Positions 1 to 64,000 of a stretch of 64,000 nucleotides of DNA are shown one piece after another. The translations under genes and the position numbers were made by a program. The stretch is from Terriglobia bacterium (GTDB lineage: Bacteria > Acidobacteriota > Terriglobia > Terriglobales > Acidobacteriaceae), in assembly GCA_020073215.1 (NCBI GenBank), contig JAIQFO010000010.1, forward strand, positions 62,001 through 126,000. The letters are read 5' to 3'. Positions within the stretch are counted from its first letter, which is position 1; each line of letters begins with the position of its first letter. The notes below the pieces were generated by a model. That model worked only from the letters and a program-made list of their open reading frames with translations, was not told the DNA's origin and made no database searches.

Positions 1-167
1 TGCTCGAGCGCACTCCGCATGTACTGCGCCATCTGCAGTTCTTCGCCGGTGGGGCTGGGGATGTTGATCACGTCGCACGCCATCGCGACGATCTCCTCTT
101 CCTTCACCTCGGCAAGAACCTTTTTGACCAGCTTCGCGTCCAGGCTCGAGCTTGGTTCTTTGTTCAC
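1..167 (-). CDS. M20-family peptidase/deacylase, N-terminal fragment
   Basis: Only the first 55 codons are inside the window; the gene runs off the left edge. The translation starts VNKEPSSSLDAKLV and contains INIPSPTGEE, which is the typical N-terminal signature of M20 zinc amidohydrolases (acetylornithine deacetylase, succinyl-diaminopimelate desuccinylase, carboxypeptidase G2 types). Metal ligands lie beyond the edge, so the substrate cannot be guessed. The GTG at 167 is my choice of start; a TTG three codons upstream is possible. It follows the M24 gene by 35 bases on the same strand and is the last visible member of the long minus-strand operon, so it probably acts on the same substrate pathway. 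Confidence 0.6.
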   Translation of the reverse strand, partial: MNKEPSSSLDAKLVKKVLAEVKEEEIVAMACDVINIPSPTGEELQMAQYMRSALE

Positions 168-202
168 TGTGGGCAAGACTCTACCTTCACTTTTCCTAAT
201 GC

Positions 203-1390
203 TCAATGTTTGTAGGCCAGGCGAAAATCGTCTGGATCGGAGCAAAGCTTTTCGTTGCCGCCGGCGGTGATGTAGAAGTTGTCTTCCAGGCGCAAGCCGC
301 CGCCGCCGGGCCAGTAGATTCCGGGCTCGATGGCCAGCACCATTCCTTTTTTCATCGTGCCCGTGCCCGCCTGGTGTGCGTACGGGGGCTCATGCGCCCG
401 CGCTCCAACCCCATGACAGATGGGATGGGAGGGCTGTCCGGGATAGCCGCCTTCCGCAATACGAGCGCGGACCAGGCGGTCCAACTCCGGGAAGCTGGCA
501 CCATCCCGCGAGAACGCTACCGCCGCGTTGAACACCTTCAACAACAAATCCAACAGCTTCTGATACACCGGAGTGAGTTCGCCCGGACAAGCATTCTTGG
601 TCAGGTCGGTCCAGTAGCCGTCGGCGCACACCCATATTTCAAACAGTGTCGGCTCATTCTTCTGAATCGGGCGATCCCCGGTGGCGGTAAAGGTCGCAAT
701 CCCTTTCCCCGACCATACGAGCGTGAACGCACGCGCCATCTCGACCTTGCCTTTGTAGCCCACGCCCAGACCATGGACGAAGCCCTCGTACATGCCGCCG
801 ACTTCACTTTCCTTCATGCCCGGCTTCATGTGTTCGCGCGTATAGTCCATGGCCAGCGCCGCCAGTTCGTTCGCCAAGCGCATGCGCTCAATTTCCTGGG
901 GAGTCTTGATGGCCCGGGCTTCGCTCAGCAGAGGAGTAGCGTCCACCACCTGCCCGGAAACCTCGCGGAAGGCGTCGAAAAAAAACTGCGTCGGGGTGGT
1001 TGGCTCGCCGACCATGCGATCGGCACTCTGAGTTCCCATGTTGAGTTCGACCGCCACTTTATCCGTCAAGCCACGGCTCTTCAGAACGTCGAGAGCAAGG
1101 TCGAGCGACCGGAAGTACGGCGGACGGGGATCTCGCTCGTCATATCCTTTGAACAAGAGCAGGTTCTTGGTCCAGGAGTTGCGCTGCGCATCCGCCAGCT
1201 GGGGTTCCAGCACGATGAGGGTCGGGTCTCCCTCACGCGGAAACACGACCGCGTCGTAGCCCTTCATACACCAGTAGTTCGTGAGGTAAAGAACGTTGTC
1301 GGGCGCGCGGACGACGAGCGCGCTGACGTCCTGTTCCTTCATCATGCCACGTACCCGATTCAGCTTCGACTCATCGATTGGCCACGCCAT
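203..1390 (-). CDS. M24-family metallopeptidase (Xaa-Pro dipeptidase/creatinase fold)
   Basis: A 395-residue protein with an N-terminal creatinase-type domain and a C-terminal pita-bread catalytic domain. Visible C-terminal ligand motifs are DGYWTDLTK (second Asp), HGVGARAHEPP (His), AIEPGIYWPGG (Glu) and LRLEDN (Glu). The position of the first metal Asp (eleven residues before the second) is Glu in FEIWVCADGYWTD, a substitution seen in some M24 subgroups whose role differs from plain proline peptidases. The ATG at 1390 is preferred over an upstream start because GGAGACAATT lies directly before it. It follows the ketopantoate-reductase-like gene by 39 bases. It could be a peptidase, or an amidinohydrolase-like enzyme such as creatinase or ectoine hydrolase; the sequence does not decide. 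Confidence 0.85.
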   Translation of the reverse strand: MAWPIDESKLNRVRGMMKEQDVSALVVRAPDNVLYLTNYWCMKGYDAVVFPREGDPTLIVLEPQLADAQRNSWTKNLLLFKGYDERDPRPPYFRSLDLALDVLKSRGLTDKVAVELNMGTQSADRMVGEPTTPTQFFFDAFREVSGQVVDATPLLSEARAIKTPQEIERMRLANELAALAMDYTREHMKPGMKESEVGGMYEGFVHGLGVGYKGKVEMARAFTLVWSGKGIATFTATGDRPIQKNEPTLFEIWVCADGYWTDLTKNACPGELTPVYQKLLDLLLKVFNAAVAFSRDGASFPELDRLVRARIAEGGYPGQPSHPICHGVGARAHEPPYAHQAGTGTMKKGMVLAIEPGIYWPGGGGLRLEDNFYITAGGNEKLCSDPDDFRLAYKH

Positions 1391-1429
1391 AATTGTCTCC
1401 GCGCCCACACACACGGCGCCGCTCGCAAA

Positions 1430-2398
1430 TCAGTTCTTTCCAGCGTTCTCGTGCGCGACCACCGGCTGGTTCTCGTCCTTGAAGGTCCAACCAGCCTCCT
1501 TCCCTCGAATCAGGCGATAAATTGCCGCGTGTAAGGGGGCCGGCACACCCGCGCGCTCTGCCTCGCGTGCAATCGCGCCGCTGAGGAAATCCGCCTCGGT
1601 GCGCGACTGCTGGCGCACATCGGTCAGCATCGACGTTGGATGATTTGTCATTGCGCCAATCTTGTTCATCTCCCAGGGGTCGTCGTGGAGCTCGATCCCG
1701 GCCGCCGCGGCCACTCGCTTTCCTTCATCCATCAACGCGTGCAGCAAGTGTCCCAGGTCGGCGAACTCCTTCTCCGCCGCAAAATGGGGTGAATGCGGAA
1801 GCCCGGTCAGCGCCGACACGCCATTGACCGACGCGTTGAAAATGAGCTTCGACCATTGCGCCGGACGCGCGTCCTGGAGCGCCTCCGCTTTCAGTCCACT
1901 CTTCACCAGCAAGTCCGCAGCTTCCTCCACCACGGCGAATGGTGTCTGCCGTGGTTCAAAGGGTCCAAGCCATGTGGCCGTGTTCAGTTCGTATTGGACG
2001 TGCGTGTCGCTGTGCCGTGTCCCACTCATGAACGTCGTTCCGCGGATCACATAGCCCCGAGTATGTTCGGCGAGAATCTCTTCGCTCCCCAAGCCGTTCT
2101 GCGCCGAAATCAGTGCGCCTCGATCGAACCGGTTGCCAACCTTCGCCATCGACTCCTCGACCTGCGTTGCCTTGGTGGCCACGATGCCCAGATCGAAATC
2201 GGGCAAATCCGCGGCATCCGTTGTCGCCCGTAGCGACACGGAGAAGTTGTGCGTTCCTGACACGCGCAAACCCTCCCGATTCAGGGCCTCGGCATGATCC
2301 CTGCGCCGCACCAGAGCCCAAACCTCGGCGACCCGTGCCAGATGCGCGGCGTACAGACTCCCGATGGCCCCGCACCCGATGATGCAAACGCGTTTCAT
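1430..2398 (-). CDS. 2-dehydropantoate 2-reductase family protein (PanE/ApbA-like)
   Basis: A 322-residue NADPH-dependent reductase. The N-terminus KRVCIIGCGAIGSLYAAHL is the GxGxxG Rossmann motif. WSKLIFNASVNGVSALTG near the middle carries the Lys and Asn that bind and protonate the 2-keto acid in ketopantoate reductases, and the C-terminal half fits the helical ApbA_C domain. Length is normal for the family (about 300). It starts ten bases after the stop of the molybdenum hydroxylase large subunit and belongs to that operon, so a role in reducing a keto acid formed in the catabolic route is as likely as pantothenate synthesis. No other pantothenate gene is near. Confidence 0.85.
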   Translation of the reverse strand: MKRVCIIGCGAIGSLYAAHLARVAEVWALVRRRDHAEALNREGLRVSGTHNFSVSLRATTDAADLPDFDLGIVATKATQVEESMAKVGNRFDRGALISAQNGLGSEEILAEHTRGYVIRGTTFMSGTRHSDTHVQYELNTATWLGPFEPRQTPFAVVEEAADLLVKSGLKAEALQDARPAQWSKLIFNASVNGVSALTGLPHSPHFAAEKEFADLGHLLHALMDEGKRVAAAAGIELHDDPWEMNKIGAMTNHPTSMLTDVRQQSRTEADFLSGAIAREAERAGVPAPLHAAIYRLIRGKEAGWTFKDENQPVVAHENAGKN

Positions 2399-2407
2399 TC
2401 CCTCGCG

Positions 2408-4858
2408 CTACGCTCGCCGCTCTACTTTCACGATATCGTCCATCCGGCCAATCTCTCCCTTGAGCGCTCGGAACAGGCTGTCGGGATTGTTGAACGAATC
2501 TTGAATGAAGATTCCCTTGTCGAACAGAGCATCCTGCAGCGCGGCAGAAATCGTATGAATGGGCGCGGCCCCGCCCTCTCCCATTCCTTTGGCGCCACTG
2601 TAACTGTGCGGCGACGGCGTTTCGATGTGGCCGTATTTCAGAGCCGGCATATTCATGGCCGTGATCGGAATGTAATCGCTGAAGGTGCTGGTCATCATGT
2701 TTCCCACCGCGTCATAGACACAAGTCTCCAGCAGCGCAGCCCCGATCCCATGAGCGGTAGCACCGTACACCTGGCCTTCCACAATTGGCGGGTTAATGAC
2801 GGTTCCGCAGTCGTCCACCGCGACATAGTCCAGGATCTTCGGGATGAAGGTCTCCCGATCGATTTCCACGATCGCGATGTGCAGTTGCGACGCATAGGTC
2901 ATCGTCAGATTGCCATATTTCTTCTTTACGTCGGGAACCTTGAACGGCGCTCGCCAGATGTATCGGCAATTCAGGGTCACGTCGTGCATTTCGACCGGGA
3001 GCACTGCGCTGTTGACGTTCACGATATTCGCCAGGCCCCAGTAGTTGATCGACTTGCCGTTGCTTTTCGAGCGAACTTCGGGCCCTTGGGCTCCGACTTC
3101 GAACTCGAGGTCCTCCTCTTTGCTCTCGAGCACGAAGGCCGCAAGACGCTTCATCTCGGCCTTCAGCTTCTGCGCGGCGCCGTGAACCGCCGACAGGCCC
3201 GAAACCGCAAACTGACTGGCGTAGGTGCCGGAGAATCCCGTGTGCACGTTGCGCTCGGTATCGAAACCGGTACGCACGGTGATTAGATCGGGATGGATAT
3301 TCAGTACGTCGGCTACCACCTGGGCGGCCGTGGTCTCGTGCCCCTGCCCTTGCGGACACGACCCGACCGCTACCACCACTTCTCCGTAGATGTCGAGCTT
3401 GCAGTTCGCGCCTTGTGAGTTGCCCGAGAAGGGAGCTCCGGGATTGACGATCTGTGACTGCCCAAAATTATTAGTGCCGGAGTCAAGTGTGGTTCCGATG
3501 CCGATCCCCAGCATCCGTCCTTCCTTGCGAGCCTCAGCCTGTTTTTTCTTCCAGGCATCCCATCCGATCAGTTGCTTGGCCACCTCCAGCATCTTCGGGT
3601 AATCACCCGAGTCGTAGATGCAGCCGTTTGGTGTCGTGTATGGAAATTCTTGCGGGCGGATGTAATTGCGCAGCCGCATCTCGTCCGCGGGAATTCCCAG
3701 TTCGTGCGCGCAAACATCGACCACTCGCTCCAGGAACCACAGATGCTGCATGCGCGAATAGCCGCGGTTGGGGCCGACCGGACACTTATTCGTGACTGCC
3801 TGGCTGAAGTCGATCCGCGCGTTCTTGAACCGATAGACGCCCGGGAACACCTGGGACCAGATCACGCATCCCAAGGGTTCGTAGCGCGGATACGCGCCGC
3901 AATCGTCGATGTGGCGTGACGTGATGGCAGTGATCACGCCGTCCTTATCGAGCGCCACGCGCGTGTCGCGGAAAGTTCGCTCGTTCCCGTGCGCGCTCGA
4001 AATCATGTGCTCCGAGCGCGTTTCAACCCACTTGATCGGACGTCCGCCCGCCTTCTTCGAAGCGAACGCGCACACCGCCATCTGCGGATAGCTGGTGATC
4101 TTGATGCCAAAACTTCCGCCGATATCGGAAGTCTGCACGCGGATCCGGTCGATGTGAACATTCAAATGGGCGGCCAGGAATTGGATGGCGAACGATGGAA
4201 ACGAATTATTGCACCAATAATAGATGCGCTCATCCTTCGGATCCCACTGCGCAATGATTACGTTGGTTTCGAGCGGCGTGCTGGAGAAGCGATGGAAGTG
4301 CATGCGGTCGATGGCGACCACCGAGGCAGCCTCCTTGAACGCCTTCTCGACATCTCCATACTCGAACACCCCGCGCCAAACCTGGTTCGTGCCGGCTTCC
4401 TCGTGCAGGATGCTGGCATCGGTCAGGGCCTGCTCTGCATCCACGACCGGGTCGAGTTCCGCGTACTCGACCTGGACCGCTTCAGCGCCATCATCGGCAA
4501 CGCCCGGAGAAACGGCCACCACCGCCGCGACCGGCTCACCCTGATATCGGACCTTGGAGACGGCCAGGGGATAGTCCCGGATTTTGCCGCCGGGATCGGG
4601 AGCCATCTCAATGAACGGCTGGGTCTGTGCGGCAATCTCGGGACCGGTCAGGATGCAGATCACGCCGGGAATTTTTTCCGCCGCCGAGGTATCGACACTG
4701 ACAATGTTCGCGTGCGCGTAGGAAGACCGCACAAACCGCAGATAGAGCATTTCCCGCAGCTTGATATCGTCGGCAAACTTGCCGCGTCCACGCAGAAGCC
4801 GGTCCTCCTCTTTGCGCGGCACCGCTTTGCCTACCCAGCCTTTTCCTTCGACGCTCAC
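2408..4858 (-). CDS. Xanthine dehydrogenase/CoxL-family molybdopterin-binding large subunit
   Basis: An 816-residue catalytic subunit of a molybdenum hydroxylase. The N-terminus RKEEDRLLRGRGKFADD is typical of the family; YQGEPVAAVVA, GGSFGIK and the C-terminal GMGEGGAAP with its catalytic Glu (near residue 760) are visible. The active-site loop reads GPNRGYSRMQ (near residue 365): it is not the AYxCSFR loop of form I CO dehydrogenase, and it differs from the AYRGAGR loop of form II. It is therefore a hydroxylase of unknown substrate, not a proven CO dehydrogenase. It overlaps the CoxG-like gene by four bases, which suggests translational coupling. The FAD and [2Fe-2S] subunits lie immediately upstream. 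Confidence 0.92.
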   Translation of the reverse strand: MSVEGKGWVGKAVPRKEEDRLLRGRGKFADDIKLREMLYLRFVRSSYAHANIVSVDTSAAEKIPGVICILTGPEIAAQTQPFIEMAPDPGGKIRDYPLAVSKVRYQGEPVAAVVAVSPGVADDGAEAVQVEYAELDPVVDAEQALTDASILHEEAGTNQVWRGVFEYGDVEKAFKEAASVVAIDRMHFHRFSSTPLETNVIIAQWDPKDERIYYWCNNSFPSFAIQFLAAHLNVHIDRIRVQTSDIGGSFGIKITSYPQMAVCAFASKKAGGRPIKWVETRSEHMISSAHGNERTFRDTRVALDKDGVITAITSRHIDDCGAYPRYEPLGCVIWSQVFPGVYRFKNARIDFSQAVTNKCPVGPNRGYSRMQHLWFLERVVDVCAHELGIPADEMRLRNYIRPQEFPYTTPNGCIYDSGDYPKMLEVAKQLIGWDAWKKKQAEARKEGRMLGIGIGTTLDSGTNNFGQSQIVNPGAPFSGNSQGANCKLDIYGEVVVAVGSCPQGQGHETTAAQVVADVLNIHPDLITVRTGFDTERNVHTGFSGTYASQFAVSGLSAVHGAAQKLKAEMKRLAAFVLESKEEDLEFEVGAQGPEVRSKSNGKSINYWGLANIVNVNSAVLPVEMHDVTLNCRYIWRAPFKVPDVKKKYGNLTMTYASQLHIAIVEIDRETFIPKILDYVAVDDCGTVINPPIVEGQVYGATAHGIGAALLETCVYDAVGNMMTSTFSDYIPITAMNMPALKYGHIETPSPHSYSGAKGMGEGGAAPIHTISAALQDALFDKGIFIQDSFNNPDSLFRALKGEIGRMDDIVKVERRA

Positions 4859-5316
4859 ACTATGCTCCCACTCGTGTTGTGCAGGGCGGCCTGCAGCCCA
4901 TCAATGAGCTTCTGAACCTGTTTTCTTCCGAGGGGCTCCAGCAGCCCTCCTGATACAGAGGTGAGGCGCCCGAAGACCTGCGCCTCTCCTTGCCACGAGA
5001 CCTTTGTGCTGCTGGCCACCGGCATCAGGTCAAAGGTCGCGACCATGCTCACATTGCCGCCTGCCACGCTGCCTTGACCCTTGAACTGCGCATGACTGGG
5101 ACGCTGCGACTCGGCCAGATGCAATTTCACGCTGGCAACACCTTTGATGTAGGAGATCCCCACATTGACCTGGACCGTGAAGTGCTCTGCATCGTCGACG
5201 GTGACCCCGCGGAACTCCGGCAGCAGCGGGCAAAACTTATGGGGGTCCGTGAGGAAGTCATAGACGTCCTGCGGTTGGCGCTGCACCTCAAACTCGCCGG
5301 CAAATTTGATGGCCAC
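4855..5316 (-). CDS. CoxG-like SRPBCC protein
   Basis: A 153-residue protein of the SRPBCC/START-like fold. The N-terminus FAGEFEVQRQPQDVYDFL and the central GSVAGGNVSMVATFDL are characteristic of carbon monoxide dehydrogenase subunit G (CoxG). In Oligotropha this protein helps anchor or mature the enzyme at the membrane; here there is no long C-terminal membrane anchor, so it may act as an assembly factor or hydrophobic carrier. It lies between the [2Fe-2S] subunit (three-base gap) and the large subunit (four-base overlap), and this order S-G-L differs from the common M-S-L order. Confidence 0.85.
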   Translation of the reverse strand: MAIKFAGEFEVQRQPQDVYDFLTDPHKFCPLLPEFRGVTVDDAEHFTVQVNVGISYIKGVASVKLHLAESQRPSHAQFKGQGSVAGGNVSMVATFDLMPVASSTKVSWQGEAQVFGRLTSVSGGLLEPLGRKQVQKLIDGLQAALHNTSGSIV

Positions 5317-5319
5317 TCC

Positions 5320-5823
5320 CTATTCCCCTTTCATATTCTGGCTTGCCCGCCGAATCGCCTTGAAAATGTTCTGGTATCCGGTGCAGCGGCAGGTATTCCC
5401 GGCGATGGCTTTGCGGATCTCGTTTTCGCTCGGCTCCGGATTCTTTGTGACCAACTGAAAGGTTGAGAGCATCAGGCCCGGCGTACAGTAGCCGCATTGC
5501 AGGCCGTACGAGTCTCCAAAAGCCTTCTGGATGGGATGGAGTTGACCGTCTTTTTCCAGTCCTTCCACCGTTACGATCTCCGCACCATCGGCCTGCACCG
5601 CGAACATGGTGCAGGACTTCACCGCCTCGCCATTCATTAGGACGGTACACGCTCCGCAATATGTGGTGTCACATCCAACATGCGTGCCGGTAAGGTCCAG
5701 CTCTTCGCGCAGCAGTTGCACCAGCAACATTCGGGGTTCCACCGTCACCGAATGCGACTTGCCGTTCACCTTCAGATGGATCGCGACCTTTTCGACTGTT
5801 TCAGGCATAAATGGTTCAGGCAT
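5320..5823 (-). CDS. [2Fe-2S] small subunit of molybdenum hydroxylase (CoxS-like)
   Basis: A 167-residue protein with both iron-sulfur domains of the family. The plant-type cluster ligands are Cys51, Cys56, Cys59 and Cys71 in CDTTYCGAC and KSC; the second cluster is bound by Cys110, Cys113, Cys145 and Cys147 in CGYC and TCRC. It passes electrons from the molybdenum site to FAD. Two starts encode MPEPF and MPETV, because ATGCCTGAA is duplicated; I chose the first (5823), which overlaps the end of the FAD subunit gene and has GAGG 14 bases upstream. The second (5808) is possible and would give a 162-residue protein. Confidence 0.92.
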   Translation of the reverse strand: MPEPFMPETVEKVAIHLKVNGKSHSVTVEPRMLLVQLLREELDLTGTHVGCDTTYCGACTVLMNGEAVKSCTMFAVQADGAEIVTVEGLEKDGQLHPIQKAFGDSYGLQCGYCTPGLMLSTFQLVTKNPEPSENEIRKAIAGNTCRCTGYQNIFKAIRRASQNMKGE

Positions 5824-6709
5824 AAATATGGCTGACCTCAACCTGTTGGCCCCGCGCTCGCTGCACCGCCACTCCAATCGCCCGCTTCACCAGGGCCGCG
5901 ACCAGCGACCGCTTGTATTCCGCTGACCCGCGCATGTCGGGCTGGGGATCCGCCGCTGCACGGGTGGCTTCCATCGCCGCGCCCAGAACCTTGCCGTCAA
6001 TGTTGCGCCCGCGCAGAGCCGCCTCCGCCTCTGGAGCTCGCACCGGCATCAACCCCACACAGCCCAGGAAGATCGCGGCGTCCTGGCAGACTTCTTTTTC
6101 CATGGTCAATTGGACCGCCGCGCTGGCTGTCGGATACACCGGGGCCGAACGCTTGAATGCCAGGTAGGCACCGCCGCTTCCTTTCGCAGGAACCTTGACC
6201 ACCACCTCGCGCACCAGTTCATCATGATCGAGGGCGGTGGTGTAGGCATCGGTGATGAAATCCGGGAGAGGAATCGTGCGCTCGCCTTTCGGGCCTAGAC
6301 AGTGGAGCTCGGTATTCTGGGTGAGCAGAACCGTGGCCCAATCTCCGCTCGGGTCTGCTTCCGCCAGAGAGCCCCCAATGGTGCCGCGATTGCGAATCTG
6401 TACATCGGCAATTCCCGCCGCACAATCATGGAGAATAGGGACTCTGGCAGCGATCGCGGATTTCTCGATCTCGCTGTGCCGGGTGAGGGCTCCGAAGCGC
6501 AACGCTCCGTTCTCTTCCTTTATATAGGTGGTCCCCGGAACGAAGTTCAAATCCACCAAATGGCTGGGATTCGCAAAGCGCAATTTCATCAGCGGAATCA
6601 GGCTCTGGCCGCCAGCGAGCAGCTTGGCCTCTTCCCCTAACTGGGCAAGCATCGTCGCCGCCTCGGGCAGCGAACTCGCGCGATGATAGTGAAATGATCG
6701 GGGGTACAT
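5816..6709 (-). CDS. FAD-binding medium subunit of molybdenum hydroxylase (CoxM-like)
   Basis: A 297-residue FAD_binding_5/CO_deh_flav_C protein. AGGQSLIPLMKLR near residue 35 and GTIGGSLAEADPSGD near residue 110 are the two pyrophosphate-binding motifs of this flavoprotein family. It is the electron exit of the three-subunit hydroxylase. The ATG at 6709 is chosen because GGGAG lies six bases before it; a GTG four codons upstream has no room for a ribosome site. It begins 46 bases after the small HxH membrane protein gene and opens the hydroxylase block. Confidence 0.92.
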   Translation of the reverse strand: MYPRSFHYHRASSLPEAATMLAQLGEEAKLLAGGQSLIPLMKLRFANPSHLVDLNFVPGTTYIKEENGALRFGALTRHSEIEKSAIAARVPILHDCAAGIADVQIRNRGTIGGSLAEADPSGDWATVLLTQNTELHCLGPKGERTIPLPDFITDAYTTALDHDELVREVVVKVPAKGSGGAYLAFKRSAPVYPTASAAVQLTMEKEVCQDAAIFLGCVGLMPVRAPEAEAALRGRNIDGKVLGAAMEATRAAADPQPDMRGSAEYKRSLVAALVKRAIGVAVQRARGQQVEVSHIYA

Positions 6710-6755
6710 CGGTGCTCCCACACCTCAATTCTGAATCTCAATCTAAATCAGGGGC

Positions 6756-7244
6756 TCACGCCCTCTGACGAATGAATCCCCACGCAAAAACCGCCAGAGC
6801 CACGGTGACCAGCCCCGACCCAAGAATAGCCAGCGTCGACGCCCACACCGCGCCGTGACTTACCGTCTGCAATGCTACCCCCAACGGGAAAACAACCGAC
6901 CCTGCTAGCAGCGCTACAGCCATCCAGGTTTGTAAACGCTCTTCGAAGGCGACGCCATCCAAAGCTGCACCCAGCACAATCATCAACATCGCAAGTCCAA
7001 TCCAGTGCGAGTGGACGTCTACCTGCCGTACATAGTTGTACTTGGTGGAAGCGTACGCATCGATGGCGTGATCCACCTCAGGCGCATTTCCTTCGGCTGC
7101 CCCCACGAACGCCTCGGCCAGCGAGCCGCCCATTTGATCGAGCGTTTGGTGCTCTACGAAGACGGCATAGTGCAAACCGTAGAGCATGCCGAAGACGGCC
7201 AGCGTGATGCCCCCAAACACCAGCAACTTGCGCGCCCTGCTCAT
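6756..7244 (-). CDS. Four-helix membrane protein with HxH motif, single unit
   Basis: A 162-residue membrane protein with about four hydrophobic helices. It starts RKLLVFGGITLAVFGMLYG, has a short polar segment (about residues 30-75), then VDVHSHWIGLAML with His78 and His80 at the start of helix 2, and VVFPLGVAL in helix 3. The same layout occurs twice in the adjacent 366-residue protein, so this is the single-unit paralogue. The two genes overlap by four bases. I do not recognise the family. Paired histidines at a helix start suggest metal or heme binding or proton transfer, which is an inference. Its place directly before the molybdenum hydroxylase genes suggests an electron-transfer or transport role. 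Confidence 0.75.
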   Translation of the reverse strand: MSRARKLLVFGGITLAVFGMLYGLHYAVFVEHQTLDQMGGSLAEAFVGAAEGNAPEVDHAIDAYASTKYNYVRQVDVHSHWIGLAMLMIVLGAALDGVAFEERLQTWMAVALLAGSVVFPLGVALQTVSHGAVWASTLAILGSGLVTVALAVFAWGFIRQRA

Positions 7245-8341
7245 CTGGATGCTCCCGAAGCCGCGTCCAGGCTGCCGCTATAGCGGAGCACCCCCGCCAG
7301 CATTCCGATAAGGCCCACAATCACCAGCAAGCCGCCGAGATCGGCGATGCCGCCCCCCACAAGACCCAGATTCAATTCCAGCAACACGAAAACCGGAAGC
7401 ACGATCGAACCCACCAGCAGGACACTCACCCAGCGTCGCTTCCAGGTATCGCTGAGCTGAACGTACGGCTGCACGAACGACAGTAGCATAGCCAGAAGGC
7501 CGAACTCGATCAGGTGGGAATGGGCCGCGATTTTGACCGCTTTCTCCGCTGCCAGCGATTCGTAATCTGCGACCGCCACAACGGCACCGCTCTGCCCCAC
7601 GGTTGCCCCCTCGAGCATCGTCTTCAGAATTCCAACTTCGCGAGCTTCATGCCGGTAGAGATCGAAGCCGGCATACCAGGCGCCGTAAAGAAATCCAAGC
7701 AAGACCAGAACAACCCCTCCGCCCATCAGCGCGCGACGCTCCCACGTCCGATCCACGGGCAATGCTGGTTCGCCTGCGTTGCTGCTGTCGCGCATAAATG
7801 CCCACAGCCCCCAAGCCTCCCCCATCAGCACGACGATCAACACAGCGCCGGCGGTATCCGCCAGCACACTCGCCCAGCCAATCGCGGCAAAGGGACTGTA
7901 AGCCAGCCCGACATAGTGGATCAGGAAAATGCCCACTGGCAGGAACAGCCCGCCGCTGACGAATAATCCTGCCAGTAGTTTCTTACGACGGTAGGGAAGG
8001 GCCACATAAGGTTGAATCAGCGCCAAAAGGATCGCCAGGTACCCGGCATCCGTCATGTGAACGTGCGCATCGAGCTTTGTCCCATGATCCTCGAGCAACC
8101 CGCCCAGATGCTGGAAGGCTTCCTTCACCGCGAGCGAATTTCCCGCCCGCACAGCTTCGGTCGCAGCGAGCAGGGTCTGCCCGGTTTGCCCGCCGTTCTG
8201 GTGCAGGACAAACACAGCGAAGATGTCCCCAAACAGCATGCCGCCAGCGATCAAGGCGATGCCGCCGAAAATCAGCAGACGGCGCCCGCTCATGGGCGCA
8301 AACGTCGCAGCGATCTGGGCCGGTATTACTTGAGTAGACAT
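7241..8341 (-). CDS. Tandemly duplicated HxH membrane protein
   Basis: A 366-residue membrane protein with about eight helices, made of two copies of one unit (about residues 20-185 and 200-360). Unit 1 has RRLLIFGGIALIAGGM, DAHVHMTDAGYLA (His93, His95) followed by LIQPYV, and FLPVGIF. Unit 2 has RRALMGGGVVLVLLGF, AAHSHLIEFGLLA (His274, His276) followed by FVQPYV, and IVLPVFV. The repeated HxH-plus-QPYV block shows internal duplication. The next gene is a single-unit relative. I do not recognise a named family; the pattern faintly recalls histidine-containing helices of heme-copper oxidase-like proteins, but homology is not shown. It starts 34 bases after the TonB receptor gene, on the same strand. 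Confidence 0.75.
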   Translation of the reverse strand: MSTQVIPAQIAATFAPMSGRRLLIFGGIALIAGGMLFGDIFAVFVLHQNGGQTGQTLLAATEAVRAGNSLAVKEAFQHLGGLLEDHGTKLDAHVHMTDAGYLAILLALIQPYVALPYRRKKLLAGLFVSGGLFLPVGIFLIHYVGLAYSPFAAIGWASVLADTAGAVLIVVLMGEAWGLWAFMRDSSNAGEPALPVDRTWERRALMGGGVVLVLLGFLYGAWYAGFDLYRHEAREVGILKTMLEGATVGQSGAVVAVADYESLAAEKAVKIAAHSHLIEFGLLAMLLSFVQPYVQLSDTWKRRWVSVLLVGSIVLPVFVLLELNLGLVGGGIADLGGLLVIVGLIGMLAGVLRYSGSLDAASGASR

Positions 8342-8375
8342 TCCGGTTCAAGGGTTGCTGGTACCACCTTCACCG

Positions 8376-11300
8376 CTACCAGGTAATCCTCAGCGCTATT
8401 TGAAGCTGACGCGGATTGAAAATCGACCGCGGAGTTCCATACGAGGGGTTCGGTGATCCCTCCCGGAAGAGTGTCCCCTGACAATAGGTCGCACCGCCCG
8501 CCGGGCAAAAGTCGGAGGCCCCATAGGCCGTGTTGTAGTAGTTCACATTCAGTGTGTTCAGCAGGTTAAATGCCTCGGCTATCGTCTGCAGGTGAAGCTT
8601 TTCGCCGAGTGCGAAGGTCCGGGAGATCCTCATATCTACGCTTTGATAGCCGTCGCCCTTGAAGGTGTTCCGACCCTCAATCCCGACGCGATCGTTGTTT
8701 CCGAAGATGTCTCCATTCGCATCAAAGCCCACAAACTTCGTGAAATAGTGCGGTGTCTGCAGGCTCACGATCATCCCCAACTCCCAGTTGTCGACGAGAG
8801 CATTCCTATGAGTCGGCCCGGCCAGGGTCACGTTGCCTACAAACCGATTCGCGACATGATCGGCGGAGATGGCTCGTTCCTTGTTAAAGCAGCAGGTGTC
8901 TTGCGGGATCAACACGAAACTCGGGTTCGGCCCATTGTCGATGCCTTTGGACCAGGTGTAGCTTAAACCCCACCCAACGTGCTTCGTCATGCGCTTGTTG
9001 AACGTAACCAACAAGCCGTCCCACTGCGAATCCCACTTCGAGTCTGCCTCGAAATCCACGGCAAAACCCAGGAACCCCGCAGGCACAGGGCAGCCGGTAA
9101 AGACCGCACAGCGTACTCCAGGCAGTATCACCGGCGGAGTACACGGGAAATTCGTACAATACAAATTCTTCATCCCGATGTCACCCCTGGAATCGTGAAA
9201 CGGCAGTTGACCGCTGGGGTCGGGCTGGTTGACGTTATAGAAACTTCCCAGATGAATTCCTCGAACATGCAGGCCGGTGATGTCGAGGACTGCGTCCTTG
9301 AAGGGCTGCACCTCAACTCCGAAGCTCACCTGAGCGCCGTAGGGGGGCTTGTGGTCTTTGGCGAAGCGCACAATGACCGCGTCCAGGGATGGATTCGGGT
9401 AGGTGGCGGTCGTCAGATCGGGCCCCAGCATGCTGGCCAATGCTGTCGCCATAGTGAAGGGATCGGTGCCAAACGCCGAGAGGCGCGTCTTGGCATTCAG
9501 GTCATCCTGTTTGTTCTCCCGCCCGGGAAACTTCCCGATGGTGCCGCCGCAAGATGGAATCTGGCACATGAGCAGGGGCGACGGAATCATCCCGTGGAAG
9601 AGTCCAGCACCCCCGCGGAATATGATCGTGTGGTTACCGGGAAGGGCGTAGGAAAAGCCGGCGCGCGGATCAAAGTTCTTCATCGGATTGTTGATCGCGG
9701 CGCTCGGCCAAGTCTCTCCTTGCCAGCGCAGGCCGTAGTTGAGGGTCAGGTTGCTGGTCGCTCGCCATTTGTCCTGAACGAACAGGCCTTCATACGTGTG
9801 TCCCAAGGTGCCTTCGGCCTGATTGCGGAGTGTGGGAGAAATGTCCGATCCCTGGTACACCGAGGTGCTGAACGAGGGCTCGTTGAAACCGGAAGCGGCA
9901 TCAAAGCGCTCGAAGAAGATCACGAACGGATGTGGCGCTCCGACAAAATCCGTGCCCTTGAACGCATCAAGACTCCCGAAGTCGGCCTCAAAGGGATAGA
10001 ACAAGGGAAACGACTCGGTCGTGTTCACATGGTTGAAATCTCCCCCAAAAGAGAAAGTGTGCGAGCCCAGTGTTTTGCTCACGCTCTCGACGATCTCGAA
10101 GCGGTTTTCGGTGTACAGGTCGGGATTCCCGCGGTTGGCCCCCATGGTGAAAACGTTGGACACTTCCAGGTGAGGCTGGGTGCTTACCGTGGGAAAATTG
10201 AAGTTGCGGTTGGCGTACTGGATACGCAGTTCGTTGACCAGAGAACTGGAGAAGACCGAGGTGAGGTTCCCGACCACAGACTGGTCGCGGAAATTGTTGT
10301 TCTTGAAACCCGAGGGCAAGTCGAACCCGTCGTTCAGAGGGGAGAGATTGGTCGAGCGCTGATCGTTGAAGAAGTAGCGCACGAATATTGTCTCCTTGTC
10401 GTTGAAACTGTGGTCGACCCTGGCTAGCAAATTGTCGTAGTTGATGGCGCGATTCACATGAAGGTTTTCCTCCGGCAAGCCGAAGACGTTTACCTTCACG
10501 TTGTTGATGTCGGTGAGATTCGAGAGGACAGCGGAGTTGTAGAACGGCGATTCCACGTGGCGCTGCCCTTCATAGTTGCCAAAGAAAAAAGTCTTGTCTT
10601 TCCGGATCGGCCCGCCCAGGGTGACGCCATACTGGTTCTGGCGCAGCTTGTTGAATCCGGCGGCCAGCGCATTCTTGGCGTCCATCGCGTCGTTACGGAA
10701 ATACTCGTATGCGGCGCCGTGCATGCTATTGGTGCCACTTTTGGTGATGATGTTTACAATGCCGCCCACCGCACGTCCGAACTCTGTGCCGTACTCGCTG
10801 TTGATGACGCGGAACTCCTGGACCGCTTCCTGGGATGGGGTCGTCTTCTGAATGCCGGAGGCCGTGGACATGTTGTCGGCGCCATCGATGGCCACGAAGT
10901 TGTAGTGAATATTCTGTCCCGCAAACGACAGCTTGGTGACCGGTTCGATGATCACGTCGGTGCTACCCGAAGTCGTGTCGCCGATCGTCACGCCTGGGGC
11001 CAGCAGCGCAAAGTCGATAAACTGGCGGCCATTCACCGGCAGACTTTCAATCTTCTGTGTGTCGATGACCGAACTGACCATGGTGCGAGTCGGCTCGGCA
11101 AGCTCACCCACATCCTGCACCTCGACTTGGGTCTGCACCTGTCCGGGAGAGAGCGAGAAATCCAGGCTTCCCGTCGCTCCCAGGTCGAGATGAATTTTCT
11201 TGGCGGACTTCTGGAAGCCGGCCTTCTCCGCCGTCACCGTGTAGTCGCCGGGAGGCAGAAGGGCGATCTGATAGTCACCGACGGCATTGGCGCTGGCCAC

Positions 11301-11510
11301 CCGACTGAGCCCGGTGGCGGCGTTCACGGCCGTGACGCTGGCTTGCGCGATCGCGGCGCCGCTCGAGTCATTGACCCGCCCCTGCACCGTGACCGTGACC
11401 ACCTGGCCCATGCCAGGCAGAGCGGCAACGATCACCGCGACAAGACAAAAGACCCAGGTTAGCGAGCGCGAGAACTGCATTCTAGTGGCGGAACGGCGCA
11501 TCGACCGCAT
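8376..11510 (-). CDS. TonB-dependent receptor with carboxypeptidase-regulatory-like domain (Oar type)
   Basis: A 1044-residue outer-membrane receptor. A signal peptide (LTWVFCLVAVIVAALPGMG) precedes a carboxypeptidase-regulatory-like beta-sandwich (about residues 38-115, VQGRVNDSSGAAIAQASV). A plug domain follows (ESLPVNGRQFIDFALLAPG; GGIVNIITKSGTNSMHG), then a very long beta-barrel ending in the aromatic LRITW. This is the Acidobacteria/Myxococcus Oar-type architecture, used to import large or complex organic substrates with energy from TonB. The ATG at 11510 has GGAG eight bases upstream. The gene begins 11 bases after the FadR-type regulator and is followed closely by the HxH membrane and molybdenum hydroxylase genes, so it probably imports the substrate of that operon. 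Confidence 0.93.
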   Translation of the reverse strand: MRSMRRSATRMQFSRSLTWVFCLVAVIVAALPGMGQVVTVTVQGRVNDSSGAAIAQASVTAVNAATGLSRVASANAVGDYQIALLPPGDYTVTAEKAGFQKSAKKIHLDLGATGSLDFSLSPGQVQTQVEVQDVGELAEPTRTMVSSVIDTQKIESLPVNGRQFIDFALLAPGVTIGDTTSGSTDVIIEPVTKLSFAGQNIHYNFVAIDGADNMSTASGIQKTTPSQEAVQEFRVINSEYGTEFGRAVGGIVNIITKSGTNSMHGAAYEYFRNDAMDAKNALAAGFNKLRQNQYGVTLGGPIRKDKTFFFGNYEGQRHVESPFYNSAVLSNLTDINNVKVNVFGLPEENLHVNRAINYDNLLARVDHSFNDKETIFVRYFFNDQRSTNLSPLNDGFDLPSGFKNNNFRDQSVVGNLTSVFSSSLVNELRIQYANRNFNFPTVSTQPHLEVSNVFTMGANRGNPDLYTENRFEIVESVSKTLGSHTFSFGGDFNHVNTTESFPLFYPFEADFGSLDAFKGTDFVGAPHPFVIFFERFDAASGFNEPSFSTSVYQGSDISPTLRNQAEGTLGHTYEGLFVQDKWRATSNLTLNYGLRWQGETWPSAAINNPMKNFDPRAGFSYALPGNHTIIFRGGAGLFHGMIPSPLLMCQIPSCGGTIGKFPGRENKQDDLNAKTRLSAFGTDPFTMATALASMLGPDLTTATYPNPSLDAVIVRFAKDHKPPYGAQVSFGVEVQPFKDAVLDITGLHVRGIHLGSFYNVNQPDPSGQLPFHDSRGDIGMKNLYCTNFPCTPPVILPGVRCAVFTGCPVPAGFLGFAVDFEADSKWDSQWDGLLVTFNKRMTKHVGWGLSYTWSKGIDNGPNPSFVLIPQDTCCFNKERAISADHVANRFVGNVTLAGPTHRNALVDNWELGMIVSLQTPHYFTKFVGFDANGDIFGNNDRVGIEGRNTFKGDGYQSVDMRISRTFALGEKLHLQTIAEAFNLLNTLNVNYYNTAYGASDFCPAGGATYCQGTLFREGSPNPSYGTPRSIFNPRQLQIALRITW

Positions 11511-11521
11511 AAGTCGTCTCC

Positions 11522-12253
11522 TTAATCGTGAACACGAGCAATTGATCTTACGGAACTCTTCAATTTCGATACCGCCCTAACGGCGGCCTCGCCCGATCGG
11601 TGGCTGTCCATGACTCGAGACAGCCGCGACTCCGAATCGTCCAGGTGCCGGGCCAGGACGGCGGCACATTCCTTCAGCTTTCCCGCCGTGAGCAACTGAT
11701 ACAGCTTGCGGTGCGCCGGGACCAGGATGTCGGGACGGTCATGTCGGCGGTCGACCAGCACCATTCCCATGCGCAATTCCCCGATAGTCTTCTGGTAGAA
11801 GGATTCGAAGCGCTTGTTTTCGAGAAAACGAATCAGCAAGCTGTGAAAATGCAAGTCGTGGCTGACGGCGCTGACCCAGTCGCTGGCGCGCACCGCGTCC
11901 TCATACAGTTCGAGAGCAGCGCGGATTTCCCGTATCAGCTCGGGTCCGGGTTTCCTGGCCGCGAGCACGGCCGAAATCTCCAGCACCCGCCGAACGTGAT
12001 AAATCTCCTGCACATCCTTCAGCGACAACTGCGCCACCGCAATGCCCCGATGGATGCTTCTTTTGAGCAGACCTTCCAGGGAAAGGATGCGCATGGCTTC
12101 ACGCATCGTGTTCCTCGACACTCCCAGTTCTTCCGCCAGGGGAATCTCCTGCAGGGAGGTTCCGGGGCGAAACTCGCCGCGTAGGACCTTTTGCCGGAGA
12201 ATGCCGGCCACCTGGTCGGCGACGCTGATGCGGTGAATTTGGGAGCGTTCCAT
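11522..12253 (-). CDS. GntR/FadR-family transcriptional regulator (FCD domain)
   Basis: A 243-residue regulator. The N-terminal winged helix (about residues 5-70) contains GEFRPGTSLQEIPLAEELGVSRNTMREAM split over helices 2-3, the standard GntR signature. The C-terminal FCD domain shows the metal-site pattern DLHFH, AHRKLYQLL and ARHLDDSE. FCD regulators usually sense acidic metabolites, and this one probably controls the downstream TonB receptor and hydroxylase operon. The ATG at 12253 begins MERSQIHR; no clear ribosome site is visible before it, and a TTG six codons upstream is an alternative. A palindrome and a direct repeat lie 67-83 bases upstream and may be its operator. Confidence 0.92.
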   Translation of the reverse strand: MERSQIHRISVADQVAGILRQKVLRGEFRPGTSLQEIPLAEELGVSRNTMREAMRILSLEGLLKRSIHRGIAVAQLSLKDVQEIYHVRRVLEISAVLAARKPGPELIREIRAALELYEDAVRASDWVSAVSHDLHFHSLLIRFLENKRFESFYQKTIGELRMGMVLVDRRHDRPDILVPAHRKLYQLLTAGKLKECAAVLARHLDDSESRLSRVMDSHRSGEAAVRAVSKLKSSVRSIARVHD

Positions 12254-12306
12254 TCGGGCACAGAAAGGCAAAGTTGGTTCGCCATTTTCCGCCCAAATGT
12301 TAACTG

Positions 12307-12336
12307 TGTCAAGTGTTCAATTTGTCAAATGTTCAA
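12307..12336. promoter_or_regulatory. Candidate operator of the GntR/FadR regulator
   Basis: Two 14-base direct repeats, TGTCAAGTGTTCAA and TGTCAAATGTTCAA, start 16 bases apart. The palindrome ATTTGTCAAAT (12320-12330) spans the junction. The site lies just upstream of the regulator gene, the usual place for an autoregulatory operator. The assignment is inferred from position and symmetry only. Confidence 0.4.
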
Positions 12337-12431
12337 CAATTCCCGGCATGCGGCCGCGGACTTCCGCCCCCATCCGCGGTGGGTCATCCGTGCAAGGTTT
12401 GCGAAGGCAATGCGGATCGTCCCCGCCACTC

Positions 12432-14402
12432 TCAGCCGGGAAAGTTGAGTTTCTGTTGTAGGGCAACAAAACGCGGGTTGGAACGAAGGCCGTCGAGTTC
12501 GGGTTCCACTTTCAGAAACACCAGACCGTTCGAGCGATCGGCGAAAGCCTTCTCCAGCCAATTGATGGCTTCTTCCGGTCTCCCCAGGCCCGCATACACC
12601 ACCGCGAAGTAGTAGGGAGAGACGTACTGCCGTTTCGACTCCGCGGAAAGATCGGCAAGAAGTTTCTCGGCATCCGCCTTGTTTCCCGACCGCCCATAAA
12701 CATTGGCCAAAGCCGAGACCATCAGGGGCGTTCCGTGGGACAACTCCACCGCCTTCCGCAATTCCGGAATGGCGTGACCAAAATCGCGCTTCTCGGCGTA
12801 CGACAAACCGAGCACCAGATGCGGCAGTTCGTAGGAGGGATCCATTTCCAGAGTATTGCGAAGTTGTTGGATGGCTCGGTCGTACTGTCGCGCCATATAA
12901 AATCGCCATCCCAGGCTGAAATTGATGCTGATGGAGAGCGGATCAAGTTCTCGGGCTTTGTCGATCTGCTCGACGCTATCCTCCGTGCGACCCATCGCCA
13001 TCAGGTAAAGGGAATATCTCTGGTAGGCGGTCGCATAGCTCGGGTTATCCTCAATCGACTTCGCGAAGCCCGCCGCGGCGCCGCTCCAGTCCCAATCGTA
13101 GTTAAACTTCACCGTGGCCAGGGAAGTCTCCGCCTCTGAAAGTGTGGGATCGATCTCGAGCGCCTTCAAAGCCGCGGCCTTTGCCTTGGGAGCGGTTTCC
13201 GACGCCGGCATGGTTCCGAAGATCTCGGCGCTGATAATGGCGTAGCAATCGGACAAACCCGCATAAGCCAGGGCGTACCGCGGATCTTGCTTGGTCGCCT
13301 GTTCAAAGTATCCGATGGCCCGGGTCAGGTTCTCATCCGATCTCTTGTTCCAGTAGTAACGCCCTTTCAGATAATTTTCATACCCCTCCGGCGCCACCGC
13401 TGGATTTCTGGCCAGCCGCTCTTGATCCTCCGGCGTCAGGTTGATGCGGATTTCGTTCACAATGGCCGAAGAAACACGATTCTGCAGAGCCAGGATATCC
13501 CCCATCTGGCTCTCATACGTCTCGGCCCACAAGTGCCGGTCGGTCGACACCTGCACCAGTTCGGCAGTGATTCTCACGCGGTCGCCCACCCGTAGAACGG
13601 TACCCTCGAACACGGCATCCACATTCAGTTCGCTGGCGATCTGCGACAGGGGCTTGCGCGTACCTTTGTAAGCCATGGCCGTCGAACGGGAAATCACGCG
13701 CAGCGAGCGGATCTTCGCCAGGTTGGCAATCAGGTCGTCCGTCATGCCGTCCGCAAAGTATTCCTGGTCTTTGTCGCCGGAGAGGTTTTCGATCGGCAGC
13801 ACGATCAAAGATTTGTTTTGTACGCGATTGCTATTGGGAGTACCCGCCCGAGTGTAGTGGGATAAACCCGCGCCCAGCAGGCCCGCCAAGACCAAAATCG
13901 CAGCGATCAAGATCGCGAAACGGATCGTGACCGGCCGTCGTCGGACACTTGCTGCCTGAGGAGTATCGGCCAAGCCCGCCCGCTCGACCGTTGGTGACGC
14001 AGTCGCGACAGGGACGGGTCCGGACTCCACTTCCGACTCAGTAGTGGTGGGTTCTGGCAAGGCAGAACCTGCGACCGGCGCAATGAAACGGTAGCCGCGT
14101 CGAGGAATCGTCTCCACGAAGCGAGGGTTCTCGGATGCATCGCCCAGCACTTCGCGCAGCCGCATGACGGCATTGTTCAACCCGTGGTCGAAATCGACAA
14201 AGGTGTCTCCGGGCCAGAGGCGATTGCGCAATTCCTCTCGCGTGATAATCTCGCCCGGCTTCTCCAGCAGCACGACCAGAACCTGGAAAGGTTGTTCGGG
14301 AAGTTTGAGTCGGAGACCATGCTTGCGAAGCTCGCAAGCTTTCAGATCCACTTCGAAAACGCCGAAATGCAAGATTCTCGCGACCGCTGCGGGGCTACCC
14401 AT
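12432..14402 (-). CDS. CadC-like winged-helix regulator with TPR domain
   Basis: A 656-residue membrane-spanning protein. Residues about 10-105 form an OmpR/PhoB-type winged helix (LPEQPFQVLVVLLEKPGEII, then VDFDHGLNNAVMRLREVLGD and PRRGYRF). A single membrane helix follows (about 150-175, IRFAILIAAILVLAGLLGAG). A FlgO-like/adenylate-cyclase-associated segment comes next (SLIVLPIENLSGDKDQEYFADG; NVDAVFEGTVLRVGDRVRIT), and TPR repeats fill the rest (about 340-640). Such proteins are abundant in Acidobacteria and are thought to sense periplasmic or envelope signals. It is divergent from the TonB receptor gene at 14657, which is its likely target. Confidence 0.9.
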   Translation of the reverse strand: MGSPAAVARILHFGVFEVDLKACELRKHGLRLKLPEQPFQVLVVLLEKPGEIITREELRNRLWPGDTFVDFDHGLNNAVMRLREVLGDASENPRFVETIPRRGYRFIAPVAGSALPEPTTTESEVESGPVPVATASPTVERAGLADTPQAASVRRRPVTIRFAILIAAILVLAGLLGAGLSHYTRAGTPNSNRVQNKSLIVLPIENLSGDKDQEYFADGMTDDLIANLAKIRSLRVISRSTAMAYKGTRKPLSQIASELNVDAVFEGTVLRVGDRVRITAELVQVSTDRHLWAETYESQMGDILALQNRVSSAIVNEIRINLTPEDQERLARNPAVAPEGYENYLKGRYYWNKRSDENLTRAIGYFEQATKQDPRYALAYAGLSDCYAIISAEIFGTMPASETAPKAKAAALKALEIDPTLSEAETSLATVKFNYDWDWSGAAAGFAKSIEDNPSYATAYQRYSLYLMAMGRTEDSVEQIDKARELDPLSISINFSLGWRFYMARQYDRAIQQLRNTLEMDPSYELPHLVLGLSYAEKRDFGHAIPELRKAVELSHGTPLMVSALANVYGRSGNKADAEKLLADLSAESKRQYVSPYYFAVVYAGLGRPEEAINWLEKAFADRSNGLVFLKVEPELDGLRSNPRFVALQQKLNFPG

Positions 14403-14656
14403 GCGTCAGGCTGGGAGTATATCTCCGCTGGCGCGCCAGGTCAAAGTTGGAGAGTGAAAGCTATATCCTTCCTTTTTTCAATGACAAGCGCAGAGATGCA
14501 GAAATGGTTCCGATTGGACTCATCGAGTATTGCGCTAAGGCACGGCTGCGGTGCAGATTGTCGCGGCCGAGAAAGTCCTCTTTCTGCGACGGCCGATGTC
14601 TTTTTGCAGATTGCGGCACACAGTCACTTCCAAACCACGAAACGGGGGCAACGACG
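14403..14656. promoter_or_regulatory. Divergent promoter region between CadC-like regulator and TonB receptor
   Basis: A 254-base spacer between two divergent starts. An open frame runs through it into the receptor, but its translation is charged and Cys-rich and unlike a signal peptide, so I treat it as non-coding. Promoters for both genes are expected here; I could not assign exact -35 and -10 boxes. Confidence 0.45.
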
Positions 14657-17600
14657 ATGGGGGCAACGACAACGACAACAACGACGCTCGAAAAAAGAAT
14701 TGAGACAGCCTTTGGTTTGCTGACCTGCCTGGCGCTCGCGCTTTGCCTGACCATGCTCTGCTCGGCTCCAGCCAAAGCCCAGGTGTCCGGCGCCACCATG
14801 TCGGGTCTGATCACGGACCCGTCAGGCGCGGGTATCCCAAACGCCAACGTTTCCATCAAGAATACGGGCACCGGGGAAGTGCGCGAAGTGCCAACGAACG
14901 CAAACGGCTTCTATTCCGCCCCGAACCTCTTGCCAGGGAAATACGAGGCCACCATAACGGCCCAGGGTTTCAACAAACTCGTGCAGAAGGGGATTACCCT
15001 CAGCGTCGGCGAGCAGCAGGCGCTCAATCTCAGCCTGAAGGTCGGACAGGTCAACCAGACCATGGAAGTAACGGCGGCGCCCCCCGAAGTGCAGACCTCT
15101 TCGTCGACCATCAGCTCCACGGTGGACGCAACAACGGTGCGGGAACTGCCGTTGAACGGACGCGACTGGACGTCTCTGGCGGCGCTGGAGCCCGGCGTTT
15201 CCAGCATCCAGAACCAGGTGGGGACCGGATTCAGCGCGAACAAAGGAAACCGTGGTTTTGGCAACCAGTTGAGCAACGGTGGCCACCGTGCCAACGAAAA
15301 TACCTACCGGATCAACGGCGTCGCGATCAATGACTATTCGAACGGCGCTCCGGGCGGCGCTTCTGGTCTTAATCTCGGGGTAGACGGCATTCAGGAGTTT
15401 TCCGTCCTCACCAGCGACTACACGGCCGAATATGGTCGCACGTCGGGCGCGGTGATCAACGCCATCACCAAGAGCGGAGTCAATGAGCTTCACGGAACCG
15501 CTTTCTTCTTCGACCGAGACAAAGTGTTCGACGCGAAGAACTTCTTTGACTCCGCGAGCGCCCCCATTCCGCCCTTCCGGCGCGTTCAGTTTGGTGGGTC
15601 GGCCGGAACCGCCCTAATCAAAGATAAGACCTTCGTCTACGGAACCTATGAAGGAGTTCGGCAGAACCGGCCGGTGTCGCAGCTCATCACCGTCCCCAGC
15701 GATGCCGAGCGCGCCCTGGCGGTTCCGGCGGTTGCGCCTTATATGAAGTTGTGGCCCGAGGCGCCAGCAGGAACGGCGATTGACTCCAATGGGGTTACGC
15801 AGACGTTCGGCACTGCCTTCCCCTCCATTTCGAATGAGAACTATTTCACTGGTCGTGTCGACCAGAAGATTGGCAAGAGCGATACCCTGGCGGGGAGCTA
15901 CTTCTGGGATTCCGGGCCGCAATCACAGGAGGATCCGCTGCAGAACACAACTCACCAGGTCTTCTCCCGCCGGCAGATGGCGAGCGTCGAAGAAACGCAC
16001 ACATTCAGTTCCGCGTTAGTCAACGCAATTCGAGGCGGCATCAGCCGTGTCCGGGGAGACATCAACACTCCTGTTTCGGGACACGGTGCCGCTATTGACC
16101 CGACGCTGGCGATCGCACCCGGAGCCGCCGCGCCCCCGCAAATCGCCGTTGGGGGACCTACCCACATCACGACTGCAATTGGACTGGGCGGACTGAATCG
16201 CTTCCTCCACCGTTGGACATCCGGCCAGTTCTACGACGATGCTTTTCTCACCCACGGCACACACTCTATCAAAATGGGCTTTGCGTTTGAACGCATGCGG
16301 TACAACGTGACTGAGAAGCTCAGCCCCAACGGCAGAATGAACACGTATAAGTCGCTTGACTGTCTCCTCGGCCTAGTCGACCCGGACCCAACACACAACT
16401 GCCTGACGCCCGACCCAATTAATGGAAATCCCAACCAGCTCAACGCCCTTGCACCCGGAGGGTCGCACGAGGTGCAAATTCGGCAGAGTTTGGTCGCCGG
16501 CTATCTGCAGGACGATTGGCGCGCCCGCCCCAATCTAACTGTCAATCTGGGTCTCCGCTACGAGTTCACCACCCTCCCCAACGATGCGGGCAACAACATT
16601 CAGGAAATCACAACTTTGGTGAATTGCGCCACGCCGGGTGTGTTGCCGAGCCCGAGCAGTCCGTGCGGGCCACAGCATGTCGGCAGCTTCATCGCCAGTA
16701 ACCCGACCACCAAGAATTTCGAGCCGCGCATCGGCTTCTCGTATGACCCGTTCAAGGACAGTAAGACCGCGATCCGCGGCGGGTTCGGCATGTTCGACGT
16801 CCTCCCCCTTCCTTACGAGTTCGGTTTGAACACGGCGGCAACTTATCCTTTCCAAATCGTCGGAGCTGATCCAAACGTTTTCCTTGGCAGTGGCATCGAT
16901 CCGAACGTCAGCTTTGTCTTAAACAACGTCCGCAATCGCTATGTGCAACAGGATCCGAAACGCGCGCTGGTTATGAATTGGAACTTCAATATCCAGCGAG
17001 AGGTCGCCTCGAACACGACCTTCATCATCGGATATGTCGGATCTCGCTCTACACATCTGTCAGTAGCTGCTGATGACATCAACCTCGTTCCGCCGGTTTT
17101 GACACCCCAGGGCATAGTCATACCGTTAAACACGTATCAAGTTGATCCAAACTGGGCGCATGCAAACGGCGGCTTAGTACCTGGTGGGCCGGGGGGCAGC
17201 GGGATTCGTCCAGTATTGTTCGACGGTGAGTCCACCTACCACGGCCTGCAGGCGCAACTCAAGAAGACCATGAGTTATGGCTTCCAAGGTCAGATCTCCT
17301 ATACCTGGAGCAAGTGTCGCGATACAAGCTCTGCTCCTGTGACGGGGGATACTTACTCAACTTCAATCGCTGTACCGCTCTTGCTGAGTAAGCAATACCG
17401 GATCGGCGCCTGCGACTTTGATTTGCGACATGTAGCCGTAGGAACCTTGATCTGGGATGTTCCTGGCCCCAAGTCAGGAGCTATGTCGTGGGTGGCGGGA
17501 GGCTGGGAACTCGGCACTATTGTCACTGCGACCACTGGCTCCCCGTTCTCGGTGACCATTGGCGGCGGCGGCGACCCGCTCAACACGGGCTTCAATGGTG

Positions 17601-17992
17601 ATTTTTCCATGGACTTCCCCGACCTCATACCCGGATGCAACGCGACCCCTGGAGTATTCAGGAATGCGCAGGGGAAGCTCGAAGGGTTCAATCCGGCCTG
17701 CTTTGCGACGCCCCCAAACGTCGCGGGTGGGACTCTCGTGGGTAACGCTGGACGTAACCGTTTCTACGGCCCCGGCTTGAAATCCGTGGACTTCTCTGTC
17801 TTCAAGAATCTGCCGTTGACGGAGAGGCTGAAAGCGCAGTTTCGTGCCGAGTTTTTCAACGTGCTCAACCATCCAAATTTTGCCTCCCCAAACTTTCTCA
17901 ACGACGGCAATATGGACGCATCCGATGGTGTGCTGGCCTCTACTTCGACGCTCTCACGGCAAATCCAACTCGGCCTGAAGCTGATCTGGTAA
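14657..17992 (+). CDS. TonB-dependent receptor with carboxypeptidase-regulatory-like domain (Oar type)
   Basis: A 1111-residue outer-membrane receptor. The start at 14657 (MGATTTTTTTLEKRI) is chosen because a classical signal peptide follows (FGLLTCLALALCLTML, ending AKAQ). A carboxypeptidase-regulatory-like domain follows (GLITDPSGAGIPNANVSI), then the plug (RELPLNGRDWTSLAALEPG; GAVINAITKSGVNELHG) and a long barrel ending GLKLIW. The run of threonines comes from an ACAACG-like repeat in the DNA. The downstream MFS gene suggests a shared substrate passing outer then inner membrane. It shares architecture with the receptor at 8376-11510, but the two sequences differ strongly in the barrel. Confidence 0.93.
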   Translation: MGATTTTTTTLEKRIETAFGLLTCLALALCLTMLCSAPAKAQVSGATMSGLITDPSGAGIPNANVSIKNTGTGEVREVPTNANGFYSAPNLLPGKYEATITAQGFNKLVQKGITLSVGEQQALNLSLKVGQVNQTMEVTAAPPEVQTSSSTISSTVDATTVRELPLNGRDWTSLAALEPGVSSIQNQVGTGFSANKGNRGFGNQLSNGGHRANENTYRINGVAINDYSNGAPGGASGLNLGVDGIQEFSVLTSDYTAEYGRTSGAVINAITKSGVNELHGTAFFFDRDKVFDAKNFFDSASAPIPPFRRVQFGGSAGTALIKDKTFVYGTYEGVRQNRPVSQLITVPSDAERALAVPAVAPYMKLWPEAPAGTAIDSNGVTQTFGTAFPSISNENYFTGRVDQKIGKSDTLAGSYFWDSGPQSQEDPLQNTTHQVFSRRQMASVEETHTFSSALVNAIRGGISRVRGDINTPVSGHGAAIDPTLAIAPGAAAPPQIAVGGPTHITTAIGLGGLNRFLHRWTSGQFYDDAFLTHGTHSIKMGFAFERMRYNVTEKLSPNGRMNTYKSLDCLLGLVDPDPTHNCLTPDPINGNPNQLNALAPGGSHEVQIRQSLVAGYLQDDWRARPNLTVNLGLRYEFTTLPNDAGNNIQEITTLVNCATPGVLPSPSSPCGPQHVGSFIASNPTTKNFEPRIGFSYDPFKDSKTAIRGGFGMFDVLPLPYEFGLNTAATYPFQIVGADPNVFLGSGIDPNVSFVLNNVRNRYVQQDPKRALVMNWNFNIQREVASNTTFIIGYVGSRSTHLSVAADDINLVPPVLTPQGIVIPLNTYQVDPNWAHANGGLVPGGPGGSGIRPVLFDGESTYHGLQAQLKKTMSYGFQGQISYTWSKCRDTSSAPVTGDTYSTSIAVPLLLSKQYRIGACDFDLRHVAVGTLIWDVPGPKSGAMSWVAGGWELGTIVTATTGSPFSVTIGGGGDPLNTGFNGDFSMDFPDLIPGCNATPGVFRNAQGKLEGFNPACFATPPNVAGGTLVGNAGRNRFYGPGLKSVDFSVFKNLPLTERLKAQFRAEFFNVLNHPNFASPNFLNDGNMDASDGVLASTSTLSRQIQLGLKLIW

Positions 17993-18000
17993 CAACCACA

Positions 18001-18032
18001 GGGGAACCGCGGCCGCAAGGCCAAGGTTCCCC
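18001..18032. terminator. Stem-loop after the TonB receptor gene
   Basis: GGGGAACC (18001-18008) pairs with GGTTCCCC (18025-18032), and inside it GGCC-GCAA-GGCC forms a second stem with a GNRA-type loop. It lies nine bases after the receptor stop. There is no T-run, so it may be a processing or attenuation hairpin between the receptor and the MFS gene, and not a strict terminator. Confidence 0.5.
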
Positions 18033-18125
18033 CTCCCCCAAAAAGGGGATCGTGCAATCTCATCGTTCCCGACCTGCAACGGTCGTAGTGCGGCAGAAAT
18101 CGCGTAGGCGGAATTGAGGACTCGC

Positions 18126-19466
18126 TTGGACACGAGAATTGCCGCAAGGCAACCATCCCATCAACTCGATCAGAGCGTGTCACCCGCCCACGCTACAAGC
18201 GTCCGCTGGGTGGTCATGGGCATCGTCATGGCCATCATGGCGGTCACCGCCCTCAACCGCCTTAACCTGAGCATTGCTGGAAAGTACATCGAAGAAGAAT
18301 TCTCCTTCAGCACGATTGCCATGGGAGGCGTCTTCAGCGCTTTCCTCTGGGGATATGGCTTGTTTCAGATTCCCTGGGGATACGTCTGCGATCGCTTCGG
18401 CCCGCGCCGAACCCTGACCGCGTCTATCTTCTGTTTCGCGGTCGGTTCCGGCGCCATGGTTGTCGCACCCAGGTTCGCGGCGGCAACGGGAGTCAGCGCA
18501 CTCGCGATCTTTAGCATCGTGCGCTTTCTAACCGGAGTCGGAGAGGCGGCGGTTTCCTCCAACGTAACCCGAGTCATTGCCTCCTGGACCGCAGTGCACG
18601 AACGCGGGTTTGCCAGCGGCTTGCAAGTCTGCGGGCTGGGCCTGGGCGGAACCCTCACTCCCATCGCCATCGCCTGGACGATGATCCACTGGGGCTGGCG
18701 CGTCTCATTCGCAATTTCCGCCGCGCTCGCCTTTGCCGTCGTCGCCCTCTGGCACTGGTACGCCACCGACTGGCCGGAAGAAAATCCGCGCGTGAACCAG
18801 CACGAATTGCAAACCATTCACCCCGGATGGCAGAACGGTAACCCCCGTCCACAACAAGCCGCGACAAAAATTCCCTGGATCAAGATGCTCACCAGTGTCT
18901 CCGTGTGGGCCTTGATTCTAGGCTATGGTTTTCAGGGTTACGCCTTCTACGTTTATTACAACTGGTTCTACTTCTACGCGGTAAAACTGCGCGGCCTGGA
19001 CCTCATGCATGCCGCGGCCTGGACCTCGGCGCCATTCCTGGCGATGGCGGTGTTGTCTCCGGTCGGCGGATGGTTTTCCGACCGCGTCGCCCGCGTCTCC
19101 GATCGTCGCAAGGGGCGCCTGGCGTCAGTATGGCTGGGCATGGGCGCCGCCGCCCTGTTGTTGTACACCGGCAATCATCTCACCCTCACCGTCGTGGCCC
19201 TGCCCATGATCGCGTTGGCGGCCGGCTTCACCATGTTTGGAGCCGCCAATTTCTGGGCCGCGTGCATTGATCTGGCCCCCGGATATTCCGCGTCGTTGTC
19301 CGCACTAATGAACACTATGGGAAGTATCGGAGGAGTCGTCTCTTCCACCGTGACCGCGTCGATTGCGGTTCATCAAGGATGGGTGCCGGCGCTGGATGTA
19401 GCGGTATGGGTAACGATCGGGTCGGGGCTGTTGTTTACAATGGTAAACGCGAATCGCAGTATATGA
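18126..19466 (+). CDS. MFS transporter (ACS-like, organic/sugar acid type)
   Basis: A 446-residue, 12-helix major facilitator. Helix 1 is VVMGIVMAIMAVTALNRLNL; the loop 2-3 motif appears as WGYVCDRFGPRRTL, and GVGEAAVSSNVTRVIASW in helix 4 is typical of the anion:cation symporter group (hexuronate, glucarate and related acids). The start is uncertain: TTG at 18126 has GAGGA six bases before it, while a TTG at 18114 would add four residues. It follows the TonB receptor by about 130 bases, so it may carry the same compound across the inner membrane. The substrate is inferred only from family resemblance. Confidence 0.85.
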   Translation: MDTRIAARQPSHQLDQSVSPAHATSVRWVVMGIVMAIMAVTALNRLNLSIAGKYIEEEFSFSTIAMGGVFSAFLWGYGLFQIPWGYVCDRFGPRRTLTASIFCFAVGSGAMVVAPRFAAATGVSALAIFSIVRFLTGVGEAAVSSNVTRVIASWTAVHERGFASGLQVCGLGLGGTLTPIAIAWTMIHWGWRVSFAISAALAFAVVALWHWYATDWPEENPRVNQHELQTIHPGWQNGNPRPQQAATKIPWIKMLTSVSVWALILGYGFQGYAFYVYYNWFYFYAVKLRGLDLMHAAAWTSAPFLAMAVLSPVGGWFSDRVARVSDRRKGRLASVWLGMGAAALLLYTGNHLTLTVVALPMIALAAGFTMFGAANFWAACIDLAPGYSASLSALMNTMGSIGGVVSSTVTASIAVHQGWVPALDVAVWVTIGSGLLFTMVNANRSI

Positions 19467-19529
19467 GGAGAAAGGGACTGCGTAGCGGGTGATCGACCTG
19501 AGATCACCGGCCCGCGTTTGGGAGGATCA

Positions 19530-20939
19530 ATGTTCACCGCCGCGTGTAGAAAATTTGCCAGACAATCGAGAATCGTGTCGCTGGGAATCCTGCTGGCTGT
19601 TCCAGCACATGGACAGGATCAACCCCAAAGCGCGGCCACTTCCAAAGTCTACGGACAAGTCCAGACGCCGGCCACAACCGCGGACACCAATACCACGCAA
19701 GCGCCGCTGGTCCTCACACTGCAGGATGCCCTGGCACGCGCTAAGGCGAACGATCCCCAATTCCGGGCAGCTCTGACGGAACTGGGACTGGCGCATCAGG
19801 ATACCGTGCAAAGCCGCGCTCAACTGCTTCCCAACGTCAACTACAACATGCAGTACATCTACACCCAGGGCGGAGGCCTCGTTGCCAACAACGGCGTCCG
19901 CTACATTGCCAACAACGGTGTCCACGAATACATCGCGCAGGGCAACATTCACCAGGCGCTCTCGCCGGGCATGTTGGCGGACTATCGAAAAGTCGAGGCC
20001 GCCGAGGCTCTATCGCGCGCCAAGTCAGAGATTGCGACCCGCGGCTTGGTCGTCACCGTTGTGCAGTCCTACTACGGATATGTCGTGGCCGAGCGCAAGT
20101 ATGCTACGGCGCAGAAAGCCGCCGCCGAAGCGGATCGCTTTTTCGATATCAGCCAGAAACTGCAGAACGGAGGCGAGGTAGCGCGTTCCGACGTGATCAA
20201 GGCCCAGATTCAGGATCAGCAGCAGCAGCGCTCACTGCAGGATGCTCTGTTGGAGATGAACAAGACCCGCCTCGATCTTGCCGTGTTGCTGTTCCCGAAT
20301 TTCGACCAGAATTTCTCTGTCGTAGATGACTTGCGCCTGCCCAATCCGTTGCCCCCTTTCGTGGAAGTACAAGCTGCCGGAACCAGGAACAATCCGGAAC
20401 TTCGTGTAGCGCTTGCCTCGCTGCGGCAAAGCGACCAGGAAGTGAAAGTCGCGTGGGCGGCCATGTTGCCATCGGTCGGCCTCGATTATTTCTATGGCAT
20501 TGACGCCAATCAGTTCGCGGTGCGCGGCCCCGCTCCGGACCACTTTCGCAACCTGGGATACTCGGCCACCGCGACACTACAGTTGCCCATCTGGAACTGG
20601 GGAGCGGGTTACAGCAAGGTGAAGCAGGCGGATTTGCGGCGGCAGCAGGCCCATGTCGAGCTGAGCTTCGCGCAACGCCGGCTGCTGGCCGATCTGCGGT
20701 CGTTCTATGACGAAACTGAAACCTCGCGCGCGCAGCTCGAATCGCTCGCTCAAACCGCGGAACTTGCCTCCGACAGTCTACGTTTAACTACTTTGCGCTA
20801 CCAGGCGGGGGAGGCCACGGTGCTGGAAGTGGTGGACGCTCAAAACACCCTGACCCTGGCTCGCAATGCGTATGATGATGGTCAGGTCCGTTTCCAGGTC
20901 GCCCTCGCGAACCTCGAAACCCTGACCGGGAGCTTCTAA
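19530..20939 (+). CDS. TolC-family outer membrane efflux protein
   Basis: A 469-residue outer-membrane channel with a signal peptide (RIVSLGILLAVPAHGQ) and two OEP repeats. LTLQDALARAKANDPQFRA opens the first repeat and VASLRQSDQEVKVAWAAMLP-like text opens the second. LRLTTLRYQAGEATVLEVVDAQNTL is the conserved end of the family. It gives tripartite pumps their exit duct. The ATG at 19530 has the strong site GGGAGGATCA directly upstream. It is first in the operon TolC-adaptor-RND; the adaptor starts four bases after its stop. Confidence 0.93.
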   Translation: MFTAACRKFARQSRIVSLGILLAVPAHGQDQPQSAATSKVYGQVQTPATTADTNTTQAPLVLTLQDALARAKANDPQFRAALTELGLAHQDTVQSRAQLLPNVNYNMQYIYTQGGGLVANNGVRYIANNGVHEYIAQGNIHQALSPGMLADYRKVEAAEALSRAKSEIATRGLVVTVVQSYYGYVVAERKYATAQKAAAEADRFFDISQKLQNGGEVARSDVIKAQIQDQQQQRSLQDALLEMNKTRLDLAVLLFPNFDQNFSVVDDLRLPNPLPPFVEVQAAGTRNNPELRVALASLRQSDQEVKVAWAAMLPSVGLDYFYGIDANQFAVRGPAPDHFRNLGYSATATLQLPIWNWGAGYSKVKQADLRRQQAHVELSFAQRRLLADLRSFYDETETSRAQLESLAQTAELASDSLRLTTLRYQAGEATVLEVVDAQNTLTLARNAYDDGQVRFQVALANLETLTGSF

Positions 20940-20942
20940 AGC

Positions 20943-22322
20943 GTGTTTCACCTATCGATTTGTGGGAAAGGAACCTGTACCGCTCAGCGGCGTCGGCGCC
21001 TGGTTTCACGGGCCTCCATCATTCTTGTTCTCGTCTCTCTGCTGGGCTGCTCTGGCGAAAAGGCGCCGGAGCCGATCGTCGGCGTCCAGGTGGTCCCGGT
21101 CAAGAAGGCAACCATCGAGCAGACCATGACCTCCGAGGCGATTTTGTTTCCGCTGGCGCAGTCCGCGATTGTTCCCAAGATCAGCGCGCCGGTCAAAGCC
21201 TTCTACGTGAATCGCGGCAGCAAGGTGCATGAAGGACAGTTGCTCGCCAAATTAGAGAACCGCGATCTAGCCGCGGCTGCCGAAGACAACCAGGGAGCCT
21301 ACGATCAGGCGCAAGCCGCCTACGCGATCGCGACCGCGTCCACTTTGCCGGAAGAGATTCAAAAAGCGCAGGGCGATACCAAGGCCGCGAAGCTCGCCCT
21401 GGAAGCCGAGCAGAAGCTCTACGACAGCCGTCAGGATCTCTACAAGCAAGGCGCCCTGCCGCGCAAAGACCTCGATCAAGCCACCGTCAGTCTCGCCCAG
21501 GCACGGACGCAGTATGAAATTGCGCAGCACCACCTCGATGCCCTTATGGCCGGGGGCAAGCAAGAGGAAATCAAGTCTGCCAAGGGCCAATTGCAATCGG
21601 CCAAGGGCAAGTATCTCGGCGCCGCGGCGCAGTTGAACTATTCGGACATCCGCAGCCCGATCAACGGAGTGGTTACCGACCGTCCCTTGTATCCCGGAGA
21701 AATGGCCGCGGCCGGAAGCCCCCTGCTCACCGTCATGGACACCAGTTCGGTGGTGGCCCGCGCCCATATTCCGCAAGATCAGGCCGCATTGCTGAAGCTT
21801 GGTGGCAAGGCCACGATCATTCTTTCGGGCGCCGTTGCAGGCGGGGCCTCAGACAAGGCGGCAGGCGGAGACGATGCGATCGAAGGGAAGGTGACGGTCG
21901 TCAGTCCGGCGCTTGATCCCAACAGCACGACCGTCGAAGTCTGGATACAAGCAAAGAATCCGAAGGGACGGTTACGCCCGGGAACGAGCGTGAAGATTTC
22001 CATGCTGGCGCGAACGGTGCCGAACGCAGTCGTCATTCCGGCCGCCGCCGTCCTCACCGCCCCCGACGGAAGCAGCTACGTGATGCTCGCCGGCTCCGAC
22101 AACAAGGCCCACCAGAAGACGGTGAAGACCGGAATCCGGCAGGAGGATCAAGTGCAGATTCTCGATGGCCTCGCGGAAGGCGATCGTGTAATCGCCTCCG
22201 GAGCCTATGGCCTGCCCGACAATACTAAGATTCGCGTCGAAGCCGCCACCGAATCTGACAAGGCGGATCAGCCCTCGAACAAGCCATCTCCGGAACAAGA
22301 GACGGAAAAGGATGCCAAATAG
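20943..22322 (+). CDS. RND efflux periplasmic adaptor (HlyD/MFP family lipoprotein)
   Basis: A 459-residue adaptor. ASIILVLVSLLGC is a lipoprotein signal with Cys at residue 35, so the protein should be anchored in the inner membrane by a lipid. The lipoyl half-motifs KISAPVKAFYVNRGSKVHEG and YSDIRSPINGVVTDRPLYPG flank a long coiled-coil hairpin (about residues 95-220) rich in Ala, Gln and Lys. A beta-barrel and a membrane-proximal domain follow (ASGAYGLPDNTKIRV). The start is a GTG; no better in-frame start precedes the lipobox. It overlaps the RND gene by 11 bases and so is probably translationally coupled to it. Confidence 0.92.
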   Translation: MFHLSICGKGTCTAQRRRRLVSRASIILVLVSLLGCSGEKAPEPIVGVQVVPVKKATIEQTMTSEAILFPLAQSAIVPKISAPVKAFYVNRGSKVHEGQLLAKLENRDLAAAAEDNQGAYDQAQAAYAIATASTLPEEIQKAQGDTKAAKLALEAEQKLYDSRQDLYKQGALPRKDLDQATVSLAQARTQYEIAQHHLDALMAGGKQEEIKSAKGQLQSAKGKYLGAAAQLNYSDIRSPINGVVTDRPLYPGEMAAAGSPLLTVMDTSSVVARAHIPQDQAALLKLGGKATIILSGAVAGGASDKAAGGDDAIEGKVTVVSPALDPNSTTVEVWIQAKNPKGRLRPGTSVKISMLARTVPNAVVIPAAAVLTAPDGSSYVMLAGSDNKAHQKTVKTGIRQEDQVQILDGLAEGDRVIASGAYGLPDNTKIRVEAATESDKADQPSNKPSPEQETEKDAK

Positions 22323-25300
22323 CTCGATGGCCGCGACCCAAGGCGAATCCCATTACTGGTTTGCGCGCCACTCCCGCTCCATCCTCGTCTTGATCATCAC
22401 GCTGGCGATGGTGGGCATCTTCGTCGCCTTCAACATTCCGGTTTCCGTTTTTCCGAGCACCAATTTTCCCCGCATCCTCATCGCTGTCGACAACGGCGTT
22501 ATGCCCATCGACCAGATGATGGTGACGGTCACGCGGCCTCTCGAAGAGGCGGTGAACAGCGTTCCGGGCCTGCAGCAGGTGCGTTCCATTACCAGCCGTG
22601 GATCCGCCGAAATCGATCTCTTCTTCGACTGGAACGTCGACATGTTCCAGACCTTGCAGTACGTCAACGCGGCCCTATCCAACGCACAACGTGAACTGCC
22701 CCCGACCGCGAAGGTAGAAGCCCATCGCATGACCTTCGCCAGCTTTCCGATTATCGGCTATAGCTTGACTTCTGACACGGTCCCGCAGACCCAACTCTGG
22801 GAACTTGCCACCTATGAAATCAAGCCCCGGCTCAACCGCCTGAATGGCGTGGCGCGCGTGCTCGTGCAAGGCGGCCAGGAGCCCGAGTTTCACATCGTGC
22901 CCGATCCCGCCAAACTCTTGCAGGCGAGCGTTACAGTTACCGACCTGCTCGATGCGGTGCGGCGCACTAATCTGATTGACTCTCCCGGTCTCCTCGAACG
23001 CAACCACCAGCTTTACCTTGGGCTGATCAGCGGGCAGGTGCGCGATCCGCAACAGATTGCGGCGACCGTCATCAAGACAACCGCCGCCGGCGTGCCGGTG
23101 CGTGTGGGCGACGTCGCGAAAGTAGAGTCGGCAGTGCGTCCCCTATATACGATTGTTTCGGCGAATGGAAAGCCGGCCGTCCTGCTGAGCATCAACCGTC
23201 AGCCGGACAGCAACACCGTGCAGGTGGCGGAAGAAGCGCACACCGAAGTCGAGAGCATCCGCAAATCGCTGCCGCCCGGGGTAGAGATTGATCCTTTTTA
23301 CGACCAGTCGGATATCGTCAAGCAATCGATTGCCAGCGTCCGCGACGCCATCCTCATCGGCCTTATCCTGGCGTCCATTATTCTCGTGATCTTTCTGCGC
23401 GACTGGGGCACGTCGATCGTGGCTGGCCTGGTCATCCCGGTGACCATCGCGGTGACCTTCATCGCCCTCAAGTGGATGGGCCAGAGTTTCAACCTGATGA
23501 CCCTCGGCGGCCTGGCTGCGGCCGTTGGCTTGGTAATCGATGATGCCATCGTGGTGGTGGAGAACATCGTGCTGCACCGCGACGCCGGCCAGACCCGGCT
23601 GCAGGCGATCCACAGCGCCCTCGGCGAGATCACCATCCCGCTGATCGGCTCGACCATCACTCCGATTGTGGTTTTCCTTCCACTCGTCTCCATCACCGGA
23701 GTCACCGGCACCTTCTTCCGCGCCCTCGCCGTCACCATGTCAGTCTCACTGCTCACGTCGCTGGCCCTGGCGCTCAGTTGGACGCCGGCGCTAAGCCAGT
23801 TTCTCATCAGGAGATCCACCGGCGATTCCTCCGACCTCCCCGACGGCACAGCTGAAAACAAAGAAGACGCCCTGGACCAGATCGCTCCCGAGCCCGAAGT
23901 CGAGTCGATCCGCCGATTGATGGAAGTGGAAGAGGCCTCGCTCAGCGGCTTCTTCCGCAAGGTGATCGCCTTTCATGAGCGCTGGCTGCGCCGCGCGCTG
24001 GAGCGCCCACGCTGGCTGGCCGCTTTCAGTCTCGTTCTGATTGTCATCGCTTTCGTCTGCTACCAGTTTTCCGGCTCCGACCTGCTGCCGGAGATGGACG
24101 AAGGCGGCTTCATTCTCGACTACATCATGCCCGCGGGCAGTTCCTTGGCGGAGACGAATCGCGTGATCCGCCACCTCGAACAGATCTTGCGCGAAACTCC
24201 CGAGGTCGAGTACACCTCGCGCCGCACCGGCCTGCAACTGGGCCTGGCGGCCGTGACCGAGGCCAACACCGGAGACATTTCGGTGAAACTGAAACCCTCC
24301 CGCAGCCGTGATATCGAAGAGGTCATCGCCGACGTGCGCGCGAAAATCAAGCTGGAAGAACCCGCGATCGACGTGGAATTCGTCCAGGTTCTCCAGGACA
24401 TGATTAACGATCTGACGGGAGAGCCGCAGCCGGTAGAGATCAAGTTGTTCTCGCAGGATGCCCCCCTCATCGAGGAGTGGGCCCCGAAGATAGCGGATGC
24501 GATCACCAAAGACAAAGGCGTGGTCGACATCCTGAATGGAATCGATAACACCATCAGCGGTCCGGCCGTGATGTTTCAGGTGGACCCGACGATCGCGGCA
24601 CGAGCCGGGTTCACCCCCGAAGAGGTGGCGACCGACGCGGCGGCCATTCTGGAAGGCGAACCGTCGACGACTCCCGTGGTCGCTCATGACCGCACCTACA
24701 CCGTGCGTGTGCGCTTTCCGGAAGGGAATCGGGCTTCGCTGGAGGCCATGCGCGACACGCTGCTGGTCAGTTCGACGGGCAAAACGGCCACGCTCGGATC
24801 GCTGGCCACGATGACCGAGATCCCTGGACAGACGGAAATCCGCCGCGAGAACCTGCTGCGGAACGTGGTTGTCTCGGCACGGCTCGAGGGCGTCGACCTG
24901 GGCACCGGTATTGCCAGCGTCAAGAAAAGCGTGGACCTGTTGCATCTGCCGTCTTCGATCCGGGTGTTATACGGCGGAACCTACCAGACCCAGCAAAAAT
25001 CGTTTCGCGACCTCGTTTTCGTGCTCATCCTGGCGGTGGTGCTGGTCTTCATCGTGTTGCTGTTTGAGTTCCGCACCTTCGCCGCGCCCCTCGCGATTCT
25101 CTCGTCGGCCCTGCTCTCGACCTGCGGAGTCTTTCTGGCCCTGTTCATCACCCGCACCACCTTCAACATCTCCTCGTTCATGGGGATGATCATGGTGATT
25201 GGCATCGTGGCCAAGAACGGAATTCTGCTCCTCGATGCCGAGCAGAAATTTCGCGCCGCGGGATTATCGCTGGAAGAGTCGGTCATTCAGGCAGGCCGCC

Positions 25301-25506
25301 GCAGGTTGCGCCCGATCGTCATGACCGCGCTCGCCGCGGTGGCGGGAATGTTGCCGCTGGCGTTTGCCATGGGCGCGGGATCGCAGATGTTGAAGCCCCT
25401 GGCGATTGCCGTGATCGGCGGCGTGCTCCTGTCCATGGTTCTGTCGCTGATCATCACCCCCGCCGTCCACCTCTTCGTCACCCGCCGGGCCCTGCGAAGT
25501 TCCTAA
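22312..25506 (+). CDS. RND efflux transporter permease (AcrB/MdtB-like)
   Basis: A 1064-residue inner-membrane pump with the two-fold RND layout: helix 1 (ILVLIITLAMVGIFVAFNI), a large periplasmic loop, helices 2-6 with GLVIDDAIVVVENIVLHRD, a second helix 7 (FSLVLIVIAFVCYQFSG), a second loop and helices 8-12 (ISSFMGMIMVIGIVAKNGIL). The Asp pair in helix 4 is the proton relay found in drug-exporting HAE-type RND pumps. The second half of helix 10 lacks a matching Asp pair, as usual. The start at 22312 overlaps the adaptor stop and has GGAAAAGG immediately before it. The exported compound is unknown; no regulator gene is adjacent. Confidence 0.93.
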   Translation: MPNSSMAATQGESHYWFARHSRSILVLIITLAMVGIFVAFNIPVSVFPSTNFPRILIAVDNGVMPIDQMMVTVTRPLEEAVNSVPGLQQVRSITSRGSAEIDLFFDWNVDMFQTLQYVNAALSNAQRELPPTAKVEAHRMTFASFPIIGYSLTSDTVPQTQLWELATYEIKPRLNRLNGVARVLVQGGQEPEFHIVPDPAKLLQASVTVTDLLDAVRRTNLIDSPGLLERNHQLYLGLISGQVRDPQQIAATVIKTTAAGVPVRVGDVAKVESAVRPLYTIVSANGKPAVLLSINRQPDSNTVQVAEEAHTEVESIRKSLPPGVEIDPFYDQSDIVKQSIASVRDAILIGLILASIILVIFLRDWGTSIVAGLVIPVTIAVTFIALKWMGQSFNLMTLGGLAAAVGLVIDDAIVVVENIVLHRDAGQTRLQAIHSALGEITIPLIGSTITPIVVFLPLVSITGVTGTFFRALAVTMSVSLLTSLALALSWTPALSQFLIRRSTGDSSDLPDGTAENKEDALDQIAPEPEVESIRRLMEVEEASLSGFFRKVIAFHERWLRRALERPRWLAAFSLVLIVIAFVCYQFSGSDLLPEMDEGGFILDYIMPAGSSLAETNRVIRHLEQILRETPEVEYTSRRTGLQLGLAAVTEANTGDISVKLKPSRSRDIEEVIADVRAKIKLEEPAIDVEFVQVLQDMINDLTGEPQPVEIKLFSQDAPLIEEWAPKIADAITKDKGVVDILNGIDNTISGPAVMFQVDPTIAARAGFTPEEVATDAAAILEGEPSTTPVVAHDRTYTVRVRFPEGNRASLEAMRDTLLVSSTGKTATLGSLATMTEIPGQTEIRRENLLRNVVVSARLEGVDLGTGIASVKKSVDLLHLPSSIRVLYGGTYQTQQKSFRDLVFVLILAVVLVFIVLLFEFRTFAAPLAILSSALLSTCGVFLALFITRTTFNISSFMGMIMVIGIVAKNGILLLDAEQKFRAAGLSLEESVIQAGRRRLRPIVMTALAAVAGMLPLAFAMGAGSQMLKPLAIAVIGGVLLSMVLSLIITPAVHLFVTRRALRSS

Positions 25507-25548
25507 GAGTTCCCGAACCCAACCTAAGTTTGGTAAGGTACTCGTGCC

Positions 25549-26121
25549 ATGACGACGAAGAAGAACGCAGGCCCCAATACAACCCTCAGGCAAAAAGCGC
25601 AGTTAATGTCGGCTTCCGAGATCGAACGCACGCTGGTGCGTCTCGCTCACGAAATCCTCGAAAAGAACCATGGCATTGACGGCTTGGGGCTGGTCGGGAT
25701 CCGCCGCCGCGGAGTGCCCATTGCCGAGCGTTTAGGCAAAATGATTCAGCGGGTGGAAAAGAAGAAAGTTCCCGTGGGCACGCTCGATATCACGTTCTAT
25801 CGCGACGACCTTTCTACCCTCGGGCCCAAGCCCGTCGTGCAGCATGCGGAAATCGGCTTTCCCATCGAAGGCAAGAAGGTCGTGCTCGTCGACGACGTGC
25901 TTTATACCGGCCGCACCACCCGCGCCGCCCTCGACGCCCTTTTTTCGCATGGCCGTCCGAGCCTGGTGCAGTTGCTGGTGCTCATTGATCGCGGCCATCG
26001 CGAATTGCCGGTCGAGGCCACCTTCATCGGCCGAATTGTGCAGACCACCGCAAGGGAAGTGATCGAAGTGAAGTTGACCGAGATCGACGACGCGGAGAAA
26101 GTGCTGTTGATGGAGAGGTGA
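25549..26121 (+). CDS. pyrR: PyrR bifunctional pyrimidine operon regulator/uracil phosphoribosyltransferase
   Basis: A 190-residue type I phosphoribosyltransferase. The PRPP-binding loop VVLVDDVLYTGRTTRAA (about residues 106-122) and RRRGVPIAERL match PyrR closely, as do the C-terminal LIDRGHRELP and FIGRIVQTT. In Gram-positive bacteria PyrR binds the pyr mRNA leader and attenuates it; outside that group it may serve mainly as uracil phosphoribosyltransferase. No pyrB, pyrC or other pyrimidine gene follows: the next gene is on the opposite strand. It has about 13 extra N-terminal residues compared with the usual length (about 180). Confidence 0.93.
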   Translation: MTTKKNAGPNTTLRQKAQLMSASEIERTLVRLAHEILEKNHGIDGLGLVGIRRRGVPIAERLGKMIQRVEKKKVPVGTLDITFYRDDLSTLGPKPVVQHAEIGFPIEGKKVVLVDDVLYTGRTTRAALDALFSHGRPSLVQLLVLIDRGHRELPVEATFIGRIVQTTAREVIEVKLTEIDDAEKVLLMER

Positions 26122-26136
26122 AATCAGGCGACCTAT

Positions 26137-26631
26137 TCAATTCTTCTTCGAATGGAGTAGCTTAACGAAGGACCAAATGCTCGGAGGAATGATCCAGCGG
26201 GCTCTTTCCTCTATTAGATGGCAGATGATCATGGCTATGGTTCCTAGCCATAGGGCGAAGATACTGCCCTCCAGAGTCACGAATAAAACAATTCGTGTGG
26301 GCAGAAAGCTCGAAACAAGAAGGTAGCCAAACTCGCCCCACCCGAATCCTGACCCTTCGCCTCCGCGAACCCTCTGAGCCAGTAAAGTGAACGAGAGGGC
26401 TAACACCCACACGCCAATAAGGGCAAAAATCGCCGTTGAAGGTCCCGAGCGCTCAGCTCTTCTACGTCGGAGCACAAGCACGTAGAACACGATTAATGCG
26501 GCCGGACACGCGACTGTCACCGCTCCCCCTTGCTCATTCGGGGCCAAGGCGGGGATTACCACATCGGGAATCCAGAAGACAGTTCCGCCCAGCAGAAGAC
26601 TTAACCATAACCACTTCGCAGAGGACATCAT
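26137..26631 (-). CDS. Hypothetical four-helix membrane protein
   Basis: A 164-residue protein with about four hydrophobic helices (WLWLSLLLGGTVFWI; VACPAALIVFYVLVL; AIFALIGVWVLALSFTLLA; ALWLGTIAMIICHLI) and a basic loop LRRRRAER after helix 2. The ATG at 26631 has AAGG five bases upstream, and a second in-frame ATG follows directly. It faces pyrR tail to tail and has an AT-rich upstream region (26632-26660). The base composition is a little more AT-rich than its neighbours, which may point to later acquisition. I do not recognise the family. Confidence 0.65.
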   Translation of the reverse strand: MMSSAKWLWLSLLLGGTVFWIPDVVIPALAPNEQGGAVTVACPAALIVFYVLVLRRRRAERSGPSTAIFALIGVWVLALSFTLLAQRVRGGEGSGFGWGEFGYLLVSSFLPTRIVLFVTLEGSIFALWLGTIAMIICHLIEERARWIIPPSIWSFVKLLHSKKN

Positions 26632-26667
26632 CTAACCTTAAATTAAAATTAAGTTAAGAACCGAGGT

Positions 26668-27603
26668 CTAGGCCTTGCTTCTTCCAACCCACTCCGCCTC
26701 GAAGCGCGCCCGCTCATAGAAAGACTTCTGCGTTCCCACTCCTGTGGTCGAAAGCCCAGCGTAAAGGTTCGCGCGCCGGACCGCTTCCCGCTCCGGCAGA
26801 CCCTCGCCCAGGAATGTCGCAAAGCTGCCAATAAACGCGTCCCCCGCGCCGGTGCTATCCACGCTCTTCACCTTAAACGCGGGCACGTGCTCCATGCCCT
26901 CGCTTCCGGCAAGCAACGAACCATTCGCCCCCAGCGTAATAATCACTCGCCGGATGCCGCTGGCCAGAAGCTTGCCCGCGCAGCTCTTGGCATCGTCGAG
27001 ACCGCGCACCGCCATGCCGGAAATCGTCTCCGCCTCACTCTCATTGGGAACAAAGTAATCGAGATCCGCGACCGCCTTGATGTCGATAGGCTGCGCGGGT
27101 GCTGGATTCAAGATGCAGCGGATGCCGTTCCGCCGCGCAAACTTGATGGTGTAGTACACGGTCTCAAGCGGGATCTCGAACTGGAGGACGATGCAGTCGG
27201 CGCTCTTCAGCATGTCGGCTGCGGCATCCACGTCGGCCGGCTTCAATGCGTCGTTGGCGCCTTTGACGACGATGATCCGATTCTGTCCCGAAGGATCGAC
27301 AAAGATCGGCGCCACCCCGCTCGAGACACCGCTCACCTGCCGCACGTGCGTGGCGTCGATACCCAGGCTTTCAAAGTTTTTGATAGTTGACGGACCAAAC
27401 AGGTCGTCCCCAACTCGCGCCACCATGAAGACCTCGGCTCCGCAAAGGCGGGCGGCAACCGCCTGGTTCGCGCCCTTCCCGCCAAATCCCAGATCGAATC
27501 TCTGGCCGAAGATGGTTTCCCCCGCCTTGGGAAACTGGTCTGAGAACGTGGTCAAATCGACATTGGCACTACCCACCACCGCAATGCGAGGACGCTTTGC
27601 CAT
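26668..27603 (-). CDS. rbsK: Ribokinase
   Basis: A 311-residue PfkB-family sugar kinase that phosphorylates ribose at O5. The first PfkB signature reads GFGGKGANQAVAAARL-like text (residues 41-54, GGKGANQAV), and the second DSTGAGDAFIGSFATFL carries the catalytic Asp and anion hole. VGSANVDLTT at the N-terminus fits ribokinases specifically. GGGAGTCT precedes the ATG at 27603. No ribose transporter or rbsD is next to it, so it probably salvages ribose from nucleosides. Related sugar specificity (for example 2-deoxyribose) cannot be excluded. Confidence 0.88.
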   Translation of the reverse strand: MAKRPRIAVVGSANVDLTTFSDQFPKAGETIFGQRFDLGFGGKGANQAVAARLCGAEVFMVARVGDDLFGPSTIKNFESLGIDATHVRQVSGVSSGVAPIFVDPSGQNRIIVVKGANDALKPADVDAAADMLKSADCIVLQFEIPLETVYYTIKFARRNGIRCILNPAPAQPIDIKAVADLDYFVPNESEAETISGMAVRGLDDAKSCAGKLLASGIRRVIITLGANGSLLAGSEGMEHVPAFKVKSVDSTGAGDAFIGSFATFLGEGLPEREAVRRANLYAGLSTTGVGTQKSFYERARFEAEWVGRSKA

Positions 27604-27787
27604 AGACTCCCGTTGCCGCCGGCACGCTCAAACAGCCGGCGCGCCTTTGAAGTGAGGAAGGCAGAGTTTAGTCAGCCCGTAGCGGAGTGTCAACCAGTCC
27701 CGCCACCTCAGCAGAAGATAACGATTTCTTGGACGAGCCGGCTCATTCACCTGGCATCCGTACGCGCTCTTGAGTATTCTCTTGGGG

Positions 27788-29029
27788 ATGGCCACCGTTT
27801 CCTTGAGCGAACTGTTGGGCTCGACCGTCTATGACGCCTCCGGCGCCGCCAGCGGCCGGGTGCGCGAAGTGGCCCTCGCTCCGCAGGAGGACCGCTCCCG
27901 CGTGGCCCTGCTCATCGTCAAAACGCCGGCCGGAAACCGCGTCTTGCCCTTGACCGCTATTTCTGCGATCAATGGCGGCATTCGGGCTTCCACCGCGGCC
28001 GCGGATTGGACCGCGGCCGATGGCTCCGAAGGCCTCTTGTTGCTCAGTCGCGATCTGCTGGATCAGCAGGTGATTGACGTGCACGGCCGCAAAGTTGTGC
28101 GCGTGAACGACGTCGATTTTCATCACGAGGTCGCGCAGAACCGCCATGTGTTGAAAGTAGGTGGTGTGGATGTGGGCGCGCGGGGCGCCATTCGCCGCCT
28201 TCTCAAAGGCATGGTCCCGGCCATCGCCCTTCGACCCTTGCTCCTGCGCATCCCTCCGCGCGAGATCCCGTGGGATTTTGTGGATCTCATCGAGACCGAC
28301 CCCGCCCGTCGCGTCAAGCTCAAAATTTCCCATGAACGCCTGGCCAAACTCCATCCCGCCGACATTGCCGACATTGTGGAAGATCTGGCTCCCGATGAGC
28401 GCGAAGCCGTATTCGAAACCCTCGACGAGGGCGTAGCCGCCGGAGCATTGGAAGAACTCGAACCCAAAGTACAGAAGTCGGTCGTGGAGTCGCTAGATTC
28501 CGACCGGGCCGCCGACATTGTCGAAGAGATGGAGCCCGACGCCGCCGCCGACCTTTTGGGTGACCTCTCGGATGAACGGAGCGAAGAAATCCTGGTGCAG
28601 ATGCAGCCCGAAGAGCGCCAGGAAGTCGCCGAGTTGCTGGAGTTCAAAGAGAACACCGCCGCCGGCCGCATGACCACCGAGTACATTGCACTCCCCGTGA
28701 CCGCCACCGCCAGCCAGGCGATCGACGCCATGCGCACCTTCGAGGGCCGCATGGAGAACATGAGCACGGTTTACCTTACCGATTCTCACGGCACGCTCGC
28801 GGGTGCCGTGCCGCTGGTGAAGATCGTTCTGGCGCCACCCTCGACGCCGCTCCTGGCTTTGTCGCAGGAGCCCCTCATTTCCTGCCACGAAGACGCGAAA
28901 GAGACCGAATTCGCCGAGCTCTTCGACAAGTACAACCTGCTGACCTTGCCGGTCATCGACGAACACAATCGCCTAGCCGGTGTGATCACGCCCGATGACG
29001 TAATCGCGCTGTTACGCGCCAAGCTGTAA
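27788..29029 (+). CDS. PRC-barrel/MgtE_N/CBS-domain protein (soluble MgtE-like sensor)
   Basis: A 413-residue soluble protein. Two PRC-barrel-like segments come first (VSLSELLGSTVYDASGAASG, about 3-75; LLDQQVIDVHGRKVVRVNDV, about 80-130). An MgtE intracellular N-domain follows (about 165-275), with the superhelical motifs LHPADIADIVEDL, DEREAVFETLD, RAADIVEEM, DAAADLLGDL and EEILVQM. Two CBS domains end the protein (about 285-410; MTTEYIALPVTATASQAID and YNLLTLPVIDEHNRLAGVIT). In MgtE these domains sense cytosolic Mg2+ and gate the channel, but here the membrane domain is absent. An NRAMP-like transporter starts 147 bases downstream on the same strand, so I infer that this protein gates it. 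Start chosen at the ATG that opens MATVSLSEL. Confidence 0.9.
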   Translation: MATVSLSELLGSTVYDASGAASGRVREVALAPQEDRSRVALLIVKTPAGNRVLPLTAISAINGGIRASTAAADWTAADGSEGLLLLSRDLLDQQVIDVHGRKVVRVNDVDFHHEVAQNRHVLKVGGVDVGARGAIRRLLKGMVPAIALRPLLLRIPPREIPWDFVDLIETDPARRVKLKISHERLAKLHPADIADIVEDLAPDEREAVFETLDEGVAAGALEELEPKVQKSVVESLDSDRAADIVEEMEPDAAADLLGDLSDERSEEILVQMQPEERQEVAELLEFKENTAAGRMTTEYIALPVTATASQAIDAMRTFEGRMENMSTVYLTDSHGTLAGAVPLVKIVLAPPSTPLLALSQEPLISCHEDAKETEFAELFDKYNLLTLPVIDEHNRLAGVITPDDVIALLRAKL

Positions 29030-29175
29030 CAGGTATCACGTTCCTGGAAAGCGGCAAGCCCCATCCAACGATAAAAATTTCTCAGTTCTGCAGTTTCGCC
29101 TATCCAGACAACGCTTTCAGCATTTATTCTGATCGTTCTATTTTGCCAACTCGATCGTTCCTGTAGCCCGTGCGC

Positions 29176-30435
29176 ATGAAATTCCTGAGAAGCTGGAAGT
29201 TCCGGATCCTGCTGTTTTTTGCCGTCGTGGGGCCCGGCTTCATCACCGCGAATGTCGACAACGATGCCAACGGCATCTTGACCTATTCGCAGGCTGGCGC
29301 ACAGTTCGGCTACCTGCTCTTGTGGACGATGATTCCGACCACCATCGCCCTGATCGTTGTGCAGGAGATGTGTGCGCGCATGGGAGCGGTCACCGGCAAG
29401 GGCCTGAGCGATCTGATCCGGGAAGAATACGGCCTGCGAATTACGTTCCTCATGATGCTGGGCATTCTGATTACAAATTTCGGAAACGTCGTGGGCGAGT
29501 TTGTTGGCATTGCCGGAAGCATGGAGCTGTTCGGGGTTTCAAGGTACTACTCGGTGCCAATCTGTGCCGTGATCGTTTGGTTGATTGCCGTCAAGGGGCA
29601 ATACAAGAGCGTTGAGAAAGTGTTTCTCGTGGCGTCGTTCTTCTATATCACTTACGTATTTGCCGGAGTGCTGGCGAAACCCGCGTGGATTGAAGCGGTT
29701 AAGGCCACGATAAAGCCTCCGGGGATCGCCGCCTTCAAGCACAGCGCGTATGTTTACATGGTGATCGGCGTTGTTGGAACCACGATCGCCCCCTGGATGC
29801 AGTTCTATTTGCAGTCGTCGATTGTGGAGAAAGGAGTCACGCGGCGACAGTACAAAGCCTCGCGGCTCGATGTGATCGTGGGATGCATCTTCACCGACGT
29901 GGTTGCATGGTTCATCATTGTGGCCTGCGCGGCCACGCTCTACCTGCATGGGGTTCGTGACATTCGTGACGCAGCCGACGCCGCCCAAGCGCTGCGTCCG
30001 CTGGCCGGAGATTGGGCGTACATCCTGTTTGCGCTGGGGCTTTTCAACGCGTCGCTGTTTGCAGCCTCAATTCTTCCGCTTTCGACCGCCTACACAGTTT
30101 GTGAAGGATTAGGATTCGAATCGGGCGTGGGGCAGAAATTTTCGGAAGCCCCGGTTTTTTACTGGCTTTATACCGCACTCATCGCCGCCGGAGCAGCCGT
30201 GGTCCTGATACCAGGGCTTCCGTACATCAAGATCGCTTTATTTTCGCAAGTGGTCAACGGCGCGGTATTGCCTTTTGTGCTGATTTTCATGTTGCTGCTG
30301 ATTAACAAGAAAGAACTGATGGGCGAGTTCGTGAACAAGCGCACGTTCAACATCATCGCGTGGGCGACCACGGTGATTATGATTGGACTCACCGTGGTGT
30401 ATGTGTATGGCCAGGTGCGCGGCGGTACGGGATAG
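29176..30435 (+). CDS. NRAMP-family-like divalent metal transporter, non-canonical binding site (possible Mg2+ type)
   Basis: A 419-residue, 11-12-helix transporter of the NRAMP/SLC11 fold. Helix 1 reads GPGFITANVDNDANGILTYS; aligned by GPGF and AGAQFGY, the canonical DPGN metal motif is DANG (Asp30, Gly33). In helix 6 the canonical MPH is APW (Ala205), so the soft-ligand methionine that selects Mn2+/Fe2+ is gone. As I recall, a similar loss marks NRAMP-related magnesium transporters (NRMT). Together with the upstream MgtE_N/CBS gene this argues for Mg2+ transport, but it is an inference. Start ATG 29176; GTG two codons upstream is possible. A long hairpin follows the stop. Confidence 0.88.
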   Translation: MKFLRSWKFRILLFFAVVGPGFITANVDNDANGILTYSQAGAQFGYLLLWTMIPTTIALIVVQEMCARMGAVTGKGLSDLIREEYGLRITFLMMLGILITNFGNVVGEFVGIAGSMELFGVSRYYSVPICAVIVWLIAVKGQYKSVEKVFLVASFFYITYVFAGVLAKPAWIEAVKATIKPPGIAAFKHSAYVYMVIGVVGTTIAPWMQFYLQSSIVEKGVTRRQYKASRLDVIVGCIFTDVVAWFIIVACAATLYLHGVRDIRDAADAAQALRPLAGDWAYILFALGLFNASLFAASILPLSTAYTVCEGLGFESGVGQKFSEAPVFYWLYTALIAAGAAVVLIPGLPYIKIALFSQVVNGAVLPFVLIFMLLLINKKELMGEFVNKRTFNIIAWATTVIMIGLTVVYVYGQVRGGTG

Positions 30436-30449
30436 CTCAAAAGCGTTGA

Positions 30450-30529
30450 ACCGCAGAGATCGCCGAGCGCGCGGAGAACAATGAGGTTTCTCTTCTGAAT
30501 TCCTCTGCGTACTCGGCGAGCTCTGCGGT
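30450..30529. terminator. Long imperfect hairpin between convergent genes
   Basis: Arms at 30450-30476 and 30503-30529 pair over 27 bases with few mismatches (ACCGCAGAG...GCGGAG against CTCTGCG...CTCTGCGGT). It lies between the convergent NRAMP-like and NUDIX genes and can act as a bidirectional terminator. The ACCGCAGAG/GCCGAG wording belongs to a dispersed repeat type; a related piece is at 54380-54408. Confidence 0.6.
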
Positions 30530-30544
30530 CAAGTGTCTCAGCCC

Positions 30545-30937
30545 TCAGATGATTTTTCCCGCCGCCAGATCCTTCACTAGTCCCAGGTCCGCTTCGAGGA
30601 AGTCCAGTTCCGGCAGTTCCCGCCGCGCCACCCATCGTATTTCGCGAAAAATCCGGTTCTCGATTTCCCCCTGGTAATTGCGCACTTCGAAGAACCGCAG
30701 TTCTACCGACCCCCCGCCCGGATATACGTGGACAATGCGGGCGACCTCGGTGCCCACTTCGGCCACGATGCCCAGTTCTTCCTCCAGTTCCCGGCGCATG
30801 GCAGCGCGAGGCTGCTCGCCTTCCTCGATCTTGCCTCCGGGAAATTCCCATTTGAGCGGCATAGGCTGGTGCCGCGTCCTCTGGCAAGCGAGGATGAGGT
30901 CATCTTTCACGATCAGCGCGGCTACAACTCGTTTCAT
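30545..30937 (-). CDS. NUDIX hydrolase (MutT-like)
   Basis: A 130-residue NUDIX enzyme that hydrolyses nucleoside diphosphate derivatives, probably sanitising oxidised dNTPs. The NUDIX box is complete: GGKIEEGEQPRAAMRRELEE followed by ELGI, with the catalytic Glu residues in REL-EEEL. WEFPGGK before the box and the N-terminus KRVVAALIVKDDLILACQR match MutT/CTP pyrophosphohydrolases. The ATG at 30937 is chosen by family length; upstream in-frame sequence is repeat-like (AGCCAGTAGCCAG words at 31010-31022) and unlikely to be coding. Confidence 0.85.
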   Translation of the reverse strand: MKRVVAALIVKDDLILACQRTRHQPMPLKWEFPGGKIEEGEQPRAAMRRELEEELGIVAEVGTEVARIVHVYPGGGSVELRFFEVRNYQGEIENRIFREIRWVARRELPELDFLEADLGLVKDLAAGKII

Positions 30938-31044
30938 GGACGAAAAGGCGCTTCCGGCTGCTAGTCTCTGGCTTCTAGCAAGCTGTTCTTTCGCGGAGGG
31001 TTGCCGGCAGCCAGTAGCCAGGACTGGAAGCTGGCAGGTTCGCT

Positions 31045-31533
31045 TCAGGCGCTTTCCAGTCGCTTCCCAACCAGTTGCGCGCAATATTCCACGAGTTCGC
31101 GGTCCGCGACCGTGAATGCTGCCGGGAAATGACTGTCGATATCGAGCTCGCCGGCCACCCGGCCCTGCACAAACACCGGAACCACGATCTCAGACTTGGT
31201 TTCCAGAGAACAGGCAAGATAGCGTGAATCATTGTGTACGTCATCCACGACCACCGTCTTGCCCGACGAAGCTGCTGCACCGCAGATACCTTGGTTCAGC
31301 GGAATGCGCGTATGCGGAGTCATCGCTCCCTGATAATGTCCCAACACCAGCATGGGCGGATTGGCCCCGGGCTCCAGCATGTAGAAGCCCACCCAGTTGT
31401 ACTTCAGCATGTGTTGGTTCAGAACCAGCGTGATGTCTTTCATCAGTTGGTCCGCCGTACGCGCTTCGGAATTCGAGCGGTCCACTGCTTTGCGCGCTTC
31501 TTCGATCCCGTGGGGACTTGAACTGGTGGCCAT
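31045..31533 (-). CDS. GAF-domain protein, possibly free methionine-(R)-sulfoxide reductase-like
   Basis: A 162-residue single GAF domain. LNQGICGAAASSGKTVVVDDV and CSLETKSEIVVPVFVQGRVAG match the fRMsr branch of GAF proteins. Two of the three cysteines used by E. coli fRMsr are visible (in GICG and in YLACSL); the third, usually about ten residues before GICG, is absent. HYQGAMTPHTRIPL in that place has no Cys. It may still reduce free methionine sulfoxide with two cysteines, or be a ligand-binding domain only. It sits upstream of the NUDIX gene on the same strand, separated by about 100 bases of repeat-like sequence. Confidence 0.7.
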   Translation of the reverse strand: MATSSSPHGIEEARKAVDRSNSEARTADQLMKDITLVLNQHMLKYNWVGFYMLEPGANPPMLVLGHYQGAMTPHTRIPLNQGICGAAASSGKTVVVDDVHNDSRYLACSLETKSEIVVPVFVQGRVAGELDIDSHFPAAFTVADRELVEYCAQLVGKRLESA

Positions 31534-31581
31534 GATGTTAATCCTAAACCATGCGGTTGCGATTCAGCCTTTCCCGGTAGA

Positions 31582-31599
31582 GACGCGGCTTGCCGCGTC
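31582..31599. repeat. Palindrome GACGCGG-CTTG-CCGCGTC
   Basis: A perfect 7-bp stem with a four-base loop in the spacer before the BtuF-like gene end. Related words occur at 46487-46535 and 50530-50546, so it is one copy of a dispersed intergenic palindrome. Confidence 0.6.
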
Positions 31600-31619
31600 T
31601 GGAGGGTCCTGCCCCATCT

Positions 31620-32465
31620 CTACACGGAACTCTGCGGGCGAGGGTCCTGCACAATCGAGCGAAGTCCGGGATGCGGGCCGAATGCCGCGGGATGAATCGC
31701 GCCGGCCAGCGCGCGCAACCCCGAAACCAGCGTAGGTGCGGGAGTGTTCAAAAGTTCGTCGGAGATGCAATAGACCCGCGAATTCCGCACCGCCGTGGTA
31801 TTCGACCAGCCTCTCTCAGCGGTGATCTTTGCGAGCGGCACGCGGTCGCCGGCACCGCACCAGGCCGCGATGATCACCTCCGGGTCCAGCCCAGCGATCT
31901 CTTCGGCGGAACACCGCGCCCCCGCCTTGCCCAGAAAGTCGCCACCGGCCGCCTCCACCAGTTCGGCCACCCAAGGTTGCGATGCAATGACGGGCTTGCC
32001 CCACTCCTCCGAGAACACGCGTTTTCTGGGGAGGCCCCCGGTCTGACGCTGCACGTCGCCGATTGCCGCTTGCATCTCGGAAATTACCTTCGCACCACCC
32101 TCGCCGGCACCGACGCACCCCGCGATCAACGCGATGTCGGAGTAGATGTCGTCGAGCGTGCGCGGAGCCAGTCCAAGAAAGCGAATGCCCGCCTTAAGGA
32201 TCTCCACCACCGCGGCCTCCTGGTAGGGAACGGCCGCGATCACCAGGTCGGGCGCGGCGGCAAGAATCTCGCTGGCCTTCGAGTTCCACGAGTCGGCAAT
32301 AATCAGCCGGTTGCCGCCCCTCGCCGCAGTTCGCAGCTCCGGAACCACATCCAGGCAATACTTGGTGCACGCGACCACGCGATTCAGTTCGCCCACGCTG
32401 GCGAGAATCGCGGTCGCGCTCGGTTGCAGGCAAGCGATGCGGCGAGGTAAGCGCGAGTCGGGCAT
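31620..32465 (-). CDS. BtuF-like substrate-binding fold protein without signal peptide
   Basis: A 281-residue protein of the class III periplasmic-binding (BtuF/FepB) fold. RRIACLQPSATAILASVGELNRVVACT opens it in the usual way for corrinoid/heme binding proteins, and PDLVIAAVPYQ and LDPEVIIAAWCG mark the two domains. There is no signal peptide or lipobox, and no permease or ATPase gene is adjacent. Such orphan cytoplasmic forms are common in Acidobacteria; a role in cobalamin or cobinamide handling is a guess. The ATG at 32465 has TAGGAC just upstream. It is divergent from the IscU-like gene. Confidence 0.75.
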   Translation of the reverse strand: MPDSRLPRRIACLQPSATAILASVGELNRVVACTKYCLDVVPELRTAARGGNRLIIADSWNSKASEILAAAPDLVIAAVPYQEAAVVEILKAGIRFLGLAPRTLDDIYSDIALIAGCVGAGEGGAKVISEMQAAIGDVQRQTGGLPRKRVFSEEWGKPVIASQPWVAELVEAAGGDFLGKAGARCSAEEIAGLDPEVIIAAWCGAGDRVPLAKITAERGWSNTTAVRNSRVYCISDELLNTPAPTLVSGLRALAGAIHPAAFGPHPGLRSIVQDPRPQSSV

Positions 32466-32533
32466 GTCCTAATTGTAGGGAGTGTTTCCAGAGAATGCGA
32501 AATCATGCGGTCCCGCCGATTACAATCGCCCTT

Positions 32534-32902
32534 GTGTATTCCGCTGAACTCCTCGACCATTTTCAGAACCCGCGAAACGCGGGTGAGGTGGAAGCTCCCG
32601 ACGCCACCGCGCGGTTAGAGAACCCCGCCTGCGGAGACATCCTGGAACTCAGCGTCCGAGTAGAAAAGACGAAGTTGAAAGGGAAGCGCATCGTCGACAT
32701 CCGCTTCCGCGCCAAGGGCTGCGTCCCCGCGATGGCCTGCGCATCCGCCCTCACCGAGCTGATCCAGGGCAAGAGCATCGAGCAGGCGCGGCAACTGAGC
32801 AGGGGAGACTTGGTTCGCAAAGTCGGTGGCCTGCCGCAAGCTTCGGCCCACGCCAGCCACCTCGCAATGGACACGCTCGCCGCCCTATTGCGGGGCCTCT
32901 GA
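32534..32902 (+). CDS. IscU/NifU-like Fe-S scaffold, third cysteine replaced
   Basis: A 122-residue protein aligned end to end with IscU. The start GTG at 32534 (VYSAELLDHFQNPRNAG) fits the family N-terminus; an ATG at 32495 would add 13 unrelated residues. Cys33 (NPACGD) and Cys63 (AKGC) are present and Asp35 is conserved. The third ligand, in the IscU motif HCS, is HAS here (Ala107). An extra Cys69 in MACAS may compensate. No iscS, sufS or sufD gene lies nearby. It may be a scaffold with altered chemistry, or a protein that has lost scaffold activity. Confidence 0.8.
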   Translation: MYSAELLDHFQNPRNAGEVEAPDATARLENPACGDILELSVRVEKTKLKGKRIVDIRFRAKGCVPAMACASALTELIQGKSIEQARQLSRGDLVRKVGGLPQASAHASHLAMDTLAALLRGL

Positions 32903-32936
32903 GTCTGGTCTCGCCAGCTCCCAGGCCGCCGGGTGC

Positions 32937-32969
32937 CCCACTCATTCGCATCGGTTGCGAATGAGTGGG
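32937..32969. terminator. Perfect 14-bp stem-loop between convergent genes
   Basis: CCCACTCATTCGCA (32937-32950) and its exact complement (32956-32969) are separated by five bases. It lies between the convergent IscU-like and NfeD genes, so it can stop transcription from both sides. Flanking GGTGC and GCACC extend the pairing imperfectly. Confidence 0.65.
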
Positions 32970-32987
32970 CCGCTGCACCGGTCCAAC

Positions 32988-34334
32988 TCACGCCATGACT
33001 GGTCTCGCTGCGGCCACAGGATCGACTCGTAGCGTAAGTCCATCGACCCGCCGCACAATGACGCGTTCTCCGGCGGGGATGGGGACGGCGGAAACCGCGT
33101 CCCATAACTCGCCGTGCACGAAGATTTTTCCCGAAGGCGACAACGCGGTTTGCGCAATCCCGATTTCGCCTACCAATCCTTGTTCTCCGGTGACGACCTT
33201 GTTGCGGCGCGCGCGCACCGCTATGGTCATCAGGAAGGCGGTGATGATTCCCAACGGCACGCTCACCGCAACCGCGGTCAGCCAGCGAACCCTCATTTCA
33301 GGGATGGGACCATCGACCAAAAGCAATCCACCCAGAGCCAGAAGGACGATTCCGCCCGCCGTCAGCACCCCATGACTGGCGAACTTCGCCTCCGCCGCGA
33401 AGAGCGCGAACGCCACCAGAATCATGGCCAGCGCCGCGAACCGGATCGGCAACAGATGCATGGCAAAAGCCGCCAATACGATGAAGATCACTCCGATTGT
33501 GCCGGGCACGACGGCCCCCGGGTGATTAAATTCGACATACAAACATAAGGCGCCAATCATCAGAATGATCAGCGTGATATTCGGATCCATGATGTAGGAA
33601 AGGATCTGCTGCTTCAGCGTCATCGGATAATTGCGCACTGCTTGGCCGGTCAAGTTGAGCGTGACGGCGGTTCCGTCGAAACGTTTGAAACCCTTGCCGC
33701 TGATCTGGCGAAACAGATCCTGCTGATCGGTGGCCACGTAGTCGATCAGCTTCTTCTCCAACGCCTCCTGTTCGGTGAACGACTTCGACTCGCGCACCGC
33801 GCTCTCCGCCAGTTCGACGTTGCGCCCGCGCTTGGCCGCGACCGAACGCATCAGAGCCGCCGCATCGTTCTCGATCTTCTTCATCATGGTCTCGTCGGGC
33901 TTGCCGAACAGAGTTACCGGATGCGCCGCCCCGGCATTGGTTCCCGGAGTCATGGCCGCAACATCGGCGGCTTCCAGGATGAAGATACCTGCCGAGCCGG
34001 CACGGCTGCCACTCGGAGTGACGTAGACGATCACGGGCACGTGGGATCCCACGATCTTGTCGATGATGTCGCGCGTCGACTCGACCAGCCCGCCGGGCGT
34101 GTTCATCTCGATCAGGACCGCCTGGTCGTGGTTGGCCGCTGCTGAATCAAGTGCGCGCCCAATATATTCGGCAGTGACCGGTTGGATGGCATCGTTGACC
34201 ACAATCTTCAACACGTCGGCCGGGCAGGGCACAGCAAGAAATGCAGAAACAAGGACCGCGAACCAAAAACGCGATGCAATTCTGCCTCTGAGAACTGAGA
34301 ACCGGGAACGGAGAACTGGTTTGAACGGCTTCAT
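32988..34334 (-). CDS. NfeD-family membrane-bound serine protease (ClpP class)
   Basis: A 448-residue NfeD1b protein. After a signal peptide (FWFAVLVSAFLAVPCPA) comes a ClpP-class serine protease domain (about 40-250) with MNTPGGLVEST and SGSRAGSAGIFI, where Ser114 is the likely nucleophile; the catalytic Lys lies further on near residue 165. Four to six membrane helices follow (about 255-385), then an OB-fold NfeD domain (GLVGEIGIAQT; GKIFVHGELWDAVS). These proteases cut membrane proteins such as stomatins. No stomatin gene is adjacent. The ATG overlaps the stop of the upstream TPR gene by four bases. The n-region of its signal peptide is encoded by a GTTCTC-type repeat. Confidence 0.9.
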   Translation of the reverse strand: MKPFKPVLRSRFSVLRGRIASRFWFAVLVSAFLAVPCPADVLKIVVNDAIQPVTAEYIGRALDSAAANHDQAVLIEMNTPGGLVESTRDIIDKIVGSHVPVIVYVTPSGSRAGSAGIFILEAADVAAMTPGTNAGAAHPVTLFGKPDETMMKKIENDAAALMRSVAAKRGRNVELAESAVRESKSFTEQEALEKKLIDYVATDQQDLFRQISGKGFKRFDGTAVTLNLTGQAVRNYPMTLKQQILSYIMDPNITLIILMIGALCLYVEFNHPGAVVPGTIGVIFIVLAAFAMHLLPIRFAALAMILVAFALFAAEAKFASHGVLTAGGIVLLALGGLLLVDGPIPEMRVRWLTAVAVSVPLGIITAFLMTIAVRARRNKVVTGEQGLVGEIGIAQTALSPSGKIFVHGELWDAVSAVPIPAGERVIVRRVDGLTLRVDPVAAARPVMA

Positions 34335-36028
34335 GGCTGCGGCAGCGGCTGCGCTTTCTCCGCGAGCTTGGCTGCTAGGGTGCGCTTCAGGCCCAGGCCC
34401 GCTGCGTTCCCGGGCTCCAGTTGCAACGCCCGATCGATGCTCTGGGCGGCTGCCTCCATTCTATTTTCTCTCAAATCGAGGCGGGCAAGAATCAGGTAGG
34501 CCTCCGCCGACTCGCGAAGCCGCAGCGCGGCCTCGGCCTGGGCTCGGGCCTCGCGGGCGTCGCCTCGTGTATCGTAGTCTCCCGCCAGAGCCGCAGCCAG
34601 GGCGGTGAGGGGCGCCGGGCTCGAGGGATCGACCGCGGCGGCGTGGCGGAATTCGGCTTCGGCTTCGGTGGTGAATCCGTGGGCCAAAAGTTCTTTGCCG
34701 AGTTCCAGGTGAAAGCGCGCATGGGCCCGAGGATCGGATCGGGCAAAGCGCTCCTCCGCCCAGTTCCCCATTTGCGTGGTCATCTGGCGGAAGGCGTCTT
34801 CTTCATAGTTGCGCTTGATGCGTTCAACCGGAGCCTTCGACGTCGCGCTGCTCGCCACGATCCCGCTGCCGGCAGAGGCCGGAGTCAGGGAGTCGAGCAA
34901 CATTTTCGCTTCGGAGTCATTCGGGCGGCGATCGAGAGACGTGTGCAACTCGCGCGCCGCGCCGGCGCGATCGCCAGCCTGCGTAAGAGTCACTCCCAGG
35001 TTGAAGTGATAGTCCGGGTCGCTGGGATCGTTCTGAATCGCTTTATCGAAATAGTCGGCGGCGGTCTTCTGGCTGCGCCCGCGCCGCGCCGCGACCACCC
35101 CAAGGTTGTTATAGACCTCGGCCAGAGGCAGGCGGGCGGCGACGAAAACAAAGGCGCTTTCCGATTTCGAGAAGTCTCCGTGAGCGTAAGCCGCCAGCCC
35201 AAGATAGAAATTTGCCTCGCGGACGACCGCGCCTGACATTAAGCCTGACGCCAAAGAAGTTTGCTGCACTTGGCCGAGAGCGGCGATTGCCGGTTCGTAA
35301 GCCCGTTGCCCGTAGTAAGTCTTGCCCAGTTCCAGCCAGGCTTCGGCATACTCCGGATTCAGGCGGACGGCTTCGCGATAGTGCTGCACTTTTTCTTCCG
35401 CCGTAGAAGCCAGTACGCCGCGGATGTAATTTTCCAGCGCGTCAAGGCGCACCGAAGCAACGCTCGAGATGTACTTGTCCTTAGGCACGGAGAAGTCGGT
35501 GCGGATCACCCGAAGCAGGTCCCAAGCCAGCGCGGACTGCAGCGTGCCGAGACCGGCCAGGGCTGCGGATTCGGTTACGACGGGCGAAAGCTTCTCCCCC
35601 CGCATGTCGAGCAACTGCGCGCTTGCCGTCAGGTGAACGCCGTCATACTTATAAGACCCGAGCACGGCGTAATCCACATCCATCTGCTCGGCAAGCCGGT
35701 AGAGAGTGGCGCGCGAAGCATGAACCCCCGCCGGAATGCCTTGGCGATCATAAGCTCGGAGGCGCTCCTCACGGCTGGCCACATACAAAACCGGAGAATT
35801 GAGTTGCTGGTGAAAGATTTCAGGAAAGGATTCACCCAGCCATTCCAGACCCGGAGTCGGAGAAGCATTCTCGAAGGGAATCACGACCAAGGTGTGCCCG
35901 GCAACCGTCTGGCCGGCAACGGTCTGGCCAGCGACACCGCGCCCGGAGGCGGGAACGTCCTGGGCGCGAAGCGAATGCCAGAAGAGCAGCGAAACCACAA
36001 AGACGAAAACCGAGCCGCGTTTTACCAC
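34331..36028 (-). CDS. FlgO-like/TPR-repeat secreted protein
   Basis: A 565-residue protein with a signal peptide (GSVFVFVVSLLFWHSLRA), then a small in-frame repeat VAGQTVAGQTVAGHT produced by a duplicated 15-base unit near 35900-35935. A FlgO-like domain follows (LVVIPFENASPTPGLEWLGE; DYAVLGSYKYDGVHLTASA), and after it TPR repeats from about residue 200 on (YAEAWLELGKTYYGQRAYE; AEVYNNLGVVAARRGRSQK; PDYHFNLGVTLTQAGD). It probably works in the periplasm as a protein-interaction scaffold. The layout matches the output half of the CadC-like regulator at 12432-14402. It is co-transcribed with nfeD (four-base overlap). Confidence 0.85.
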   Translation of the reverse strand: MVKRGSVFVFVVSLLFWHSLRAQDVPASGRGVAGQTVAGQTVAGHTLVVIPFENASPTPGLEWLGESFPEIFHQQLNSPVLYVASREERLRAYDRQGIPAGVHASRATLYRLAEQMDVDYAVLGSYKYDGVHLTASAQLLDMRGEKLSPVVTESAALAGLGTLQSALAWDLLRVIRTDFSVPKDKYISSVASVRLDALENYIRGVLASTAEEKVQHYREAVRLNPEYAEAWLELGKTYYGQRAYEPAIAALGQVQQTSLASGLMSGAVVREANFYLGLAAYAHGDFSKSESAFVFVAARLPLAEVYNNLGVVAARRGRSQKTAADYFDKAIQNDPSDPDYHFNLGVTLTQAGDRAGAARELHTSLDRRPNDSEAKMLLDSLTPASAGSGIVASSATSKAPVERIKRNYEEDAFRQMTTQMGNWAEERFARSDPRAHARFHLELGKELLAHGFTTEAEAEFRHAAAVDPSSPAPLTALAAALAGDYDTRGDAREARAQAEAALRLRESAEAYLILARLDLRENRMEAAAQSIDRALQLEPGNAAGLGLKRTLAAKLAEKAQPLPQP

Positions 36029-36060
36029 GTCTCAATTATATCGGCATGGGAGATGGAGCA

Positions 36061-37440
36061 TCACGCGCGCCGCTGAATTCGGGGAGTCGCCGGCTCAGAG
36101 GCCGGGTCTTCCTCGGCTTGGACCTGCGACTTAGGCAGGTTCCAGCCCGGCAGTTCATCGCTGCCGGTAATCAGCCGCGCCCCGCGCTCGTACGTGAGAT
36201 ACGACCATGCCCACTGGATCATCACCAGCAGCCGGTTGCGGAATCCAATCAGGAAGAAGATGTGGACGAACAGCCACGCCAGCCAGGCGAAATATCCGGA
36301 TAACTCGAACTTCCCGAATTGCGCAACCGCCGCCGCGCGGCCGATCGTGGCCAGGCTGCCCTTATCGTGATAAACAAAATTGCGTCGTGGCTGATGTTCC
36401 AGGTCACGCGCGATGGTTTCCGCAACCCAATCGCCTTGCTGGATGGCAACCTGCGCGACTCCGGGAAGCATCTTGCCGTTTTCGTCGTTAAGCGACGCCA
36501 GGTCGCCAATCACAAATACTTCCCGGCGTCCGGGAATGCTGAGGTCGGGTTCGACCAGCACGCGCCCGGCGCGGTCGACCGCAACACCCAACTTTCGGCC
36601 CAGTGGCGAAGCGGCCACCCCGGCCGCCCACAGAACCACCGGCGCCGGAATCCTCTCGTCGCCCACCCAGACCGCGCCCGGCTCAATGCGGGTTACGATG
36701 CTCGAGGTGTGAACCTCCACCCCCAAGTGTCGAAGTTGGTCTGCGGTTTTTCCAGATAGTTCCTCAGAATAGGACCCCAAAACCCGTCGCCCGCCTTCAA
36801 GAAGCAGAATGCGGGTTTGTTTTGGGTCGATGTTGCGGAACTCGTGGTTCAGCGCGTGGCGCGCGATTTCAGCAAGCATGCCCGCAAGTTCGACGCCGGT
36901 GGGGCCACCTCCAACGACGACAAACTGAAGCGGAGATACGCTTTGGGCGTCGGCAGTCTGGCGCTCGGCCAGTTCGAAGGCCAGCAGAACCCGGCGGCGG
37001 ATCTCCAGGGCATCTTCGATCGTCTTCAAACCGGGCGCCAGCGGTTCCCACTCCGGGTGACCGAAGTAGGCATGAGTCGCGCCCGAGGCGATCACCAGAA
37101 AGTCATAGTCCAGCGTCCCCTCCCGGGTAGTCACTTGCTTCTGTTCCAGCTTGAAATCGACCACTTCTTCAAGCAACACTTCAATATTGCGGTGGCCTCG
37201 AAGTATCCAGCGAATAGGGGCCGCGATTTCACCGGGAGACAGGCCCGCGGTAGCGACCTGGTAGAGCAGAGGTTGGAAGGTGTGGTGGTTTTTCCGGTCA
37301 ATAACCGTGACCTGAACGGGGAGCCGCGCGATGAGGCGGGCTGCCGCCAGGCCTGCGAAGCCGGCGCCGACGATCACCACCTTCGGTCTCGGCGTGCCGG
37401 TCGTTCGTCGTGGTAACTCAGATCGTACTTGGGTTGGCAT
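36061..37440 (-). CDS. ndh: Type II NADH dehydrogenase (NDH-2)
   Basis: A 459-residue flavoprotein that oxidises NADH and reduces quinone without pumping protons. KVVIVGAGFAGLAAARLI binds FAD; NHHTFQPLLYQVATAGL is the hallmark NDH-2 sequence; FVVVGGGPTGVELAGMLAE binds NADH; VFVIGDLA and GVAQVAIQQG complete the FAD/quinone site. The C-terminus has hydrophobic segments (YFAWLAWLFVHIFFLIGF) that insert into the membrane. Length is normal. It is divergent from the CPBP gene with a 22-base gap between starts, so both promoters must overlap the coding starts or lie in this short spacer. Confidence 0.92.
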   Translation of the reverse strand: MPTQVRSELPRRTTGTPRPKVVIVGAGFAGLAAARLIARLPVQVTVIDRKNHHTFQPLLYQVATAGLSPGEIAAPIRWILRGHRNIEVLLEEVVDFKLEQKQVTTREGTLDYDFLVIASGATHAYFGHPEWEPLAPGLKTIEDALEIRRRVLLAFELAERQTADAQSVSPLQFVVVGGGPTGVELAGMLAEIARHALNHEFRNIDPKQTRILLLEGGRRVLGSYSEELSGKTADQLRHLGVEVHTSSIVTRIEPGAVWVGDERIPAPVVLWAAGVAASPLGRKLGVAVDRAGRVLVEPDLSIPGRREVFVIGDLASLNDENGKMLPGVAQVAIQQGDWVAETIARDLEHQPRRNFVYHDKGSLATIGRAAAVAQFGKFELSGYFAWLAWLFVHIFFLIGFRNRLLVMIQWAWSYLTYERGARLITGSDELPGWNLPKSQVQAEEDPASEPATPRIQRRA

Positions 37441-37462
37441 CTACTATATAGAGATTCACAGA

Positions 37463-38170
37463 ATGGCGGTTCCGACGAAAACTTTTCCCGCAACACCGGC
37501 CGCGGCTCCGGAGGCCCTTGGGGTCCAGAGCGTTGCCACCCCGGCCGCCTACCGCCGCCTCTTCGTCTGGGCCCAGATCATCGTCGCATTTCTCTTTCTG
37601 GAGTTTGCGTTCTGGGAGCCGCGGCTGGAGACCCGCAACCGCTGGGTCGGAGTGGCCGCAATCGCGATTCTGGTCCTGGTGCTGATTGACCGCCCCTCGC
37701 TACAGCGGCTCGGCCTGCGATTGCCGAAGACGTTTGGAGCCAGCATCGCGCTGGGGATCAGTTTTGCGACGGCCGTTTTCCTGGTTGCGATGGTGCACTG
37801 GGCGGGCGGCGAGATTCCGGCGAATCCGACCTGGCCGAACCTTCACCTGATGTGGCAGTACTTTGTCTGGGCGACGATTCAGCAATTCATTCTGCAATCA
37901 TTTTTCTTCACCCGTTGCGAAGAACTGTTTGGGAGTTCGCTGGCGGTCTGGGTGACGGCAATATTGTTTGCCGCGGCTCATTTGCCCAGCCCCATCCTGA
38001 CGACTTTTACTCTGGTGGGAGGACTGTTCTTTTGCGAGATGTTCCGCCGCTATCGCAGTATATATCCCATCGGTATCGTGCACGCGGTGCTCGGCCTGAC
38101 GGTTGCACTGACGATGCCCGACAGCGTCTTGCACCACATGCGCGTTGGGATCGGCTATCTGCGATATTGA
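37463..38170 (+). CDS. CPBP-family membrane protein with degenerate protease motif
   Basis: A 235-residue membrane protein of the CPBP/Abi (Rce1-like) family, with about seven helices. The second and third motif histidines are visible in FAAAHLPSP (His173) and GIVHAVLG (His207). The first motif, normally EExxxR with catalytic glutamates, reads QQFILQ (140-145). All three key positions are changed, so classical metalloprotease activity is unlikely. The same QQ variant exists, as I recall, in other Acidobacteria. The start ATG at 37463 opens MAVPTKTF; in-frame sequence upstream overlaps the ndh gene and is not plausible. Confidence 0.75.
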   Translation: MAVPTKTFPATPAAAPEALGVQSVATPAAYRRLFVWAQIIVAFLFLEFAFWEPRLETRNRWVGVAAIAILVLVLIDRPSLQRLGLRLPKTFGASIALGISFATAVFLVAMVHWAGGEIPANPTWPNLHLMWQYFVWATIQQFILQSFFFTRCEELFGSSLAVWVTAILFAAAHLPSPILTTFTLVGGLFFCEMFRRYRSIYPIGIVHAVLGLTVALTMPDSVLHHMRVGIGYLRY

Positions 38171-38188
38171 TCGATGTTTTTGAATTTA

Positions 38189-38225
38189 GATCACCCGATG
38201 GCCCGATCACCCGATCACCCGATAT
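38189..38225. repeat. Stuttering CCCGATCA-type word repeat
   Basis: Five tandem words of about eight bases (GATCACCC, GATGGCCC, GATCACCC, GATCACCC, GATAT) fill the spacer between the CPBP gene and the next membrane protein gene. The same wording occurs at 63750-63784 and, as a short piece, at 54426-54440. Confidence 0.6.
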
Positions 38226-38252
38226 TCTTGTACACTCCTCCTTCACACTTTG

Positions 38253-39848
38253 ATGCCCTCCCCGCCGCCCAGTTCGCAAGCTCTGCGTTTCCTCCTGCCT
38301 TCAGTCCGCGACATCATTTTCATTTTTCTTTTCTGGTCGCTGCTGGCGGGGCCGCTATCGAATCGGCCGCTCGCAGACTCGGATATCGGATGGCACATCC
38401 GAACCGGCGAGCAGATTCTGGCGACGCGCGCGGTTCCGCGCACCGATCCGTTTTCGTCCACCATGCAGGGTCAGCCCTGGTTTGCCTGGGAATGGTTGTA
38501 CGACCTGGCGCTAGGGCTTCTGCACCGGGCTTGCCGACTGAATGGAGTGGTTTGGTTGTGCGCCTTGCTGGTAGCCGCGATTTTCGTGCTCCTGCTCTCG
38601 CACCTGCTCGAGCGCGGCACCGGCCTGCTTTTGGCGGTTCTGCTGATGCTGCTGGCGGAGGCCGCCTCGACGATTCATCTCTATGCGCGTCCGCATATTG
38701 TGAGCTGGCTCTTTTCTCTGCTCTGGTTTGTAGCTCTGGAGCGATGGGAAGGCTGGGAACACGGGCAGCCGCCGCGCTGGATACCCTGGTTCTTTCCCGC
38801 TTCAATGCTCCTCTGGGTAAACCTGCATGGCGGATGGTTGTTTGGAATCGCGCTGCTCGGTATCTACGCCTTCGCCGCATTCGTCGAGAGTTGGCGCACG
38901 CCCGATGCCTTTGCCGCGATTCGCATCGCTCACCGCGCGCGTGCCATGGCGGCCGCCTGGGCAGCCTCGGCGGCAGCGACGCTGGTGAATCCGTTTGGCT
39001 GGCGATTGCACGCGCACATCTATCGATATCTGACCGATCGCTATCTGATGAACCGGATCGAAGAGTTCAAATCGCCCGACTTTCATGGTTGGGCGCAGCG
39101 TTCGTTTGCGGTGATCTTGGTGCTGGTGCTGATCGCGTTCGCCGGCAGCTACAGAAAGCTGCGGATCAGTCACCTGTTAGTCGTGCTGCTGGCTGTGTAC
39201 GCGGGATTTTATTCGTCCCGCAATCTTCCCGTTTCGTCGATGCTGCTGGTGTTGGTGGCAGGGCCGATCCTATGGGAAGACTTTACTTCGCTGGCTGATA
39301 AGCCCGGTGCCTGGGCGTGGGTGCGCAGTGCCGCCGCCCGAATTTCACAATTCTCCGATCGCATGGGCGCGCAGGAAATCGAGCTTCGGGGACACTTATG
39401 GCCCGTCATCTCGGTGTTTCTAGCCCTCGCGATCTGCCTTCAAGGAGGATGGCTAGGCTCGCGCCATCTGATCGATGCGCAATTCGATTCCACGAAGATG
39501 CCAGTCGCAGCCGTGATCTTCCTGCAGAGAGAATTCCAAGCGAAGCCGCCGAACGCGAGCCCGGTCTTTTCGACCGATAGCTGGGGCGGATATCTCATCT
39601 ACCGGATGTATCCCGCGCGCAAAGTCTTGGTCGATGACCGTCACGATCTCTATGGCTCGGACCGGATTCGTCAGTACCTGATACTGATTCAGGCCGAGCC
39701 GGGATGGCAGAGCGTGCTCCAGCAATGGCAGATTCGGACGGCGCTCTTGCCCACCGGGTCAACGCTAGCCAACCTGCTCCGCGACCTTCCGCAAGATTGG
39801 CGGATAGCCTACGAAGACAAAGTTGCGGTGGTGTTTGAGAGACGTTAG
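38253..39848 (+). CDS. Multi-pass membrane protein, GT-C-like, unknown function
   Basis: A 531-residue protein with about ten membrane helices in the first 400 residues and a soluble C-terminus. After helix 1 the loop SDIGWHIRTGEQILATRAVPRTD resembles the acidic first loop of GT-C glycosyltransferases (DxGWH), and LYARPHIVSWL and WVNLHGGWLFG follow later. The C-terminal part (FSTDSWGGYLIYRMYPARK; VLVDDRHDLYGSD) is a small soluble domain. This architecture is frequent in Acidobacteria and annotated as hypothetical. A lipid-linked sugar transferase function is possible but not shown. The ATG at 38253 follows a TTG that could also be read. Confidence 0.8.
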   Translation: MPSPPPSSQALRFLLPSVRDIIFIFLFWSLLAGPLSNRPLADSDIGWHIRTGEQILATRAVPRTDPFSSTMQGQPWFAWEWLYDLALGLLHRACRLNGVVWLCALLVAAIFVLLLSHLLERGTGLLLAVLLMLLAEAASTIHLYARPHIVSWLFSLLWFVALERWEGWEHGQPPRWIPWFFPASMLLWVNLHGGWLFGIALLGIYAFAAFVESWRTPDAFAAIRIAHRARAMAAAWAASAAATLVNPFGWRLHAHIYRYLTDRYLMNRIEEFKSPDFHGWAQRSFAVILVLVLIAFAGSYRKLRISHLLVVLLAVYAGFYSSRNLPVSSMLLVLVAGPILWEDFTSLADKPGAWAWVRSAAARISQFSDRMGAQEIELRGHLWPVISVFLALAICLQGGWLGSRHLIDAQFDSTKMPVAAVIFLQREFQAKPPNASPVFSTDSWGGYLIYRMYPARKVLVDDRHDLYGSDRIRQYLILIQAEPGWQSVLQQWQIRTALLPTGSTLANLLRDLPQDWRIAYEDKVAVVFERR

Positions 39849-39967
39849 CTTGGTCGCGGGCGTCAACCGCGGATCGGTTCCTGCTTCGTGGGTGCGAACG
39901 CCTGATTTTCAATCGCGCATTGACAAGCTACCCGGCGAAAGGCGGCGAAGGCAATGCAACGGTGGTG

Positions 39968-40651
39968 TTAGGCAGTCGTTTTCTTACTGCGATTGCAAAG
40001 CCAATAGAGGCAGGCCAGCCCAATACCTGTAAGGGCATAGGAACTAGGTTCGGGGACGGGAGTGGGCGATACTGGCCCGAACCGGACATCATCGAGCCCA
40101 ATCCCACCATTGAGATGATTGATGAGGGTTGAGCTAACAATGACAGTATGAATCCCACCGATGCCCTGAAGCTGGAGCGTCACCGATCCTCCAGTTTCCA
40201 GGTGAGATACAGAACCGAGAAAGTTTCCGGCAATACCGTAGGCGGAAAGGGTAGTCGTATTCATACTGCCGCCCGCTTGGTCTGTCGAGATGGCAAAGTG
40301 ATTTGTGACCCATGGCAAGGTGTTGTTCAACGGATCGACAAATGTGAAAATCACTGGCGAGCCGTAATCGACGGTGCCGATGGCGCTGATGCCAGCGATA
40401 CCGTTAGTCCCGGAAGTTGCGTGACCCAGTCCCAAGTTGACTAGTGCAGCATTCGCCAGCAGTACTCCCAAGTTGCCGTACTGAGTTGTGATCCTGGCTT
40501 GCAGGGTGACCGGCGTATCCTCAAGGTAAGAGACTGGTGTGAGTCCACCTGGTAACGGCGGCTCGAAGTTGATGATTGTATCTGCCATGCAGCTCGCGAT
40601 GGACAGAAACAGCGATACAGAGGCGATGCGAACTGCGTAGGCTAAGGACAT
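39968..40651 (-). CDS. PEP-CTERM sorting-domain protein
   Basis: A 227-residue exported protein. A signal peptide (ASVSLFLSIASCMADT) and a beta-rich middle (PVTLQARITTQYGNLGVLL; GSVTLQLQGIGG) precede the C-terminal sorting signal VPEPSSYALTGIGLACLYWL followed by basic residues (NRSKKT). PEP-CTERM tails are cut and anchored by exosortase, so the genome should encode EpsH/XrtA elsewhere; none is in this window. AAAGGAGGCCCCG gives an excellent ribosome site for the ATG at 40651; an upstream in-frame ATG is therefore not needed. The function of the mature protein is unknown; surface or matrix roles are common in such families. Confidence 0.9.
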   Translation of the reverse strand: MSLAYAVRIASVSLFLSIASCMADTIINFEPPLPGGLTPVSYLEDTPVTLQARITTQYGNLGVLLANAALVNLGLGHATSGTNGIAGISAIGTVDYGSPVIFTFVDPLNNTLPWVTNHFAISTDQAGGSMNTTTLSAYGIAGNFLGSVSHLETGGSVTLQLQGIGGIHTVIVSSTLINHLNGGIGLDDVRFGPVSPTPVPEPSSYALTGIGLACLYWLCNRSKKTTA

Positions 40652-41081
40652 CGGGGCCTCCTTTTGCATGGCCATTCTTGCCAGCGCCGAATTCGCAAAT
40701 CATGAACCCAGTCCGATTCGGAGTCAAGCAGCTTACACAGAAACATTTACCCGTTCTGAGTTCGGCAGGTAAAGTCCTCATTCGAGGCGGGTAATGGCGG
40801 CGGTCCTATCGACCTTCTGGCCGAACTCGAACGCGCAAGATGGGTTGTGGTCACGTTCGTCCTGAACACTGGCGATTCACCTTCCGCATAATCCGTTCGG
40901 CCCACTGAACCGCTGACGCTATACGGGTTCCGAAGCAAGTAAGGATCACTTCGGTGACACACCGAACCGCTCTTAGTAGGTGGCGAAAAATCCCGTTTAC
41001 GCTCATTGACCCTGGTTCGCCCCATTCTCAATGCGTGAAATCCTGTTTACGACAGGTAGCCCACCCCAACCCTCGCGCCAC
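40652..41081. other. Intergenic region with no visible gene
   Basis: About 430 bases between the PEP-CTERM gene and the outer-membrane protein terminator. Short open frames here (for example 40747-41031, minus) have no recognisable family, no good ribosome site and biased Ser/Arg composition. The region should hold the promoter of the PEP-CTERM gene close to 40652. I see nothing else in it. Confidence 0.5.
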
Positions 41082-41112
41082 AAAATGAAAAGCCGCCCAG
41101 ACCTCGGGCGGC
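41082..41112 (-). terminator. Rho-independent terminator of the outer-membrane protein gene
   Basis: Read on the minus strand, GCCGCCC (41112-41106), a seven-base loop and GGGCGGC (41098-41092) are followed by TTTTCATTTT. This is a classical intrinsic terminator, 54 bases after the stop at 41167. Confidence 0.75.
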
Positions 41113-41166
41113 GTGCTTTGTTCTGGCGTGTCAGCGCAGTATTCCAGCCCCGGAACGGGCCACGGA

Positions 41167-41634
41167 CTAAAAGCGAAAGACAAGTCCAGTCGAGACACGC
41201 ACGTTCTTCTTCGAAGTGAAGCCCTCCGAACGAAGCACCAGCCAGTCGGCCTGGATCAAACGGAAGGCAACCTTGTCGGCCATCTTCACGTCAGCGCCGC
41301 CACCGAAGGCCATGGCAAAAGTGCCTCCCGACGCACCGCCAAACAATGCGTGCGCGAAAGGCGTTACCTTGTCCGTGCGGGCCGAGAAGACCGGGCCGAA
41401 CATGTAAGTATGGAAGTGACCCCCGGACTTGTAGGCTCCGCTGAAATCGGCCGTGATGCCGAACCACCGGTCGACATTGCCCGTCAGCGACGCATTCCAC
41501 CCGTTGGCATCCACGCCGGGCTCAAGATGAGTGTATTGATAGCCCCCGAAAATTTCTGCCTTGGGAAAATCCTGGGCCATAGCCGGCAGAGAAAGCAGGC
41601 CCAAAGACAGCGCGAGAATCATGAGTTGTCGCAT
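41167..41634 (-). CDS. Small outer-membrane beta-barrel protein
   Basis: A 155-residue OmpA-like/opacity-type barrel. The signal peptide MRQLMILALSLGLLSLPAMAQ is followed by alternating strands (EIFGGYQYTHLEPG; WFGITADFSGAYKSGG; TPFAHALFGGASGG) and a terminal VSTGLVFRF, whose last Phe is the usual barrel signal. AGGAAAGG lies before the ATG at 41634. Many Acidobacteria carry several such barrels of unknown function. It is monocistronic, with its own intrinsic terminator. Confidence 0.85.
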   Translation of the reverse strand: MRQLMILALSLGLLSLPAMAQDFPKAEIFGGYQYTHLEPGVDANGWNASLTGNVDRWFGITADFSGAYKSGGHFHTYMFGPVFSARTDKVTPFAHALFGGASGGTFAMAFGGGADVKMADKVAFRLIQADWLVLRSEGFTSKKNVRVSTGLVFRF

Positions 41635-42068
41635 GGTGTTTGTCCTTTCCTGGCAGACCATAAAGAAAGATAGAGCGTTTCCGTGTTGCCGAAGTAAAAT
41701 CGGCACCGGCAACGGAGGGGTGCAAACCGAACACAAGCAGCCAGATCTCCGGCATAGTTTGCACTTTATCCTCCTAGCCTCCGGCCGCCATTTTCGCTGC
41801 AATGGAAGGAAAGGCAATGCACTGGAGATCAAATAGTGATCAACCGTTAACCAATTGGCAGCACAGGGGATAATTGCCCCATATCAATTGGATTAACGCG
41901 CTGCGCTCGCCAAAACCACAGCGCAAACCAAACGTCGCTGTTGAAATATCGTCATTACGTCAACAACCTGCGCCGCGAATGGAATTGCCGGAATTCCAAC
42001 CGCGATCACCTCAGCCCGCGCCCCTCCCGCGCTTTCCCGCCGCCGGTTCGCGCGACCTCAGGAATATA
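41635..42068. promoter_or_regulatory. Divergent intergenic region
   Basis: A 434-base region between the divergent outer-membrane protein and STAS genes. It must contain both promoters. In-frame sequence upstream of the STAS start (from 41874) is Pro/Arg/Gln-rich and not recognisable, so I regard it as untranslated. No RNA gene or riboswitch was recognised. Confidence 0.45.
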
Positions 42069-42800
42069 ATGTGTCGATTTCTCCGGCTGGATTTCAGCCG
42101 CGTCGGAGGCCTATTGCCCTTGTCGCTTGACACTCGCGAGGTTGGACGCGTCACCATCGTGCGCTGCCACGGACGCATCGTTGCCGGCACCGAGAGCGAA
42201 TCTCTGCGCGCGCACGTTACCTGGTTGTTGCGCGACCGCCGCTCCATCGTTCTGCACCTGGGCGAAGTCGGATTCATTGACAGCAGCGGCCTCGGCACCA
42301 TGGTCCGAGTCCTCGCCAGCACGCGCCAGGCCCACGGAGACCTGAAACTTTGCAACGTGCCCGACTTCGTCCGCAAAGTTCTGGAGATGTCGCGCCTGAC
42401 GTCGGTGTTCGATTCGCACGAATCGGAGGAGAAGGCAGTCGCCGCCTTCTACCGCCCCGAGGCCCGCGCCGAAACACCGCTGCCCGCCGGCCGCAGCGTT
42501 CTGTGCCTCGACTCTAATGCCGACGTGCTCGCCTATTTACGCGAACTGCTGCGCCGCGCCGGATACGACGTCCAGTCCAGCAGTCGCGTGAGCGACGCTC
42601 TGCTCCTGATGCGCGTAGCGCATTTCGATCTCTTGCTCGCGGGACCCGGCATGACCGCTTCCCCCGCCTCGCCGCCCGCCTTCCAGGCCGCGTGCGCTAA
42701 GCTCCCGGTGATCGAACTGGGCAGCGAGTTTTCCACCAGCCATGCCGGTGAGGCCGGCGCCGGGTTGCTGGAAACGATCCAGGCCCGCCTCAAAGCCTGA
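42069..42800 (+). CDS. STAS-domain protein fused to a degenerate receiver domain
   Basis: A 243-residue protein. Residues about 18-120 form a STAS/anti-sigma-factor-antagonist domain: IVRCHGRIVAGTESESLR, then VGFIDSSGLGTMVRVL, with the phosphorylatable Ser in DSSG. Residues about 145-240 look like a response-regulator receiver (SVLCLDSNADVLAYLRELL; SRVSDALLLMRVAHFDLLLAG), but the phospho-acceptor Asp position in DLLLAGPGM is Gly, so it cannot be phosphorylated in the usual way. It may work as a partner-switch antagonist with a pseudo-receiver as an interaction domain. AGGA precedes the ATG at 42069. No kinase or sigma-factor gene is adjacent. Confidence 0.8.
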   Translation: MCRFLRLDFSRVGGLLPLSLDTREVGRVTIVRCHGRIVAGTESESLRAHVTWLLRDRRSIVLHLGEVGFIDSSGLGTMVRVLASTRQAHGDLKLCNVPDFVRKVLEMSRLTSVFDSHESEEKAVAAFYRPEARAETPLPAGRSVLCLDSNADVLAYLRELLRRAGYDVQSSSRVSDALLLMRVAHFDLLLAGPGMTASPASPPAFQAACAKLPVIELGSEFSTSHAGEAGAGLLETIQARLKA

Positions 42801-42989
42801 ATTCTCCGTCACTCTCTGCAACCTGGGCGCGTTCGAATCATCAGATGTAGTTGAGTTTGGCGCTGGCTGCTTGGAAGGGCTATTGTTGACGCGGGTGACA
42901 ATTCCCGTGCGAGGGCGTCCTAGAGAGTGGGAGTATATGCGGATGGCAAGAATACGCCGGTGTATCCAGCGCTGTCCGGAGCGCTGCCG

Positions 42990-44624
42990 ATGAAGTCGCA
43001 GTGTTTGCCATTCCAGCAGATTCCGCACAGCACACGTCTCTTCCTCGACTATCTTTCCTACGCTCCTTCCGTTCGAGGGATGTATCCGCGGTCGCCGATT
43101 TTTCCCGAGTGGCTGAAAGACGAATCGCAGCGCGTCGTTTACGACGCCGCTCGTCGCCACAAGGTGAGCGAAATTCTTGAGCGGCAAAATCGTGCCTGGG
43201 CCGCTTCTCCGAAGACGCTGGCCAATATCGACCGGCTCCGGCAAGGAGCCCTCGCGGCAGTTACGGGACAGCAAGTCGGCCTTTTTGGCGGGCCGCTGTT
43301 TTCGATTTTCAAAGCGCTGACGGCGGTCAAACTGGCGGAGCAGGCGACAGAGGCGGGGGTAGACTGTGTCCCGATCTTCTGGCTCGCGACCGAGGATCAC
43401 GATTTGGCGGAGGTCAACCACGTGGCCCTGCTCTCCGAGCAAGGCCTTCCGGAACCTTTCGTTGCGGAAAGCCACGCCTTTGAAAACGACGCGGTGACGG
43501 ACGCGCCCGTGGGGACGGTCAAGTTCGGGCCGGGAATCGAGCCGGTGGTCGAGCGCGCCGCCGCACGGTTGGGAGATTCCGAAGTCACGACGTGGCTGCG
43601 CCAAGCCTACCGCCCGGGAGAGACCCTAGGCAGCGCATTTGCCCTGTTGTTCGCGCGGCTGTTTGCAGATTGGGGCGTCATCTTGCTCGATCCGTCAGAC
43701 AAAGATTTTCATGATCTCGCCAAACCCTTGTTCCGCGCCGCCATTGAACGCGCTTCCGAACTCGACGAAGCGCTGCTAGGCCGGGGCAAGGCGCTGGAGC
43801 AGGCGGGATATCACCAGCAGGTGAAAGTGACTTCAGCGACCACGCTGCTCTTTGAAGTAAAGGACGGAGCGCGCACCGTGGTGCGGCGCAGGAATAATGG
43901 CAACAACGGTGGCGAGTACGTCGTCGGGGAGGAGCGGATCTCTCACCGAGAGCTGCTCGACCGGATCGAACAGGCTCCAGAGAGGTTCAACCCGAATGTG
44001 CTGCTTCGTCCCGTGGTGCAGGACTACCTGCTCCCGACGCTTGTCTATACCGGTGGATCGGCCGAAGTCGCATACTTCGCGCAGGTGGCCGTAGTCTACG
44101 AGAAACTGCTGGGACGTGTGACACCGATCCTGCCGCGATTCTCGGCAACGTTGGTAGAACCCAAGCCAGAGCGCATTCTCACCCGCTACGAACTGGGACT
44201 ACCCGATTTATTACAAGGCCCGGAAAAAGTTCGCGAAGCCATTGCCGCTCGATCGCTACCCTCGGACTTGCAGGCACGCTTTTCGGAAGCCTACGCCAGC
44301 GTTGAGCAGTCAATGACCGCGCTTCGTGAATCGATCGGCAGACTGGATTCGACCCTTCTCGACACCGCGGAAAGCACTCAGGCCAGCATGCGGCATCAAA
44401 TCGACCGTCTGCAAGCGCGGGTATCACGAGCCGAAGGCCTGCGCAACGATGTCATCACAAGACACGCGGATACTTTGAACGACGCGCTATTTCCGCATAA
44501 AGCGCTGCAGGAGCGCGAGGTGGCAGGCGTGACCTTCGTGGCGCGATACGGACCCGAACTGCTGGCGAATCTCTATCCGACGATCCATCCCGATTGCCAC
44601 GATCACCAGGTGATTGTGGTGTAG
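42990..44624 (+). CDS. bshC: Bacillithiol biosynthesis cysteine-adding enzyme BshC
   Basis: A 544-residue protein of the BshC family, which adds cysteine to glucosaminyl-malate in the last step of bacillithiol synthesis. ALAAVTGQQVGLFGGPLFSIFKA (about residues 88-110), PIFWLATEDHDLAEVNHV and DPSDKDFHDLAKPLFR are typical, and a coiled-coil segment follows near residues 430-490. GGAG lies nine bases before the ATG at 42990. The other bsh genes are not in the window. Its presence indicates that the cell uses bacillithiol as a low-molecular-weight thiol, which matters for the thiol/selenol chemistry of the gene at 49882-50376. Confidence 0.92.
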   Translation: MKSQCLPFQQIPHSTRLFLDYLSYAPSVRGMYPRSPIFPEWLKDESQRVVYDAARRHKVSEILERQNRAWAASPKTLANIDRLRQGALAAVTGQQVGLFGGPLFSIFKALTAVKLAEQATEAGVDCVPIFWLATEDHDLAEVNHVALLSEQGLPEPFVAESHAFENDAVTDAPVGTVKFGPGIEPVVERAAARLGDSEVTTWLRQAYRPGETLGSAFALLFARLFADWGVILLDPSDKDFHDLAKPLFRAAIERASELDEALLGRGKALEQAGYHQQVKVTSATTLLFEVKDGARTVVRRRNNGNNGGEYVVGEERISHRELLDRIEQAPERFNPNVLLRPVVQDYLLPTLVYTGGSAEVAYFAQVAVVYEKLLGRVTPILPRFSATLVEPKPERILTRYELGLPDLLQGPEKVREAIAARSLPSDLQARFSEAYASVEQSMTALRESIGRLDSTLLDTAESTQASMRHQIDRLQARVSRAEGLRNDVITRHADTLNDALFPHKALQEREVAGVTFVARYGPELLANLYPTIHPDCHDHQVIVV

Positions 44625-44636
44625 TAGGACCAATTT

Positions 44637-45062
44637 CTAACCAATAAAGTCAAACCAGCTTTTCCAGCACAGACCCAGAGTGGTGTGGTTGTGCACTTCG
44701 ACTTCGCCCGAGGGCAATATCGTCGCGTCGCCACGTGCGCAGTAAGCTTCCCCCGCCTCGACGTATCCGATTACTGTGGCGACGTGCCGCAGAGTTTGCG
44801 TGTCTCTGAATTCCAAGTTGATTTGAGACTCACCTTGAGGCTGAGCAAACACGCGCGAACTACTGCCCGGCGCGAGCTCACCCACGTCGTACCTTTTTCC
44901 TGCGTTCTCAACCGTCACTGAGACCTTCCGCAGCGTCTGGCCACTCTGGTTGTGAATGGTGATCATGGCCCCGAGCCGCCCACGAGTGATGATTCCCGCT
45001 AAGTAGAAAAGAACTAGCGCCACGCTGACCAAGATGTAACGGGTTATTTTCGAGAGTATCAA
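44637..45062 (-). CDS. Hypothetical single-helix membrane-anchored protein
   Basis: A 141-residue protein with one N-terminal helix (YILVSVALVLFYLAGII) and a periplasmic beta-rich domain (ITIHNQSGQTLRKVSVTVE; GGKRYDVGEL-like text; INLEFRDTQTLRHVATV). Two cysteines occur (EAYCARG; GLCWKS). It starts with TTG at 45062 shortly after GGAG. The stop lies 12 bases from the convergent bshC stop. I do not recognise the family. Confidence 0.65.
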   Translation of the reverse strand: MILSKITRYILVSVALVLFYLAGIITRGRLGAMITIHNQSGQTLRKVSVTVENAGKRYDVGELAPGSSSRVFAQPQGESQINLEFRDTQTLRHVATVIGYVEAGEAYCARGDATILPSGEVEVHNHTTLGLCWKSWFDFIG

Positions 45063-45100
45063 TTCTCCGAGTCCTGCTCCCGCCTGATATGAAGATCCTG

Positions 45101-45745
45101 CTATTTCGACTCGCCAAGAGCCAGATAACTTCCCAGCCCAATCATGACCGCGCCGGTCAGTGTACGCTGGCGCCGGCGGAACCGCGCCGACCCGCGAATA
45201 CGCTGCCCAAGCGGTCCGGCAAGCAAAGTCACAACAATATCGGCCGAGGTGTTAAGCGTTACCGAGAGCGTTCCCAACAGAACAAACTGCAGAAAGACGT
45301 GTCCGCCGCCCCGGTTCACGAATTGAGGAATAAAAGACAGAAAAAACAGAGCCGTCTTCGGATTCAGCACCTCGGTCATGCCCCCTTGCCAGAACGGATT
45401 TCTACCGCGCGGCAGCTCAGCGAGAGAAACGCGCTCATCCTTTCGAGCGTCAAGAATCATGCGAATCCCGAGAAAGCAAAGAGAGCCCGCACCAAGATAT
45501 TACACCGTGGCAAAGGCCATGGCGGATTTGGCCAGAACGATAGAAATACCGGCCGCCGCGGCGAACACATGGACCATGCCACCCAGGAATGTACCCAGCG
45601 CGGAAAGCAGGCCTTCCCGTCGTCCCCCGCCGAGCGCGCGTGCGAGAACGTAAAGCATTCCCGGGCCGGGTGCAATCGCCAGCAGAATCGCCGCGCTCAG
45701 GAAAATGAAAAAGCGAGCAGAATCGAATACGGTCTGATGAAGCAT
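45101..45745 (-). pseudogene. LysE-family amino acid exporter interrupted by one in-frame TAA
   Basis: The frame from ATG 45745 to 45101 would encode 214 residues, the normal LysE/RhtB length. The first part (SARFFIFLSAAILLAIAPGP, GGRREGLLSALGTFLGGMVH) and the second (LGAGSLCFLGIRMILDARKD, NPKTALFFLSFIPQFV) are collinear in the same frame, separated only by TAA at 45502-45500. The stop is in the short region before helix 3. There is no frameshift or deletion. It may be a recent nonsense mutation, a sequencing error, or two expressed halves. TAA cannot be selenocysteine. In life the protein would export amino acids or homoserine lactones. Confidence 0.85.
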
Positions 45746-45781
45746 GGTTTGACGATTGTAGCTGCAGCTGCTTCGGTGCGG

Positions 45782-46474
45782 CTAACTCTTGGTGACTTCT
45801 CCGTTCCGCAGCGCGGCCTGCAACTCTGCGAGCGACTCCACGCGCGGCACTCCCTTGTCGCGGTAGGCGCCCGCGACGTCCATCAGCACGGCGTGCATGC
45901 CGGCGCCGGTCGCGCCCAGGTAATCCACTGAATAAACATCGCCGACGTAGAGGCTCTCTTCGGGCGCGGCATTCATGCTCTTAAGGGCCTGGCGGAAAAT
46001 CTCCGGGTGCGGCTTCTCGTAGCCAACCACTCCGGAGTCGGTAATGGTGAGGAAACAGCGAGCGATCCCGCACCGGTCGAGCACGTCTTCGATTCCCCCA
46101 TCGGCATTGGAAATGACCGCGATCCGGTACCGCTTGCCGATGTCATGCAGTTGTTCCGCGGTGCCGGGGCGAATCTGGTCCCAGTTGGCCGAGTTGCGGA
46201 CGCCGGTGACGAGCTGGTCGCGGACGGCGTCATCTTCAAGTCCGACCTCGGAGAGCAACCGGGAATAGAACATCCACCAGAAGCTGTGGTCCGCGGCGCC
46301 ATCCGCGACCATGAGGCCGTCGAAACGATTCTTGGTGCGGCATTCCAGATCGCGCAGGTGCTCGGCATCGGGCGTGAATCCGCGTTGCGTAAGAGGCGCG
46401 TGAATCCGCTCGCGGTTCGGGAACAGCAGGGTGTTGCCCACATCGAAGAAGACGACCTTGACTTTCGGGTTCAT
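45782..46474 (-). CDS. HAD-superfamily hydrolase
   Basis: A 230-residue HAD phosphatase. Motif I is FFDVGNTLLF with Asp11 as nucleophile (the second motif-I residue is Asn, not Asp, as in some haloacid dehalogenase-like or weak phosphatase members). Motif II is VISNADGG, motif III GYEKPHPEIF with the Lys, and motif IV YVGDVYSVDYLGA. A helical cap lies at about residues 15-95. Substrate is unknown; family members include phosphoglycolate and nucleotide phosphatases. It is monocistronic; the spacer upstream holds palindromic repeats. Confidence 0.85.
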   Translation of the reverse strand: MNPKVKVVFFDVGNTLLFPNRERIHAPLTQRGFTPDAEHLRDLECRTKNRFDGLMVADGAADHSFWWMFYSRLLSEVGLEDDAVRDQLVTGVRNSANWDQIRPGTAEQLHDIGKRYRIAVISNADGGIEDVLDRCGIARCFLTITDSGVVGYEKPHPEIFRQALKSMNAAPEESLYVGDVYSVDYLGATGAGMHAVLMDVAGAYRDKGVPRVESLAELQAALRNGEVTKS

Positions 46475-46486
46475 TGCTTAGTAGTA

Positions 46487-46535
46487 GAGGCGGGGTTTGC
46501 CCCGTCTCCCGCCGCGAACCAGATGCGGCAAGCCG
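46487..46535. repeat. Palindromic repeats in spacer
   Basis: GGCGGGG-TTTG-CCCCGTC and GCGGCAAGCCGC lie in tandem. They are variants of the palindrome family at 31582-31599. Confidence 0.5.
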
Positions 46536-46711
46536 CGTCGGCGCCGGAAGTCAGGTGCTCCCTCTGGGAATAGAGTAGCGGAAATTGGCGGCCCGCGTCC
46601 TGCAGGCCCGCCGGTCGTAGCTGTTCGGGCTGCCCGGTCACACTACGCTGTAGACCTTCCGAATGAATTAAACTGAAAAAATTGCCGATGGATTAGGTGG
46701 AACCGTAAGTC

Positions 46712-48970
46712 ATGGCGCAACTGCGAGTGGTCGTTCTGTGGCACCAGCACCAGCCGTTCTACAAAGACCTGGTGACCGGGCAGTACCGCCTGCCTTGGAC
46801 GCGCCTCCATGCCCTGAAAGACTATTACGGCATGGTGAAGTTGCTGGACGAGTTCCCGCGAGTCCATCAGACGTTCAATCTGGTGCCCTCACTGATCACG
46901 CAGATTCAAGACTATGCGTCGGGCGAGGCCCACGATCCTTTTCTCGAGGTCGCGGCCAAACCCGCCAAAGACCTCACTCGCGAAGAGCGCCAGTTCGCGC
47001 TGCAATATTTGTTTCAGGCGAATCCGGTGAATGTGATCGGACGCTATCCCCGCTACCGTGAGTTGTGGGAGCGATTTCACCTCGCGGGCGGAGCGCCCGA
47101 GCGCGCGGAAAAATATTTTCAGGCCCAGGATTTCACCGACTTGCAAGTGCTCTCGCAGATCGGCTGGTTCGACGAATATTTTCTGGCCGAGAAAGACGTT
47201 GCCGAATTGGTCCGCAAAGGCCGGAACTATACGCTCGAAGACCAGCAGTTTGTGATTGCGCGGGAGCGCGACCTGCTCAACCGGGTTCTGCCGGTTCATG
47301 CTGAGGCCGCCAAGAAAGGCGCGATCGAGATCTCGACCTCGCCCTTTTATCATCCCATTCTGCCGCTGGTGTGCGACACGCAGATGGGAGCGGTTTCCAC
47401 CCCGGGTCTGCCTATGCCGCAGAACCGCTATCGCCATCCCGAAGACGCTCGCGAGCAATTGCAGCGCGGACTGGATCTGCACGAAGAAGTGTTTGGCATG
47501 AGGCCGCGCGGCGTGTGGCCGTCGGAGGGCAGCGTTTCCGAGGAGGCCTTGGCCATCGCCCACCAACTGGGAGTGCAGTGGATGGCGACCGACGAGGGCG
47601 TGCTGATCCGAAGCCTGGGGACCAGTTTTTCACGCGATGGTTATGGCCACTTGGATTCGGAATCGGCAGGGCGGCTGTACACCATTTATCGTTACGAAAA
47701 CGGCAATACGCGGATGAATCTGCTCTTCCGCGATCACGCGCTCTCCGACTTGATCGGATTTGTGTATTCGGGAATGCCGCCGCGGGAGGCTGCGATTAAC
47801 CTCGTCCACAAGATTAAGGAAGCCGCGCAGCCGGTTCTCGCAAAGGGACAAGATGCCGTGCTCTCGATCATTCTCGACGGCGAGAACGCCTGGGAGTATT
47901 ACCCGCAGTCGGGGCGGGAATTCTTGCGCAGATTCTACGAGGGCTTGCAGACCGATCCGGAGATCGAAGCGGTCACGGTGTCGGAGGCGATTGCCCGCCA
48001 CAAGAACGTCAGTCCTCTGAAGTCGTTGGTGCCGGGCTCGTGGATTGGAGCCAACTTCAACGTTTGGATTGGAGCGCCGGAAGACAACAAGGCCTGGGAC
48101 TACCTCTATCACGCCCGTAATTTCTACGCCCAGCGGTCCCCGGACGCGACCGAGAAGCAACGCAAGCTAGCGCTAGAAGATATCTTGATCGCCGAGGGCA
48201 GCGACTGGAATTGGTGGTACGGACCCGAACACCACAGCGCCAACGATCGCGACTTTGACGAACTCTACCGCAAACACCTGTCGAATGTTTACCAGGTGCT
48301 GGGTGGAATTCCGCCGGATTATCTGGCCCAGCCGATCAGCGGAGCAGTGGCGCGGCCAACGTTTGCGCCGCAGAGCGCCTATATCCATCCCCAGGTCTCA
48401 GGCGACGTGGTCCGCTACTTCGAATGGCTGGGCGCGGCGTGTTACACGGCGGACCAGCGCTCGGGCTCGATGCACGGCAAACAGTTTATGACTGATGAAG
48501 TGCTTGCCGGGATCGACGAGCAGTATGTCTACGGCCGCTTGGATTTCCTGGGCAAAGTTCCGGAAGGCGCATTCGAGGTGGTGGTGAACCTGGAGTCGTG
48601 GGCCAACCATGCCGCCAAGCCCCGGCGCGAACTGCGGTTGGATGCGGCCGTCGATGCCGGCCGCTTGCAGTCGTGGAAAGTGACCGAGGGGGCCGGCAAG
48701 GCAGTCGCCGATTCGACCGACACCAAGGATCTGGCGCGGGTGGCGCTGGTCCGCAATTTTGAATTTCGCCTCCCCCTCACCTGGCTGCTCGCCGCTCCAC
48801 TGGCGATTGATAAAGTTCGCGGTCCGGCGAGCTCCGATGTCCTGACCACGCGCCTGCGTTTGCGGTTCAGTCTCTGGCAGAACCATCTGCCCGTGGATGC
48901 ATTGCCCGTGGAAGGATGGATCGAACTGGAGTTGCTGGCGGAAGAAGATTTGCAAGCCGTAAGCGGGTGA
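46712..48970 (+). CDS. Glycoside hydrolase family 57 protein
   Basis: A 752-residue GH57 enzyme. Conserved regions are visible: WHQHQPFY (residues 10-17), the His-rich metal/substrate motif; GVWPSEGSVSEEAL near 270 with the presumed nucleophile Glu; and SIILDGENAWEYY near 389 with the presumed acid/base Asp. A C-terminal domain (about 560-752) contains the usual beta-rich extension. Characterised GH57 members cut alpha-glucans (amylase, amylopullulanase, 4-alpha-glucanotransferase) or branch glycogen. No signal peptide is seen, so it acts in the cytosol, probably on glycogen or maltodextrin. No glycogen gene is adjacent. Confidence 0.9.
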   Translation: MAQLRVVVLWHQHQPFYKDLVTGQYRLPWTRLHALKDYYGMVKLLDEFPRVHQTFNLVPSLITQIQDYASGEAHDPFLEVAAKPAKDLTREERQFALQYLFQANPVNVIGRYPRYRELWERFHLAGGAPERAEKYFQAQDFTDLQVLSQIGWFDEYFLAEKDVAELVRKGRNYTLEDQQFVIARERDLLNRVLPVHAEAAKKGAIEISTSPFYHPILPLVCDTQMGAVSTPGLPMPQNRYRHPEDAREQLQRGLDLHEEVFGMRPRGVWPSEGSVSEEALAIAHQLGVQWMATDEGVLIRSLGTSFSRDGYGHLDSESAGRLYTIYRYENGNTRMNLLFRDHALSDLIGFVYSGMPPREAAINLVHKIKEAAQPVLAKGQDAVLSIILDGENAWEYYPQSGREFLRRFYEGLQTDPEIEAVTVSEAIARHKNVSPLKSLVPGSWIGANFNVWIGAPEDNKAWDYLYHARNFYAQRSPDATEKQRKLALEDILIAEGSDWNWWYGPEHHSANDRDFDELYRKHLSNVYQVLGGIPPDYLAQPISGAVARPTFAPQSAYIHPQVSGDVVRYFEWLGAACYTADQRSGSMHGKQFMTDEVLAGIDEQYVYGRLDFLGKVPEGAFEVVVNLESWANHAAKPRRELRLDAAVDAGRLQSWKVTEGAGKAVADSTDTKDLARVALVRNFEFRLPLTWLLAAPLAIDKVRGPASSDVLTTRLRLRFSLWQNHLPVDALPVEGWIELELLAEEDLQAVSG

Positions 48971-49059
48971 GGACGAACGAAACTCTGTTCCAATCGAACT
49001 TAGGGAAGGGCACGGCTTCACAGTTGCGGGAAAAGTCGGTGTTGTACTTGATTTTGGGT

Positions 49060-49215
49060 GGAGCAGCGGTTTACCGCTGCAGTAAGTGCATGTTTTAATT
49101 CCGGCTTTAGCCGCTGAGGGCACGGCCCTCGCTCACGGACGACTTTTTCCGCAAGCTGTTCAGCCGTGCCACCCAGAACGCAAAAGACATGGGCTTCAGC
49201 CCCTGAGGGCCGAAC
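49060..49215. repeat. Cluster of short palindromes (REP-like)
   Basis: Four hairpins occur in 150 bases: GCAGCGG-TTTA-CCGCTGC (49063-49080), CGGC-TTTA-GCCG (49102-49113), GAGGGC-ACG-GCCCTC (49116-49130) and GGGCT-TC-AGCCC (49191-49202). The region lies after the GH57 gene and before the end of the secreted protein gene. Related to dispersed REP elements; a RAYT-like transposase remnant exists at 58303. Confidence 0.6.
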
Positions 49216-49219
49216 CCTT

Positions 49220-49843
49220 CTATTGCCCGCCGCTCGCTGTGGTCATGGTCAAGGGGCGATTCAACTCCATCACCAGCTCTGTGCCGGCCGGAAGCATCGC
49301 AGCCCGGTGCTTGCTGAGCCAGTGCGCAACGGTCACGGTAGCCCCGATGGCTCCGCCGATGATCAAGCCTTTGCCGCCGCCCGCCAGACCGCCGAGAAGC
49401 ATTCCACCTCCCGTGCCGATGCCGATTTCAGTCAGATCCCTTCCATCGTGGCCATCTCCTTTGAACTGACCCTCGGTGTTGACGTCGGTGCCCAGGCGCC
49501 GGTTCGTGTCAACCAGCGATGCGTTAAACATGAACCTGTCTCCATTCGGAAGGATCAGGTGTTCCGGAAAGATGCCGATGGTGGGCTTGCCGGCAATGCG
49601 GCGGGGTTGGGTCGTTTTGGTGACCCGGCCCTCGACGGTCGAGCCGATGGGAATTACCGTCTTGCCTCCCACTACGACCGGCTCCGTCACTCTGGCAGAG
49701 AACGAATCTCCAGCTTTCGAACTGAAGGTTGCGAGCGTGGTTTCCAGTTTCATCTTGACGGCAGTGCCAGGGGGAAGAGCAGTTTGTCCCCACGCGAAAC
49801 CTGCCAGCAGGATGAGCGATGTCAGCGAAAGTGTCTTTTTCAT
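49220..49843 (-). CDS. Secreted glycine-rich hypothetical protein
   Basis: A 207-residue exported protein. The signal peptide MKKTLSLTSLILLAGFAWGQ precedes a beta-rich domain (PPGTAVKMKLETTLATFSSK; GKTVIPIGSTVEGRVT; RFMFNASLVDTN), a glycine-rich segment that could insert into a membrane (about 145-175), and a C-terminal PAGTELVMELNRPL that repeats the theme of the N-terminus. Similar proteins are common in Acidobacteria and have no known function. It lies 38 bases downstream of the selenoprotein-like gene on the same strand and could be co-transcribed with it. Confidence 0.75.
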   Translation of the reverse strand: MKKTLSLTSLILLAGFAWGQTALPPGTAVKMKLETTLATFSSKAGDSFSARVTEPVVVGGKTVIPIGSTVEGRVTKTTQPRRIAGKPTIGIFPEHLILPNGDRFMFNASLVDTNRRLGTDVNTEGQFKGDGHDGRDLTEIGIGTGGGMLLGGLAGGGKGLIIGGAIGATVTVAHWLSKHRAAMLPAGTELVMELNRPLTMTTASGGQ

Positions 49844-49881
49844 GTTGCGTCTTACCTCCAGGAATCAGTTGTGTATCTCTT

Positions 49882-50376
49882 TCAGACTCCGTGCAAAGCC
49901 CCAAGAACCTCATCGAGTGGCGCACGGTCGAGTTGGTTTGAGCCGCGATAGATGTAGCGGACTATGCCGCCGCGATCGATGACGACCGTAGCCGGGTGCG
50001 CGATGTTGAGCGCGTCAGTGCCCAGCGCGTGATGGAGCCCGTAGGCTTTGGTTACCGCCCGATCCTCATCGAGCAGAAACACGCTGGAGACGGGATGCTT
50101 CTCCAGAAATTTTCCCGGTTTCCAGATGCCATCCCGCTTTTCGGCGGCGATGAACACCAACTTCGCTCCCGTTGCCTCAATTTCCGGCCTCCGCGACTCG
50201 ACCTGAGTCATACGCTTCACGCAGTTCGGTCACCAGGTGCCCCGCAGAAACTCAAGAATCAGCGTGCCCTGCGCCAGCAAGCCAGCGAGAGTGAATGGGC
50301 CCTCACGGTTGGCCGCCGTCAGAGAAAAATCCGGGGCGCGCGAGCCGACCTCCAAAGTTTCGGTGCGGTTCTTCAT
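49882..50376 (-). CDS. Candidate selenocysteine-containing peroxiredoxin-like protein (UxxC)
   Basis: If the in-frame TGA at 50232-50230 is read as selenocysteine, the frame encodes 164 residues of an AhpC/TSA-like thioredoxin fold. Before the TGA: MKNRTETLEVGSRAPDFSLT, then LILEFLRGTW; directly after it: PNCVKRMTQVE. The TGA is codon 49 and occupies exactly the first position of the CPNC-type motif, giving UPNC with Cys52 as resolving residue. The rest fits the fold (AKLVFIAAEKRDG; VFLLDEDRAVTKAYGL; HPATVVIDRGGIVRYIYRG). The ATG at 50376 fixes the start; conventional callers would begin at GTG 50220 and lose the active site. A SECIS-like hairpin follows the TGA. Alternative: pseudogene by a Cys-to-stop mutation. 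Confidence 0.8.
50192..50232 (-). promoter_or_regulatory. Candidate bacterial SECIS element with its UGA
   Basis: On the minus strand the UGA (50232-50230) is followed after 25 bases by the apical loop AGGTC, closed by GACTC (50209-50205) and GAGTC (50199-50195). A U.G pair, two unpaired bases and two more pairs (CG with CG, 50214-50213 and 50193-50192) extend the stem. Bacterial SECIS elements need a stem-loop about 16-37 bases after UGA with G in the first loop positions. The E. coli fdhF SECIS, from memory, has the loop AGGUCU and a bulged U in the 5' arm. Confidence 0.7.
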
Positions 50377-50566
50377 GTTGACTCGACTCTAAGCGAGGTG
50401 GAAATCAGGAACAATAACGGATGGGGTACTGGGGAGGGTCCTGGTGGCGAATCCATCGGGACGCGTCCCAGCGCCCAAACCAGCTTCCTCCACGTCCGAT
50501 ATAATTTCAGTTCGCAGTCACCAAACGCAGCAAGCCGCGTCTCTACGATCGCGACGGCGTTTCTAA

Positions 50567-51889
<1,323 letters not shown>

Positions 51890-51971
51890 CCTGGAAGCGC
51901 GAACTACAGAGGATACTTTGTCATCAGACGATAATTTGTCATCACCGGGCAAAAGGTCATCCCAGACGAAT

Positions 51972-52043
51972 TTGCCATCCTGAGCGAAGCGAAGGACCTG
52001 CTGTCTCGGGCCCACAAAACGCAGATCCTTCGCTCAGATGACA
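51972..52043. repeat. Palindromic dispersed repeat, copy A
   Basis: A hairpin-forming element whose left arm (51976-52007) is identical over 32 bases to 55477-55508. The right arm is degenerate (GATCCTTCGCTCAGATGACA). It lies between the convergent eno and DinB genes. Confidence 0.75.
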
Positions 52044-52055
52044 GCCACTACCTAG

Positions 52056-52559
52056 CTAGAACCCCATCGTGTCGTCCGCCGAGGGCCCATAAGTCGCCGG
52101 CACCGGCTTTTCATTCAAGCGCAGATACACCCCAAGTTGAGCGCGGTGGTGCACCAGGTGATTCAGAAACATCTGCCGGTAAGCCAGAAAACGCGACCCG
52201 TTGAAAATGGGCTTGCCCTGAAAGCTGAGCTTCCAGTTCTGTGTCCAGGCATTATCCGGAGTGCTCGCGAGCGCGGTGCGAGCTTTAGCTGCGCCCTCAT
52301 CGAAGGCCTTGACCAATTGGGCTGCGGATTCGAACGGCACGGGCTGAATGCTGCCCTTGGAAAAGTCCAGTTCGGGAGTGGTCAGCACCGTCACCCCGAA
52401 GCCGGAAAGCTGCGCGATGTGCGGCGCGAGTTTGTTCAGCGGCATGGACTTGGGATGCGGCGCGAAGTCTTTCCTGTCTGCCGGAACGCGTTCCAGCATC
52501 GTATGGGTCTTGTTCATTTCTTCATCGAATTCCAGCAGGAGCAGTTCGCTGATTGACAT
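52056..52559 (-). CDS. DinB-family protein
   Basis: A 167-residue four-helix-bundle protein of the DinB/YfiT superfamily. The three metal-binding histidine positions are visible in APHIAQL (about residue 47) and NHLVHHRAQLGVYLR (about residues 133-140). Members with known function are thiol-dependent S-transferases or maleylpyruvate isomerases using mycothiol or bacillithiol. Because bshC is present, a bacillithiol-dependent role is a reasonable guess. It is convergent with eno. Confidence 0.85.
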   Translation of the reverse strand: MSISELLLLEFDEEMNKTHTMLERVPADRKDFAPHPKSMPLNKLAPHIAQLSGFGVTVLTTPELDFSKGSIQPVPFESAAQLVKAFDEGAAKARTALASTPDNAWTQNWKLSFQGKPIFNGSRFLAYRQMFLNHLVHHRAQLGVYLRLNEKPVPATYGPSADDTMGF

Positions 52560-52770
52560 GATTATCCTCGGTGAAAGAATTCAGATGCCGTGTCGGGCCG
52601 TCGGGATTCACGAACATTCCCATTGTTCTATCTGCGCCTGATTTGAAAAGCCGAGGGCCCTCCTATAGATTCTTCTTTTGCCTTTGTCTCAGTGTCTCGC
52701 GAGCCTCCGTGTGGATTTTTCTCGGAGCGAATAGCCAACAGCCAAAAGCCAGGAGCTAAGAGCCGATCTT

Positions 52771-54381
52771 ATGTCCCGTCCGAAACCTCTCGTCCTCATC
52801 ATTCTCGACGGCTGGGGATACCGCGCCGAAACCAAGGCCAACGCCATCGCCCTGGCGCGCAAGCCAACCTACGATCGTTTGCTGCGCGACTATCCGAACA
52901 CGCTGATTCACACCAGCGGCCCGTTCGTCGGCTTGCCGGAAGGCCAAATGGGCAACAGTGAAGTCGGCCACCTGAATATCGGCGCCGGGCGCATCGTGCA
53001 CATGGACATCACCCGCCTCGACCTGATGATCCAGAACGGCGAGTTCTTCTCCCATCCGGTGCTGGTTGCAGCGATGAAGAACGCCTGCATCAGCGGCCGC
53101 AAGCTGCACCTGTTTGGACTGCTGTCCGACGGCGGCGTGCATTCGCGCCAGGAGCATCTCTACGCCCTCCTGAAGATGGCCAGGCAAAACGGAGTCGATC
53201 GCGTTTCCGTTCACGCTTTCATGGATGGCCGCGACACGCTGCCCACCAACGGCGCAGGCTACGTCGAACAACTGCAGCAGAAAATGCGCGAATATAACTC
53301 CGGCAAAATCGCGACCGTCAGCGGACGCTACTACGCCATGGATCGCGACCGCCGCTGGGAGCGCATTGCCAAAGCTTACAGCGCGATCGTCGAGGGCAAA
53401 GCCGAGGGAGGAACGCAAGCCGACGCCGTGCAGGGCATGAAAGAGTCCTACAACAAGGGCGTGACCGACGAGTTCGTGCTGCCATTTGTTTGCACGGATG
53501 GGCGCGGCGTGCCGCTCGCGAAAATCGGCGACGACGATTCCTGCATCTGCTTCAACTTCCGCGCCGACCGCGTACGCGAGATCACGCGCGCGCTATGCCG
53601 TAACAGCGGACTGAACGATAAGGGCGGAAGCGATCTGCCCGGCGCCGCCGATCTTGACGCCACCATCGCCCGCGACCGAGCGCCGAAGAACCTGACCTGC
53701 GTTTGCATGACGCGCTACGACCAGAATTTCAGTTTGCCCGTCGTGATTCCACCGGAGTCTATGGCCAACATTCTGGCCAACGTCATGGGCGGGCTGAAAA
53801 TGCGCAATCTGCGCGTTGCCGAGACCGAGAAATACGCGCACGTGACCTACTTCTTCAATGGCGGTGTGGAACAGCCTTTCCCGGGAGAAGACCGTGTACT
53901 GGTGCAGTCGCCCAAGGTTGCCACCTACGATCTTAAGCCGGAAATGAGCGCCTCCGGAGTTGCCGAGGCCGTCGTCAAAGCCACCAACGACGGCACCTTC
54001 GACGTGATCATCGTAAACTTCGCCAACGCCGACATGGTCGGTCACTCGGGAAAAATCGAGCCCACCATCAAGGCGGTCGAGGCGGTCGATGCCTGCCTGG
54101 GCGAAATCGAAAAAGCGGTCCGCGCCAGGGGCGGAGCGATGCTGATCACCGCCGACCACGGCAATGCCGAAATGATGATCGATCCCGAAACTGGAGGTCC
54201 GCACACAGCGCACACCACGAATCCGGTGCCGTTCATAGTGATTGCCGAAGACGCAAAGCAATTCACGCTCAAGCCCAATGGCTCTCTGCGCGACATTTCC
54301 CCGACGATGCTGGGCATGCTGGGAATCACCGAGCCGAAGGAGATGACGGGCGCGGATTTGCGGGCACCGCGAAAATCTTGA
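52771..54381 (+). CDS. gpmI: 2,3-bisphosphoglycerate-independent phosphoglycerate mutase
   Basis: A 536-residue two-domain metalloenzyme of the alkaline phosphatase superfamily that interconverts 3- and 2-phosphoglycerate. [12 protein letters not shown] gives the first metal Asp; [15 protein letters not shown] has the phosphorylated Ser; [13 protein letters not shown] and [15 protein letters not shown] are in the phosphotransferase domain; [13 protein letters not shown] and [16 protein letters not shown] close the metal site. Length is normal (about 510-540). Upstream sequence (52725-52760) is a stuttering AGCCAA/AGCCAG repeat, with no clear ribosome site. Confidence 0.96.
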
Positions 54382-54419
54382 ACCGCCGAGACGCCGAGCA
54401 CGCCGAAGAAGATCTTTTG

Positions 54420-55427
54420 ATGAACCCATCACCCGATCACACAATTCGTATTCTGATTTGCGTTCGCCATCCGTTTGATCAATGGAACGTGCCGGATTGG
54501 TTTGCAGAGCGGTTGCAGCAGATGTTTCCGCAAGTCAAGGTTGTGCATTTGCCAGACTACAAACGCATGGACGAAGAAATCGTCGATGCGGAAATTGTCG
54601 TCGCTTGGTCGGTTCGGCCCCAACAGATTACCGCCGCAAAGAATCTCCGATGGATTCATTCCACGGCGGCGGCGGTTCATCAGCTGATCTTTCCGGAACT
54701 TGTCAACAGCAAGATCATCCTAACCAACGCGCGTGAAGTGCACGGCCCGGTGGTGGCGGAGCACGTCATCGCGCTCATCTTTGCACTAGCCAAGAAAATT
54801 CCAGGATCGGTGCGCCTGCAGGAAAAGCACATTTGGGGGCAGCAAATCCTGTGGGATGAACTGCCTCGAGTCCGAGAGGTTGCGGGCGCAACCGTCGGCA
54901 TAGTGGGCCTGGGCAGCATCGGGCGGCCGGTGGTCAAGAGCGCGAAAGCTCTAGCCATGCGGGTGATCGCAGTGCGCGAGCATCCGGAGAAGGGGAGTGA
55001 AGGCGCGGACAAAGTATTCGGCCCGGCACAAATCGACGAAATCTTCCGCCAAGCCGATTACATCGTGCTGGCCGCGCCCGTTACCGCCGGCACCAAGGCA
55101 ATTGTGAACGCCGAACGCCTTGCGCTCATGAACCCCGGCGCCTGCCTGATCAACGTCGGCCGCGGCCCGCTGGTGGATGAACCCGCGCTCGCCGCCGCTT
55201 TGCGTGAAAAGAAAATCGGCGGTGCCGCGCTCGACGTGTTTCCGAAAGAACCGCTGGCCGCCGATTCTCCATTGTGGGACGTTCCCAATCTCCTGATCAC
55301 CCCACACACAGCAGCGCTGACCGACAGGGTATGGGAGCGCCATTACGCCCTGTTCTCAGAAAATCTCCGCCTCTATATAACCGGCCAACCTCTGCTGGCA
55401 GTGGTGGATAAGCACAAAGGATACTGA
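54420..55427 (+). CDS. D-2-hydroxyacid dehydrogenase family protein
   Basis: A 335-residue NAD-dependent dehydrogenase. TVGIVGLGSIGRPVVKSAKA binds NAD; LAAPVTAGTKAIVNAERLAL, INVGRGPLVDEPALAAAL with catalytic Arg, ALDVFPKEPL with catalytic Glu, and ITPHTAALTD with catalytic His are all present. The N-terminal catalytic domain (residues 1-95) resembles phosphoglycerate and glyoxylate reductases. It follows gpmI closely, so it could act on hydroxypyruvate or glyoxylate. The ATG at 54420 is preferred; in-frame text upstream comes from a dispersed repeat (CCGCCGAGACGCCGAGCACG). Confidence 0.9.
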   Translation: MNPSPDHTIRILICVRHPFDQWNVPDWFAERLQQMFPQVKVVHLPDYKRMDEEIVDAEIVVAWSVRPQQITAAKNLRWIHSTAAAVHQLIFPELVNSKIILTNAREVHGPVVAEHVIALIFALAKKIPGSVRLQEKHIWGQQILWDELPRVREVAGATVGIVGLGSIGRPVVKSAKALAMRVIAVREHPEKGSEGADKVFGPAQIDEIFRQADYIVLAAPVTAGTKAIVNAERLALMNPGACLINVGRGPLVDEPALAAALREKKIGGAALDVFPKEPLAADSPLWDVPNLLITPHTAALTDRVWERHYALFSENLRLYITGQPLLAVVDKHKGY

Positions 55428-55472
55428 TTTCGAAACCTTGCCATTTTCCGGAGTTCGTGGCACAAGAACACG

Positions 55473-55550
55473 TTGTCATCCTGAGCGAAGCGAAGGACCT
55501 GCTGTCTCTTGCACTAATTAAGAAAGCAGGTCCTTCGCTCAGGATGACAA
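55473..55550. repeat. Palindromic dispersed repeat, copy B
   Basis: Left arm begins TTGTCATCCTGAGCGAAG and the right arm (55526-55550) is its complement except for a five-base bulge (GCGAA doubled on the left). It shares 32 identical bases with 51976-52007. It separates the convergent dehydrogenase and TonB-like genes and may act as a terminator. Confidence 0.8.
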
Positions 55551-55590
55551 ACTAAATCCTTGTCACGGAATTTGCGGCTCCTAGGACACC

Positions 55591-57747
55591 CTATCGCGTA
55601 TCGATCCCGAACCCTAAAAATGCATTTACTTCCACCGGCTCATTCCCCCGAAATGCCGGACGGAATTTCCAGTTCTGCAGAGCCACCAGAATCCGCGAAG
55701 TCGTCTCGGCCGCGCCGGGCTCAAGCACCTTGACGTCTTTGAGGTTCCCCGACCGGTCAAGAATGCAGGCAAACACCACGTAAGTCGGACGCAGTCCATG
55801 GGGCAGTTCATCGCGTATCGGCTCCGGCTTCGTCAGGTCTCCCGAGTAAGGGTGCGCGGCGGAGGAAGCGTCGGCATACTGCATCACGGCAGTTCCGAGC
55901 GACGTTTCGATGTAAATAGAGTAGTTGTCGCCCTTCAATTGACCGTAGCGATTGAAGACGCCGCCGGAGCTTGAGGTGGCTTTCACCGTGTAGCTAGGCC
56001 CACCGTGAGCCCTGGTCGAAGAGCGGCCGGGACCGCTCGCCTGGGCGTCGTCGGGAGATCCGAAGCTCGGCAGATTGACGGTGGTAGTGCCGCCCTCGAC
56101 CGATACGCCGGGAACAGCGGGCGTGCCGCTGGTGCCCGATCCCGCTCCGCCCGCGCCAGGATACGGCGAAATGCCGCCGCGTGCGTTGGGATCGGAGCCG
56201 CGTCCTGCGCCTGCTTTTCCCGCGCCTGAGCCTTCGCCTTGCAATCCGCTGCCGGGACCATTGCCCTTGCCGATGCCCGCTCCGCCGCCGCTGCCGCCGA
56301 GACCAGTTTTTGCGGTGCCGCCGGGCGACATGGCAAGCGCGCCCCCGCCGGTCGAGTTCGGGAGTCCAACTTTTGTTCCAGGTTTATTCGACATGACGAC
56401 CCCGTTGCCGGCGGCGTTTCCTCCGCTATTACTCGGTGGAGCGACGGAAGAACCGAGGTCGAGCGGACCGCCGGCGCCGGCTCCCTTATTGCCGCGTCCG
56501 CTGCCGGAGAGGCCCTTGCCTCCGCCGAGGCTCGGCGGAGGTGGTACGACGTTAGCCGAGCCCAGCAGCGAACCCGCGGAATTGCCGGACCGTGCGCCGC
56601 TGTTTCCTCGCTGAGAGCCTGCGCCACCAATGCTAGCCGGAGGGGGCACAACCTGCGGCGTAAGGCTGGCCGCGCCCGATCTCGCCAGTGAACCTCCGCC
56701 CGACGCGCTGGGTGGCGGAGGCACGGGCATGGCCCGCAGGTCGCCAGTGTTGGAGCTTCCCCAACTGTTGAGATCGCGGCTCACCTGCGACGGCGGCGGC
56801 GCAATGACGGCCGGAGCTGGCAGCGCCATCTTGGAAGTGGATGACACGTCGCGCGCGGGCGCGGAAACCGGAGGCGCGACCACGTCCGCGGTTTGCGCCA
56901 TTGGAACGCGGGAACTCGCCAAGTCACGCTGCGCATCGCGCGGAGCCGGAGCGATGACCGTCGGCGCCAGCGGCGTTGAAGTCGGCATCTTGTCGCGCGA
57001 GACATTAGGCGCTGGTGGAATGACTATCGAATTGACGATAGACGCGCTCAGGGTGGGCGAAGTGCGCGTGCTGGCGTGAGAAACCTCGGGCGCGGGAGGG
57101 ACGATGTTAGTCGCCAGCGTGTTGGTAATGTGTCTTGCCGATGCGTTCAGCTCCGGCGTTGGAGCCACGGGGCTCAGCGCAGGCAGAATCGGCGCTGTGA
57201 GAGCAGAGCGCAATCCTTCAGCGGGCGGTGGTCCAGGATTCGCTTTGAGGGCGAGTAGATTGGCGACCGCGGAATCCGAATGAGGCAGATTGACCTTGGG
57301 AGCGTCCACAACTTTCTCGACGGGCTTGTCGCCGCGCGCCACGCGGATGGTCTGAGTACGGTGGTGGGCCTGCTCGCCACCGGCGCGTCCCGACTTGCCA
57401 GCTTCGGCTCCGCCTCGGTCTTCGGTTCGCGGCAACTCGTCGGCGGAGTAATAGATGACGTCCCATTGCAGACGAACGGGAGGAGCCGGCACCTGAAGAC
57501 TCGCAAAGCGTTCGGGGAGCACGATGATCGCAATCACGAGCAGGCATTCGAGCAGCCAGCAGGCCAGCATGCCGCGATAGGGGAAGATGCCAATGGGCGC
57601 TTCTCCGGCCAAAGCCTTTGGAGGGCGGGCGAGCGCGGGGCGGAACGCGGTCTTGAACTCGTCCCAGCGAGAAGACCATTCGATCAGCAGGTGGGGCGGC
57701 TCGGGCCACTGGTCGACTATCTCGGGAATGGTGACGACTTCGGACAT
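55591..57747 (-). CDS. Very long TonB-like energy transducer, Pro/Gly-rich
   Basis: A 718-residue protein. One membrane helix (about residues 58-78, GMLACWLLECLLVIAIIVLP) follows a cytosolic segment of 55 residues. A very long periplasmic linker (about 100-600) first has repeated units of the type VVPPAP-x-SRD (IVPPAPEVS, VIPPAPNVSRD, VIAPAPRDAQRD, VIAPPPSQVSRD, VVPPPAS, VVPPPPS) and then Gly/Ser-rich low-complexity sequence. The C-terminus (about 630-718; LRPTYVVFACILDRSGNLKD, ALQNWKFRPAFRGNEPVEV) is a TonB_C domain. Normal TonB is about 240 residues. It probably energises the large Oar-type receptors. No exbB or exbD gene is adjacent. Confidence 0.88.
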   Translation of the reverse strand: MSEVVTIPEIVDQWPEPPHLLIEWSSRWDEFKTAFRPALARPPKALAGEAPIGIFPYRGMLACWLLECLLVIAIIVLPERFASLQVPAPPVRLQWDVIYYSADELPRTEDRGGAEAGKSGRAGGEQAHHRTQTIRVARGDKPVEKVVDAPKVNLPHSDSAVANLLALKANPGPPPAEGLRSALTAPILPALSPVAPTPELNASARHITNTLATNIVPPAPEVSHASTRTSPTLSASIVNSIVIPPAPNVSRDKMPTSTPLAPTVIAPAPRDAQRDLASSRVPMAQTADVVAPPVSAPARDVSSTSKMALPAPAVIAPPPSQVSRDLNSWGSSNTGDLRAMPVPPPPSASGGGSLARSGAASLTPQVVPPPASIGGAGSQRGNSGARSGNSAGSLLGSANVVPPPPSLGGGKGLSGSGRGNKGAGAGGPLDLGSSVAPPSNSGGNAAGNGVVMSNKPGTKVGLPNSTGGGALAMSPGGTAKTGLGGSGGGAGIGKGNGPGSGLQGEGSGAGKAGAGRGSDPNARGGISPYPGAGGAGSGTSGTPAVPGVSVEGGTTTVNLPSFGSPDDAQASGPGRSSTRAHGGPSYTVKATSSSGGVFNRYGQLKGDNYSIYIETSLGTAVMQYADASSAAHPYSGDLTKPEPIRDELPHGLRPTYVVFACILDRSGNLKDVKVLEPGAAETTSRILVALQNWKFRPAFRGNEPVEVNAFLGFGIDTR

Positions 57748-58184
57748 GGTTTCGACTGCGTTTTGGGCTACGTTATTTCTCGGGGGTTCGTAGTAGTCTA
57801 GTGTGCCAGAAGGATGCTCTGATTATCGCGGCGACCGCAGTGTTTTGTGCCTTTTTTTTCTCGAACCCATGGAACGGAATCTTACGGGCGCTTGGAACGT
57901 CGCGCTCGAATTGCTGGTCAAGGTGGGCTGGATGTCAGGATGACTCGGCCTAGGTGGTGGGAATCGGGCCTGGACCCCTCTGGTAGCGGTCTTTCAAAAT
58001 CAAGGACTTAGCGCTTACGAGACGCCAGGTCTTTGAGGAATAAGGACTTATAGGTAAGGTATTTATAAATCAATAACTTAGGTCGAATTTCAAGTTTATT
58101 CTCCGGACCGTTCCCAGCCAAGTCTTTGAGAAATAAATACTTTAGCGGTCATGAAGGGGGGTGTGCTCTCGCGACGTTGGATGG
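57748..58184. other. AT-rich intergenic region with direct repeats
   Basis: The region upstream of the TonB-like gene has no recognisable gene. Its left part should contain the promoter of that gene. The part 57985-58145 is notably AT-rich and holds four copies of a 22-base repeat, listed separately. An antisense frame through 58096-58584 is a by-product of the inverted repeats. Confidence 0.5.
57989..58143. repeat. Four copies of a 22-base direct repeat
   Basis: Copies start at 57989, 58029, 58059 and 58122, each 22 bases long, of the form GTCTTT-n-A-nn-AAT-n-A-nn-ACTTA. Examples of the ends are CAAGGACTTA, TAAGGACTTA, CAATAACTTA and AAATACTTT. Copies differ at four to eight positions. Spacing is irregular (40, 30 and 63 bases), so this is not a CRISPR array. 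Confidence 0.65.
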
Positions 58185-58588
58185 CAAGGTGCCCCAGGTT
58201 CGCGCCCGTCTTTTGGGCGCTAACCTGGGCGACGGCGAAACTGGGTGGCGTACCTACAATCGTGTACTTCCCGGGAGTTGCTGCGCGGCGTAAGTTTTGG
58301 TCATGCCCAGCGGTGTTCGGCGCTTTCACGAATCCGGGCAATGTCATTTTGTAACTTTTAGTTGTTACCGCCGTCGTCCCTATTTCGTATCCGCCGAGGT
58401 GTTCGATCTGTTCGTTCAGTGCCTGGAGGATATGCGCCTCCATTTCGATGTCTGTGTGTATGGGTACGTTGTCATGCCGGAGCACGTTCATCTGCTGTTG
58501 AGCGAGCCTGCTGCCTTCGCCCGCGATTGCTCTTCCCAGGGTTCCCAGGTTAGCGCCCAAAAGACGGGCGCGAACCTGGGGCACCTTG
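58185..58588. mobile_element. RAYT remnant flanked by perfect 45-bp inverted repeats
   Basis: The sequence at 58185-58229 recurs exactly as its reverse complement at 58544-58588. Each 45-base arm is itself a hairpin: CCAGGTTCGCGCCC and GGGCGCTAACCTGG around GTCTTTT. Between them lies a truncated REP-associated tyrosine transposase. This is the layout of a REP/RAYT element (a transposase with flanking REP hairpins), apparently decayed in the gene but not in its ends. Confidence 0.75.
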
Positions 58589-58626
58589 CACCTCCCCGCG
58601 CCTTCCGATCTCTTGTTACTTCTTGA
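58303..58626 (+). pseudogene. Truncated REP-associated tyrosine transposase (RAYT, Y1_Tnp)
   Basis: The N-terminal 70 residues are typical of RAYT proteins: GVRRFHESGQCHFVTFSCYR, then a short helix region, and YGYVVMPEHVHLLLSEP with the HUH metal-binding His pair (HVH). After this the frame runs into the right inverted repeat (SAQKTGANLGHL) and ends at 58626. The C-terminal helix with the catalytic Tyr, normally 40-60 residues further on, is missing, so the protein is inactive as a transposase. The coding start ATG 58303 matches the family start MP-x-G-x-R-R. Confidence 0.8.
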
Positions 58627-58632
58627 CTTGGT

Positions 58633-59028
58633 TCAGGCGGCTTCGGTGTGAACGGGGCGTTCTTCGAAGGAAATATCTACCTGGTCGCCTACTACGGTCA
58701 TCGACTCGCGGACGGCGCCCGTGGGAAGCTCGAGCACGGAAGCGGCGCGGATGAAAACGGCGGCCATGCGCCAGGGCTTGAGGCCCTCTTCAATGTGGAC
58801 AACAACACGCTCACGATCCAGATACACGGCGTCGATGGCGAACCGCATGGCGAAGGTATGAATGCCGTGGGAAGGGTTAATCCACAGTCCCTGGCCACGG
58901 GAGAAGCGCGACGAATCCGTAGCCATAAGGCCGCGAAAGCGCGACCAGTGGGTCCGCGCGATCAGGAGATCGGTTGCGAGATAGGTGGTGCGGGTGCGAT
59001 TGAAAGCGTATCCCTTTGGCAGAGCCAT
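58633..59028 (-). CDS. DUF192-family protein
   Basis: A 131-residue small protein of the DUF192 family. GLWINPSHGIHTFAMRFAID followed by AVYLDRERVVV is the family hallmark (usually GLWI-nC-xx-IHTF-x-M-x-FPID); here the frequent Cys is Ser. FRGLM before it is also typical. No signal peptide is present, in contrast to many family members. Function is unknown. It follows tadC after a stuttering repeat spacer and often accompanies Tad loci in related genomes, which I state from general memory only. Confidence 0.85.
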   Translation of the reverse strand: MALPKGYAFNRTRTTYLATDLLIARTHWSRFRGLMATDSSRFSRGQGLWINPSHGIHTFAMRFAIDAVYLDRERVVVHIEEGLKPWRMAAVFIRAASVLELPTGAVRESMTVVGDQVDISFEERPVHTEAA

Positions 59029-59040
59029 TGAATCATTTAA

Positions 59041-59092
59041 TCATTGAGACATTGAATCATTGACTCAACACCTCAATGATTCAATGACTCAA
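59041..59092. repeat. Stuttering AATGATTC/AATGACTC word repeat
   Basis: Words such as TTGAATCATTGA and CAATGATTCAATGACTCAAT alternate and pair with each other to form a hairpin in the tadC-DUF192 spacer. Confidence 0.6.
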
Positions 59093-59096
59093 TACT

Positions 59097-60014
59097 TTAC
59101 CGTTTTATCCCGGCGGCGGCCGGCATGAAGATGTGCAACAACTGAATAACGGCCGGCCCGACGGTGACCACAATCAGGGAAGGCATCACAAACAGCACCA
59201 GCGGAATGATCATTTTGACGGTCGTCTTGGCAGCCTGTTCTTCGGCGCGCTGGCGGCGTTCGGTGCGCAGGGAATCGGAATGCACGCGCAAGGCCTGGGC
59301 CACGCTGGTGCCGAAGCGATCGGTCTGAATCAGCGTGCCGACCAGCGAGTGGATGTCCTCGACCCCGGTGCGCTCGGCGAGATTGCGGAGCGCTTCGACG
59401 CGAGGTTTTCCCGCCCGGGTTTCGAGGTTGAACAAGTGGAATTCCGCGCTCAGTTCCGGGTGCGCGGTGGCCAGGTCCTGGCCCACCCGCAGCAGGGCCT
59501 GATCCAGAGAGAGGCCTGCTTCCACGCAGATCACGGTTAAGTCCAAGCCATCGGGCAGGCCGAGGCGAATCCGTCGTTGCCGTTCCTGCAGCTTCTTCTT
59601 CAGAATGAATCGCGGAAGGAAAAAGCCGAACCCGGTGACCCCTGCGAGCAGCAGGAGCGAATCGAATCCGGTAAACACAAAAACCGAGAAGAAGCCAAGG
59701 GCGGCGCAGAAGACGCGCAAACCACGATAGATGGTGACGTGTTGCGGGTTGCGATATCCCGCCTGTATCAGCCACGTTCGGGTCTGGGAACCCTCGGCGG
59801 ACGAGACCGGCAAGGCGCGGCTGAGGGGATCGAGCGCCTGCTGCATACGTTCGCGGATAGCGGGTTTTACCTCAGTTTTGGGGCGCTGCCAGCCGATTTC
59901 GCGCAACCGCGATCCGAGCACCGAAGAGGGAACAACCGTGGCTGCCGCAAAGGCGAACACGACCACGGCAATGGTGATGAAAACGACAATCGAGAGTATC
60001 AGCGACAGCGCCAT
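59097..60014 (-). CDS. tadC: Tad secretion inner-membrane protein TadC (GspF family)
   Basis: A 305-residue type II secretion F-domain protein. N-terminal helix (LILSIVVFITIAVVVFAFAAA), two further helices near 100-130 (FFSVFVFTGFDSLLLLAGVT) and a C-terminal helix (MIIPLVLFVMPSLIVVTVG) enclose the T2SSF domain with GLPDGLDLTVICVEAGLSLD and EDIHSLVGTLIQTDRFGTS. TadC pairs with TadB as the membrane platform for Flp pilus assembly. The gene follows tadB on the same strand after a spacer of about 115 bases that is filled by a repeat. Confidence 0.93.
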   Translation of the reverse strand: MALSLILSIVVFITIAVVVFAFAAATVVPSSVLGSRLREIGWQRPKTEVKPAIRERMQQALDPLSRALPVSSAEGSQTRTWLIQAGYRNPQHVTIYRGLRVFCAALGFFSVFVFTGFDSLLLLAGVTGFGFFLPRFILKKKLQERQRRIRLGLPDGLDLTVICVEAGLSLDQALLRVGQDLATAHPELSAEFHLFNLETRAGKPRVEALRNLAERTGVEDIHSLVGTLIQTDRFGTSVAQALRVHSDSLRTERRQRAEEQAAKTTVKMIIPLVLFVMPSLIVVTVGPAVIQLLHIFMPAAAGIKR

Positions 60015-60017
60015 GGG

Positions 60018-60123
60018 TCAGTTCCCAGTTCTCAGTTCCCAGTTCTCAGTTCTCAGTTCTCAGTAAGAGCCAAACCTAAGGTTCGCCGGTCTTACTGAGA
60101 ACTGAGAACTGAAAACTGAGAAC
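60018..60123. repeat. Stuttering CAGTTCTC word repeat with inverted copy
   Basis: About six words of CAGTTCTC/CAGTTCCC (60019-60064) face ACTGAGAACTGAGAACTG (60094-60121) on the other side of a 30-base loop. The whole forms a long hairpin in the tadB-tadC spacer. Confidence 0.7.
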
Positions 60124-60130
60124 TTCATTT

Positions 60131-61096
60131 CTACACCTGAATCCGGATAATTCTGCGAATCACAAAGTAGCCCAGCGTCTGCAAAGTAATGGCGACGACA
60201 ATGGCGACGTGTCCCAGCCATTCCTTGAACAGGGGGAGGATGAAACTCGGGTTGATGATGAGCATCATCACCACAATGGTGGGTGGAAGCGCCATGAGCA
60301 GCAGCATGGTGAGACGTCCCTGGGCGGTGTGGACGCGGACCTGGCGCAGGATTTTGAAGCGTTCGCGGATGACGTAAGAAAGGTTGTCAAGAATCTCGGC
60401 AAGATTGCCACCGGTTTCCCGCTGCAACATCACCGCCGTCACGAAGAACTTGACGTCCACCAGAGGAATGCGATCGGCCAGGTTGAGCAGGGCATCGCGG
60501 ACCGGCAGGCCGAATTTCTGTTCTTCGAAGAGCTGGCGAAATTCTCCGCCCACGGGTTCCGCGACCTCGTTGGCAATCAACTCGACGGCGGTGGTAAAGG
60601 CGTGTCCGGCGCGGACCGCGCGGGCCAGGGTGTCGATCGCCTCGGGAAACTTCTCCTCAAATTTCTGGAAGCGTTTGTTCCGCTTATGGGAGGCATAGGC
60701 GTAGGGAACAAAAAAACCGAGCAGAGCGCCGGCCCAGCCGAACATGAGGTTGCCGCCCGCAAAAAATGCGACGGGGGCGAGAACCAACGCCGACACGGCG
60801 CAAAGCATCAGGAAGTTTCCCGCGCGAACGTCCACATTTCCCTGCGCCAGCATTTTCTGCAGAAGCGAGACTCGCTCCGAGCGGCGAAGCCAGGTGTCGA
60901 AGGCCGGTATTCGGCTGAGCACTTCGTCGCGCAGCAAAGCCACTTCCGGCGTAGGCTCGGCGCCGGGTTGCTGAACCAAAGAGAGGCGATCGCGAAGAAC
61001 GCGGGCCCGTGCCTGGCGCTCATCCAGCAACGACACGGCGGAAAAAACCGCCACCGTAACCACCACGAACACCAGCAAAGCGGTCAGCAAGTGCAT
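60131..61096 (-). CDS. tadB: Tad secretion inner-membrane protein TadB (GspF family)
   Basis: A 321-residue T2SSF-domain protein. One N-terminal helix (LLTALLVFVVVTVAVFSAVS), a pair near residues 90-130 (LMLCAVSALVLAPVAFFAG) and two C-terminal helices (LLLMALPPTIVVMMLII; VAIVVAITLQTLGYFVI) surround the core FEEKFPEAIDTLARAVRAGH and LVDVKFFVTAVMLQRETGGN-LAEILDNL. It is the partner of TadC. Only three bases separate it from the cpaF stop. Confidence 0.93.
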   Translation of the reverse strand: MHLLTALLVFVVVTVAVFSAVSLLDERQARARVLRDRLSLVQQPGAEPTPEVALLRDEVLSRIPAFDTWLRRSERVSLLQKMLAQGNVDVRAGNFLMLCAVSALVLAPVAFFAGGNLMFGWAGALLGFFVPYAYASHKRNKRFQKFEEKFPEAIDTLARAVRAGHAFTTAVELIANEVAEPVGGEFRQLFEEQKFGLPVRDALLNLADRIPLVDVKFFVTAVMLQRETGGNLAEILDNLSYVIRERFKILRQVRVHTAQGRLTMLLLMALPPTIVVMMLIINPSFILPLFKEWLGHVAIVVAITLQTLGYFVIRRIIRIQV

Positions 61097-61099
61097 CCG

Positions 61100-62395
61100 C
61101 TAGACCTCCATCCGCGACTCGAAGAGGGCGGGACTCAATCGGCAACCAGCCGTGGCCAAACGCTCCGCGAAATGCGGTGGATGCCCAGTGGAATGGAAGA
61201 CACCCCGCACCTTCCCACTCTCGTCGATGCCGCTGCGGTCAAAAGAAAAAATGTCCTGCAGCGTGATCGAGTCTCCGTCCATCCCGATGACCTCGGAAAC
61301 CGTAATCACCTTGCGCGAACCGTCGGAGAGACGCGCGACTTGGACTATGGCGTGGACCGCATTTGCGATCTGCTGGCGAATGGCCCGCTCGGGAATGTTC
61401 AGGTTGGCCATGGAAACCATGTTCTCGACGCGCGACAGTGCGTCGCGCGGCGAGTTCGCGTGCACGGTGGTCAGCGAACCCTCGTGGCCGGTGTTCATCG
61501 CCTGCAGCATGTCGAAGGCTTCTTCCCCGCGCACCTCGCCCACCACGATCCGATCCGGACGCATACGCAGGCTGTTGATCACGAGCTGGCGCATGCGGAC
61601 CGATCCTTTGCCCTCGATGTTGGGAGGACGGGTCTCGAGTCGGACGACGTGTTCCTGCTTGAGCTGCAATTCGGCCGCGTCTTCGATGGTCACGATGCGC
61701 TCCGAATTCGGAATGTAACCCGAAAGAACGTTGAGCACGGTCGTCTTGCCCGCGCCGGTTCCTCCGGAGATGAGCAGGTTGAGGCGGCCTTTGACCATGG
61801 CCGAGAGCATTTCGAGCATGGGCTCGGTCAGGGTTTTGTTGTCGAGCATGTTGCGCGCGGTGATCGGATCGCGGCCAAAGCGGCGGATGGAAAGGCAGGC
61901 GCCGTCGAGCGCCAGGGGCGGAATGATGGCGTTGACGCGCGAGCCATCCTGCAGGCGGGCATCCACCATCGGCGAAGACTCATCGACGCGGCGCCCAATG
62001 CGCGAGACGATGCGGTCGATGATCTGCATCAGGTGCTGGTTGTCTTTGAATGACAAGCCGGTGATTTCGAGCTTGCCCGCGCGTTCGACGTAGACCCGGT
62101 CGAAGCGGTTGACCAGGATGTCGGAAATGGTCGGGTCTTTGAGCAGCGGCTCCAGCGGGCCGAGTCCGAAGATTTCGTCGAGGATTTCCCGCGACAACTG
62201 TTCGCGCTCGGCGAAGCTGAGCGGAACGGCCTCACTGTTCACCGAACTGCGGATCAGGATGAGGACTTCTTCGCGCGCCGAATCTCCGGTCGAGCGGCCG
62301 AGTTTTTCCAGGTCGAGGCGATCGAGAATCTTGCGGTGCAGGTCCGCCTTGACCTGCTGGTACTCGCTCCGTTCGAAAGCTTGCAGATTGGCCAT
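61100..62395 (-). CDS. cpaF: Tad secretion ATPase CpaF/TadA
   Basis: A 431-residue secretion ATPase of the GspE/VirB11 superfamily that powers Flp pilus assembly. The N-terminal domain contains [16 protein letters not shown]. The Walker A motif is [16 protein letters not shown]; the Asp box and Walker B follow in [12 protein letters not shown] and [19 protein letters not shown]; the His box is [19 protein letters not shown]. The C-terminus is about 20 residues longer than the usual end. It precedes tadB by three bases. Confidence 0.95.
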
Positions 62396-62398
62396 AGG

Positions 62399-62498
62399 TT
62401 AGCTCTCAGCTCTCAGCTGTCAGCTCTCAGTTTTCAGCTTTTGATTCTCGGGTAGAAGGCCACGAACTGACAGCTGAGAGCTGACAGCTGAGAGCTAA
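62399..62498. repeat. Stuttering AGCTCTCAG word repeat with inverted copy
   Basis: TTAGCTCTCAGCTCTCAGCT (from 62399) and the reverse-complement arm ending CAGCTGAGAGCTAA (to 62498) pair over about 33 bases with few mismatches. It fills the cpaE-cpaF spacer. Confidence 0.75.
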
Positions 62499-62499
62499 T

Positions 62500-63672
62500 C
62501 TACACCGTCTTAAACAGCGAAAACTTCGTGCGCTTTACATCCAAGTCATCTTTGGTCAACAGTTCCGCCAGCCCGGCAATGGAGCGGGCAATTTCGGTCG
62601 TTCCTTGCTGCATCAGCGGAATCCCACGATCAATCGCGGTCGAGACCGCGAAGTACTGATTGGGAATGCGCCAGAGTACGGGGGCGCCGATGGCGGCCTC
62701 CGTCTCCGCTTCATTGAAACCCGCCACTTTTCGATAACGGTTCAGCACCAGTGCAAAACGGTCCCGCGATCCACTCTCGCCGAGATACTGGGCCACTCTT
62801 CCCGCGCTCCACAGGGAAGCGACGTCGGCGTGGGCGATGAGCAGAATTTTCTCCGAAAGGCTGCTGACTAGACGCGTCGCGCTGTCGAGCCGCGAGGAAG
62901 CGTCGACCACGATGTAGCGAAACAGACCCACCATCATGTCAAACAGACGGGCAAAGTCGGCAGCGGAGGGTTCGAGGGCCAGGGGAGCCGCGGGGCCGGC
63001 CAGCAACTGCAGGCCCCGGTCGTGCCGGGCCATGAAGCTGTGGAGCAGCTCCGAGTCCAGGCGGTGCAGGTTGGTAATCGCGTTCGAAACCGTGAACGCC
63101 GGCTTGAGATTAAGGTGCAGAGCACAATGGCCCAGCGGCGCCAAGTCCACCAGTGCCGTGCTCTCGTGAACCGATTGCAAGGCCAGGGCCAGATTGACGG
63201 CGACGGTGGTCGAGCCGCTGCCGCCTTTGGCGTTCACGATGGTGAACACCTTTCCCCGTGAACTTTCACGTCCGGGCTTGCGTCGAGCTGACGTCAGGCG
63301 AACGAAAGCTTCCAGCAGGTCGGTGGTGGTGGTGGGGCGCTCGATGTATTCGCGCACTCCCGCCCGCATGGCGCTGACAATCAACTGCGGTTGGGTCATG
63401 GGGCCCACCGCGAACACCGCCGCGTTGGGAAGTTCCTGGTGCAGCAACTCAACCGCTCGCAGCGCCGCGGTGATGCCCTCGGCGGCGATATCGACCAGAA
63501 TCACGTCGGGGGCAAAGGCTTGCGTCCTGCGGATGACCGGGTCGTTGGCGGCCAGAGGCATGGTGGGGTTGCTGCAAACGGTGCGGGCTACGCTGGTGCC
63601 ATCCACCAGTACCTGCAACACCGCGCGCTGGTCATTGTCCGTGGCGAATACGGCGACTGACAATTCCGGCAT
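62500..63672 (-). CDS. cpaE: Tad locus ATPase CpaE/TadZ-like
   Basis: A 390-residue protein with an N-terminal receiver-like domain (about 5-125; AFAPDVILVDIAAEGITAAL, GVREYIERPTTTTDLLEA) and a ParA/MinD-type ATPase domain (about 140-380). The deviant Walker A is FTIVNAKGGSGSTTVAVNLA; LVDLAPLGHCALHLNL and YIVVDASSRLD correspond to switch regions. TadZ localises the Tad machine to a pole or other site. Genes downstream are cpaF, tadB and tadC, and cpaC lies upstream. Confidence 0.92.
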   Translation of the reverse strand: MPELSVAVFATDNDQRAVLQVLVDGTSVARTVCSNPTMPLAANDPVIRRTQAFAPDVILVDIAAEGITAALRAVELLHQELPNAAVFAVGPMTQPQLIVSAMRAGVREYIERPTTTTDLLEAFVRLTSARRKPGRESSRGKVFTIVNAKGGSGSTTVAVNLALALQSVHESTALVDLAPLGHCALHLNLKPAFTVSNAITNLHRLDSELLHSFMARHDRGLQLLAGPAAPLALEPSAADFARLFDMMVGLFRYIVVDASSRLDSATRLVSSLSEKILLIAHADVASLWSAGRVAQYLGESGSRDRFALVLNRYRKVAGFNEAETEAAIGAPVLWRIPNQYFAVSTAIDRGIPLMQQGTTEIARSIAGLAELLTKDDLDVKRTKFSLFKTV

Positions 63673-63709
63673 GACTCGCTCCCCACTGTCCCTTCTAAAG
63701 CACTGACTC

Positions 63710-63784
63710 GATGAGATCGTGCGATCTCATCATCCGGTCATCGGCAACCGATCACCCGATGGCCCGATGATCCGATCGCCCGAT
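63710..63784. repeat. Stuttering CCGATCA-type repeat and 10-bp palindrome
   Basis: GATGAGATCG (63710-63719) and CGATCTCATC (63722-63731) are perfect complements. After them come tandem words (GATCACCC, GATGGCCC, GATGATCC, GATCGCCC, GAT) up to 63784. The element lies between cpaC and cpaE. Confidence 0.65.
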
Positions 63785-63785
63785 T

Positions 63786-64000
63786 TTACTTCTTGCCGTC
63801 CTTCGGCTTCTTGCTGTCGAAACTCTCTTTGTCGAGCATCGGCATGGGATTGACGGGACCCGCGGGCGCTTGCGCCGTGGGCGTGACCCGGTGCGCCGTG
63901 CACAGAACCATCAATTCTCCCTTGCTCTTTTGCGCGCTGGTGCTCTTGAAAAAATTGCCCAGGATCGGGAGGTCTCCCAGCAAGGGAACCTTGCTGGTGA
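63786..64000 (-). CDS. cpaC: Tad locus secretin CpaC/RcpA, C-terminal fragment
   Basis: The gene enters from the right edge; only the last 71 codons are visible. TSKVPLLGDLPILGNFFKS is the conserved end of the secretin domain (VPxLGDxPxLGxLF), followed by KGELMVLCTAHRVTP, the last strand of the barrel. The C-terminal tail is rich in Pro, Lys and Asp (DSKKPKDGKK). The secretin forms the outer-membrane pore for the Flp pilus. It stands at the expected place before cpaE. Confidence 0.9.
   Translation of the reverse strand, partial: TSKVPLLGDLPILGNFFKSTSAQKSKGELMVLCTAHRVTPTAQAPAGPVNPMPMLDKESFDSKKPKDGKK

Follow-up and report, generated by a model that had tools for sequence, protein, structure and literature searches.

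Redoxin-like selenoproteins with a UxxC motif have already been predicted from sequence. Table 1 of PMC13188914 lists a prokaryotic 'Redoxin family protein' (PF08534, UxxC, representative HEU0032618.1), a GOS study places Prx-like 3 (pfam08534) in its UxxC group (PMC2398784), and a Prx-like thiol:disulfide oxidoreductase (PF00578, UxxC, e.g. WP_010940744.1) is given in PMC1794560 and PMC13188914. For Acidobacteria, PMC1794560 counts four selenoproteins from three families, and PMC12013277 assigns three known selenoprotein genes to Occallatibacter riparius; to judge from the portions of these two papers at hand, the gene described here could be among those counted. This gene lies on the minus strand at 49882..50376 of the window, the whole stretch of 64,000 nucleotides that was analysed, and encodes a predicted selenoprotein of the redoxin family with 164 residues. 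We consider it highly probable that in this unannotated gene UGA codon 49 is read as selenocysteine (Sec49), with a downstream hairpin as the likely SECIS element and a thioredoxin-like site on a peroxiredoxin fold.

Compared by description, the redoxin family of PMC13188914 and the window protein share PF08534, here above cut-off, and the UxxC placement of Sec (U49-P-N-C52); as the excerpted Table 1 already predicts a PF08534 UxxC selenoprotein, the window gene would be an added member of that class, and what appears to be new is a set of orthologues next to eno that has switched repeatedly between Sec and Cys. Prx-like 3 differs in having an E-value above 0.001 to pfam08534 in the accessible part of PMC2398784, against 3.6e-23 for the window protein. 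The Prx-like thiol:disulfide oxidoreductase, as described in the passages available, shares the peroxiredoxin-type domain (PF00578), UxxC and predicted chemistry, whereas the best Pfam family of the window protein is PF08534. The PrxQ/BCP and AhpE peroxiredoxins (3hjp, 5epf, 2cx3, 4x0x, 1xvw) carry a PxxxTxxC motif and a catalytic Arg that the window protein has not kept. The SelL-related redox protein NF040769 is matched in part, at residues 28-118 (E 2.3e-12), and the 46.9 bits fall far short of the curated 120. ResA, DsbE and TlpA resemble the window protein in their WCxxC-type site, and ResA and DsbE also appear among its PDB matches; however, all the NCBIfam matches to these proteins are below cut-offs, and the window protein has no evident signal peptide or membrane anchor (the former judged by eye). 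The available text of PMC13188914 and PMC2398784 holds no mention of an acidobacterial group beside eno. Among the matches listed by a literature search, titles and the starts of abstracts gave no description of the acidobacterial gene, nor did the literature, as far as its text was available, describe this group of orthologues, its location next to eno or an association of Sec-to-Cys replacement with loss of the motif at the hairpin.

A redoxin frame with one internal TGA

The frame runs from ATG at 50376 to the stop codon at 49884-49882 (165 codons; the query protein P0001 counts the terminal TGA as residue 165). Its sole internal stop is the TGA of codon 49 at 50230..50232 (minus strand), flanked in the protein by RGTW and PNC and predicted to be the Sec of a W-U-P-N-C site: the frame read-out thus bears out the first-pass annotation, which had described a frame open save for this one codon. 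That annotation had also called for a search of redoxin families with the translation carrying U49, and the read-through protein matches PF08534 (Redoxin) over residues 10-158 with 82.4 bits (E 3.6e-23, cut-off 26.6) as well as PF00578 (AhpC-TSA) over residues 10-142 with 68.9 bits, again above cut-off; the conserved domain spans both sides of the in-frame UGA.

The mechanical list of open reading frames holds, in the frame of the gene, only the part after the TGA (49882..50220, minus strand, GTG at 50220, 112 aa), which lacks residues 1-52 and is the expected output of a standard caller. Database entries show the same form: a large protein set gave 3117 homologues, and of the best 120 of these, to which our analysis applies, 70 have fewer than 130 aa and start at or after residue 53, the other 50 being long. 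The earlier expectation that standard callers would start at this GTG and lose the active site is therefore matched by both, and many database entries of this redox enzyme lack the active site.

Both flanks of the TGA are under purifying selection. Against ten relatives from the genus, the 40 codons that precede the TGA gave dN/dS of 0.11-0.26 in all ten comparisons, and codons from 62 on gave 0.10-0.16 in seven of them; the remainder gave 0.59, 0.29 and one saturated value, where 0.59 and 0.29 come from rows L021 and L024, which carry a net insertion and are misaligned, so that with a script that ignores gaps two of the ten downstream values are unreliable.

Conservation of the TGA among relatives

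At E 1e-10, 53 of 101 genomes (the window's own, G000, plus 100 relatives) gave a hit, and many of the weaker hits are paralogues. When 300 genomes of the family were searched, 54 matched at E 1e-20: 53 carry TGA at the column and one (G129) carries TGC, that is, Cys. Among these 53 carriers, the match encloses one TGA in 52, and the last (G024) has its TGA in a separate piece, frameshifted in the assembly. The gene was found in 29 of the 79 genera sampled from one bacterial family. A sample of 299 genomes from the class gave 18 matching genomes at E 1e-25; the codon is TGA in 16 of them and TGT in G090 and G097. Reading the active site in 63 loci gave 56 TGA, two TGC, two TGT and three that were broken or missed, the two TGC loci being one gene fetched twice (in G129, L087 is the same gene as L056). 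The named relatives are metagenome-assembled genomes labelled Acidobacteriaceae, Terriglobales, Terriglobia or Acidobacteria, several of them from bog, palsa and fen, which makes Terriglobales (Acidobacteriota) the most likely affiliation of the window.

Our alignment A1 comprises 55 TGA rows from 55 genomes after one duplicate was dropped, 53 from the window's family and two (L093, L094) from another family of the class, and is ungapped over 54 columns. Since all 55 homologues align their TGA to the same codon, the stop falls there beyond chance, as had been argued from the window by itself; the codon of Cys52, the predicted resolving thiol (50221..50223, minus strand), is likewise TGC in 55/55 rows. 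The opposite outcome, a TGA absent from close relatives in a gene that is otherwise decaying, had been named beforehand as evidence against a selenoprotein, and we found instead that the TGA is kept, without decay. Homologues had further been expected to show Cys or TGA at this column: in the 50 long homologues (from the best 120 of 3117) it holds Cys in 47 and Trp in three, and Cys is encoded by TGC in G129 and by TGT in G090 and G097.

A candidate SECIS hairpin within the coding sequence

A predicted SECIS hairpin lies at 50194..50210 (minus strand), about 20 nt downstream of the UGA: its core is a stem of five base pairs, GACUC/GAGUC (50209-50195), with an outer U-G pair and a 5-nt loop, AGGUC, that starts 25 nt past the TGA. 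The bSECIS model in the part of PMC13188914 available calls for a loop of 3-9 nt, an upper stem of 4-16 bp, a G in loop positions 1-2, a distance of 16-37 nt from the UGA and a minimum free energy no higher than -7.5 kcal/mol. The geometry of the window hairpin agrees with this model (loop of 5 nt, AGGUC; stem of 5-6 bp; spacing of 25 nt), but its energy alone, -6.4 kcal/mol, is short of the model's -7.5. When 44 nt were folded freely, another fold was obtained at -11.1 kcal/mol, the hairpin not being the minimum; folding 55 nt including the UGA gave a z of -0.81, and the consensus fold of the 55 rows with the hairpin reached -8.5 kcal/mol. Thus, the hairpin is singled out by the alignment and not by folding the window alone.

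Within A1, 95.8% of the cells at the six base pairs are paired, compared to 21-42% when the partner is slid by 1-3 columns. Pair 25-37 is GC in 28 rows, GU in 14 and AU in 13, with A-C never seen, and pair 27-35 is UA in 48 rows, CG in two and C-A in five, so that one core pair is C-A in 5/55 rows. Changes on both sides occur at two pairs (15 cells), and none of 500 shuffles reached the percentage paired, these 15 cells or the covariation score; two of the five covariation measures were not above the shuffles, the number of both-side-changed pairs being reached by 83/500 and the number of pair types by 500/500. The complete five-pair core is present in 50 of the 55 rows; 500 synonymous recodings averaged 4.07 such rows and never exceeded 10. 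When any 5-bp hairpin in the allowed range was accepted, the count was again 50, against an average of 15.8 and at most 27 in 200 recodings. Codon choice at the hairpin is close to fixed: Gln58 is CAG in 54/54 rows and Glu60 GAG in 53/53, with further constraint at Ala57 (GCT or GCC in 41/41) and Arg55 (CGC in 49/53). Milder codon deficits also occur elsewhere, e.g. at residues 39 and 92, and are hence not unique to the hairpin; beyond the 54 columns of A1 this comparison was ungapped. All eight loci of another family (f4), two of them also in A1, keep the five core pairs as read by eye, and two f4 proteins share only 38-39% identity with the protein of the window. The pairing in 55 rows, the codon constraint and the recoding control together point to a conserved hairpin that likely acts as a SECIS element, recruiting the selenium machinery. 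Rfam at gathering thresholds returned nothing in the window, a result that we take as uninformative for bacterial SECIS elements.

A possible second helix of three base pairs directly precedes the hairpin (50211-50223, minus strand; A1 columns 10-12 with 20-22). It is paired in 95.8% of cells without both-side changes, and we propose this lower helix only tentatively.

Selenium machinery

The first-pass annotation had asked for selA, selB, selD and tRNA-Sec (selC) in the same genome, with a lack of selB or selC counting against its reading. The window's genome contains all four above curated cut-offs: selB (380 bits, cut-off 242.25), tRNA-Sec (72.4 bits, cut-off 47; anticodon TCA by ARAGORN), selA (536.2 bits with neighbours, cut-off 267.9) and selD (355.4 bits with neighbours, cut-off 125). 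The assembly is 97.98% complete with 5.65% contamination, and the sel genes sit on contigs other than that of the window; selB is also present in genomes of the same genus. The selD gene of this genome (L061, G000:C30:1150-1791, minus strand) itself contains an in-frame TGA (G[U]ASK), which fits the UxxK listed for selenophosphate synthetase in the available portion of PMC13188914, and is likely a second selenoprotein.

Of the 300 family genomes, 143 have selB at E 1e-60. It is enriched among TGA carriers (45/52, counting those with the TGA inside the match, versus 98/248 others; Fisher p 4e-10, uncorrected for relatedness). Seven TGA carriers are without selB at this threshold (G016, G051, G058, G133, G139, G154, G214): the selB of G016 rises above cut-off once its pieces are joined, and the remaining six all have tRNA-Sec above cut-off. 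The assemblies of G051, G133, G154 and G214 gave no selB above cut-off; their hits, at 191-198 bits, cover only the first half of the model and are taken to be EF-Tu. Assembly gaps or a diverged SelB are possible explanations. No tRNA-Sec was found at E 1e-8 in G016 and G024. In G129, which encodes Cys, selB is lacking (best 96.5 bits) and tRNA-Sec is matched only weakly (50.2 bits), possibly a remnant of Sec use since lost; the Cys carriers G090 and G097 have both selB and tRNA-Sec. The sel genes, the conserved TGA, the hairpin and the selB enrichment all support the selenoprotein first proposed for this frame. In the mechanism that we propose, SelD would make selenophosphate, SelA would turn seryl-tRNA(Sec) into Sec-tRNA(Sec), and SelB-GTP would bind the hairpin and bring the tRNA (anticodon UCA) to the UGA.

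Active site and fold

Peroxiredoxins carry the motif PxxxT/SxxC. In alignments of the window protein with M. tuberculosis AhpE and with PrxQ/BCP, their Cys corresponds to Cys52 and Sec49 falls on their Thr/Ser; the first-pass placement of the UGA at the peroxidatic cysteine is thus not upheld. The Pro and Thr/Ser positions of the motif hold Arg45 and Sec49, and Pro128, which is invariant in alignment A2, is aligned with R116 of AhpE, its catalytic Arg: with these three replacements the site looks thioredoxin-like. Position 49 is invariant in A2, Cys52 only nearly so. The fold itself is that of a peroxiredoxin, as the structure model (pLDDT 91.6) has peroxiredoxins as its closest folds in VIA-align and Foldseek, although these lists contain mainly peroxiredoxins and thioredoxin-like families are not thereby excluded.

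Judged by the alignment, Sec49 of the W-U-P-N-C site would act as the attacking nucleophile and Cys52 as the resolving thiol, with a thiol reductant recycling the Sec-S bond in a product that is presumably cytosolic; thiol-disulfide or general peroxide reduction is the most likely activity. TXXU and UXXC are known to place Sec at different positions of homologous motifs (PMC1914089, in the part available). If the predicted chemistry is true, the protein would offer a test case for the passage from a peroxiredoxin fold to a thioredoxin-type selenoenzyme.

Alternative readings

The alternative closest to this reading accepts a selenoprotein and makes it a genuine peroxidase, with Cys52 peroxidatic and Sec49 only assisting or resolving. 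We regard this as unlikely, since Arg45, Sec49 and Pro128 stand where a peroxidase has the Pro and Thr of its PxxxTxxC motif and its catalytic Arg, and it is residue 49 that is invariant in A2. Doubts about the UGA itself fare considerably worse. Were the TGA a nonsense mutation in a pseudogene or a misread Cys codon, the Cys in 47 of the 50 long homologues (best 120 of 3117) and the TGC of G129 would be readily understood, but the same TGA then recurs in 55 independent genomes, with purifying selection on both of its sides and a hairpin after it; there is next to no chance of this explanation being right, and for the orthologue group a pseudogene is already refuted by the conservation of the group.

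A real gene limited to the 112-aa ORF that starts at GTG 50220, behind an untranslated relic, would agree with the short form given by mechanical and database calls and is nevertheless very improbable: the 40 codons before the TGA evolve with dN/dS of 0.11-0.26 in 10/10 comparisons, the upstream frame appears in the structure model to hold the first strands of the fold, and the short form is without both active-site residues. An equally slight prospect attaches to UGA being read as Trp or another residue, through suppression or another genetic code. Three database rows do carry Trp at the Sec column (P0010, P0015, P0028), yet two of them group with the TGA gene L068 on the tree, which suggests translation of a TGA under another code, probably the origin of the Trp rows; the prevalence of Cys at this column in the long homologues and the presence of a Sec tRNA and SelB also argue against Trp. 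Pseudogene, truncated ORF and Trp read-through were accordingly rejected.

Sec/Cys switching and the hairpin motif

On a tree of 108 rows the Sec label changes nine times, compared to 36.4 in shuffles, at least six of these nine changes being forced by well supported branches; long branches of this tree are uncertain, its bootstrap is unsettled and its root is the midpoint. Cys rows are nested in Sec groups, with P0002 and P0003 adjoining the window gene, which suggests repeated change from Sec to Cys. Database rows consist of letters only, in which a U of the source record may have been turned into C, so that single Sec/Cys switches are unsure. With at least six switches on the tree, the gene amounts to a natural experiment.

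The motif [TA]Q.E[SP] at residues 57-61, which is encoded by the hairpin, is present in 51/55 TGA rows versus 2/47 Cys proteins (from the best 120 of 3117), a difference to which the greater mean distance of the Cys proteins may contribute. The protein motif thus follows the RNA: what the hairpin imposes is kept in TGA rows and mostly absent from Cys rows, and the cost to the protein of an in-frame SECIS element becomes measurable. Thr57 is found only together with Ser61 (13/13 rows), and in the two rows that have Gly60 the opposite arm has changed to match.

Taking these observations together, we lean towards a wider picture, held with less assurance than the selenoprotein itself: an old selenoredoxin of Terriglobales-type Acidobacteriota would have been kept beside enolase while hidden from annotation, its SECIS RNA dictating residues 57-61 of the active-site helix by base pairing and its Sec-to-Cys lineages being freed from this constraint, with a hybrid active site in which, on a peroxiredoxin fold, the peroxidase Pro, Thr and Arg have given way to Arg, Sec and a thioredoxin-type Pro.

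Neighbours and paralogues

Neighbours were counted over 71 loci, many of which have short flanks and some of which are the same place fetched twice. Enolase (eno; 50588..51889, plus strand; Enolase_N and Enolase_C) is the divergent neighbour and stands beside the gene in 55/71 loci. A 207-aa protein without a Pfam match (49220..49843, minus strand) is often conserved downstream (50/71 loci), and a glycoside hydrolase 57 (GH57) protein (46712-48970, plus strand) is near the gene in 34/71.

Among the weaker matches with an internal TGA, eleven were fetched (L097-L107, from G045, G064, G094, G013, G027, G018, G036 twice, G028, G038 and G070). In 11/11 the TGA lies in a W-TGA-P-x-C of other redoxin paralogues that are 27-37% identical to the window's protein, so that the order probably holds further UxxC selenoredoxins.
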